Shown piece by piece: positions 1 to 36,621 of a stretch of DNA of 36,621 nucleotides (its first letter is position 1; each line of letters starts with the position of its first letter). Under the pieces are notes generated by a model that was not told where the DNA came from, did no database searches, and saw only the letters and a list, made by a program, of their open reading frames with translations. The translations under genes and the position numbers were made by a program. The DNA comes from Chromatiaceae bacterium (GTDB lineage: Bacteria; Pseudomonadota; Gammaproteobacteria; Chromatiales; Chromatiaceae), in the NCBI GenBank assembly GCA_013426805.1, contig JACDZG010000075.1, positions 1-36,621 of the forward strand, in the 5' to 3' direction.

Positions 1-142
1 CCCCACCCGTCGCCCGCAAGCGGGCTCCTACGGGTTGGATGCGTCATTGTGCCCCACCCGTCGCCCGCAAGCGGGCTCCTACGGGTTGGATGCGTCATTG
101 TGCCCCACCCGTCGCCCGCAAGCGGGCTCCTACGGGTTGGAT
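1..142. repeat. 51-bp tandem repeat, REP-like, 2.8 copies
   Basis: Copies lie at 1-51, 52-102 and 103-142 (the last is partial) and look identical over the shared part. Each contains an inverted repeat, GCCCGC-AA-GCGGGC, inside a weaker outer CCCGT/ACGGG pairing, so each copy can fold into a hairpin. The arrangement resembles the REP elements found between genes in gammaproteobacteria. The array begins at the window edge and may continue upstream. A short reading frame through it (39-224) is only the repeat translated and is not a gene. Confidence 0.9.
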
Positions 143-417
143 TTTTCGCGGAAATCACCTTACGTTAGATTGTGGAGCAACAAAAAGCCTTGATGTTGAC
201 TCATACCCTAATCCTAGGGGCTAAGTCCGACAGGCTGCTAGGGGCCTTGATCATCGTTCCGGCCAGCACCGGGCCTCGCGCACCGGAGGTCGAGACTTAC
301 CGTGAAAGTGCGTAGCCAGGCCATCCTGGCCTGGCGGCGTCGGGGCTGGAACAGTCAGGGCTGGAAGCCCTGACTACGCAGCCTCGCTGCTGGCGCGTGA
401 CTAAGAGTATACATTAA
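143..417. other. Gene-free stretch with two strong hairpins
   Basis: I see no credible gene here. There are two perfect inverted repeats: CCAGGCCA (316-323) with TGGCCTGG (327-334), and AGTCAGGGCT (353-362) with AGCCCTGACT (366-375), each with a 3-base loop. A 22-base motif at 243-264 recurs with one mismatch at 35691-35712. The stretch reads as intergenic repeat-rich DNA ahead of the methyltransferase gene. Confidence 0.7.
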
Positions 418-1419
418 GTGAACAAAGAACAGGCCGCCGCGTGCCGCATTTGCGGTCACACGCAAGGTCACCGTATCCACCAGGCACGGGAGACCATGTA
501 TGGAGCGGATGGCGCCTTTTTCTATCTGGAATGCGCGGCCTGCGGGTGTCTTCAGTTGCTCGATATCCCGGCGGATTTGGGCGCGTTTTATCCGTCCGAT
601 TATTGTTCGTTCGGCCGGGCGAAGAGCAAGTCGATCACGCCCTGGCGCCGTTGGCTCAAATCACTGCGCACGCGGATACTGCTCGGTCACGGCGGGATCG
701 CCGGTCGGCTGCTGAAGCCCTTCTTTCCCTTGCCGCCCTATGGTGACTGGATACAGCGGTTGTCCATGGGGCTTGACGCGCGGATTCTGGATGTCGGTTG
801 CGGGTCCGGGCATCTGCTGCTGCGGCTGCAGAAGGACGGTTTCAGCGCGCTCGCGGGGATCGATCCCTATCTCCCGGAGCGGCTCGAGTACCCCGGCGGG
901 CTGGTGGTGAACAAGCAGCGGATCGAGGCGTTGGATGGTGTCTTCGATCTGATCATGCTGCATCATTCATTCGAGCACATGGACCATCCGCGGGAGGTGC
1001 TCGCGACGCTGGTGCAGCGGCTGGCGCCCGGCGGCCGACTGCTGATCAGAATCCCGCTCGCGGGCAGCTATGCCTGGCGTAAATACGGGGTGTCCTGGGC
1101 CAATCTCGACGCGCCGCGGCATTTGTTCCTGCATACGCCAAGAAGTCTGTCCCTGCTGGCCGCTTTGGTGGATCTGCGGATTACGGCGACACTTTTTGAT
1201 TCGCAGTACAAGCAGATCGCGCTCAGTGAATGGATCAGCCTGGGCGGGACCATGGCGGACTTCGATCAGGGGGCGAACGCCTATTTTACGTCTGAGGATC
1301 TCAGCGGGTTCAAGCGCCTGGCGCGGACACTCAATGCCCAGCGCGATGGCGATTCGGCGGCCTTTATCCTGGAAAGAGCCGGCTCGGTTGCGTACTGCTT
1401 GACCGACCGATCGTCCTGA
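418..1419 (+). CDS. Class I SAM-dependent methyltransferase with N-terminal four-Cys motif
   Basis: The 333-residue product has a probable zinc knuckle at the N-terminus (CRICG near residue 10 and CAACG near residue 39) followed by a Rossmann methyltransferase domain. The SAM-binding motif I is ILDVGCGSGHLLLRL, and the later HHSFEHMDHP and LAPGGRLLIRIP segments fit motifs of the Methyltransf_11/23 type. Similar proteins often sit in cell-surface polysaccharide or lipid loci, but the substrate cannot be read from sequence. The start is GTG at 418, chosen because the CxxC motif begins just after it; there is no strong ribosome-binding site. It stands alone between repeat-rich stretches and faces prmC convergently. 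Confidence 0.8.
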   Translation: MNKEQAAACRICGHTQGHRIHQARETMYGADGAFFYLECAACGCLQLLDIPADLGAFYPSDYCSFGRAKSKSITPWRRWLKSLRTRILLGHGGIAGRLLKPFFPLPPYGDWIQRLSMGLDARILDVGCGSGHLLLRLQKDGFSALAGIDPYLPERLEYPGGLVVNKQRIEALDGVFDLIMLHHSFEHMDHPREVLATLVQRLAPGGRLLIRIPLAGSYAWRKYGVSWANLDAPRHLFLHTPRSLSLLAALVDLRITATLFDSQYKQIALSEWISLGGTMADFDQGANAYFTSEDLSGFKRLARTLNAQRDGDSAAFILERAGSVAYCLTDRSS

Positions 1420-1608
1420 GTCTTTGTGATCTTTGTGTCTTTGTGTGAGAACTGCTTTTTCCAGCGCTGAACCGGACGCGGAGCGCCCGCACGACACTCC
1501 CACGCTGGAGCGTGGGAGCGAGCGACAAGCGCAGCGCAGTCCACCAGCGACAGCGCGGGATTCGGTGGACTGCGCTGTCGCTTGTCCACCCTACGGCCGG
1601 AACGGTGA
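1420..1608. repeat. Intergenic repeat cluster with hairpins
   Basis: Just after the methyltransferase stop there is a TCTTTGTG-rich direct repeat (about 1421-1446). It is followed by a near-perfect hairpin, CTCCCACGCT (1497-1506) with AGCGTGGGAG (1509-1518), and then a long imperfect inverted repeat with 24-base arms at 1522-1545 and 1564-1587. These look like dispersed intergenic repeat elements. The position between convergent genes means they could also act as transcript ends, although there is no clear T-run. Confidence 0.7.
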
Positions 1609-2502
1609 TCAAGGCCCTCCCGTGCCACCGGCCGGCGGTGCCCACCCCAGCGTGATGCGGTCTTGTCCGGCCAAGTCCCGGCGGGTTTCCGGGTTGATCA
1701 GACCCCGGTCTTTGAACAGGCGGCGGACGGCCTCGCCCTGCGCGAATCCGTGCTCGATCGCCAGCAGTCCGCCGGGGCGCAGGCAGCGCATGGCGTCAGC
1801 CGTAATGTCCCGAATGGCATCGAGTCCGTCGGGACCCGCGGCGAGTGCAGTCAGCGGCTCGAACGGCAGATCGCCTTGGACCAGGTGGGGATCGGCCGCG
1901 GCGACATAGGGCGGGTTGGCGAGGATCAAATCCAGCGCGCCGCGGGCGATGGGCGCCAGCCAGTGGCCGAGCAGGGGGACGCAGTGAGCGAGCCCGAGGG
2001 TGCGGAAATTGGACTGGGCAATGGCCAGCGCGGCAGCCGACCGGTCGCCGGCGATGATCCGCCAGGCGGGCCGTTCGACCGCGACGGCGGCGGCGATGGC
2101 GCCGCTGCCGGTGCCGAGATCCGTGATCAGGCGCGGTCGGTCCGGGTCCGGCAGTTCCAGTGCGATCTCGACCAGCAGTTCGGTCTCCGGACGCGGGATC
2201 AGGGTGTCGGGGGTGACGCGCAGGTCCAGGGTCCAGAAGGCCTGGCGTCCGCGGATGTAGGCGATGGGCTCGCCGGCCAGTCGCCGGGCGACCAAGGCCG
2301 CGAAGCGGGCGGCGGCGGCTGGGGTGAGCGGTGCCTCGGGCCAGGCCACCAGTCGGGCGCGCGGCCAACCGGTGGCCTCGGTCAGGAGTAGTTCGGCTTC
2401 CAGTCGGGGGCTGGCCTGGGGCAGGCGGGCGAGGGCGGCGGCGGCGTTGCGCAGTGCCTGACCGGTCAGGGTGCGGTCAGGCGGGTCGTCCAGCGGATGC
2501 AC
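1609..2502 (-). CDS. prmC: Release factor glutamine N5-methyltransferase PrmC (HemK)
   Basis: PrmC methylates the glutamine of the GGQ motif in release factors RF1 and RF2, which is needed for efficient peptide release. The 297-residue product has a helical N-terminal substrate-binding domain (about residues 10-90) and a SAM-binding domain with [14 protein letters not shown]. The diagnostic ILANPPYVA motif is present, whose NPPY binds the target glutamine. The start is GTG at 2502, overlapping the end of prfA by 26 bases. The order hemA-prfA-prmC is the classic proteobacterial one, and the gene is adjacent to the factor it modifies. Confidence 0.95.
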
Positions 2503-3583
2503 CCTGATCGCCCATCATGGCGGTGAGCTGCTCGCTTTGATATTCAGCCAGCAGGGGCTCGACGATCTGATCAAGCGCACCCTCCATCACCTCGTCCAGT
2601 TTATAGAGGGTGAGGTTAATGCGATGGTCGGTGAGTCGGTTCTGTGGAAAATTGTAGGTGCGGATGCGCTCGGAGCGGTCGCCGCTGCCGACCTGGAGCT
2701 TGCGTGACTGGGATTCGGCGGCGGACTGGCTGTCCTGGGCCTGGGCCAGCAGTCGCGCCTGAAGCAGCGACAGCGCGCGCGCCTTGTTCTTGTGCTGGGA
2801 GCGTTCGTCCTGGCACTCCACCACCATTCCCGACGGCAGATGGGTGATGCGCACGGCGGAGTCGGTTTTGTTGATGTGCTGGCCGCCCGCCCCGGAGGCA
2901 CGGTAGGTGTCGATGCGCAGGTCGCCGGGGTTGATGTCGATGGCGTCGATCGCATCCGCCTCGGCCAAGACCGCGACGGTGCAGGCGGAGGTATGGACCC
3001 GGCCCTGGGATTCGGTCTCGGGGACACGCTGCACCCGATGGGCACCGGGCTCGAACTTGAGCCGTGAGAAGACACCCTGGCCGCTGACGCGCACGACGAC
3101 TTCTTTGTAGCCGCCGAGTTCGCCCGCACTCTCGCTGTAGACCTCGGTCCGCCAGCCGCGGGCTTCCGCATAACGCAGGTACATGCGCAGCAGGTCACCG
3201 ACGAATAGCGATGCCTCGGCGCCGCCGGTGCCGGCGCGGATTTCAAGAAAACAGTTGCGTTGGTCGTTCGGGTCCGGGGGTACCAGCAGCCGGTGCAGCA
3301 CGGGTTCCAGCGCATCGCGGCGGCTGGCGGCCGCGGCGATTTCGTCGCGCGCCAGCTCGGTCATCTCCGGGTCGGCCAGCAGTTCCTGGGCCGCCGCCAT
3401 CTCGGCCTCGGTGTCGCGATAGCGCGCGAAACAGCTCACCAAAGGCTCCAACTGCGCGTATTCGCGGCTCAGGTCCCGAAACCGTCCCGTATTGGACTGG
3501 GTTTCGGGAGCCGAGAGCAGGAGGGTGATCTCGCCGAAGCGCTCGTCCATGCGCTCCAGCCGATCGCGGATCCGCGGGTTCAT
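2477..3583 (-). CDS. prfA: Peptide chain release factor 1
   Basis: RF1 recognises UAA and UAG stop codons and triggers peptidyl-tRNA hydrolysis. The 368-residue product carries the catalytic GGQ motif ([16 protein letters not shown]) and a PET tripeptide in [16 protein letters not shown], matching the PxT stop-codon recognition motif of RF1 rather than the SPF motif of RF2. I chose the ATG at 3583 because the product then begins [16 protein letters not shown], as in the family; an upstream in-frame ATG at 3664 would lie inside hemA. The gene begins 10 bases after the hemA stop and overlaps prmC, so the three are probably cotranscribed. Confidence 0.95.
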
Positions 3584-3593
3584 GTCGAGCGCT

Positions 3594-4868
3594 TCAATGC
3601 GGTTGGGCGACGCGGCCCAGTTCAAGCGCGAACAGCTCGTTGGCCGCTTCGAGGATCTCGGCATCGCCCTCGCGGGCGGCTTGCCGCAGTCGCGTGCTGG
3701 GGGCGTGCAGCAGCTTGTTGGTCAGCGTGTGGGCGAGGAACGCCAGGACATCGGCCGCGGGTTTGCCGGCCTCGAGCTGGCGCTTGGCCCGCTCCAGCAC
3801 CTCATCGCGCAGCACTTCGGCGCGTTGCCGGTAGTCCTGGATCACGTTGGCGGCGTCGAGCGAACGCATCCACGCCATGAACTCCTCGGCGTGAAAGGCG
3901 ACGATCTCCTCGGCCTCGACCGCCGCCGCCTGACGCGAGCGCAGTCCCTCATCGATCACTCCCTGGAGGTCATCGATGGTGTAGAGATAGACGTCATCCA
4001 GGGTGCCGACTTCCGGTTCGATGTCGCGGGGGACGGCGATGTCCACCATGAACATCGGGCGGTGTTTGCGTTTCTTGAGCGCCCGCTCGACGGTGCCTTT
4101 GCCCAGCACCGGTAAGGGGCTGGCGGTGGAGGCGATGACGATGTCGGCGTCCGCCAGGTGATTGGCGATCTCGGTCAGCGCGATGGCGAAGCCGTCGAAT
4201 TGGGCGGCCACCTCGTGCGCACGCTCCACGGTGCGGTTGGCCACGATGATCCGCCCGACGCCGTTTTGGTGAAGATGGCGGGCGGCGAGTTCGATGGTTT
4301 CCCCGGCGCCGATCAGCATGGCCGTCTGTTTCGACAGGTCGCTGAAGATCTGGCGCGCCAGGCTGACCGCCGCGAACGCCACCGAGACCGGGCTGCTGCC
4401 GATGGCGGTGTCCGTGCGAACCGTCTTGGCCACCGAAAAGGCGTGCTGGAACAGTCGGCAGAGGAGTTTTCCGGTGGCCGTGCAGTCGGTCGCGGTCTGG
4501 AACGAACTCTTGACCTGACCCAGGATCTGCGGTTCTCCCAGCACCATCGAGTCGAGGCCGCAGGCGACGCGCAGCAGGTGGGTGACGGCGTCGCGGCCGG
4601 CGTGGGCGTAGAGGAACGGGTTGACCCGCTCGTGTTCGACGCCGTGAAAACCGCCCAGCCAGTGGCGAACCGTCTCTTCGCCCCCATCTTCGACGGCGCA
4701 GTACAGTTCAGTTCGGTTGCAGGTGGAGACGACCACTGCCTCATGGACACCCTCGCGACCTCGCAGGTCGCGCAGTGCACCGGCAATGATATCTGGCCCG
4801 AAGGCGAGGCGCTCACGCACCTCGATCGGGGCCGTCTTGTGATTGAGCCCGACAATCAGCAGTTTCAT
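3594..4868 (-). CDS. hemA: Glutamyl-tRNA reductase
   Basis: HemA reduces glutamyl-tRNA to glutamate-1-semialdehyde, the first committed step of C5-pathway tetrapyrrole synthesis. The demand is heavy in a phototroph that also needs siroheme and c-type hemes. The 424-residue product starts [20 protein letters not shown], and Cys50 in [12 protein letters not shown] is the catalytic nucleophile. An NADPH-binding domain follows ([15 protein letters not shown]) and then the helical dimerisation domain. A longer in-frame reading from 5213 is rejected because only the ATG at 4868 gives the family's N-terminus. It is the first gene of the hemA-prfA-prmC unit. Confidence 0.96.
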
Positions 4869-5239
4869 GTTCAGACCGTCAGTTGAGATCCCGCAATTGT
4901 CCCGCTTATGGCGCGAGATGCAAGTCGTGGTTGCGTTTCCGGGGGGAGAGACCGCCCGGCGCGTCCGGTTGGCCGTCGTGCCGACGCCCGCCGACGACCG
5001 GTGGTCGGACTGCCCCGCGCGGTCGGCGCGACCTGGGTATACTCGTCCCCGTGGCCGTTCGGCAGATGGCGGGATGCCCGCGCGCGCCGCGGCAGGGGTG
5101 GTCCGGCGCGCGCGAAACCAGGAGAACCCCATAAATAACAGTTTTTTGCTATTTCTGCGACCCTTGAGTGCCCCGGTACGCGTGCCGCTGACGTGTCCTG
5201 CCAATGGCCCCATGAACCTTCAGATGAGTCTCTTGAACG
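4869..5239. other. Divergent intergenic region, hemA / TPR gene
   Basis: These 371 bases separate hemA (leftward) from the TPR-protein gene (rightward), so promoters for both should lie here. I see a TATACT hexamer at 5038-5043 without a convincing -35 partner on the plus strand, and an AT-rich island near 5131-5155 in otherwise GC-rich DNA. No gene is supported: reading frames across it are low-complexity Arg/Pro/Ala shadows. Confidence 0.5.
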
Positions 5240-7177
5240 ATGTCTGCGATGCAGCCCTTTAAGATCAGTGGTGCCCTCCGCTGGGCCTGTGGTGTCCTGT
5301 GCGTCCTGGGCGGTGCCCTGACGCTGTCGAACGCCGCTGAGATTCCGGCGCGGTCAGCGGCGGCGGTGCCGCTGCCGGGGCTGTCCGCTAGCCCGCGGTC
5401 GGCGGCGGACCGTCATCCCGCCTCCGGCGGCCTGGTCGCGGATTTGGCGCCTGGCGAATCGGTATCGCCACCGGTGCCGGCGGCCGATGCCGACGACCGG
5501 CAGTCGGTAAGTCACGCGCCGCCGACTCCCGTCGTCGCCGCACCGCGGGTGGAGTCGCGGCCGGTGCGCGACAGTCTGGACGCCGAGTTGGTCTACGCGG
5601 TCCTGGTCGCCGAGGTGGCCGCACGACGCGGCAATCTGACGATGGCGTTTACCCATTTTCTGCACGCGGCCCAACTGGCGCGTGACACCAAGATGGCGGA
5701 ACTGGCCGTGCGCGCTGCGATCGGTGCCCAGGACGATACCGGCGCCGGGCGGGCGGTGGCGCTCTGGTTGGAGTTGGCGCCCGAGTCCCTGGGAGCCCAC
5801 CAGATCGCGGCACTCCTGCGGATCAAGTCGGATGATCGTGAAGGGGCGCTGACCCACCTCACCCGGGTCATCCGCTTGGCGGGTGCGGACGGCGAGTCGG
5901 GGTATCTACTGGCGGCCGGGATCATCGGACGGGCCGCGAGTGCAGCGGATCGTGTGAACCTGATGCGTGCCCTGGTCGCATTGGATGAGTCCAGTCCTGA
6001 GGCTCAGCAGGCCTTGGCCGTGGTGGCCGCCGGCGCTAAGGAGAACGTGATCGCGGCCGACGCGGCGCGGCGCGCTTTGGCGTTGCGTCCGGGTTGGGAT
6101 AGGTCGCGGCTCTTTCTGGTCAAGCTCCTGCTGTCCGAGGGCAAACGCGGCGAGGCGCGGGAACAACTCGAAGCTTTCGTTGCGGCGTCCCCGCAGGATC
6201 AGGGGTTACGGATGCTGTATGCCCAATTCCTGGTCGAGGAAAAGGAGTTTTCCAGTGCGCGGAAGGTGTTTGAGACGCTGCTCGAAACGCGTCCGAAAGC
6301 CCCGGATGTCCTGTTTGCCGCCGGCGTGCTCTCCCTGGAACTGGATGACCTGGATGCGGCCCGCGGCTATTTGACGCGACTCTACCAGGCCGGAGAGCGG
6401 CGGGACGAGGCCAGCTTCTACCTGGGTCAGGTCGAGGAGCGCGCGGCGCACCCCGAGGCAGCGATCGATTGGTACGGCAAGACCGAGGGCGAGAACTTGC
6501 TCGATGCCCAGATCCGCATCGCCGTGTTGCGCGCCAAGGCCGGGGAGGTCGAGCGCGCCCGCGAGATCGTGCAGCAATTGCGCGACCAGGTGCCGGACGA
6601 CGCGCCGATGCTGTACCTCGCCGAGGCCGAAATTCTCGACCAGATCGACCGTGAAGCGCTGGTAATGCAGGTCTATAATGCCGGGCTGGCCGCCTTCCCC
6701 GACGATGCCGACCTGCTTTATGGTCGTGCCATGTATGCGGTGAAGCGCAATCGGCTCGATCTGGCTGAACCAGACCTGCGCCGTATTATCGAGCGTAATC
6801 CGGGGCATGCGGATGCGCTCAACGCCCTGGGTTATACTTTGGCGGATCGTACGGATCGTTATACGGAGGCGCTGGGTTACATTGAACGTGCCCTGAAACT
6901 CAAGCCCGATGAGCCGGCGATCCTGGACAGCGTCGGTTGGGTCAACTTCAAGCTCGGCAATTACGATGTCGCGCTGGAATTCCTCACGAAGGCGCTGGGT
7001 GCGATGAAGGATGGCGAAATCGCCGCCCATCTGGGGGAGGTGCTCTGGGCGATGGGCCGTCAGGATGAGGCTTGGGCGGTCTGGGATGCCGCGCTCAAAG
7101 AACACCCGGATCACCCTTACCTTCAAGAAGTGGTCGGGCGCCATCGCGTCAGCCGGCAGGACGAATCACCGCAATGA
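5240..7177 (+). CDS. Exported tetratricopeptide-repeat protein
   Basis: The 645-residue product has a signal peptide (a hydrophobic stretch around WACGVLCVLGGALTLSNAA) and a Pro/Ala-rich linker to about residue 110. A long run of TPR-like helical pairs then reaches the C-terminus, for example NPGHADALNALGYTLADRTD and KPDEPAILDSVGWVNFKLGN. TPR arrays bind partner proteins; the likely place is the periplasm or the envelope. Proteins of this kind commonly sit beside hemA and ispE in gammaproteobacteria, often with lolB between them, but here the stop overlaps the ispE start by 4 bases (ATGA) and no lolB is present. ATG codons at 5240 and 5249 are both possible starts. Confidence 0.85.
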   Translation: MSAMQPFKISGALRWACGVLCVLGGALTLSNAAEIPARSAAAVPLPGLSASPRSAADRHPASGGLVADLAPGESVSPPVPAADADDRQSVSHAPPTPVVAAPRVESRPVRDSLDAELVYAVLVAEVAARRGNLTMAFTHFLHAAQLARDTKMAELAVRAAIGAQDDTGAGRAVALWLELAPESLGAHQIAALLRIKSDDREGALTHLTRVIRLAGADGESGYLLAAGIIGRAASAADRVNLMRALVALDESSPEAQQALAVVAAGAKENVIAADAARRALALRPGWDRSRLFLVKLLLSEGKRGEAREQLEAFVAASPQDQGLRMLYAQFLVEEKEFSSARKVFETLLETRPKAPDVLFAAGVLSLELDDLDAARGYLTRLYQAGERRDEASFYLGQVEERAAHPEAAIDWYGKTEGENLLDAQIRIAVLRAKAGEVERAREIVQQLRDQVPDDAPMLYLAEAEILDQIDREALVMQVYNAGLAAFPDDADLLYGRAMYAVKRNRLDLAEPDLRRIIERNPGHADALNALGYTLADRTDRYTEALGYIERALKLKPDEPAILDSVGWVNFKLGNYDVALEFLTKALGAMKDGEIAAHLGEVLWAMGRQDEAWAVWDAALKEHPDHPYLQEVVGRHRVSRQDESPQ

Positions 7178-8061
7178 CTCCACTCGCGCACGACGACGCC
7201 GTCGCCTGGCCGGCGCCGGCTAAACTGAATTTGATGTTGCGTGTTCTCGGTCGACGCGCGGACGGATACCATCGGTTGCAGACGGTGTTCCAGTTCATCG
7301 ATCGCTGCGATCGGTTGTGGTTTGTTCCGCGCGCTGATGGTGCGATCCGGCGGGCGACCGAGATCCCCGGGGTTGCTGCCTCCGCGGACTTGACCGTGCG
7401 CGCCGCACAGGCGTTGCGGGCCTTCACTGGTTGTCGCCTTGGGGTGGACATCCGGCTGGAGAAGGTTCTGCCCATGGGTGGCGGGCTCGGGGGCGGCAGT
7501 TCCGATGCCGCGACCACGCTCGTCGCTTTGAACCGGCTGTGGGGTCTTGATCTCGGTGAGGATGAACTGGCCGGCATCGCCCTGCCATTGGGGGCGGATG
7601 TGCCGGTCTTCGTGCGGGCGCGGGCGGCTTGGGCTGAAGGCGTCGGTGAGGATCTGACTCCGGTGGCGCTGCCGGAGCCCTGGTATCTGGTACTGATCCC
7701 ACCTGGTCAGGTCTCGACCGCGGCGGTTTTTGCCGATCCCCAATTGACGCGCGACTCGCTTCCCATCACACTAGCCGACTTCTTGCGAGGAGAGCGGCGC
7801 AACGACTGCCTCGACGTGGTACGCCGCGGCTATCCTGAGGTGGCGGCCGCCCTCGCTTGGCTGAATGAGGGCGGTGGTGGTCAACTGACCGGTACCGGCG
7901 GCTGTGTCTTTGCGTCCTTTGCGGATCAGGAGACCGCACTTGCCGCATGCGAACGCGCACCGGAGCGCTTTCGGGCCTTTGTTGCCCGTGGGTGCAACCG
8001 CTCGCCACTGCTCGACCGATTGGCGTCCGACGTGGCGTCGACAGTCGAAACGAACTCCTGA
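7174..8061 (+). CDS. ispE: 4-diphosphocytidyl-2-C-methyl-D-erythritol kinase
   Basis: IspE phosphorylates CDP-methylerythritol in the MEP pathway to isoprenoids, which in a phototroph supply carotenoids, the bacteriochlorophyll tail and quinones. The 295-residue product starts with WPAPAKLNLMLRVLGRRADG, typical of the family, and carries the GHMP-kinase ATP loop PMGGGLGGGSSDAATTL. The C-terminal part contains LTGTGGCVFASF, the second glycine-rich motif. The ATG at 7174 overlaps the TPR-gene stop (ATGA), which argues for translational coupling. A longer frame from 7072 lies inside the TPR gene and is rejected. Confidence 0.95.
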   Translation: MTPLAHDDAVAWPAPAKLNLMLRVLGRRADGYHRLQTVFQFIDRCDRLWFVPRADGAIRRATEIPGVAASADLTVRAAQALRAFTGCRLGVDIRLEKVLPMGGGLGGGSSDAATTLVALNRLWGLDLGEDELAGIALPLGADVPVFVRARAAWAEGVGEDLTPVALPEPWYLVLIPPGQVSTAAVFADPQLTRDSLPITLADFLRGERRNDCLDVVRRGYPEVAAALAWLNEGGGGQLTGTGGCVFASFADQETALAACERAPERFRAFVARGCNRSPLLDRLASDVASTVETNS

Positions 8062-8084
8062 GGTTTTGCATTCATCGTCTTTTT

Positions 8085-8159
8085 TGGGGCGTCGCCAAGC
8101 GGTAAGGCACCGGGTTTTGATCCCGGCATCCCCAGGTTCGAATCCTGGCGCCCCAGCCA
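8085..8159 (+). tRNA. tRNA-Gln (anticodon TTG)
   Basis: The 75-base cloverleaf has acceptor arms TGGGGCG (8085-8091) and CGCCCCA (8149-8155), discriminator G, and an encoded CCA end (8157-8159). The anticodon arm is CCGGG-TTTTGAT-CCCGG, giving TTG, and the T-arm contains GGTTCGAATCC. It lies between ispE and prs, the usual place for tRNA-Gln in many gammaproteobacteria. Confidence 0.97.
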
Positions 8160-8213
8160 CATCCGATCGCTACCCAGCCGTCGAGTTGCAATCGTGCAGA
8201 GAAGAACAGTGCC

Positions 8214-9167
8214 GTGCCCGCTAGTCATATGATGGTCTTTGCCGGAAATGCGAATCCGGAACTCGCCGCCGAGATCGCGAACCACCTGAATCTGTCATTG
8301 GGCAAGGCGGTCGTCGGCCAGTTCAGTGACGGCGAGGTCATGGCGGAAATTCAAGAGAACGTCCGTGGCCGCGACGTTTTCGTGCTGCAGCCAACGGGTG
8401 CGCCGACCAACGACAACCTGATGGAACTCCTGGTGATCATCGACGCATTGCGATGGGCTTCGGCCAAGCGCATCACGGCGGTGATCCCCTATTTCGGCTA
8501 TGCGCGCCAAGATCGGCGCCCGCGTTCGGCACGAGTGCCCATCACCGCCCGCTTGGTCGCGAAGATGATCGGCCATGCCGGTGCCGACCGTGTTCTGACC
8601 ATGGATTTGCATGCGGATCAGATCCAGGGTTTCTTCGATATTCCGGTGGATAATGTCTATTCCTCGCCGATCCTCCTCGGTGACGTGTGGCGCCAGAAGT
8701 ATCCCGACCTGATCGTCGTCTCGCCGGATGTGGGCGGAGTGGTGCGCGCGCGCGCGCTGGCGAAACGGCTCGATGACGCGGATTTGGCGATCATCGATAA
8801 GCGCCGGCCCAAGCCCAATGAGGCGAAGGTGATGAATATCATCGGCGATGTCGACGGACGCTCGTGTGTCCTGATCGACGATCTGGTCGACACCGCCGGT
8901 ACCTTGTGTCGTGCCGCCCAGGCCCTGAAGGAGCATGGCGCCCAGCGGGTGGTGGCCTACTGTACCCATGCGGTTCTGTCTGGGCCCGCGGTGGACAACA
9001 TCGCCGATTCGCAGTTGGATGAACTGGTGGTGACCAATACCATCCCCCTGCGTCCGGAGGCGCGTGCCTGCCCGCGGATTCGCCAGCTCAGTATCGGCGA
9101 GTTGCTCGCCGAGACCATGCGGCGGGTTTCAAACGAGGAGTCAGTGTCGTCCCTCTTCATGGACTGA
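8214..9167 (+). CDS. prs: Ribose-phosphate pyrophosphokinase
   Basis: This enzyme makes PRPP from ribose 5-phosphate and ATP for nucleotide, histidine, tryptophan and NAD synthesis. The 317-residue length is typical. Family motifs are evident: [10 protein letters not shown] at the N-terminus, [20 protein letters not shown], the catalytic-loop region [18 protein letters not shown], and the PRPP-binding loop [13 protein letters not shown]. The frame opens at GTG 8214, with in-frame ATGs at 8229 and 8232 as alternatives; the ribosome-binding site does not decide strongly. It lies 54 bases after the tRNA-Gln gene, in standard gammaproteobacterial order. Confidence 0.96.
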
Positions 9168-9283
9168 AGCGATTTCAGTCGGATCCTCTTTTCGCGAGAT
9201 GTGTGAACGTCTCGCACCCGAGTGCCGTGGGCTTGGTCGCGGGTCAGCGGCGCGTCTTTCATTGAACAAATTGGAGAACGCTC

Positions 9284-9895
9284 ATGAGCGTAGATTTTGA
9301 CGTCGTTGCCGTGCCCCGCAGCGATACAGGCAAAGGTGCGAGCCGCCGCCTGCGTCGCCAGGGTCTGGTGCCGGCCATTGTATACGGTGGTCATCAGGAC
9401 CCGGAGCTGGTTGCGGTGCGTCACAACGAGTTGCTGCGGCACCTGGACAAGGAGTCGTTCTACTCGCATGTGTTGAATCTCACGATCGGCGAGCGGGTTG
9501 CACCCGTGGTGTTGAAGGATTTGCAGCGCCACCCGGCCAAGCCCTTTGTGTTGCATGCTGATTTCTTGCGGGTCAGTCAGGATGAGAAATTGCGCATGGC
9601 CGTGCCGCTGCATTTCCTGAACGACCAGAAATCGCCTGGGGTCAAGGCCGGCGGCAATGTGTCCCATGCCATGACCGAACTGGAGATTACCTGTCTGCCC
9701 AAGGATCTGCCTGAGTTCATCGGGGTCGACCTGTCGGCGATGGAGGTTGGCGATATCATTCATCTGTCCCAGATCGTGCTGCCGGAGGGTGTCACCCTGG
9801 CGCACGTCCCCGAGACGGATGAAGCGGTGGTGGTGATGCACGGTGCCCATGCCGGGGCCGGTACGGATACCGAGGAAGGCGAGGGCGCTGCCTGA
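9284..9895 (+). CDS. rplY: 50S ribosomal protein L25 (long Ctc/TL5 form)
   Basis: L25 binds 5S rRNA in the central protuberance of the large ribosomal subunit. At 203 residues this is the longer, two-domain Ctc/TL5 type: an N-terminal 5S-binding domain (about 1-95, with KGASRRLRRQGLVPAIVYGG) followed by a beta domain containing LPEFIGVDLSAMEVGDIIHL. The C-terminus is a short acidic tail (EEGEGAA). TTGGAGAACGCTC places a good Shine-Dalgarno before the ATG at 9284. It is flanked by prs and pth as in many relatives. Confidence 0.95.
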   Translation: MSVDFDVVAVPRSDTGKGASRRLRRQGLVPAIVYGGHQDPELVAVRHNELLRHLDKESFYSHVLNLTIGERVAPVVLKDLQRHPAKPFVLHADFLRVSQDEKLRMAVPLHFLNDQKSPGVKAGGNVSHAMTELEITCLPKDLPEFIGVDLSAMEVGDIIHLSQIVLPEGVTLAHVPETDEAVVVMHGAHAGAGTDTEEGEGAA

Positions 9896-9949
9896 TCGCA
9901 GTGGGTCCGCGAATTCCTGAGCGTGCCATGCGCCGCAGTTCGTCAATGA

Positions 9950-9982
9950 GACCGGTCCGACGGCGCTTCCGCCGGGCCGGTC
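9950..9982 (+). terminator. Hairpin between rplY and pth
   Basis: An interrupted inverted repeat has outer arms GACCGG (9950-9955) and CCGGTC (9977-9982), and inner arms CGGCG and CGCCG around a CTTC loop. No T-run follows, so it could be an attenuator or processing site rather than a full intrinsic terminator. Confidence 0.4.
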
Positions 9983-10007
9983 ATTCAGTCCGCAAGGGGC
10001 ATTGAGT

Positions 10008-10586
10008 ATGGATGCCGCAGGCATCCGACTGATCGTCGGGTTTGGTAACCCTGGTCCAGAGTACGCGCCGACCCGTCACAACGTGGGCTTTTGGTTCGTC
10101 GACGCAGTGGCACAGAGTCAGGCGTTCAAGGCCGAGGCCAGGTTTCACGGCGAACTCTCGCGGCTGAGCCGACGTGGTCAGGATCTGCGTCTGCTGAAGC
10201 CGTCGACCTACATGAATCACAGTGGCCGTTCGGTGGCTGCAGTGAGCCGCTATTTCGCGATTCCCCCGGAGCAGATCCTCATCGCGCACGATGAACTGGA
10301 CCTGCCCGTCGGCACCGTGCGTCTGAAACAGGGCGGGGGACATGCCGGCCATAATGGGCTGCGCGACACGATCAATCTGCTCGGCAGTCGCGATTTTTGG
10401 CGCTTACGCATCGGCATCGATCATCCCGGAGACCGCGGCCTGGTGATTGGCTACGTGCTGGGTCGCCCCTCTCGACCTGATGCGCTGCTGATCGAGGAGG
10501 CCCTGCGCGACGTGGAGGGCGTCATCGACGATCTGCTTGACGGGCGGTTTCAAGTCGCCATGAATCGGCTGCATCGCAGTCGTTGA
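10008..10586 (+). CDS. pth: Peptidyl-tRNA hydrolase
   Basis: Pth frees tRNA from peptidyl-tRNAs that drop off the ribosome. The 192-residue product has the family signatures LIVGFGNPGPEYAPTRHNVG (containing the catalytic His), KPSTYMNHSG, AHDELDLPVG and GGGHAGHNGLRDT. I chose the ATG at 10008, which has AAGGGG 9-14 bases upstream; a TTG at 10002 is also in frame. The usual next gene, ychF, is missing here, replaced by about 780 bases of non-coding DNA. Confidence 0.95.
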   Translation: MDAAGIRLIVGFGNPGPEYAPTRHNVGFWFVDAVAQSQAFKAEARFHGELSRLSRRGQDLRLLKPSTYMNHSGRSVAAVSRYFAIPPEQILIAHDELDLPVGTVRLKQGGGHAGHNGLRDTINLLGSRDFWRLRIGIDHPGDRGLVIGYVLGRPSRPDALLIEEALRDVEGVIDDLLDGRFQVAMNRLHRSR

Positions 10587-11364
10587 GGACCTGACGCCCG
10601 ACCGGGAGAAGCGTCGCGGGGGCGGATCAAGGTTTTTGCCGCAGGAACGCGGTGAGGTTGGCGGCGGTCTCCGGCGGACGCCCGATACGTTTTCCTCGAA
10701 CCTGCCGGTTCCAATCAACGCTGGACCACGGATCAAACGCCGCAGGCGGTTCCGCTATTTGCTCTTGTCAACTTGGACGCGGCGTGCTCAGCCCTGAAGC
10801 ACAACCCATTCGCCGGCTGACATCGGGCGGCGTCAGTGCCGGTCGGCGCTGGCGTTGGCTGTTGCGGGGTGGGTTGGCGCGGACCGGGGGTGGGCAACGG
10901 GACGCCCTGGCGGATGCCGGGAAGGTGGTCGGACCGGTCGCGTACGTGCACCACGGTGGGCCAGGCCAGCGGTTGCCGGCTTCGGTGGTGGCCGGCGGTC
11001 GGGATGCGACGCCGTGCCCGGCGGCGCTTATTCGAGCTGAAGCTGATCGCCCTGATGTTTCTCCACCAACAAGCCGGCCTGCCCCAGCGGTGGCGGGCGC
11101 CCAGATTGCAGCGTAGCGCTGGCGGCGCTCCCCCCAATAACGCCGGCAGCCGTCGGGCTGCACGGCGTGCAAGGCATGGAACTCCTCCCAGACCGTGGAC
11201 AGGTCCTGGTCTTTGAGCACGCTCATGAACTGGTCATGCTTCAGGGCTGACCCCCGCGGCGGCCGCTGTGCTTCGCGGCCCGCCCGCGGATGACGGGCGG
11301 CAGCTGCTGATCCATGAAAACTCCCAGGTTGATCTTTGGTTTGCCGACACTCAGGTTATCGACC
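10587..11364. other. Gene-poor, apparently decayed region with an inverted motif
   Basis: None of the reading frames in these 778 bases looks intact; most are Arg/Pro/Ala-rich shadows. On the minus strand, roughly 11250 down to 11105 reads like real protein (DLSTVWEEFHALHAVQPDGC) but loses protein-like character soon after, as a gene fragment would. The motif TCAGCCCTGAAGCA (10790-10803) returns in inverted orientation as TGCTTCAGGGCTGA near 11237-11250. This may be the remnant of an inserted element; I cannot name its family. Confidence 0.5.
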
Positions 11365-13260
11365 ATGATAGGCGCGACATCGTCCTCCACAATCTCCGAT
11401 CCCGAGTCTGAACTGACCGCGTTACGCGACCAGTTCCCGCTCCTTCAGACCCTGGCTCATGGTCGCCCGCTGGTCTACTTAGATAGTGCCGCCAGTACCC
11501 AAAAGCCCGCCCAAGTCATCGACGCCATCTCCGAGTTTTATGCAAGCCGGAACGCGAATATCCATCGCGGCGCCTACCACCTCTCCCAGTCGGCAACAGG
11601 CCTCTATGAGGCGGCGCGTGCCCGGGTCGCCCGCTTTATCGGTGCTGCTGAACCCGCTGAGTGTATCTTCACTCGCGGGACCACCGAGTCCATCAACCTG
11701 GTCGCGGCGGCCTGGGGTCGGGCCAACCTGCGGGCCGGCGACGAGATCATCCTCTCGGAGTTGGAGCACCACTCCAATATCGTACCCTGGCAACTGGTGG
11801 CACAAGCGACCGGTGCGCTGATCAAGGTCATCCCGATCGAGGACAACGGCGAACTGCGGCTGGACCGGTATCGGGCATTGTTGTCATCCCGCACCCGACT
11901 GGTCGCGGTGACCGCGGTGTCGAATGCGCTCGGTACCCTGAACCCGGTTCGTGAGATCATCGCCGAGGCTCATGCCGCCGGTGCTCTGGTGCTGGTCGAC
12001 GGTGCCCAATGGGTGGCCCATGGGCGGACCGACGTCCAGGCGCTGGACGTGGATTTCTATGCGTTCTCAGGACATAAAATCTACGGACCAACCGGCATCG
12101 GCGTCCTGTACGGCAAGCGCCGGTTGCTCGCCGCCATGCCCCCCTATCAGGGCGGCGGCGACATGATCGAGCGTGTGCGCTTCGAGCAATCCACCTACGC
12201 CGACATTCCCAACCGGTTTGAAGCCGGAACTCCGCACATTGCCGGTGCGGTGGGTCTGGCGGCGGCGCTCGACTGGTTGTCGGACGTCGGTTTGGAGCGG
12301 GTTGCCGCCCATGAACAGCGCCTGCTGCGTCAGGCCACGGAGCGGCTGTCCGCGATTCCCGGAGTGGAGATCAAGGGTACCGCGCCGAGCAAAACCGGTG
12401 TGCTGTCCTGGGTGGTCACCGACCCACCGCTCGCGACGCTCGATATCGGGACTCGCCTCGACCTGCAGGGGATCTGCATCCGGACGGGTCATCATTGCTG
12501 TCAGCCGCTTATGGAGCGTTTGGGGGTGGCGGGAACCGCCCGTGCGTCCTTTGGCGTTTACAACACGGCGCAGGAGGTCGACCGCCTGGCGGATGCGCTC
12601 GGGCAGATCGTCGATCAAGCCGGACGGTCGAGTGCCGCCGCCCGCAAACCGATCGCGGCGATTGGGCATAGTGCCCATCCAGGCGACGCCGCGGCAGCCA
12701 ACTGTCTGTATCCGGCCGCGACGGCCGCTTCGCCCGCAGCGGCGGCGCAGGACATCCTTGACCTCTTCGACGATTTGCCGGATTGGCCGATGCGCTATCA
12801 GCAGATCATCGACCTGGGACATGGGCTGGCGCCGATGCCGCCCACACTCAAGACCAAGGAGAATTTCGTCCCCGGCTGTCAAAGTCTGGTGTTTCTGGCC
12901 TCGCGGATCCGGCCCGGCACGACCGATGTCATCGAGTTTCTGGCGGACAGTGATGCGGATCTGGTCCGCGGGTTGATCGCATTGCTGCAGCAGTTGTTTT
13001 CCGGGCAGGACGCGGCGGCTATCCTGGCGTTCGATACCCCGGCCTTCATCGATCGGCTCGGGCTCGCGGGGCATCTGAGTCTGACGCGCCGCAATGGCCT
13101 GGAGGCGTTGGTCCAACGCTTGAGGCGGGTCGCGAGTGGCGCCGCCAAGCAGGTCATTGAGCCGAGTACGCCCCAGACCGCCCAGTCCCGACGGTCCATG
13201 CACGGCCGTCCAGGATTTCGACCTCCGACGACCATTGGTAACCAGTCGGAGATCGGTTAA
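11365..13260 (+). CDS. sufS: SufS-SufE fusion: cysteine desulfurase with sulfur-acceptor domain
   Basis: The 631-residue product joins two proteins normally encoded separately. Residues about 10-420 are a class-V, SufS-type cysteine desulfurase: Lys238 in the SGHK motif should bind PLP, and Cys378 in RTGHHCCQPL is the persulfide-forming cysteine. After a linker rich in Ala and Pro, residues about 460-600 are SufE, with Cys505 in ENFVPGCQSLVFLAS as the acceptor. Sulfur could thus pass between domains of one chain on its way to Fe-S cluster assembly. No other suf genes adjoin it. The start is uncertain: an in-frame ATG at 11314 would add 17 residues, and neither has a clear ribosome-binding site. 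Confidence 0.9.
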   Translation: MIGATSSSTISDPESELTALRDQFPLLQTLAHGRPLVYLDSAASTQKPAQVIDAISEFYASRNANIHRGAYHLSQSATGLYEAARARVARFIGAAEPAECIFTRGTTESINLVAAAWGRANLRAGDEIILSELEHHSNIVPWQLVAQATGALIKVIPIEDNGELRLDRYRALLSSRTRLVAVTAVSNALGTLNPVREIIAEAHAAGALVLVDGAQWVAHGRTDVQALDVDFYAFSGHKIYGPTGIGVLYGKRRLLAAMPPYQGGGDMIERVRFEQSTYADIPNRFEAGTPHIAGAVGLAAALDWLSDVGLERVAAHEQRLLRQATERLSAIPGVEIKGTAPSKTGVLSWVVTDPPLATLDIGTRLDLQGICIRTGHHCCQPLMERLGVAGTARASFGVYNTAQEVDRLADALGQIVDQAGRSSAAARKPIAAIGHSAHPGDAAAANCLYPAATAASPAAAAQDILDLFDDLPDWPMRYQQIIDLGHGLAPMPPTLKTKENFVPGCQSLVFLASRIRPGTTDVIEFLADSDADLVRGLIALLQQLFSGQDAAAILAFDTPAFIDRLGLAGHLSLTRRNGLEALVQRLRRVASGAAKQVIEPSTPQTAQSRRSMHGRPGFRPPTTIGNQSEIG

Positions 13261-13298
13261 ACAATAAATTCAACTGTTCGCTATCGCTTAAACGCCGC

Positions 13299-14276
13299 TT
13301 ATCGGTGAGCGGTTCCTGACCTGGGCCTCCAGCCTAGCAGTGCGGCTGCCAGATAGGCCAGCAGTCTGACCTTGCTCGGCCGTGTTACCCAGGCCCTGGT
13401 CAAGGCCGCCAGGCCTGCACCGCGGCGGCCCACGCGCAGTTGTCCCAGGGCATAGGCCGCTTGGTAGTCAGCGAGCTGGCCGAGAAATGTCCCCCGCGGG
13501 ACGCAGCGACCATCCGGACTGCACAATCCCCAGGTGCGCATCGCCCGCCGCAGCAGCAGCGTTCGGTAATCATGCGGGCGCACCACGCGGTTGCCCTGTT
13601 GGGGATGTTGGCGGTATAGCGTGTCCGGCCGCGTCAGCTTGACGAAGGTGAAAGCACGCGAGATCCGCAACCACAGATCCCAGTCCTCACCAAAGGGCAG
13701 CGTTTCATCGAAGACCCCGCAACGGTCAAAGACCTCCCGGCGGAACATGGCGGTACTGGTCAGCATCCAGCAATCGAGCAGGAACTGGTGGTAGATCCAG
13801 CCGGAGAACGCGGCGTCGATTGCGTCGTGACAGGCCCCCAGGTCGAAACCGGCAGGCGCTGGAAACCGGCCGGCTGCATCCGCCGACCATTGAATGAACG
13901 CGCTGTAGACGACCCCGCAGCCGGGGTGTTCCCGCATCGCCGTCACTTGTCGCTGCAGCTTGTCGGAAAACCAGTAATCGTCATGGTCCAGCAGGCACAG
14001 ATAGCGCCCGCCGGCCTCCCGAATGCCGCGATTGCGGGCTGCGCAGACGCCGGCGTTGGCTTGGGTGATCAGGCGCACGCGGGGACCACAGGCCCTGACG
14101 ATCGCGCAGGTGTTATCCGTGGAGCCGTCGTCCACCACGATCAGCTCGAGGTCACCGAAGGTCTGATGCAGCACGCTGTCGATGGTCTCGGTGAGATAGG
14201 GCGCGCTGTTATACGTGGGGATGATGACGGAAACCACTGGTGCCGTTGGTGCCGCCCTGGTGTTGTACTCAGGCAT
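13299..14276 (-). CDS. Family 2 glycosyltransferase
   Basis: This 325-residue GT-A fold enzyme opens with VVSVIIPTYNSAPYLTETID and ELIVVDDGSTDNT, the nucleotide-sugar-binding signature of GT2. The metal-binding acidic motif is in LCLLDHDDYWFS, and FGEDWDLWLRISRAF fits the ED motif region of the acceptor site. The sugar and acceptor cannot be deduced. It starts 9 bases after the decarboxylase gene's stop, on the same strand, so it is probably the last gene of the minus-strand surface-polysaccharide unit. It ends convergently with sufS, 38 bases apart. Confidence 0.9.
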   Translation of the reverse strand: MPEYNTRAAPTAPVVSVIIPTYNSAPYLTETIDSVLHQTFGDLELIVVDDGSTDNTCAIVRACGPRVRLITQANAGVCAARNRGIREAGGRYLCLLDHDDYWFSDKLQRQVTAMREHPGCGVVYSAFIQWSADAAGRFPAPAGFDLGACHDAIDAAFSGWIYHQFLLDCWMLTSTAMFRREVFDRCGVFDETLPFGEDWDLWLRISRAFTFVKLTRPDTLYRQHPQQGNRVVRPHDYRTLLLRRAMRTWGLCSPDGRCVPRGTFLGQLADYQAAYALGQLRVGRRGAGLAALTRAWVTRPSKVRLLAYLAAALLGWRPRSGTAHR

Positions 14277-14285
14277 TGGTTTGGC

Positions 14286-15620
14286 TCAGCCGACCAGCGC
14301 CTGGGCCGGCGGCGGGTGCGACAAGAAGCCCAAGGGGCTGGCCGAGTAGCCATAGGCTCCGGATTGCAGGATGGCGATCAGATCGCCGGGTGCGCAGCGC
14401 GGCAGGTCAATCTGATCAGCCAGGAGATCGAGCGGGGTGCAAAGCGGCCCGACGACCGTGACCCGGTCGCGCGTGTCGACCGGCGACGCGCGGGCGGCGG
14501 CGATGACCGGGAAGTTCTTGCGGATGACCTGCCCAAGATTCCCGGAGGCGGCAAGGTGTTGATGCAAACCGCCGTCGGTGACCAGATACGTGCGTCCGCG
14601 TGACACCTTGCGGTCGATCACCCGACAGACGTAGATTCCGGCCTCGCCGACCAGATAGCGCCCCAACTCCATCACCAGTTCGGCGTCGCGCAAACCGGGG
14701 CCGAGGGTTGCGATGCGCTCCGCGAGATTGGCGGCGATGGGTGTGAGGTCGAGCGGTTGCTCTCCCGGGAAATAGGGGATGCCCAGTCCGCCGCCGAGGT
14801 TGAGATAGGTAACCGGCGCCGGCGCCTGCCGCGCCAACTGCTCCGCGAGTGCCAGGGTTCCGGTATGGGCCTCGATGATGGCTTCGGCGCTCAGGTTTTG
14901 TGAGCCGGTGAAGATGTGGAAGCCGCGGAACCCGACCGGGAGGCTGCCGAGGTGCGCCAGCAGATCGGGGACCTGCTCCACATCGACCCCGAATGGTTTC
15001 GGTCCGCCGCTCATTTTCATGCCGGACGCTTTCAGTTCGAAATCCGGATTCACGCGTACGGCGACGCTGGGACGAATGCCCATGGCGTGTCCGATGTGGG
15101 CGATCCGTTCCAACTCTCCGGCCGATTCCAGGTGCAGGGTGATGCCGGCCGCGACCGCCGCACGCAGTTCGCGGTCCGTCTTTCCCGGGCCGGCAAAGCT
15201 GATCCGGTCGGCGGGGATGCCGGTGTCCAGCGCGACCTGTAACTCGCCCAGCGAAGCCACGTCGAAGCCATCGGTCAGACCGCGCAGGTGCTGAACCAGG
15301 GCGGGCATAGGATTGGCCTTGATCGCATAGTGCAGGCGCAGGCGCTCCGGCATGGCGGCCCGCCAGTGCGCGGCGCGGCGGCTCAACGCGGCGCGGTCGT
15401 AGGCGTAAAAGGGCGTGCCGCCGATCCGGTCGGCCAGGCGGCTGACCGGGATGCCGCCGACCATGAGTTCACCGCGCGCGTCGCGAACGCTTGCGCCGGC
15501 AGCGTGCCCTCGTTGGTCCGCCGCGGTGTCGATCCGGTGATCGGTCCCGTGGTCGATCCCGTGGTCGATCCCGTTGTTGATCCCGTTGTTGATCCCGTTG
15601 TTGATCAGGTTGTCCGTCAT
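14286..15620 (-). CDS. PLP-dependent Orn/DAP/Arg-type decarboxylase, exosortase-associated type
   Basis: The 444-residue product is a fold-III PLP decarboxylase related to LysA: FYAYDRAALSRR and LHYAIKANPMPALVQHLRGL (Lys of the PLP site) are followed by GFHIFTGSQNLSAEAI and YLNLGGGLGIPYFPGE. Paired with the adjacent AMP ligase it resembles the decarboxylase family found in exosortase-A/PEP-CTERM loci; its substrate there is not established. The start ATG overlaps the ligase stop (ATGA). Residues 3-30 are seven tandem four-residue units (NNGI/DHGI) encoded by a 12-bp DNA repeat, an addition before the usual family N-terminus. Confidence 0.88.
   Translation of the reverse strand: MTDNLINNGINNGINNGIDHGIDHGTDHRIDTAADQRGHAAGASVRDARGELMVGGIPVSRLADRIGGTPFYAYDRAALSRRAAHWRAAMPERLRLHYAIKANPMPALVQHLRGLTDGFDVASLGELQVALDTGIPADRISFAGPGKTDRELRAAVAAGITLHLESAGELERIAHIGHAMGIRPSVAVRVNPDFELKASGMKMSGGPKPFGVDVEQVPDLLAHLGSLPVGFRGFHIFTGSQNLSAEAIIEAHTGTLALAEQLARQAPAPVTYLNLGGGLGIPYFPGEQPLDLTPIAANLAERIATLGPGLRDAELVMELGRYLVGEAGIYVCRVIDRKVSRGRTYLVTDGGLHQHLAASGNLGQVIRKNFPVIAAARASPVDTRDRVTVVGPLCTPLDLLADQIDLPRCAPGDLIAILQSGAYGYSASPLGFLSHPPPAQALVG
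15531..15614. repeat. 12-bp tandem repeat, 7 units, inside a coding region
   Basis: Seven in-phase 12-base units lie at 15531, 15543, 15555, 15567, 15579, 15591 and 15603. The central unit GATCCCGTTGTT is repeated three times exactly, and the outer units differ by a few bases. Because 12 is a multiple of three, copy-number change would keep the decarboxylase in frame. Confidence 0.95.
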
Positions 15621-17221
15621 CGGGAAGGCTCCCCGCGAAAGAGGTCCGCGAAGCGCGAGGCCAGTCGCTTGCGATCGATCTTGCCGTTTGGATTACGCGG
15701 CAGGTGCGACTCGAACAAGACCCGTTGCGGCACCATGAAGCCGGGCAGGGTGTCGCGGCAATGCGCGATGACCCGTGCTTCGAGGTCGGGGCGGTGGGCA
15801 GCGGCCGTGGCGACGACCAGGATCGCCTGACCAAGGGTCCCGTGCGGGACGCCGACGGCCGCCGCCTCGGCCACCAGCCCGGAGCCGTAGATCACCTCTT
15901 CGACCTCGGTGGGGCTGACGCGGTACCCGGAAGTCTTGATCTGCTCGTCCCGACGGCCGATGAAATAGAGGTAACCGTCCGCATCGCGGCGGACCTGGTC
16001 GCCCGACCAGACGGCCAGTTCCGGGTTGGGGAGCCCGCCGGGCTGGCCCGGCGCCGGCCGAAAGCGTTCGTGGGTCCGCGCGGGGTCGTTCCAGTAGCCC
16101 AGGGACACCAGCGCGCCGCGATGCACCAGTTCGCCGGGTTCATCTGGTCCGCACAGGCTGCCGTCCTCCCGTACCACCAGGACCTCGGCGTTGGGAATGG
16201 CCCGACCAATGGAGTCGGGACGCGCGTCAACCAGCTCCGGGGGCAGATAGGTCGAGCGGAAGGCCTCGGTCAATCCGTACATCAGATAGATCCGGGTGTT
16301 CGGCAGCCGGCGGCGCAAGGTCTGCAACGTGGGGGCGGGCAGCGACCCGCCGGAGTTGGTGAGGTAGCGCAGCGAGGTGCGGGCGGCGTGCGGCCAGTCG
16401 AGTCCGGCGACCTGCATCCACAGCGGCGGCACGGCCGCCAGTCCGGTGATGCCGTAGCGGGTGACCGACCTGATCACGTCAGTGGGCAGCAGGTAGTCCA
16501 TCAGGACGACTGCCGCACCAGCGGCAAACGCGGTGGTGAGTTGACTCAGTCCGTAGTCGAAACTCAACGGCAGTACCGCCAGGAGACGATCCTCCGGTCG
16601 GTTCTCCAGATACTCGGCAACGCTCAATGCCCCGGCGATCAGATTGCGGTGCGAGAGCACTACGCCCTTGGGTGCGCCGGTGCTGCCTGAGGTGTAGAGG
16701 ATAGCAGCCATGTCGGTGTCGATGCGGCGGTGTCCGGTGGGGCCGCCGTTGGTGACGTCCAGGATTCCGCAGGCGCGGACACAGCGGGCGCGCAAGGGTT
16801 CGGCGATGTCCGTCGGCGAGCCGTCGACCAGTACCACCTGCCACAGGTCCGGGCACTGTGTCAGCATGCCGACCAGGTGTTTGGCCCGCTCGACTGAGGT
16901 TACCAGGATGCGTGCATTGCAGTCGCGCAGGATGTGGGCGACCTGAAACGGCTTGATCAGTGGGTTCAGCGGCACGAAGCAGCCGCCCGCCGCGGCAGTT
17001 CCGAAGAGCGCCCCCAGGGTGTCGAAGCATTTGGGTAGGTAGACGCCGACCCGATCGCCGCCGTCGAGTCCCAGTCTGAGCAGTCCGGCGCGCCAGTGTT
17101 CGATGAGTTGCCACAGTGCCCGATAGGAGAGCGTCTCGGTGCGGTGGATCAGGGCGTCCCGGTCGGCGAACCGCGACAGGGCCATGTGAACCAATTCGTG
17201 CACCAATGTGATGTTGAGCAT
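15617..17221 (-). CDS. AMP-forming acyl-CoA ligase, exosortase-A-associated type
   Basis: The 534-residue member of the ANL superfamily activates a carboxylate by adenylation. The P-loop-like motif is ILYTSGSTGAPKGVVLSHRN, the A5 region is YLMYGLTEAFRSTYLP, the hinge region is GYRVSPTEVEEV, and the terminal catalytic Lys lies in NPNGKIDRKRL. The pairing with a LysA-like decarboxylase is the pattern of the ligase/decarboxylase couple described in exosortase-A (PEP-CTERM) surface-polymer loci. The carboxylate activated is unknown. The stop overlaps the decarboxylase start by 4 bases. The start is ATG at 17221 (MLNITLVHELVH). Confidence 0.88.
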   Translation of the reverse strand: MLNITLVHELVHMALSRFADRDALIHRTETLSYRALWQLIEHWRAGLLRLGLDGGDRVGVYLPKCFDTLGALFGTAAAGGCFVPLNPLIKPFQVAHILRDCNARILVTSVERAKHLVGMLTQCPDLWQVVLVDGSPTDIAEPLRARCVRACGILDVTNGGPTGHRRIDTDMAAILYTSGSTGAPKGVVLSHRNLIAGALSVAEYLENRPEDRLLAVLPLSFDYGLSQLTTAFAAGAAVVLMDYLLPTDVIRSVTRYGITGLAAVPPLWMQVAGLDWPHAARTSLRYLTNSGGSLPAPTLQTLRRRLPNTRIYLMYGLTEAFRSTYLPPELVDARPDSIGRAIPNAEVLVVREDGSLCGPDEPGELVHRGALVSLGYWNDPARTHERFRPAPGQPGGLPNPELAVWSGDQVRRDADGYLYFIGRRDEQIKTSGYRVSPTEVEEVIYGSGLVAEAAAVGVPHGTLGQAILVVATAAAHRPDLEARVIAHCRDTLPGFMVPQRVLFESHLPRNPNGKIDRKRLASRFADLFRGEPSR

Positions 17222-17463
17222 GTCGGTGCGGTGTCAGCAGGGGCGGTGAAAGATGATAGGGAATGCCGTTAAACCGCGTCCAGCGCGAAATGCACAATTT
17301 TCATGGTGTGTTTAGCACTGGGGATTTCACCAACCTCGGTGGAGCGGAGACACGGTGTCATATTGCTGTTTCTAAAAACTATAATCCGCGCCGGCCCCGG
17401 CAATTGTCGAGTCTGCCGGGGTCTATCCCATCGAAAAACGTCGCCTACCGCGCTGCGCGCGGT
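17222..17463. other. Intergenic region upstream of ligase gene
   Basis: This 242-base spacer lies between the deacetylase gene and the ligase gene, both on the minus strand. It is AT-richer than its surroundings (17300-17385) and so may hold the promoter of the ligase-decarboxylase-glycosyltransferase unit. A TATAAT at 17380-17385 reads on the plus strand, where no gene follows, and is probably coincidental. Confidence 0.4.
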
Positions 17464-18405
17464 TTAGGCGATATGACGCATGTTCAACAGCAGCCGGATA
17501 CCGAAGCGCATAGGCGTCCGCTCCCACGGCGTGAAGCGAGGGAGGCGCATGGGATCCGTGCCGGCCACGGCGACTCCGTGTCCGGTGGTCAACGCCGCCT
17601 GATACCCGAGTGTTCGGACCATGGCGGTATGCGTTTCGGTGAAATCCAACTCCGGCTTCCCATTGGGATAGGCGAAGAAGCGCAAGCGCGTCCCCAACAG
17701 CCCTTCAAGGTCTTCTTTGTTCTCGGCAATCTCCTGATAGGCCGTCTGATCTGGGGTCCGTGCGAGGATCGGATGGGTGACGGTATGGCCGCCGATTTCG
17801 CACCCCTGGTCGTAAAGTTCCCGCACCTGGGCGCGGGTGAGCATGGGCGAGGTCAGGTCCGGTGCATAGCGGGCCGCGAGATCCGCCGCCACTTCGTCGC
17901 GCTGCTCCGCTGTCTGGTATTTGAATACACGAAGCAGGTCTCGCACCAGCATGGCGCGTGCCCGCGGTCCACCCAGCGGCCGGATCCCGGCGCCGTAGGG
18001 GGTCAGATCGACGCTGGGGCCGGGGCAGCGCCTGATCGCCTGACAGAGTCGATCGTTCCACATGCACCGGCCATCAAGGTAGCCGCTAGCGACAAAGAGC
18101 GTAGCGGGAATCTCCAGGCGCTGCAGGATGGGGAAAGCGACTTCGAGGTTATCGGCGTAGCCGTCATCGAAGGTGACGCTGACCGCGCGCGGCGGCAGCG
18201 TGTTGTGTGCGAGTCGATACAAACCCTCGACCAGCGACAGTGGCCGGAAGCGCTCACGGACCAGATGCATCAGTTCGGCGAAGGTCGGTGCATCCGGATC
18301 GCTCGCCAGGAAGGCGTCCGGGGCGGGCAGCACGCGGTGAAACACCAGCACCGCGAGGCGCCGTGGTGTGTCGACGCGTAACAGTCGGTGTAGGGTACTC
18401 AGCAT
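17464..18405 (-). CDS. Polysaccharide deacetylase (NodB-type, CE4)
   Basis: The 313-residue product carries the NodB homology domain: SVTFDDGYADN supplies the catalytic and metal-binding Asp pair, and EIGGHTVTHPILA supplies the metal-binding His pair (HTVTH). The family removes N-acetyl groups from surface polysaccharides. The N-terminal LAVLVFHRVLP segment is common in polysaccharide-cluster members. I chose the ATG at 18405 (MLSTLHRLLRVDTPRRLAVL); an open frame to 18555 adds about 50 low-complexity residues. It is probably functionally tied to the ligase, decarboxylase and glycosyltransferase downstream, though 242 bases away from them. Confidence 0.85.
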   Translation of the reverse strand: MLSTLHRLLRVDTPRRLAVLVFHRVLPAPDAFLASDPDAPTFAELMHLVRERFRPLSLVEGLYRLAHNTLPPRAVSVTFDDGYADNLEVAFPILQRLEIPATLFVASGYLDGRCMWNDRLCQAIRRCPGPSVDLTPYGAGIRPLGGPRARAMLVRDLLRVFKYQTAEQRDEVAADLAARYAPDLTSPMLTRAQVRELYDQGCEIGGHTVTHPILARTPDQTAYQEIAENKEDLEGLLGTRLRFFAYPNGKPELDFTETHTAMVRTLGYQAALTTGHGVAVAGTDPMRLPRFTPWERTPMRFGIRLLLNMRHIA

Positions 18406-18559
18406 CAGCCGTTGACTCAACCTGCCCGGCCGGGGCGCGGCTGCCTCCTGCCTTCTTTGTTGGCGCGCGGCCGCCATCGGCGTGTGCTCGGCTGGCGGAC
18501 AACGCGCGGGCCGGCCCCAGGCGCGGCCGGCCCGTTGCGATGCCCCGCGCGGCACTGCC

Positions 18560-18898
18560 TCAGTAGCCGCCTTTGCGCATCACTTCGGGGAGTCCGGCAA
18601 TTTTTGTGCCCTGTTTAGTCGGGGCCAAGGGGAACAGGAGGTATAGGTCCTTGCTGGCGGGCTTGGTACCCCAGCGTTTGCCGATATCCTTGAGAACAAC
18701 ACGTTCCATCGGTTGGTTCTGACCGTTGTTGATGTACTCGTCACGCAGGTAGTTGATGACGTCCCAGTGTTTGTCGGTGAGCGTGATCCCCTCGATCTCC
18801 GCGAGTGTCCGCGCAACATCCTCGTTCCAGTCGAGGTGGTTGACCAGGTAGCCGTGGTCGGTCGTCTCGATGCTTACGCCATTGACCTCGATGGCCAT
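18560..18898 (-). CDS. DsrC/TusE-family protein lacking all cysteines (RspA-like)
   Basis: The 112-residue product clearly aligns with DsrC: GYLVNHLDWNEDVARTLAEI, LTDKHWDVINYLRDEY and LYLLFPLAPTKQGTKIAGLP mirror the dsrC product encoded at 25049. DsrC works through two C-terminal cysteines (Cys100 and the penultimate Cys111 in the window's own DsrC). Here the aligned positions are Thr98 and Gly111, and the protein has no cysteine at all, so it cannot carry persulfide or form the trisulfide. Cysteine-free DsrC homologues have been called RspA and proposed as regulatory. DsrC has a helix-turn-helix-like region, so DNA binding is an inference. The start is ATG at 18898 (MAIEVNGVSIETTDHG). A candidate promoter lies upstream at 18974-19002. 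Confidence 0.9.
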   Translation of the reverse strand: MAIEVNGVSIETTDHGYLVNHLDWNEDVARTLAEIEGITLTDKHWDVINYLRDEYINNGQNQPMERVVLKDIGKRWGTKPASKDLYLLFPLAPTKQGTKIAGLPEVMRKGGY

Positions 18899-19078
18899 GT
18901 GCTTGTTCCTCGTCGTCTGTGTCTGTGGGTGACCATGGCGCACGCCAGCGGGCGCGCCAATTAAAGCCCCATAATTTTATGATATTCTGATAGGTTCGTC
19001 ACGGCCTCTCGTGAGGTTGTGGCCGACCGTCAGGCGACTCGCTTGCGGCGATTGCCGGATTAGACAGCACAGCGTTTT
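18899..19078. other. Spacer between Cas6-like and DsrC-like genes
   Basis: The 180 bases contain an AT-rich patch (18960-18992) holding a promoter candidate for the DsrC-like gene. A hairpin on plus-strand RNA, GTCACGGCCTC (18999-19009) with GAGGTTGTGGC (19014-19024), pairs if G-U pairs are allowed. No direct-repeat array is seen. Confidence 0.5.
18974..19002 (-). promoter_or_regulatory. Candidate sigma-70 promoter of the DsrC-like gene
   Basis: Read on the minus strand, GTGACG (19002-18997) and TAAAAT (18979-18974) are separated by 17 bases. This matches the TTGACA/TATAAT consensus at 4 of 6 and 5 of 6 positions. It lies about 75 bases upstream of the ATG at 18898, in an AT-rich patch of otherwise GC-rich DNA. 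Confidence 0.4.
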
Positions 19079-19765
19079 TCAGGGCGTCTTGCCGACCGCG
19101 TCGATCCCTTTGTGAGGGATGAAGATGCCACAGCCCATGAGGCGGTGCAGCCCGAGTCCCTGCTGTTGCAGGCGGAGTGATTCATCAGGTTTCAGTCCGG
19201 CGAGCAACAGGCTGCGGGTCGTGATCGCGCCGTTCGGCGTTTCCAGCGTGTTCGACTTGCCGCACAGCGCCTTGCGGATTTTGATCCCCAACTGCGCCAG
19301 CGCTTGGGCGGCGCTGTTCATGAATGCCTCCTCATCCGGACCCGCGGCAGATACCAGATAGCGGGCGAACAGCACGCTCTCCGTGCTCAGCGACCTTATC
19401 TTGCCCGCGCCGACGGTCAAGGACGAGCCGGCGACCTCGATCCGGGTTCCGGGCAGCGCGTCGAGTAACTCGGGCGCGCGCGCCCGGGGCAGCCGCAGAA
19501 TGAGTTTGGTGCGGCGCGACAACTGGATCCGGCTTTCAGTGCCGTGGGTCGGGCGCTCCCACCCATTCTGGGAGCCAGCGACGTGAACCGTGTGGACGCC
19601 GAGCCCCGGTTCGTGGCCGATCCAGGGGCAGGCGGCGACCAGCGCGCTGCTCAGCGCATAGGCATGATCAACCGGCAGGGCGCGACAGGCGATGGTGAAG
19701 AGGCAGTCAACGATGGTGTCGGGGACCGCCAGGGTGTCGAGGGTTTCGTCTTGACTCCAATGCAT
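19079..19765 (-). CDS. Orphan Cas6/Cmx6-like RAMP protein
   Basis: The 228-residue product resembles the Cas6/Cmx6 family (type I-MYXAN group). Features include the N-terminal IACRALPVDHAYALSSAL, the central LSRRTKLILRLPRARAPELL and AGSSLTVGAGKIRSL, and a C-terminal glycine-rich loop QQGLGLHRLMGCGIFIPHKG like that of RAMP RNA-binding proteins. Cas6 proteins cut CRISPR precursor RNA at repeat hairpins. No CRISPR array or other cas gene is visible in the window, and the gene lies between a DsrC-like gene and two unknowns next to dsrA. A role in RNA processing or binding linked to sulfur metabolism is inference. His in PVDHAYAL could be catalytic, but I cannot assign the active site. Confidence 0.72.
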   Translation of the reverse strand: MHWSQDETLDTLAVPDTIVDCLFTIACRALPVDHAYALSSALVAACPWIGHEPGLGVHTVHVAGSQNGWERPTHGTESRIQLSRRTKLILRLPRARAPELLDALPGTRIEVAGSSLTVGAGKIRSLSTESVLFARYLVSAAGPDEEAFMNSAAQALAQLGIKIRKALCGKSNTLETPNGAITTRSLLLAGLKPDESLRLQQQGLGLHRLMGCGIFIPHKGIDAVGKTP

Positions 19766-19850
19766 TCAGATGCTCGCGACGGGGTGATGACAAGCCTTCT
19801 CAATATGACTTCCCGGGGCTGGGTGCGTTGCTGGGGGCGGGCAGCAGCGT

Positions 19851-20582
19851 TCAGCCGAAGGGTAAGCGCTCTTGCAGTGCTTCGCGATCGAACCACCAGT
19901 CTCCCTGAACCAGGCAATCGACGACGCTGCGTAATCGCACCAGGAAGTGCTCCGGCTCGGTCAGGTCCAGCTGTTCCATCCAGGCGTCGAGTTGTTCGGG
20001 TGATTCCACCCCGCTATGGCGCCGCGCTACGGCGCCGAGCAATTGCGTCGTAAAGAACATCAGATCGTCACGATGTTTGCCCTCGGCTCGCACATCCGCC
20101 AGGAACAGGGCGGTGGTCGCCGCCACCGCGGCCCCGTCGGCATCGTCCGGGGTCTCGTCGATGACATGCGCGAGTAACTCAATGGTGAGTTCCGGATCGA
20201 TGGGGCAGGTCACCGCCAGCCAGATGCCCTGGCCTAAGGCGCAGATCGATGCGGGTTGTTCGGCTTGGAACAGCACGTCGCAGGCGTCGGCCGCAGATTC
20301 GAAGTCGTCAACTTCAAGGAACAGATCGAAGGCCGCACGGGCGAGCGGCCAAGCCGCTTCCCCACGCCCCAGGCCGACCAGGGTCCGCGCGACCTGCAGC
20401 CGGGTGTCGGCGATCGCCTTTGCCGGCCCGTCGCGGCGTTCCAGCTCGCGAAGTCGCTCCCGGAGCGCGTCGAGATGAGACTCCAGGGCCGCGCGTTCGC
20501 TCTGGCCGAGCCGGGGGTCGACGGTCGGATTGGTCAAGCTGACCGTCAGCAGGTCGAGAGAGTTGATCATAGGATTAGGCAT
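19851..20582 (-). CDS. Unknown helical-repeat protein next to dsr
   Basis: I do not recognise this 243-residue product. It is acidic and almost entirely helical in appearance. After a helix with alternating Arg/Glu (LDALRERLRELERRDGPAKA), residues about 55-110 (RTLVGLGRGEAAWPLARAAF, FESAADACDVLFQAEQ) resemble TPR-like helix pairs. A second helical half ends with a Trp-rich segment (VQGDWWFDREALQERLPFG). No signal peptide or membrane segment is visible, so it should be cytoplasmic. It starts 8 bases after the 63-aa gene's stop, implying cotranscription, and its stop is 85 bases before the Cas6-like gene. Possible starts are ATG 20582, ATG 20570 and GTG 20585. Confidence 0.75.
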   Translation of the reverse strand: MPNPMINSLDLLTVSLTNPTVDPRLGQSERAALESHLDALRERLRELERRDGPAKAIADTRLQVARTLVGLGRGEAAWPLARAAFDLFLEVDDFESAADACDVLFQAEQPASICALGQGIWLAVTCPIDPELTIELLAHVIDETPDDADGAAVAATTALFLADVRAEGKHRDDLMFFTTQLLGAVARRHSGVESPEQLDAWMEQLDLTEPEHFLVRLRSVVDCLVQGDWWFDREALQERLPFG

Positions 20583-20589
20583 CACTGAC

Positions 20590-20781
20590 TTAGCGGATCA
20601 GACCGCTGAAAGCGGCTTCCAGGCGATCTTCCCAATTATCCGGCGTGTCCGGGTAGGGTGGTTTGACGTCCATCCGGAAGAACCGCTCCCCACCGCGGGC
20701 GACGTCCTGAACCAGTGGGATGAGCTCTCCGAAGGACTCTACCTCTTGGTGGGTCACGAGAATGTCGCTGAGCTTGAGCAT
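20590..20781 (-). CDS. Small unknown 63-residue protein
   Basis: The product starts MLKLSDILVTHQEVESFGEL and contains GERFFRMDVKPPYPDTPDNW followed by a short helical tail. The dense pattern of aromatic, acidic and proline residues looks like a real, constrained small protein rather than a shadow frame. I cannot name a family. A longer frame from 20850 adds a basic, unlikely N-terminus, so I prefer the ATG at 20781. It is the first gene of the minus-strand set that diverges from dsrA, and the 243-residue gene follows at once, so the two may work together. Confidence 0.65.
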   Translation of the reverse strand: MLKLSDILVTHQEVESFGELIPLVQDVARGGERFFRMDVKPPYPDTPDNWEDRLEAAFSGLIR

Positions 20782-20940
20782 GGTTCGATGAGACCGCCCT
20801 GAATGCCTATGTCTGGGGGCCAACGTGAAGATCGTTCCGCGCAAATGCAAGCGGGCGGCGCATCGCCGCGCCCGGCGTCGGCGGCGTCGTCCCGGCCGAC
20901 GTCGGCCCGGCAGCGGACCGCTGCCAGCCCCGGCTAGGCC

Positions 20941-20968
20941 AATGCATTAGGATGTGCTAATATTAGGA
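20941..20968 (+). promoter_or_regulatory. Possible operator: related palindromic motifs before dsrA
   Basis: AATGCATTAGGA (20941-20952) and AATATTAGGA (20959-20968) are near-repeats 18 bases apart. The second lies in a perfect 10-base palindrome, CTAATATTAG (20957-20966), and the first contains AATGCATT. Being AT-rich, symmetric and directly upstream of a promoter candidate, they could bind a dimeric regulator. Confidence 0.4.
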
Positions 20969-20972
20969 ACCG

Positions 20973-21001
20973 TTGACTGACTGGCCGCCCATCGGTAACA
21001 T
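20973..21001 (+). promoter_or_regulatory. Candidate promoter of the dsr operon
   Basis: TTGACT (20973-20978) and TAACAT (20996-21001) are separated by 17 bases and match the sigma-70 consensus at 5 of 6 and 4 of 6 positions. Transcription from here would give a leader of roughly 315 bases before the dsrA ATG. Other start points closer to dsrA cannot be excluded. Confidence 0.4.
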
Positions 21002-21323
21002 CCAACCGGTCATCGAAAGACGCGCACGCGCCGCGACATGCTGGAGGACATCCGCAGCGGCACCAGGTCGGTCAATATCCCGAAAGGGGTAGATCGGAGC
21101 GATACCGCCCTCCCCACCGAGGGATGGGATCGCCCCATAGCGACCTTTAAAGTAGCGCCTGACGCTGGGGATTTCGGCACGCGAAAATATGAATGATCGC
21201 CGATCCCTCCGTCTTTAGATTCGCAACGATGTAGCGCCCCCGTAACGGCTCGCTGCCGCGCTCGGGTGTGCGCACTGCGATCGGATTCTTTTTCGCAAGC
21301 TACCAGATCGGAGAGACAGCGCA

Positions 21324-22577
21324 ATGGCGATCGATAAATATAGCACCCCGATGCTCGATCAACTGGAGACCGGCCCCTGGCCAAGTTTCATCTCTGGTAT
21401 CAAGCGTCTGCGCGACCAGCACCCGGATGAACGCATCAATAAGATGACCAACAGCCTGCTCGGGCAGTTGGAGCATTCCTACGAGACGCGCAAGGGCTAC
21501 TGGAAGGGCGGGACTGTGTCGGTCTTAGGGTATGGCGGCGGTATCATCCCGCGCTTCTCCGAGGTCGGTAAGGCGTTCCCTGAATCCAAGGAATTCCATA
21601 CCTTGCGTGTGCAGCCGCCGGCGGGCAACCACTACTCCACCGCCATGCTGCGCCAACTGGCCGACAGTTGGGAAAAATACGGTTCCGGTTTGATCACCTT
21701 CCATGGTCAGACCGGCAACATCATGTTTATCGGCACCGACACCGCCAACACCCAGCATTTCTTCGACGAGATCAACGAGTACGGATGGGATCTGGGCGGG
21801 GCCGGCCCCTGCGTGCGCACGGCGATGTCCTGCGTCGGCGCGGCGCGTTGCGAGATGTCCTGCACCAACGAGCTCAAGGCGCATCGGATGCTGGTGAACA
21901 ACTTCGTTGACGACGTGCACCGTCCGGCACTTCCCTACAAGTTCAAATTCAAGGTCTCCGGCTGCGCCAACGACTGTCAGAACGCCATCGAGCGCGCCGA
22001 CTTCGCCGTGCTTGGCACTTGGCGCGACGACATGAAGGTCGATCAGGCCGAGGTGAAGAACTACATCGCTGACAAGGGCCGACAATACTATATCGATAAC
22101 GTCATCACCCGCTGTCCGACGCAGGCGTTGTCGCTCAACGATGACGATACCCTGAACGTCAACAACCGCGACTGCGTGCGCTGTATGCACTGCCTGAACG
22201 TCATGCCCAAGGCGCTGCACCCCGGCGACGATAAGGGCGTGACCATTCTGATCGGCGGCAAGCGCACCCTCAAGATCGGTGACCTGATGGGCACGGTCCT
22301 GGTGCCGTTCAAGAAGCTCGAGACCGAGGAAGACTATGAATCCCTGGTGGAGCTCGCCGAGACCATCATCGACTTCTGGGCCGAGAACGGGCTGGAGCAC
22401 GAACGCTGCGGTGAAATGATCGAGCGTATCGGGTTGGCTAACTTCCTCGACGGTATTGGTGTCGACCCGGATCCGAACATGCTGAGCCATCCCCGTCAGA
22501 GTTCCTACATCCGCCTGGACGGTTGGGACGAGGCCGCGGAAAACTGGTTCGAGCGTCAGGCCGAGGCCGGGCGCTGA
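21324..22577 (+). CDS. dsrA: Reverse dissimilatory sulfite reductase, alpha subunit
   Basis: DsrA forms the alpha2beta2 siroheme enzyme with DsrB; in sulfur oxidisers it acts in reverse, oxidising stored or DsrC-bound sulfur to sulfite in the cytoplasm. The 417-residue product has the siroheme-[4Fe-4S] cysteines Cys170-x5-Cys176 and Cys214-x3-Cys218 (VGAARC, CANDC). An inserted ferredoxin domain follows, with Cys264 and Cys284-x2-Cys287-x2-Cys290. The context (dsrEFH, dsrL, dsrN) marks the oxidative type. It is the first gene of the operon, with GGAGAG ahead of the ATG and a long leader. Confidence 0.98.
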   Translation: MAIDKYSTPMLDQLETGPWPSFISGIKRLRDQHPDERINKMTNSLLGQLEHSYETRKGYWKGGTVSVLGYGGGIIPRFSEVGKAFPESKEFHTLRVQPPAGNHYSTAMLRQLADSWEKYGSGLITFHGQTGNIMFIGTDTANTQHFFDEINEYGWDLGGAGPCVRTAMSCVGAARCEMSCTNELKAHRMLVNNFVDDVHRPALPYKFKFKVSGCANDCQNAIERADFAVLGTWRDDMKVDQAEVKNYIADKGRQYYIDNVITRCPTQALSLNDDDTLNVNNRDCVRCMHCLNVMPKALHPGDDKGVTILIGGKRTLKIGDLMGTVLVPFKKLETEEDYESLVELAETIIDFWAENGLEHERCGEMIERIGLANFLDGIGVDPDPNMLSHPRQSSYIRLDGWDEAAENWFERQAEAGR

Positions 22578-22673
22578 GTTTCTCGATCAACGCCGTGATG
22601 CCGCGGGCGACCGCTCGCCCCGGCACCCGATTTCAAATACGACACACTCTGATAATTGACTGGAGGGAAGGCG

Positions 22674-23744
22674 ATGGCAGACACGCGTGAGCCGATCGAA
22701 TCCGGCTGCCCAGACCCTTGGCAGTACCTGCACCCCGTGATGCGCAAGAATTTCGGGCAGTGGAAGTACCACGAACATCCGCGCCCGGGCGTACTGCGCC
22801 ACGTGGCCTACAGCGGCGATGAGATTTGGACCGTCAAGGCCGGTACCCAGCGAATCCTGGACGTTTTCACGCTGCGTAAGCTGTGCGATATCGGTGATCA
22901 ATTCGCCGACGGCTTCGTGCACTTCACCCTGCGCTCGAATATCGAATTTCTCGTCAAGGATCAGACCAAGGTCGACCCGCTGATCGCGGCACTGGAAGGG
23001 GCGGGCTTTGTGGTCGGCGGCACCCAGAACTCGGTGGCCATGATCTCTCACACCCAGGGCTGGCTCCACTGCGATATTCCCGGCACTGACGCTTCCGGCG
23101 TGGTGAAGTCGATGATGGACGAGCTGATCGACGAGTTTCGCAATGCGAACATGCCGAACCGGGTGCACATTACGACCTCCTGCTGCCAGATCAACTGCGG
23201 CGGTCAGGGGGATATCGCGATCAACATCCAACATACCAAGCCGCCTAAGATCAACCACGATCTGGTAGCGAACGTCTGTGAGCGCCCGACCGTCGTGGCG
23301 CGCTGCCCGGTCGCGGCCATCCGCCCGGCCATGGTCAACGGCAAGCCGTCCCTCGAGGTCGACGAACGCAAGTGCATCTGCTGCGGTGCCTGCTATCCAC
23401 CGTGCCCGCCCATGCAGATCAATGACGCCGAGCACTCCAAGCTGGCGATCTGGGTTGGCGGCAATCACTCCAACGCCCGCGGCAAGCCGACCTTCCAGAA
23501 GCTGGTTGCGGCCGGCATCCCCAACAACCCGCCGCGTTGGCCTGAGGCAACCGCCATCGTCAAGCGCATCCTCAAAGCTTACAAGGAAGGCGCCCGGGAT
23601 TGGGAGCGCGTTAACGAGTGGATCGAGCGGATCGGCTGGCCGCGCTTCTTCGAAGAGGTCGAGTTGCCGTTCACCAAGTATCACATCGATACCTGGCGCG
23701 GTGCCCGTGCGAGCTTCAACAGCTCGTCTTACATCCGCTTCTAA
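22674..23744 (+). CDS. dsrB: Reverse dissimilatory sulfite reductase, beta subunit
   Basis: DsrB carries the catalytic siroheme side of each alpha-beta pair. The 356-residue product contains the TTSCCQINCGGQGDIAI segment of the siroheme/Fe-S region and a ferredoxin domain with CICCGACYPPCPP (CxxCxxCxxxCP). The FTLRSNIEFLVKD and VHITTSCC regions follow family order. I chose the ATG at 22674 because GGAGGG lies just upstream; a TTG at 22656 is in frame but has no such signal. It is 96 bases after dsrA. Confidence 0.98.
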   Translation: MADTREPIESGCPDPWQYLHPVMRKNFGQWKYHEHPRPGVLRHVAYSGDEIWTVKAGTQRILDVFTLRKLCDIGDQFADGFVHFTLRSNIEFLVKDQTKVDPLIAALEGAGFVVGGTQNSVAMISHTQGWLHCDIPGTDASGVVKSMMDELIDEFRNANMPNRVHITTSCCQINCGGQGDIAINIQHTKPPKINHDLVANVCERPTVVARCPVAAIRPAMVNGKPSLEVDERKCICCGACYPPCPPMQINDAEHSKLAIWVGGNHSNARGKPTFQKLVAAGIPNNPPRWPEATAIVKRILKAYKEGARDWERVNEWIERIGWPRFFEEVELPFTKYHIDTWRGARASFNSSSYIRF

Positions 23745-23875
23745 GCTCGGGGCGCGGGGTCCCCGGAGCCGCGTGTCACCGACCTGCCGGTCCGCTCCGG
23801 ACGGCAGCAGCGGTGGCGCCTGATCCGGGGGCGGCCGTGCGCGATCCTCTTTCGGCACTGCTATGCGAGGGCGAT

Positions 23876-24268
23876 ATGAAGTTTGCACTTCAGATCAACG
23901 AGGGACCCTACCAACATCAGGCGGCGGATACCGCCTACCTGTTCGCCAAGGCGGCGTTGGAGAAGGGGCATGAGATCTTCCGCGTTTTTTTCTACCACGA
24001 CGGCGTGAACAACGCGACGCGGCTGACCACGCCGCCCCAGGACGACCGTCACATCGTCAACCGGTGGGCTGAGCTGGCCGAGCGCTACAACCTCGACATG
24101 GTGGTCTGCGTGGCCGCGGCGCAGCGCCGAGGGATCGTCGACGAGGGCGAGGCGACACGCAACGGCAAGGACGCCACCAATATCCACCCCCGGTTCCGGA
24201 TCTCCGGTCTGGGGCAGTTGGTCGAGGCGGCGATCCAGTCCGATCGCCTCGTTGTATTCGGCGACTAA
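23876..24268 (+). CDS. dsrE: Sulfurtransferase DsrE
   Basis: DsrE is the sulfur-binding subunit of the cytoplasmic DsrE2F2H2 hexamer, which passes sulfur to DsrC and is related to TusBCD. The 130-residue product has Cys78 in MVVCVAAAQRRG, the established active-site cysteine. The start ATG at 23876 gives MKFALQINEGPYQHQAADTA; a longer frame from 23618 would overlap dsrB. Presence of dsrEFH marks sulfur oxidisers as opposed to sulfate reducers. It is 131 bases after dsrB and 13 bases before dsrF. Confidence 0.97.
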   Translation: MKFALQINEGPYQHQAADTAYLFAKAALEKGHEIFRVFFYHDGVNNATRLTTPPQDDRHIVNRWAELAERYNLDMVVCVAAAQRRGIVDEGEATRNGKDATNIHPRFRISGLGQLVEAAIQSDRLVVFGD

Positions 24269-24281
24269 CAGGGGCTCAGTC

Positions 24282-24692
24282 ATGTCCGAAATCGTGAAGA
24301 AATTCCTGTATCTGAACCGCAAAGCCCCGTATGGCACCATCTACGCCTGGGAGGCCTTGGAGGTGATCCTGATCGGTGCGGCCTTCGATCAGGAGGTGAG
24401 CGTCCTCTTTCTGGATGACGGTGTTTACCAACTCACCAAGGGTCAGGACACCGGCGGCATCGGGATGAAGAATTTCTCGCCGACCTTCCGTACCCTGGGC
24501 GACTATGAGGTCAAGAATGTGTACGTGGATCGCGATTCACTCGCGGCCCGCGGTTTGACGCAGGACGATCTGGTGCAGATCGCCTGGGAAGATTTCGACA
24601 CCGAGGAAGAGGTGGAGAACATCGTCGAGGTGATCGATACGGCTCGTGTCCGCGAGCTGATGGATGCGTCCGACGTGGTCTTCAGCTTCTAA
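24282..24692 (+). CDS. dsrF: Sulfur relay protein DsrF
   Basis: DsrF is the TusC-like subunit of the DsrEFH hexamer. The 136-residue product has the compact DsrE/F-like alpha/beta fold: FLYLNRKAPYGTIYAWEALE at the N-terminus, VSVLFLDDGVYQLTKGQDT in the middle. It has no cysteine, as expected since DsrF is not the sulfur carrier. I used the ATG at 24282 (MSEIVKKFLYLNRK), 13 bases after dsrE; an in-frame ATG at 24252 would overlap dsrE. Confidence 0.96.
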   Translation: MSEIVKKFLYLNRKAPYGTIYAWEALEVILIGAAFDQEVSVLFLDDGVYQLTKGQDTGGIGMKNFSPTFRTLGDYEVKNVYVDRDSLAARGLTQDDLVQIAWEDFDTEEEVENIVEVIDTARVRELMDASDVVFSF

Positions 24693-24703
24693 AGGGGAAT
24701 GCC

Positions 24704-25012
24704 ATGAGTATCCTGCACACTGTCAACAAGTCTCCGTTCGAGCGGACCTCACTGGATTCCTGCTTGAAGTTTGCCCAACCGGGCGCCGCCGTGTTGCTGA
24801 TCGAGGACGGCGTCTATGCGGCCCTGACCGGGACGAGCGCCGAGGATCAGGTCAAAGATGCCCTCAACAGGGTTAAGATCTATGTCCTCGGCCCGGACCT
24901 GAAGGCGCGGGGCTTTGCCGAGGGGCGTCTGATCAACGGGATCAGCGTCGTGGACTACGCGGGTTTTGTGGATCTTGCCGCGGAGAACGCCAAGGTTCAG
25001 GCCTGGTTGTAG
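24704..25012 (+). CDS. dsrH: Sulfur relay protein DsrH
   Basis: DsrH is the TusB-like subunit of the DsrEFH hexamer. The 102-residue product has the conserved Cys20 in SLDSCLKFAQPG, and family segments AAVLLIEDGVYAALTGT and IYVLGPDLKARGF. It follows dsrF by 11 bases, with AAAGGGGAATGCC as ribosome-binding site, and precedes dsrC by 36 bases, placing the sulfur-delivery complex and its acceptor together. Confidence 0.96.
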   Translation: MSILHTVNKSPFERTSLDSCLKFAQPGAAVLLIEDGVYAALTGTSAEDQVKDALNRVKIYVLGPDLKARGFAEGRLINGISVVDYAGFVDLAAENAKVQAWL

Positions 25013-25048
25013 TTATATTCCAACTTACAAACTGTCTGGAGAATCGCA

Positions 25049-25387
25049 ATGGCCGACACAATTGATGTCAATGGCAAACAGATCGCCGTCGACGAAGAGG
25101 GTTACCTCGCCAACCTGAACGACTGGGAGCCCGGCGTCGCCGAGGTCATGTCGAAGCAGGACAACATTGATCTCACCGACGAGCACTGGGACATCATCAA
25201 GTTCCTGCGCGAGTATTACGAAGAGTATCAGATTGCGCCGGCGGTGCGCGTGCTGACCAAGGCGGTCGGTAAGAAGATGGGCAAGGACAAAGGCAACAGC
25301 AAGTACCTCTATAGCCTGTTCCCCTACGGGCCGGCCAAGCAGGCGTGCCGTTTTGCCGGTCTGCCGAAGCCGACCGGCTGCGTCTGA
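25049..25387 (+). CDS. dsrC: DsrC sulfur-carrier protein
   Basis: DsrC accepts sulfur from DsrEFH and presents it to DsrAB; its trisulfide or disulfide form is handled by the DsrMKJOP membrane complex. The 112-residue product has both functional cysteines, Cys100 in AKQACRFAGLP and the penultimate Cys111 in the terminal GCV. The core LTDEHWDIIKFLREYY is family-typical. A GGAGAA ribosome-binding site precedes the ATG. Compare the cysteine-free paralogue at 18560-18898, encoded on the other strand upstream of dsrA. Confidence 0.98.
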   Translation: MADTIDVNGKQIAVDEEGYLANLNDWEPGVAEVMSKQDNIDLTDEHWDIIKFLREYYEEYQIAPAVRVLTKAVGKKMGKDKGNSKYLYSLFPYGPAKQACRFAGLPKPTGCV

Positions 25388-25616
25388 ACCGAGTGCCTGC
25401 GGGTGGCGCTCTCCGCCGCGCAACGGTGGCGTGTCGTCGCTCGTCCGACCATAAAATAACAATGACTTGCGAGCGTTTCTAAAGCCTGGAGTCAAGACCC
25501 TCGCGGTTCGCCAGGCAGCAGCGCGGTGCCAGTCAAGCTGATCGCTGATCGCTCCGTTCGGGGTCAGCGGTCGGCACCCCCGGTGTTCGACCGGATTCAC
25601 TTAAGGTAGCGGAAAC
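25388..25616. other. Large spacer within the dsr operon (dsrC-dsrM)
   Basis: At 229 bases this is the longest gap in the operon. It contains an AT-rich patch with ATAAAATAA (about 25451-25459) and, near 25538-25573, GCTGATC and GGTCAGC arms that could pair imperfectly. It may hold an internal promoter, or a processing hairpin that sets dsrC transcript levels apart from dsrM. Nothing coding is seen. Confidence 0.45.
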
Positions 25617-26348
25617 ATGTCGTTTCTGACGGGTTTATACGCCTTCGCGTTCTATTTTGCGGCGCTGGTTCTGGTTGCCGGACTGACCTGGAAGGTGGTG
25701 CAGTACGCCCGTACACCGGCACCACTGAAGATACCGACGACGCCGGCCCCGATCACCGGCGGCGGCGTCGTGTTGCGAATGACGCGTGAGGTGGTGCTCT
25801 TCGAGAGCCTGTTCCGCGGTAACAAGTGGACTTGGATCTTCAGTTGGATCTTTCACTTTGGCTTGTTTCTCGTGACTCTGCGTCATCTTCGCTATTTCAT
25901 GGACCCAGTCCCCACACCGATCGCGTTCATCCAGCCGTTTGGGATCTATGCCGGGTTTGCGATGGTGCTGGGTCTGGCTGGACTCTGGGCGCGGCGCTTC
26001 CTGGTCGACCGGGTGCGCTATATCTCTTCTCCCTCGGATCACCTGATCCTCGGGCTGCTGGTCCTCATCGGCTGTAGCGGCATCCTGATGAGTTTCGTGG
26101 TTCATACGGACATCGTGTCCGTTAAAGCCTTCTTTCTCGGTCTGTACAGCTTCGACCTGAAGCCTTTGCCGGCCGATCCGCTGCTCCTGCTGCACTTGTC
26201 GCTGGTGGCGGGCCTGATGATCATTTTTCCCTTCAGCAAGCTGCTGCATGCGCCCGGGCTCTTCTTCAGCCCGACCCGCAATCAGGTCGACAACCCGAGG
26301 GAGTGGCGGCACCTGGCCCCTTGGGCGGCGCGGTTTGAACAGCGGTGA
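25617..26348 (+). CDS. dsrM: Membrane cytochrome b subunit DsrM
   Basis: DsrM is the NarI-like, b-type heme membrane subunit of the DsrMKJOP complex, linking DsrK to the quinone pool. The 243-residue product has about five to six membrane segments, beginning LYAFAFYFAALVLVAGLTW, with candidate heme-ligand histidines in WIFHFGLFLVTLRHLRYF and LLLHLSLVAGL. Start ATG at 25617 has AAGGTAGCGG upstream. dsrK follows after 83 bases. Confidence 0.96.
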   Translation: MSFLTGLYAFAFYFAALVLVAGLTWKVVQYARTPAPLKIPTTPAPITGGGVVLRMTREVVLFESLFRGNKWTWIFSWIFHFGLFLVTLRHLRYFMDPVPTPIAFIQPFGIYAGFAMVLGLAGLWARRFLVDRVRYISSPSDHLILGLLVLIGCSGILMSFVVHTDIVSVKAFFLGLYSFDLKPLPADPLLLLHLSLVAGLMIIFPFSKLLHAPGLFFSPTRNQVDNPREWRHLAPWAARFEQR

Positions 26349-26431
26349 TGGCCGACACGGATTGCGTTTCGTCATCACCTGCATTGATCAGGGTCTCCGG
26401 GTAAGCAGGCGTCCGAACATGAGGTTGAACC

Positions 26432-28015
26432 ATGGCTAAGGCCACTTTTGTAGTCCCTGCGCTGCGGCAGTACCCGCAGGTACCGGCGGTCACGCCAGGT
26501 ACCATGGCTCACAGCGCGCCCTTTGTCGCGAAGCCGGAATTCCAGTCTCCGCTGGGCTTCCCCGGCGCGTTGGCGGACGACTGGCAGGCGCAGGCGATCA
26601 CGAAGATGGGCGAGTTGTTGGGCAAGTACCGCTCGCTGCGCGTCTACATGGACTCCTGTGTCAAGTGTGGCGCCTGTACGGATAAGTGCCACTATTTTCT
26701 GGGCACCAAGGATCCGAAGAACATGCCGGTCGGGCGTCAGGACCTGATGCGCAAAGTCTATCGGCGCTATTTCACGCTGGTGGGCCGGATCGCTCCCAAG
26801 CTGGTGGGAGCGACCGACTTCACCAAAGAGGTGCTGGACGACTGGTACAGTTACTTTCACCAGTGCTCCCAATGTCGCCGCTGCTCCGTCTTCTGCCCTT
26901 ACGGCATCGATACCGCGGAGATCTCCATGGCCGCGCGGGAGATCATGGACAGTATCGGGGTCGGTCAAAAATACTGTAACGAGATCATCGGCAAGGTCTA
27001 TACGATCGGCAATAACCTGGGTCTGCCGGGTCCCGCCCTGCGGGATACGCTGGAGGGTTTGGAAGAGGATGTCTATGACGAAACCGGCGTCAAGGTGCGC
27101 TATCCCATTGATCAGGTGGGTGCCGACATCCTGCTGGTCACGCCGTCCGCGGACTTCTTTGCCGAACCCCACGTGGACGGCCTGATCGGCTACGGCAAGG
27201 TCTTTCACGAGGCCGGTGTCTCCTGGACGCTGAGTTCCTATGCCTCGGAAGCGGCCAACTTCGGCATGTTCATCGGCTCCTATGAGAACATGCGGCGGAT
27301 CTCGCTGCGGATTCGCGAAGAGGCCATCCGGCTCAAGGTCAAACGGATCATCTTCGGTGAATGCGGCCATGCCTGGCGCGTCGCCTACAGCTTTCTGAAC
27401 ACCCTGGCCGGTCCTTGGGACTTTCTGGATTCGCGGTACCCGGTGCCGCAGCATATTTGTGAGTTCACCTACGATCTGATTCAGCAGGGTAAGTTGACCT
27501 TCGACAAGACCCAGAACGATGACAAGGTCCTCACCTATCACGACTCCTGCAATGTCGCCCGGGCCTCGCGGATGGGCGATCAGCCCGGCGGTCAGTTCGA
27601 TATTCCGCGCGCCATCATCAAGGCGGTTTGCAACCAGTTCTACGACATGGATGAGGATACGATCCGTGACCGAACCTTCTGTTGCGGCGGTGGTGGCGGG
27701 CTGCTGACCGACGACCTGATGGAGTTACGGGTCAAGGGTGCGCAACCGCGTGTCGAGGCGCTGAACAACGTCATGCAGGAGAAGGGCGTGACGCACATGG
27801 CCGCGATCTGTGCCATCTGCAAGAGTCAGTTTACCAAGGTCCTGCCCTACTACGGGATGGAGATGGATCAGATCGTCAGCCTCCATCAACTGGTCTCGAA
27901 CGCCATCGTGTTGACGCCTCGTGAAGACGACGACGAGGATGACGACGAGGATGGCGAAGACGATGCGCAAGCTCTGGACGACGATGACAGTGAGTCCATA
28001 GACGAGGCGGCATGA
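26432..28015 (+). CDS. dsrK: HdrD-like iron-sulfur protein DsrK
   Basis: DsrK is the catalytic cytoplasmic subunit of DsrMKJOP, related to heterodisulfide reductase HdrD, and is thought to act on DsrC cysteines. The 527-residue product has two [4Fe-4S] ferredoxin motifs (Cys76/79/82/86 in CVKCGACTDKCHYFLG; Cys145/148/151/155 in CSQCRRCSVFCPYG). C-terminal Hdr-type cysteine motifs follow (HDSCNVARASRMG, TFCCGGGGGLLTD, AAICAICKSQF). The last 35 or so residues are a run of Asp and Glu (REDDDEDDDEDGEDD and beyond), an unusual acidic tail. Confidence 0.97.
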   Translation: MAKATFVVPALRQYPQVPAVTPGTMAHSAPFVAKPEFQSPLGFPGALADDWQAQAITKMGELLGKYRSLRVYMDSCVKCGACTDKCHYFLGTKDPKNMPVGRQDLMRKVYRRYFTLVGRIAPKLVGATDFTKEVLDDWYSYFHQCSQCRRCSVFCPYGIDTAEISMAAREIMDSIGVGQKYCNEIIGKVYTIGNNLGLPGPALRDTLEGLEEDVYDETGVKVRYPIDQVGADILLVTPSADFFAEPHVDGLIGYGKVFHEAGVSWTLSSYASEAANFGMFIGSYENMRRISLRIREEAIRLKVKRIIFGECGHAWRVAYSFLNTLAGPWDFLDSRYPVPQHICEFTYDLIQQGKLTFDKTQNDDKVLTYHDSCNVARASRMGDQPGGQFDIPRAIIKAVCNQFYDMDEDTIRDRTFCCGGGGGLLTDDLMELRVKGAQPRVEALNNVMQEKGVTHMAAICAICKSQFTKVLPYYGMEMDQIVSLHQLVSNAIVLTPREDDDEDDDEDGEDDAQALDDDDSESIDEAA

Positions 28016-28114
28016 GCCTGACCCGATAATTCCCACTGGCGCGACGCGACAGCGTCGCCCCGGTCTTCGAACTGAATCGAACCCACTGGTTCAACTGGTA
28101 AGGAGAGTGATCCG

Positions 28115-30079
28115 ATGGCAACTCCCGGCAATGAGCAGAAGAACAAGCCCTCCTGGCGCCGTTACGAGGACGGTAACAGCACCTGGGAAGCTTGGACCGA
28201 CAAGATTTTTGTGCAGGATACCTCCCACAAGTGTCCGACCTATGTGCACAAGACCCCGCCATGCCAGGGGAGTTGTCCCTCGGGTGAGGATATCCGCGGT
28301 TGGCTCGCCATCGCGCGGCAGACCGAAAAGCCGCCGGCCGGAATGACCTGGCAGGAATATGCCTTCCGCCGTTCCACCGATGCCAATCCGTTCCCGTCGA
28401 TGATGGGCCGGGTTTGCCCGGCGCCCTGTCAGGACGGCTGTAATCGCAATGAACTCGAAGACTTCGTCGGGATCAACGCGGTCGAGCAGTTCATCGGCGA
28501 TACCGCCATCGCCAACGGTTACCGGTTTGACGCGGCCCCCGCGGACACCGGCAAGCGGGTCGCCATCATCGGCGGCGGACCGGCCGGTCTGGCGGCGGCC
28601 TATCAGTTGCGGCGCAAGGGCCACGCCTGCACCATCTTCGAGGCGAACGAGACGCTTGGCGGAATGTTCAAGTACGGCATTCCCGGTTACCGGGTCCCGC
28701 GTGACAAGCTGGATGCGGAGATTCAACGCATCCTGGACCTGGGCCAGGTGGATGTCCGTTTCAAGACCAGGGTGGGTGTCGACGTCCAGGTCGCCGACCT
28801 GGAGCGTGATTTCGACGCGATCCTGTGGGCGATCGGCTGTCAGAGTGGCCGTGGGCTGCCGGTGCCCGGTTGGCAGGGGACACCGAACTGCGTCTCCGGC
28901 GTCGCGTTCCTCAAGGCCTTCAATGAAGGCCGGATGAAGGTCACCGCCGAGCGGGTGGTCTGCGTCGGCGGCGGCGATACCTCGATCGATGTGGTGTCGG
29001 TCGCGCGGCGTCTGGGCCACATCAATAAGCCGGGCCACAGCGATCTGCCGGAAACCGTGGTCCATGACGGCTACGTCGCCCATGATGCGGCCATGTCCGC
29101 GGCGGCCCAGGGCGCCGCGGTGACGCTCACCTCGCTGTTTACCCGCGACAAGATGACCGCCTCGGAACATGAGGTGCACGATGCGACCCATGAGGGTGTC
29201 ACCATCCTTGACGGCGTCATGCCGGTAGAGGTCATGCTGGGACCCGACGGTCGTGCCACCGGTCTCAAGATTGCCGACTGCACTCTGAATGACGGTCGAC
29301 CTACCGCGGTTGGCGGCACCGAGCGCGTGCTTCCCGCCGACCTGATCGTGTCCGCCATCGGCCAGGGCGGGGACCTGACGGGCCTCGCGGATCTCGACAA
29401 CGGCCGCGGTCTCATCAATTCGGATAAGTACTACCAGGTGCCGAACAAGCCGGGTCATTTCGTCGCCGGGGATATCATTCGACCGCACCTGCTGACCACC
29501 GCGATCGGCCAGGCCTGGATCGCCGCCGATTCGATCGACGAATATCTCAAGCAGGTCGAGCACCGCCGCCGTCCCAAGGTGGACGTTCACCATTTCGACC
29601 TGTTGGCGAAGATGAATGAGGCGAATCTCGCCCCGACCGCCTTCGAGGCGAGCAAGTTGGGCGATCTGCGCGGAACCTCCACCGGGAACTGGGCGATCCA
29701 TAACTATGAGGATCGCTCCGGCGCCGAGGTCATCGGGCAGGATGAGTTGTTCCTGGGGCACTTCAATTATCACGCCCGCAATCTGCGCAAAGAGGAGGTG
29801 CCGAGTTCCGAGGAAGTGCTCGGTCATTTCAAAGAGCGTGTCATCGGTCTGACCGAGGCCGAGACCATCGACGAGGCCAAGCGCTGCATGTCGTGCGGGA
29901 TGTGCTTCGAATGCGACAACTGTGTGATCTACTGTCCTCAGACGGCGGTCTATCGGGTGGAGAAGTCTGATCGGACGACGGGTCGCTATGTGGCTACCGA
30001 CTATGCCAAGTGCATCGGTTGCCATATTTGCGCCGACGTTTGCCCGACCGGCTACATCAAGATGGGTCTTGGTGAGTGA
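28115..30079 (+). CDS. dsrL: NAD(P)H:acceptor oxidoreductase DsrL
   Basis: DsrL is the iron-sulfur flavoprotein that works with DsrAB; in sulfur oxidisers it is thought to pass electrons from sulfite reductase to NAD(P)+. The 654-residue product resembles the glutamate synthase small subunit: N-terminal Fe-S cysteines (PPCQGSCPSGEDI, CPAPCQDGC), FAD-binding VAIIGGGPAGLAAAYQLRRK, and NAD(P)-binding VVCVGGGDTSIDVVSVARRL. A C-terminal double ferredoxin follows (CMSCGMCFECDNCVIYCP; CIGCHICADVCP). AAGGAGAG precedes the ATG at 28115. Confidence 0.97.
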   Translation: MATPGNEQKNKPSWRRYEDGNSTWEAWTDKIFVQDTSHKCPTYVHKTPPCQGSCPSGEDIRGWLAIARQTEKPPAGMTWQEYAFRRSTDANPFPSMMGRVCPAPCQDGCNRNELEDFVGINAVEQFIGDTAIANGYRFDAAPADTGKRVAIIGGGPAGLAAAYQLRRKGHACTIFEANETLGGMFKYGIPGYRVPRDKLDAEIQRILDLGQVDVRFKTRVGVDVQVADLERDFDAILWAIGCQSGRGLPVPGWQGTPNCVSGVAFLKAFNEGRMKVTAERVVCVGGGDTSIDVVSVARRLGHINKPGHSDLPETVVHDGYVAHDAAMSAAAQGAAVTLTSLFTRDKMTASEHEVHDATHEGVTILDGVMPVEVMLGPDGRATGLKIADCTLNDGRPTAVGGTERVLPADLIVSAIGQGGDLTGLADLDNGRGLINSDKYYQVPNKPGHFVAGDIIRPHLLTTAIGQAWIAADSIDEYLKQVEHRRRPKVDVHHFDLLAKMNEANLAPTAFEASKLGDLRGTSTGNWAIHNYEDRSGAEVIGQDELFLGHFNYHARNLRKEEVPSSEEVLGHFKERVIGLTEAETIDEAKRCMSCGMCFECDNCVIYCPQTAVYRVEKSDRTTGRYVATDYAKCIGCHICADVCPTGYIKMGLGE

Positions 30080-30111
30080 GTGGTCGCGAATCGGCACCGA
30101 AGGAGGCGTCG

Positions 30112-30618
30112 ATGGCTATAGCCGTCATTAGAGTAAGCCTGGTCGCCGTTGGTTTGGTCTGGGTGCTGGCCGCTCAGACCGTGCTGGCGGGCGACGCACA
30201 GCGGTACGTGAAGCCGGGGTCGCAGGCCGCCCACAGCGCGGCCTGCGTGGAGGAAACGAACTTCATGCGCCGCAACCACATGGAATTGATCAAGCACCAG
30301 CGTGATGCGACCGTGCATCATGGCATTCGGTCCACGAAGCACAGCCTGGCCGGTTGTATCAACTGTCACGTCAGTGTCAGTCCGGAGGGGCATGCGCTCG
30401 CGATCAACGGTCGCGATCAGTTCTGCGGCGCCTGCCATGCCTTCAGCGCCGTGGACGTCAACTGTTTTGGCTGCCATGCCAATGTGCCGCGCGGCGGACT
30501 CTTGAGTCCGGCGGCGGTGGCCGCGCATGGTGATGCCGCCGCGGGCGCGCGGCCATCGCCAGGGCAGTTCATGTCCGACACGCCAGGGCCGGCGACCGGT
30601 CGTGCGGGAGGTCAATGA
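30112..30618 (+). CDS. dsrJ: Periplasmic triheme cytochrome c DsrJ
   Basis: DsrJ is the triheme c-type subunit of DsrMKJOP. The 168-residue product keeps its hydrophobic N-terminus (IRVSLVAVGLVWVLAAQTVL), in relatives an uncleaved anchor, and has three CxxCH sites: CINCH (82-86), CGACH (105-109) and CFGCH (118-122). Cys45 in HSAACVEETN corresponds to the cysteine reported to ligate one heme in Allochromatium DsrJ. I chose the ATG at 30112 because AGGAGG at 30101-30106 is well placed; a GTG at 30076 overlapping the dsrL stop is the alternative. The stop overlaps dsrO (ATGA). Confidence 0.96.
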   Translation: MAIAVIRVSLVAVGLVWVLAAQTVLAGDAQRYVKPGSQAAHSAACVEETNFMRRNHMELIKHQRDATVHHGIRSTKHSLAGCINCHVSVSPEGHALAINGRDQFCGACHAFSAVDVNCFGCHANVPRGGLLSPAAVAAHGDAAAGARPSPGQFMSDTPGPATGRAGGQ

Positions 30619-31445
30619 CCATGAAGCATCAAGAAGCACCGCTGGATCCCAGCCTTGGTTCGCCACCGGATTCCACCCTCGATGCAAGCCCCGATCCGTC
30701 ACGCCGCGCCTTCCTTGGGATTGCCGCGGGTGCGACCGCGGCGGTCGTTGCTCCAGGGTTCGTCCTTCAGGCACAGGCCGTCGGCAATCCGCGCGCCGAG
30801 CGGGTGAGCGACGTCCACCGGTGGGGTTTGCTGGTCGATACCAACCGCTGTGTCGACGGCTGCCGTGCCTGCGTCGAAGCCTGTGATCAAGAAAACGGGC
30901 TCGATCTCCAAAGTAAGCAGCCGGGCCAATCCGAGGCTGAATGGGATACCCAGAAAGCGGTTTGGCTGCGCAAGGTCAAACTGCAGGATAATCTCACCGG
31001 CCGCGTATCCAACCTGCCGATGATGTGCCAGCATTGCGAAAGTCCGCCCTGTGTGGACGTCTGTCCGACCGGCGCCTCGTTCAAGCGCGCCGATGGCATC
31101 GTGATGGTCGATCGGCATACCTGCATCGGCTGCCGTTACTGCATGATGGCCTGTCCCTACAAGGCGCGCAGCTTCATCCACGAGGTGGTCGAAGATCAAC
31201 TCACGCGGGTACCGCGCGGCAAGGGTTGCGTGGAGAGCTGCAATCTGTGCGTGAGTCGGCGGGACCAAGGGCTGGATTCAACCGCCTGTGCCGATGCTTG
31301 CACCGCGCTCGGTCATCGCGCGATCCTGTTCGGTGACCTCAAAGACCCGGCAAGCGCAATCAGTCAGGCCCTCAAGACGATGCCCAGCCGGCAAATACGC
31401 GAAGACCTGGACCTCAATACCGGTGTCCGTTATGCGGGCGTCTAG
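30615..31445 (+). CDS. dsrO: Periplasmic Tat-exported iron-sulfur protein DsrO
   Basis: DsrO is the four-cluster ferredoxin-like subunit of DsrMKJOP. The 276-residue product has a twin-arginine signal (DPSRRAFLGIAAGATAAVVA, Arg30-Arg31), so it should be exported folded. Four cysteine groups suit [4Fe-4S] clusters: CVDGCRACVEAC, CQHCESPPCVDVCP, CIGCRYCMMACP, and CVESCNLC with ACADAC. The ATG at 30615 overlaps the dsrJ stop (ATGA); a second in-frame ATG at 30621 has better spacing from GGAGG (30607-30611). Confidence 0.96.
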   Translation: MTMKHQEAPLDPSLGSPPDSTLDASPDPSRRAFLGIAAGATAAVVAPGFVLQAQAVGNPRAERVSDVHRWGLLVDTNRCVDGCRACVEACDQENGLDLQSKQPGQSEAEWDTQKAVWLRKVKLQDNLTGRVSNLPMMCQHCESPPCVDVCPTGASFKRADGIVMVDRHTCIGCRYCMMACPYKARSFIHEVVEDQLTRVPRGKGCVESCNLCVSRRDQGLDSTACADACTALGHRAILFGDLKDPASAISQALKTMPSRQIREDLDLNTGVRYAGV

Positions 31446-31466
31446 GCTAAACAGGGGAGAGTGACC

Positions 31467-32714
31467 ATGAAGCGCATCGTTTATCGCGAGTGGCGTATCC
31501 CTTCGGAACGCTACTGGAGCCTGCTCGGCATCCTGGCGGCGGTCGTCGGTCTGGGCGGCCTGGCCGCGCTGCATATGGAGCACAATGGTCATTGGGTGAC
31601 CGGGATGAGCAACGCGGTGGTCTGGGGGATGCCCCACATCTTCGCGGTGATGCTGATCATCTCCGCGTCCGGAGCGCTCAACATCGCCACCATCGGTACC
31701 GTGTTCGGCAAGGGCGCCTACAAGCCCCTGGGGCGGCTGTCCGGGCTGCTCGCGTCGGCCTTGCTGGTCGGCGGGCTCCTGATCCTGGTGCTGGACTTGG
31801 GACGTCCGGATCGTCTGCTGGTGGCGATCACCCACTATAACTTCCGCTCCATCTTCGCCTGGAATATCTATCTCTATACCGGCTTCATGGTCATCGTGAT
31901 CGCTTATCTGTGGAGCATGGCCGATCGGATGGGCGGGCCTTTCGTGAAGCCGATCGGTATTTTCGCGATGGTCTGGCGTCTGGCACTGACGGCCGGCACC
32001 GGATCGATCTTCGGCTTCCTGGTGGCCCGGCAGGCCTTCGACACCGCCTTTCTGGCGCCGATGTTCGTGGTCATGTCGTTCGCCTACGGGCTGGCCATCA
32101 TGCTGCTGGTGCTCATGTTCACGTTCGACCAGGAGGGGCGGCCGCTGGGTCATAAGCTCCGCGGACGACTCATGAATCTGCTCGGGACTTTCGTCGCCGC
32201 GGCGCTCTTTCTCACGGTCATCTACTACTTGACGAAGGTCTACGGTGCCAAGAATTATGAGCTGGTGAGCTGGGTCCTGTTCCATGGCGGGATTTACTCG
32301 TTCCTGTTCTGGTTCGGCTGGATCCTGATGGGCAGCCTGGCGCCCCTGGGGATCATCTATCATCCGGTGCTCAGTCACGAGCGCAACTGGGTCGTGGCCG
32401 CCTGCGCCCTGGTGATCCTGGGCGGCATGGCGAGCCTGTATGTCATCATCATCGGCAGCCAGGCGTTCCCGTTGCAGATGTTCCCTGGTCACACCATCAT
32501 CGAATCCGGCTTCTTTGATGGCGTGAACGGCGAGGCGGCAAGTTACTGGGCGACCATCCCCGAGGTCCTGCTGGGGCTGGGTGGGATTGCGGTGGCGCTG
32601 CTCATCACCGCGGTCGGCGTGCGCGTGCTTCAGTTTCTGCCGGAATCGCTGGCCGACGGGGACGTGCCGCCCGACGATCTTGGGCACGCGGCACCGGAAC
32701 TTGCTGGGACCTGA
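31467..32714 (+). CDS. dsrP: NrfD-like integral membrane protein DsrP
   Basis: DsrP is the second membrane subunit of DsrMKJOP and belongs to the NrfD/PsrC family, which exchanges electrons with quinones. The 415-residue product has around ten membrane segments, among them WSLLGILAAVVGLGGLAALH and SGLLASALLVGGLLILVLDL, with the family-typical LDLGRPDR following. Functionally it partners DsrO. The ATG at 31467 has GGGGAGA seven bases upstream; a GTG at 31461 is too close to it. Confidence 0.96.
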   Translation: MKRIVYREWRIPSERYWSLLGILAAVVGLGGLAALHMEHNGHWVTGMSNAVVWGMPHIFAVMLIISASGALNIATIGTVFGKGAYKPLGRLSGLLASALLVGGLLILVLDLGRPDRLLVAITHYNFRSIFAWNIYLYTGFMVIVIAYLWSMADRMGGPFVKPIGIFAMVWRLALTAGTGSIFGFLVARQAFDTAFLAPMFVVMSFAYGLAIMLLVLMFTFDQEGRPLGHKLRGRLMNLLGTFVAAALFLTVIYYLTKVYGAKNYELVSWVLFHGGIYSFLFWFGWILMGSLAPLGIIYHPVLSHERNWVVAACALVILGGMASLYVIIIGSQAFPLQMFPGHTIIESGFFDGVNGEAASYWATIPEVLLGLGGIAVALLITAVGVRVLQFLPESLADGDVPPDDLGHAAPELAGT

Positions 32715-32768
32715 TCAGCGAACAGGGTGGCCGCGTCCTCGGCCACTCGCTCAGCCGACTCGCTCCCC

Positions 32769-34154
32769 ATGGCTCATCTCTATATTTCCGCTGCCCATAA
32801 GTCGTCGGGTAAGACGACCTTGGCCATCGGCCTGAGCCGAGGCTGGCGCACGCGTGGTCTGCGGGTACAGCCATTCAAGAAGGGACCGGATTTCATCGAT
32901 CCCTTGTGGCTGAGCCGGGCGGCGGGGCGCGCCTGCTTCAACCTGGACTTCCATACCATGGCGCGGGATGAGATCAGCGCGGTCTTCGCGGCGGAGCTGC
33001 ACGGTGCGGATCTGGGGTTGATCGAAGGCAACGTCGGGCTCTATGACAGCACCGATCTCGCGGGCGCCAACAGCAACGCGGCGCTGGCCAAACACCTGCA
33101 AGCGCCGGTGATCCTGGTGATCGACTGCCAGGGCATGGCTCGGGGGATCGCGCCCTTATTGCTCGGCTACCGCGCCTTCGATCCCGATTTGCACATCGGC
33201 GGCGTGGTGCTGAATAAGGTCGCGAGCGCCCGCCACGCCGAAAATCTGATTCGGGCAGTTGAGCATTTTACAGACATCCCCGTCCTGGGCGTGCTGCCGC
33301 GCGATTCCGCCATGACCATCGCCGAACGGCATCTGGGGCTGATGCCGGCCAATGAAGCGGATCAGGCCGAGGCCTGGATTGATCGTATTGCTGCGCTGGT
33401 TGCCGAACATATTGATCTGGACCGGTTGCTGGGGTTGGCCGAAGCCGCGCCGCGGCCGGCCATTGGGACACCGCTTCCGGCCATTCCGGCGGCGACCGCG
33501 GTGCGCATCGGCATCGCGCGGGACGCGGCTTTCGGCTTCTATTATCCGGATGACCTGCGTGCCCTTGCCCGTGGCGGTGCCGAACTGGTTGAATTCAGCC
33601 CGGTGACGGATCCCGAGCCGCCGGCGGTGGATGGGTTGTTTTTCGGCGGTGGGTTCCCGGAGTACCGGATGGCGGAGCTTGAGGCCAACCGGTCCATGCG
33701 CGAGGGGGTCGCGGAGTTCATCGCCCGCGGCGGTCCGGTGTATGCCGAGTGCGGTGGGCTCATGTATCTGTGCAACGCCCTGCGTTGGGGCGATGAGCGG
33801 CGCGTCATGGTCGGTGCGCTGAACGCCGAGGTCGAGATGCGTCCGCGGCCCCAAGGCCGCGGCTACGTGAGTCTGCGGGAGACCGCTGCTTTTCCCTGGC
33901 CTGAACCAATGACGACGAAGGATGCACGGCGGCGGACAGTCCAGGCCCATGAATTCCACCATTCGGCCGTGGTGGCACCGCTCCCGGACTGGACCTACGC
34001 CTATGAGGTGCTGCGCGGGGTCGGCATCGATGGTCGCCATGACGGAATCGTGCAAGGTCACCTGTTGGCAAGCTACGCGCATCTGCGTGACGTCGGCGGC
34101 CTGAACTGGACCGAACGTTTTTTGACTCAAGTACGGCGTTGCCTGGGCGCTTGA
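32769..34154 (+). CDS. dsrN: Siroheme amidase DsrN (CobB/CbiA family)
   Basis: DsrN amidates siroheme to the siro(heme) amide cofactor used by DsrAB. The 461-residue product has an ATP-binding P-loop domain (YISAAHKSSGKTTLAIGLSR) and a C-terminal class-I glutamine amidotransferase-like domain, with FFGGGFPEYRMAELEANRSM and the Cys nucleophile in GPVYAECGGLMYL. It is a homologue of cobyrinate a,c-diamide synthase; the dsr setting rather than a cobalamin locus gives the assignment. I chose the ATG at 32769 (MAHLYISAAHKSSGK) over a frame opening at 32727. Confidence 0.94.
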   Translation: MAHLYISAAHKSSGKTTLAIGLSRGWRTRGLRVQPFKKGPDFIDPLWLSRAAGRACFNLDFHTMARDEISAVFAAELHGADLGLIEGNVGLYDSTDLAGANSNAALAKHLQAPVILVIDCQGMARGIAPLLLGYRAFDPDLHIGGVVLNKVASARHAENLIRAVEHFTDIPVLGVLPRDSAMTIAERHLGLMPANEADQAEAWIDRIAALVAEHIDLDRLLGLAEAAPRPAIGTPLPAIPAATAVRIGIARDAAFGFYYPDDLRALARGGAELVEFSPVTDPEPPAVDGLFFGGGFPEYRMAELEANRSMREGVAEFIARGGPVYAECGGLMYLCNALRWGDERRVMVGALNAEVEMRPRPQGRGYVSLRETAAFPWPEPMTTKDARRRTVQAHEFHHSAVVAPLPDWTYAYEVLRGVGIDGRHDGIVQGHLLASYAHLRDVGGLNWTERFLTQVRRCLGA

Positions 34155-34225
34155 GCGTGGCCGCCCAAGCGCCGTGGGGATGACACTGACGACGGTTTAA
34201 CCATGTATAACGGGAAAGATCCGCG

Positions 34226-34540
34226 ATGTTCAAACTGACGACGGCGGCGGCGCAACAAGTTCTCACGGCGGCAAAGCAAGGGGGCGCACTGGGCCTGCCA
34301 TTGCGTCTGGCAGCCGGGCGTCAACCCGACGGGTCGATCGACTACCGGATGGGGTTTGACGAAGCCACCGAGGACGACATTCGGGTGCGCTGTGACGGCG
34401 TCGAGGTGGTGATGACACCGGAACAGGTGCCTTTGCTGGATGAGGCCACCATGGACTATGTCGAGATCGAGCCCGGCCAATTCCACTTCATTTTTCTCAA
34501 TCCCAAGGACGCGAACTATCAGCCGCCGACCGAGCGCTGA
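34226..34540 (+). CDS. dsrR: A-type scaffold-like protein DsrR
   Basis: The 104-residue DsrR has the fold of A-type Fe-S carriers (IscA/SufA) but lacks their three cluster-binding cysteines. Its only cysteine is in IRVRCDGVEVVM, not in the C-terminal position where A-type proteins have CxC. This matches DsrR of Allochromatium, which is required for full sulfur oxidation and is thought to act after transcription. The N-terminus is MFKLTTAAAQQVLTAAKQG. It is 71 bases after dsrN and 6 bases before dsrS. Confidence 0.94.
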   Translation: MFKLTTAAAQQVLTAAKQGGALGLPLRLAAGRQPDGSIDYRMGFDEATEDDIRVRCDGVEVVMTPEQVPLLDEATMDYVEIEPGQFHFIFLNPKDANYQPPTER

Positions 34541-34546
34541 ACCGCA

Positions 34547-35674
34547 TTGGAACTGAGCAGCGAAGACACCTTCCGCCTCAATGTCCTGCTGGCGAACCAG
34601 CCCCAGGCCATCCGCATCGATGAAGGCAAGCTGATCCTCTATGGGCTGGGGCCGCGCGGCGAGGCGACGGTGCGGCTCACGCCGAATACCCGTCCAGACA
34701 CCTATGTTCGCATGGTCAGGGAATGGCTCTCCAGCCGCGTGCTCGGCTCCCCCGGGGGCTATCCGGTTTACCTCAGCCGCTGGACCCGGATGGGCCAGGC
34801 GCGCGCGGAGCGGCTGGAACAACTCCTGCTCTTAGGAGAGCCGGAAGCGGTGGTCGCGGTCGTCTGTGCGCCAGGCCTCACGGATGCACTGGCCAGGAGC
34901 GCCTGGTGGGCCATGGAGGACGCGGAGAATGCCCGCCGGATGCTTGGCAATCCGGCCATCGTCGAGGGCAGCATGGGCAAAATCCTGGCCGCCTACCTGC
35001 TCGACTACCTGCCCTTCGAAACCGAGGCCGTGCCGATCATGGAGTCCGTGCGGCTGATCCTGCAGCCCGGCTTGCTGGACGCGCCCGCACGGGCCGAACT
35101 GTGGCGAAAGGCCGCGCGTAAACAGACCTATCTGGTCGGATTCCTGCGCGCCGGTGCGGATGCACTGCCCGAAACGGAGTCGGAGCGAGCGCTGGACCCT
35201 GTAGTTGCCGACTCACTGCGTGCCGTAGCAGCCAGCGGCGACCCTTGGGCTGGCCTGATTCTGCGTATCTGTTCAGGCCCCGCTCAGACCTGGCTCAGGA
35301 CCCTGGCCGCCGTCCTCGCCAAGCCGCCGAATCAGGACGTGGTGACCGCCGCCTTCGATTGCCTGCGCGCCTATTTCGGCGCTCTGCGCGAGGGACCCGA
35401 CCCGGATGCCGTGTTTACCGAGTTGGTGGCGGAAGCCGAGCGCTTCGTCGCGGCGGCGCAATGCCGCAGCCCGATTGCCGCGTGTCTGCGCCAGTCGCCG
35501 CCGCTGGCGGCTGAAGTCGCGGCGATGCACGTGCTCTCCGGAGTGGGCCTTGGGATCATGCGGCCGGTGCTTCCCGATCCGACGACCCAGGGCACCCTGA
35601 TGCAGCGCCGGCTGGCGCCGGTGATTGACCCGATCATGGAACGGATCAGGCTCTTGCGGGGTGGGCGGGATTGA
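34547..35674 (+). CDS. dsrS: Cytoplasmic sulfur-oxidation protein DsrS
   Basis: DsrS closes the operon in Allochromatium-type clusters; it is soluble, cytoplasmic and of unclear biochemical role. The 375-residue product has no recognised catalytic motif. LGSPGGYPVYLSRWTRMGQA and DTFRLNVLLANQPQAIRIDE fit the family, and the rest is alpha-helical. The start is TTG at 34547, six bases after the dsrR stop; no closer ATG keeps the N-terminus. The identification rests partly on position as last gene. Confidence 0.88.
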   Translation: MELSSEDTFRLNVLLANQPQAIRIDEGKLILYGLGPRGEATVRLTPNTRPDTYVRMVREWLSSRVLGSPGGYPVYLSRWTRMGQARAERLEQLLLLGEPEAVVAVVCAPGLTDALARSAWWAMEDAENARRMLGNPAIVEGSMGKILAAYLLDYLPFETEAVPIMESVRLILQPGLLDAPARAELWRKAARKQTYLVGFLRAGADALPETESERALDPVVADSLRAVAASGDPWAGLILRICSGPAQTWLRTLAAVLAKPPNQDVVTAAFDCLRAYFGALREGPDPDAVFTELVAEAERFVAAAQCRSPIAACLRQSPPLAAEVAAMHVLSGVGLGIMRPVLPDPTTQGTLMQRRLAPVIDPIMERIRLLRGGRD

Positions 35675-35930
35675 TGACCAAGACCGGCTTGGCCTTGATC
35701 ATCGTCCCGGCCGATCGTGATTGGTGCGCACAACCGGTCTGACGGTAATGCCGCGATCCGTAGGGTCCGCTACGCGGACCAGTAGCCTCGCCGGCAGCGA
35801 AATGGCCTGATGATCAAAGCCCTTTAAGCCAGGTTTGGCTACATGGCCGGTCGCATTAAGTATTCAGTCCCCGGATCTCGACAACAATGAAATCGCTGCG
35901 CGGCGAAAGGTCCACTATAGTAGGTAATCC
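35675..35930. other. Region after the dsr operon, with hairpin
   Basis: A perfect inverted repeat, GGTCCGC (35764-35770) with GCGGACC (35774-35780), has a 3-base loop but no T-run, so it is at most a weak terminator. The motif at 35691-35712 matches 243-264 with one mismatch. No gene is seen. The two flanking genes converge here. Confidence 0.5.
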
Positions 35931-36614
35931 TTAGGGTGGTGAGTCCCTCTTTATTGCTAACTTCATGCCCACTAAAGTATCTGACCTTTCAAATAAGCGC
36001 TTAATCTCTCGCGCCTTGCTGACAGCATATTGCCTTGTGCTTAACAGATCTATTGCGATAACATAGTGAGTCGTTTCTTCGTTGATTGTTCCCGACAGTT
36101 CTTCATCGGCAATATCAGTGAGCGCCTTTTCAGCCTTCTCCGCATTTAGTCTGGATTTCTGTTCTGATACTCTTACTGTTCGATTCTCAATCGTCAGTCT
36201 TAACTCAGTCTCAGGAAGAGTCACCAGGTAAGTAATATCTTGAAATAGCAGTCGATCATTAACCGGAATAGCCTCGATCAGCTTATAATTTCGCAAGACT
36301 TGACTGCATTCAGCGTCAATGTCACATTTTAAATCCCGCACTAAGGACGCTAGTGAATTCTTAACGCCGGCAATGGACGCCTTGCCTTTTGTCGCCGACT
36401 CATACTGATAGCGGTGAACGTATCGACTATTATCCAATTGCGAGTAGACTTCCGCTTTTCCGGCAATATAATTCCGAGTTTCTGTGATGGCTGTATTTAT
36501 TAGTTCGTCTTTGATCTCTTGTTTTCTTGTCCTGATTTGCCTCTCTAACGTTAACCTGGCTTGCCTCAGGGCAATCGCATCAAGCAATGCTAATATTAGC
36601 GGTTGCCGATGCAC
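35931..36614 (-). CDS. Unknown AT-rich gene, possibly 5'-incomplete
   Basis: I do not recognise this product. It reads 227 residues from GTG at 36614, but the frame stays open to the window edge, so the true start may lie outside. The protein is rich in Lys, Glu, Arg and Ile, largely helical, and has coiled-coil-like stretches (RLTLERQIRTRKQEIKDELI, SEQKSRLNAEKAEKALTDIA). No signal peptide is apparent. Base composition is clearly more AT-rich than the rest of the window, with Ile and Lys codons ending in A or T, which suggests recent acquisition. A phage, plasmid or defence-island source would fit but nothing here proves it. Confidence 0.6.
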   Translation of the reverse strand: MHRQPLILALLDAIALRQARLTLERQIRTRKQEIKDELINTAITETRNYIAGKAEVYSQLDNSRYVHRYQYESATKGKASIAGVKNSLASLVRDLKCDIDAECSQVLRNYKLIEAIPVNDRLLFQDITYLVTLPETELRLTIENRTVRVSEQKSRLNAEKAEKALTDIADEELSGTINEETTHYVIAIDLLSTRQYAVSKAREIKRLFERSDTLVGMKLAIKRDSPP

Positions 36615-36621
36615 CTGCGTC

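Follow-up and report, generated by a model that had tools for sequence, protein, structure and literature searches.

The question raised by this locus is what a Cas6-like protein and a cysteine-free member of the DsrC family do beside a dsr sulfur-oxidation operon. Among purple sulfur bacteria and chemosynthetic symbionts, the rDSR pathway is a main route by which sulfur is oxidised, and little is known, so far as we are aware, of how its expression and assembly are controlled. In the stretch of 36,621 nucleotides from a Chromatiaceae bacterium analysed here (the window), the four genes announced by the original prediction are present as open reading frames, all on the minus strand and back to back with plus-strand dsrA:

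20590-20781, minus strand: U63, 63 aa, with the conserved pattern DVKPP..DTP..WE..LE..F
19851-20582 (from ATG), minus strand: U243, 243 aa, predicted all-helical TPR-like repeat protein
19079-19765, minus strand: Cas6-like RAMP protein, 228 aa, PF09559/TIGR02807, with a G-rich loop, CRISPR-independent
18560-18898, minus strand: DsrC/TusE-family paralogue, 112 aa, cysteine-free, with C-terminal RKGGY (the KGGY protein)
21324-22577, plus strand: dsrA, which opens the divergent dsr operon

U63 and U243 are separated by 7 bases, in agreement with the predicted gap of at most eight; 85 nt lie between U243 and the Cas6-like gene and 180 nt between the latter and the DsrC-like gene. All four genes are under purifying selection (dN/dS of 0-0.33 in 8 pairs, unsaturated ones counted), U63 being the most constrained in most pairs, and pairwise comparison indicates that Cas6 evolves faster than DsrA.

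Co-occurrence of the four genes with dsrA had been suggested as a check, and the association found is very strong, with adjacency over many families. The class sample consisted of 369 genomes from the same class as the window (Gammaproteobacteria, assigned from named relatives), among which PF09559 Cas6 was found in 118 and dsrA in 119, dsrA being counted at a best E-value of 1e-30 or lower with partial genes included and weaker sulfite-reductase matches excluded (112 of the 369 genomes are above the cut-off of the dsrA model). Both genes are present in 111 genomes, Cas6 only in 7, dsrA only in 8 and neither in 243 (Fisher odds ratio 482, p = 7e-75), and the two lie at most 8 kb apart in 82 of the 111. 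The seven genomes with Cas6 only were all inspected (L236-L242): six contigs stop before the expected dsrA or hold a dsrA fragment, and L242 has 2.3 kb without dsrA. Five of the eight dsrA-only genomes were inspected as well (L272-L276; G119, G250 and G277 left out); four of their contigs stop upstream of dsrA, after about 0.15, 0.2, 0.7 and 1.8 kb, and that of L272 just past dsrQ and U63, so that the absence of Cas6 there cannot be affirmed. Within the class sample the genes are thus not scattered in non-sulfur bacteria, as all but 7 of the 118 genomes with Cas6 also match dsrA and six of those 7 are on cut contigs, nor is their adjacency peculiar to one strain.

The complete set of four was present in 27 of 36 loci of relatives, several others being truncated by contig ends. 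Among the 80 named loci (the best 80 of 575 relatives), 75 contain U63 and 48 contain all four genes with dsrA. The order dsrQ-U63-(U243)-Cas6-KGGY is held across many families, and Cas6 and DsrA distances are correlated (r = 0.64 over 103 loci, reached in 0 of 999 permutations). We are nearly certain, from gene content and position, that all across the Gammaproteobacteria sampled the dsr sulfur-oxidation operon goes together with this accessory locus. Cas6 persists in genomes of 1.0-1.1 Mb and the KGGY tail is found in the four of these that were fetched. The profile search detected no PF09559 in 46 dsrA-positive genomes of other classes (two surveys with equal size and carriers, taken as one sample). 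Four of 19 such genomes that were fetched have the full dsrABEFHCMKL row, which implies that the pathway runs there without Cas6. None of the 18 pattern stretches from viral contigs includes a relative, and plasmids gave no match at 1e-5.

The identification of the first core protein as Cas6/Cmx6-like was borne out by scores above curated cut-offs (PF09559, 220.8 bits for a cut-off of 26.7; TIGR02807, 130.4 for 98.85) and by a Cas6-type RAMP fold with its C-terminal glycine-rich loop. The best Foldseek match is the Cas6 of a type I-B CAST (E = 3.3e-15, TM 0.74/0.78), followed by Pyrococcus furiosus Cas6 and Cse3-RNA structures. Residues H34, R85, R91, E145 and G213 (window numbering) are invariant in 150 of 150 unique Cas6-like sequences; H58, like H34 a candidate for the catalytic histidine, is found in 142 of them and so is not universal. 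Fold, glycine-rich loop and profile are common to the type I-B CAST Cas6 (PDB 8fcj/8fcu), to the Cas6/Cmx6 families and to the window protein, whereas the invariant H34 takes the place of an Asn in 8fcj, an NGW segment corresponds to a gap in 8fcj, and the window protein is a companion of dsr without CRISPR array or cas operon.

The DsrC-like protein matches the DsrC/TusE profile (PF04358) with 113 bits, and its translation contains no cysteine, hence not the penultimate redox-active one of DsrC/TusE carriers; a DsrC paralogue without the carrier cysteine had been announced, and the tails of its relatives agree. KGGY forms the last residues in 114 of 207 DsrC-family rows. Wherever a row reaches the last two columns of the tail, it has GY there (114 of 114), and 107 of the 114 KGGY rows have no cysteine in the model columns. 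The protein can be aligned with Allochromatium vinosum DsrC (1yx3) and the DsrC/TusE family over nearly its whole length, but it lacks both C-terminal cysteines, its arm is two residues longer, ending in RKGGY, and, in contrast to the rest of the family, it is usually encoded with Cas6: of the 137 Cas6 loci whose sequence continues for 1.5 kb or more downstream, 107 have a KGGY gene on the Cas6 strand no more than 2.5 kb away, some genomes being counted in both fetches. Cysteine-free DsrC homologues have been described under the name RspA. Such homologues are also on record for the Solemya velum symbiont (PMC4287430).

Judged from these loci, the Cas6 homologue and the cysteine-free KGGY-DsrC are the core of the accessory locus, and dsrQ (tauD-like), U63 and the TPR-like protein are often its companions. 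The view of the four genes as one set holds for their order, kept across many families, and fails for their indivisibility. U243 is missing from many loci, including the four fetched 1.0-1.1 Mb genomes; L270 and L271 ("beta-like") have Cas6 and KGGY-DsrC without U63; and four loci of other classes (L282-L285, "alpha-type") have U63 with dsrQ and no Cas6, these class labels being guesses from gene content. Elsewhere U63 and dsrA have a DsrQ-like gene between them, and the window has no tauD-like gene at that place. The tauD-like protein of L121 (PF02668, 73.6 bits) has a TauD domain and is encoded divergently from dsr, which fits DsrQ. In passages of PMC7596348 citing Lenk 2012, dsrQ/tauD lies upstream of dsr and points away from it, as the tauD-like gene does in many of these loci; those passages do not name Cas6, U63 or the KGGY protein. 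U63 has no Pfam, NCBIfam or PDB match. U243 belongs to no Pfam or PDB sequence family and its predicted structure, all-helical and TPR-like (pLDDT 91), has no Foldseek match below 0.001; one of 27 U243 members matches CRISPR_Cse2 at E = 0.0011.

We tentatively propose, at somewhat less than an even chance, that rDSR is controlled, or helped in its assembly, by a DsrC mimic together with a Cas6-type protein domesticated to bind or cut RNA. Taken out of CRISPR, Cas6 would now bind, and probably cut, a structured RNA in trans, other than the dsr leader. The DsrC-like protein would dock on a normal DsrC partner, most likely DsrAB, via its DsrC body and unreactive C-terminal arm, and would take no sulfur. 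How far DsrAB is occupied or assembled could in this way be coupled by the pair to control at the RNA level or to co-translational assembly of Dsr proteins, with TPR-like U243, where present, as a possible adaptor. The linkage to dsr, the conserved residues of Cas6 and of the KGGY tail, the Cas6 fold and the correlated distances argue for this proposal; the lack of PF09559 in dsrA-positive genomes of other classes, the incomplete conservation of H58, the faster evolution of Cas6 and the RNA candidates that did not follow Cas6 argue against it. Held more guardedly still, gammaproteobacterial sulfur oxidisers may descend from an ancestor that domesticated a Cas6 RNA endonuclease for energy metabolism, as a riboregulator or maturation factor dedicated to it; its partner would be a DsrC mimic, and the invariant KGGY tail of the mimic would report on the active-site channel of DsrAB. 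If true, CRISPR machinery would have been reused within a respiratory enzyme system. As the pair is found with dsrA in 111 of the 119 dsrA-positive genomes of the class sample, and even at 1 Mb, it offers a candidate for rDSR control or assembly that can be tested directly, and the case illustrates that a CRISPR-protein annotation can mask a metabolic gene family.

The predicted action on dsr mRNA has not been borne out so far, since neither the palindrome of the dsrA promoter nor the hairpins between dsr genes track Cas6. The palindrome had been read as a CRISPR-repeat-like leader hairpin. It is, however, centred some 65 nt before a well-conserved -10, so that this promoter should not transcribe it, and some Cas6 carriers lack it; on both grounds it was rejected as Cas6 target, and it is retained as an element of the DNA. 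The dsrA-dsrB and dsrC-dsrM spacers are folded (mean z of -2.67, n = 69, and -2.55, n = 65, respectively), but their hairpins were also discarded as they do not follow Cas6 in other groups: those of dsrA-dsrB occur in three of four rDSR loci without Cas6 and are missing from reduced genomes with Cas6. Rfam gave two matches on window positions 20500-21500, both far below gathering scores (E up to 1). This lack of an RNA target among the candidates agrees with a somewhat unlikely alternative, an assembly or activity factor with no RNA role, in which the KGGY arm is inserted in DsrAB as placeholder or inhibitor and the Cas6 fold is only a protein scaffold. It would also account for the retention of DsrC body and arm, for a tail invariant to the last residue, and for the persistence in reduced genomes, which would be expected to shed regulation. 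However, the glycine-rich loop and the His and Arg set kept in all 150 Cas6 sequences seem more than a scaffold needs, and no such factor turned up in rDSR loci from other classes.

The promoter elements are the following:

21075-21092, plus strand: box 1 of the dsrA promoter, palindrome ATATCCC-GAAA-GGGGTAG (consensus CTATCCC-N4-GGGATAG)
21108-21129, plus strand: box 2, just upstream of the -35 position (consensus CCCC-N4-GGTGGAAT; degenerate in the window)
21148-21153, plus strand: predicted -10 hexamer TAAAGT of the dsrA promoter
18972-18982, minus strand: conserved promoter-like TCATAAAATTA motif in the Cas6/DsrC-like spacer, a putative -10 that would give the DsrC-like gene a promoter of its own

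Operator-like boxes stand at fixed spacing to the -10 in 76 of 89 distinct dsrA intergenics, namely those with at most 3 mismatches within 420 nt of dsrA (7 others of the 96 share their first 40 bases with one retained). Box 2 is 21 nt from the -10 in 54 of the 76, ties being broken towards 21, and TAnAnT is matched exactly in 61 of 76, compared with 3 of 228 control windows; the motif shuffles preserve single-base composition only. These boxes would suit transcriptional control, in which the DsrC-like protein or another factor binds palindrome and box 2. Earlier descriptions consider that DsrC might bind DNA. Regulation of transcription is cited as a putative DsrC function in PMC7787665. We nevertheless regard this explanation as improbable: it leaves Cas6 without a role, and the palindrome is absent (at least 5 mismatches) in three of four reduced genomes and poor (4-5 mismatches) in two U63-less loci, all of which keep Cas6 and KGGY-DsrC. 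It also occurs 0-4 times per genome at up to 1 mismatch (23 genomes), and none of 8 unlinked KGGY genes has it in the preceding 260 nt, where the mismatches number 5 to 7.

A similarly small chance is given to inheritance as mere neighbours, that is, independent dsr-linked genes with unrelated jobs, U63 working with dsrQ or siroheme supply and Cas6 with KGGY separately. The other-class dsrQ-U63 loci without Cas6, three of four with a siroheme-synthase-like gene, and the U63-less loci L270/L271 speak for it; the maintained gene order speaks against it. Finally, a remnant or living part of a type I-MYXAN/I-B CRISPR-Cas system there by chance, which the above-cut-off NCBIfam type I-MYXAN Cas6/Cmx6 match would allow, is very improbable and already contradicted by the absence of a CRISPR-like array from the window and L270/L271, by neighbours that are dsr genes and not a cas operon, and by the lack of Cas1 in 41 of 80 carriers tested, which, together with persistence in 1.0-1.1 Mb genomes, indicates that the Cas6-like protein is not a CRISPR part.

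A genetically workable host for the Cas6/KGGY pair is A. vinosum. In genome G061, almost surely this species, the KGGY gene is unlinked and gene order places it on Alvin_1508. As far as the consulted part of PMC11267869 goes, the Alvin_1508 transcript dropped with dsrABEF (log2FC of -2.9, against -4.7 to -2.9) in one experiment in which three other DsrC paralogues rose; this single published experiment suggests shared regulation of Alvin_1508 and dsrABEF.

The four minus-strand genes that the original prediction had placed back to back with dsrA are real open reading frames and lie where it had put them: U63 (63 aa), U243 (243 aa), a Cas6-like gene and a DsrC-like gene. All four are under purifying selection. 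The identity of the Cas6-like protein is firm; it matched PF09559 with 220.8 bits and TIGR02807 with 130.4 bits in profile searches, its predicted fold (pLDDT 89) has Cas6 proteins as top PDB structure matches and, among PDB sequences, the Cas6 of a type I-B CAST was matched at 2.7e-22. Five residues, H34, R85, R91, E145 and G213 in window numbering (profile columns 34, 85, 91, 144 and 212), are invariant in 150/150 unique sequences, and H58 is kept in 142 of the 150. H34 would stand where the first helix begins, like the catalytic histidine of Cse3. The DsrC-like protein is a cysteine-free member of PF04358/TIGR03342. U243 is predicted to be all-helical (pLDDT 91) and its model looks TPR-like, and U63 matched no known family in Pfam, NCBIfam and PDB searches. 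The genomic setting places the Cas6-like gene outside CRISPR: Cas1 is absent in 41 of the 80 Cas6 carriers tested and no CRISPR-like array was found anywhere in the window.

The module is closely tied to dsrA. PF09559 was found in 37 of 55 relatives (own genome counted), at one locus per genome, and all four genes were present at 27 of the 36 loci fetched around it, several others being cut by contig ends. A scan of named genomes covered at least 575 relatives; among the best 80 of these (Chromatiales and other Gammaproteobacteria, a few named only as Proteobacteria or Bacterium), U63 is present in 75 and all four genes together with dsrA in 48. The sample of the class (Gammaproteobacteria, 369 genomes) contains Cas6 in 118 genomes, dsrA in 119, both in 111 and neither in 243. 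Where both occur, they are less than 8 kb apart in 82/111; the remaining 29 comprise 27 with Cas6 and dsrA on separate draft contigs and two with the genes truly apart (G149, 42 kb; G364, 518 kb). Most exceptions to the pairing stem from contig ends. One Parabeggiatoa MAG locus (L150) has two U63 matches (9488 and 9859) before Cas6 and no dsr gene in the 20 kb of sequence covered. Second dsrA/dsrB copies occur in several genomes and in L278 and L279, and the module is not beside them in the stretches read.

In the phylum sample (249 genomes), PF09559 was found in three, each with dsrA adjoining, and the 46 genomes of other classes with dsrA over the cut-off gave no PF09559 match. Most of these 46 need not oxidise sulfur, since among the 19 fetched the full dsrABEFHCMKL row is present in four and dsrEFH with dsrAB in one, the others having dsrAB and at most a dsrL-like gene.

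Most of the 12 wide U63-dsrA gaps read contain a tauD-like frame (PF02668; 244-323 aa) on the module strand, common in the loci by profile and named dsrQ by others in an excerpt of PMC7596348. Four loci of other classes encoding the sulfur-oxidation pathway rDSR have dsrQ and U63 and lack both Cas6 and the DsrC-like paralogue ending in KGGY; L270 and L271 have Cas6 and this KGGY protein and lack U63. The locus is thus composed of dsrQ-U63, U243 and Cas6-KGGY, the last pair being seen only in the class of the window. In three of the four loci of other classes (L283, L284, L285), U63 has dsrQ on one side and a siroheme-synthase-like gene on the other, a placement that tentatively ties U63 to sulfite or siroheme. 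In L048, a HEARO RNA (7841-8069; RF02033, 106 bits) lies between U63 and U243, so the pair would be split there by a mobile element. L132 carries at 7514-7796 a full-length Rfam match to 5_ureB_sRNA (RF02514, 121 bits).

KGGY forms the last residues of 114 of 207 unique DsrC-family rows, and 107 of these 114 have no cysteine in the model columns; one row is cut after KG, and 92 are without the KGGY columns, 90 of them carrying the cysteine tail of the operon DsrC. DNA binding by DsrC has reportedly been described in one paper. All eight Allochromatium genomes encode the KGGY protein (80-88% identity), unlinked to dsrC (on a different contig or hundreds of kb away). Genome G061 has five DsrC homologues, at 28, 410, 855, 1443 and 1749 kb, which correspond in this sequence to Alvin_0028, 0345, 0732, 1256 and 1508 of A. 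vinosum; from this we infer that the KGGY protein is Alvin_1508. According to excerpts of PMC11267869, cells on pyrite had dsrA, B, E and F down by log2 4.7 to 2.9 and Alvin_1508 by 2.9, with Alvin_0028, 0345 and 0732 up and dsrC itself down only log2 1.2. This one experiment gives independent support for co-regulation of Alvin_1508 with dsr.

The dsrQ-U63-Cas6-KGGY set is retained in genomes of 1.0-1.1 Mb (L228-L230, L265). Three things argue for a dedicated accessory role in rDSR: this retention in reduced genomes, the co-occurrence, and the fact that a RAMP is paired with a DsrC blind to sulfur. We tentatively prefer RNA-level control or co-translational assembly, which is possible though short of probable, on the ground that Cas6 strictly keeps its predicted RNA-binding features; a pure protein-assembly role ranks next and seems rather unlikely. 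A search of the dsr operon for a cis RNA target, based on its spacer hairpins, came out negative. The dsrA-dsrB and dsrC-dsrM spacers are strongly folded in many loci (mean z about -2.6), also where Cas6 is absent, and no shared sequence was seen in them. Searches of open-licence PMC full text turned up no description of the Cas6 and KGGY-DsrC pair; closed literature may have one.

In the divergent intergenic region, the dsrA promoter has a conserved layout with two operator-like boxes, found in 76 of 89 distinct intergenics and in the window at 21075-21153:

21075-21092, box 1 (palindrome)
21108-21129, box 2 (second element)
21148-21153, TAnAnT hexamer

The layout reads CTATCCC-N4-GGGATAG, 25 or 26 nt (59/76), GGTGGAAT, 21 nt (54/76, ties broken towards 21) and TAnAnT; the window copy has two palindrome mismatches and a shifted box 2 spacing. 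TAnAnT is exact in 61/76 intergenics vs 3/228 control windows, and the palindrome occurs with at most one mismatch in 50/89 vs 0.05 per set in shuffles. At this threshold it is found 0-4 times per genome in 23 relatives and reads as a putative DNA operator.

Downstream of dsrP, one window gene matched CobB/GATase, another matched Fe-S_biosyn just under the cut-off, and a third, fitting dsrS by position, had no profile match; from the known dsr order we take these to be dsrN, dsrR and dsrS. The stretch after the module (13299-18555) encodes an acyl-CoA ligase and a decarboxylase, both exosortase A-associated, along with a glycosyltransferase and a polysaccharide deacetylase, and the contig starts with a 51-nt unit in three tandem copies (1-153).
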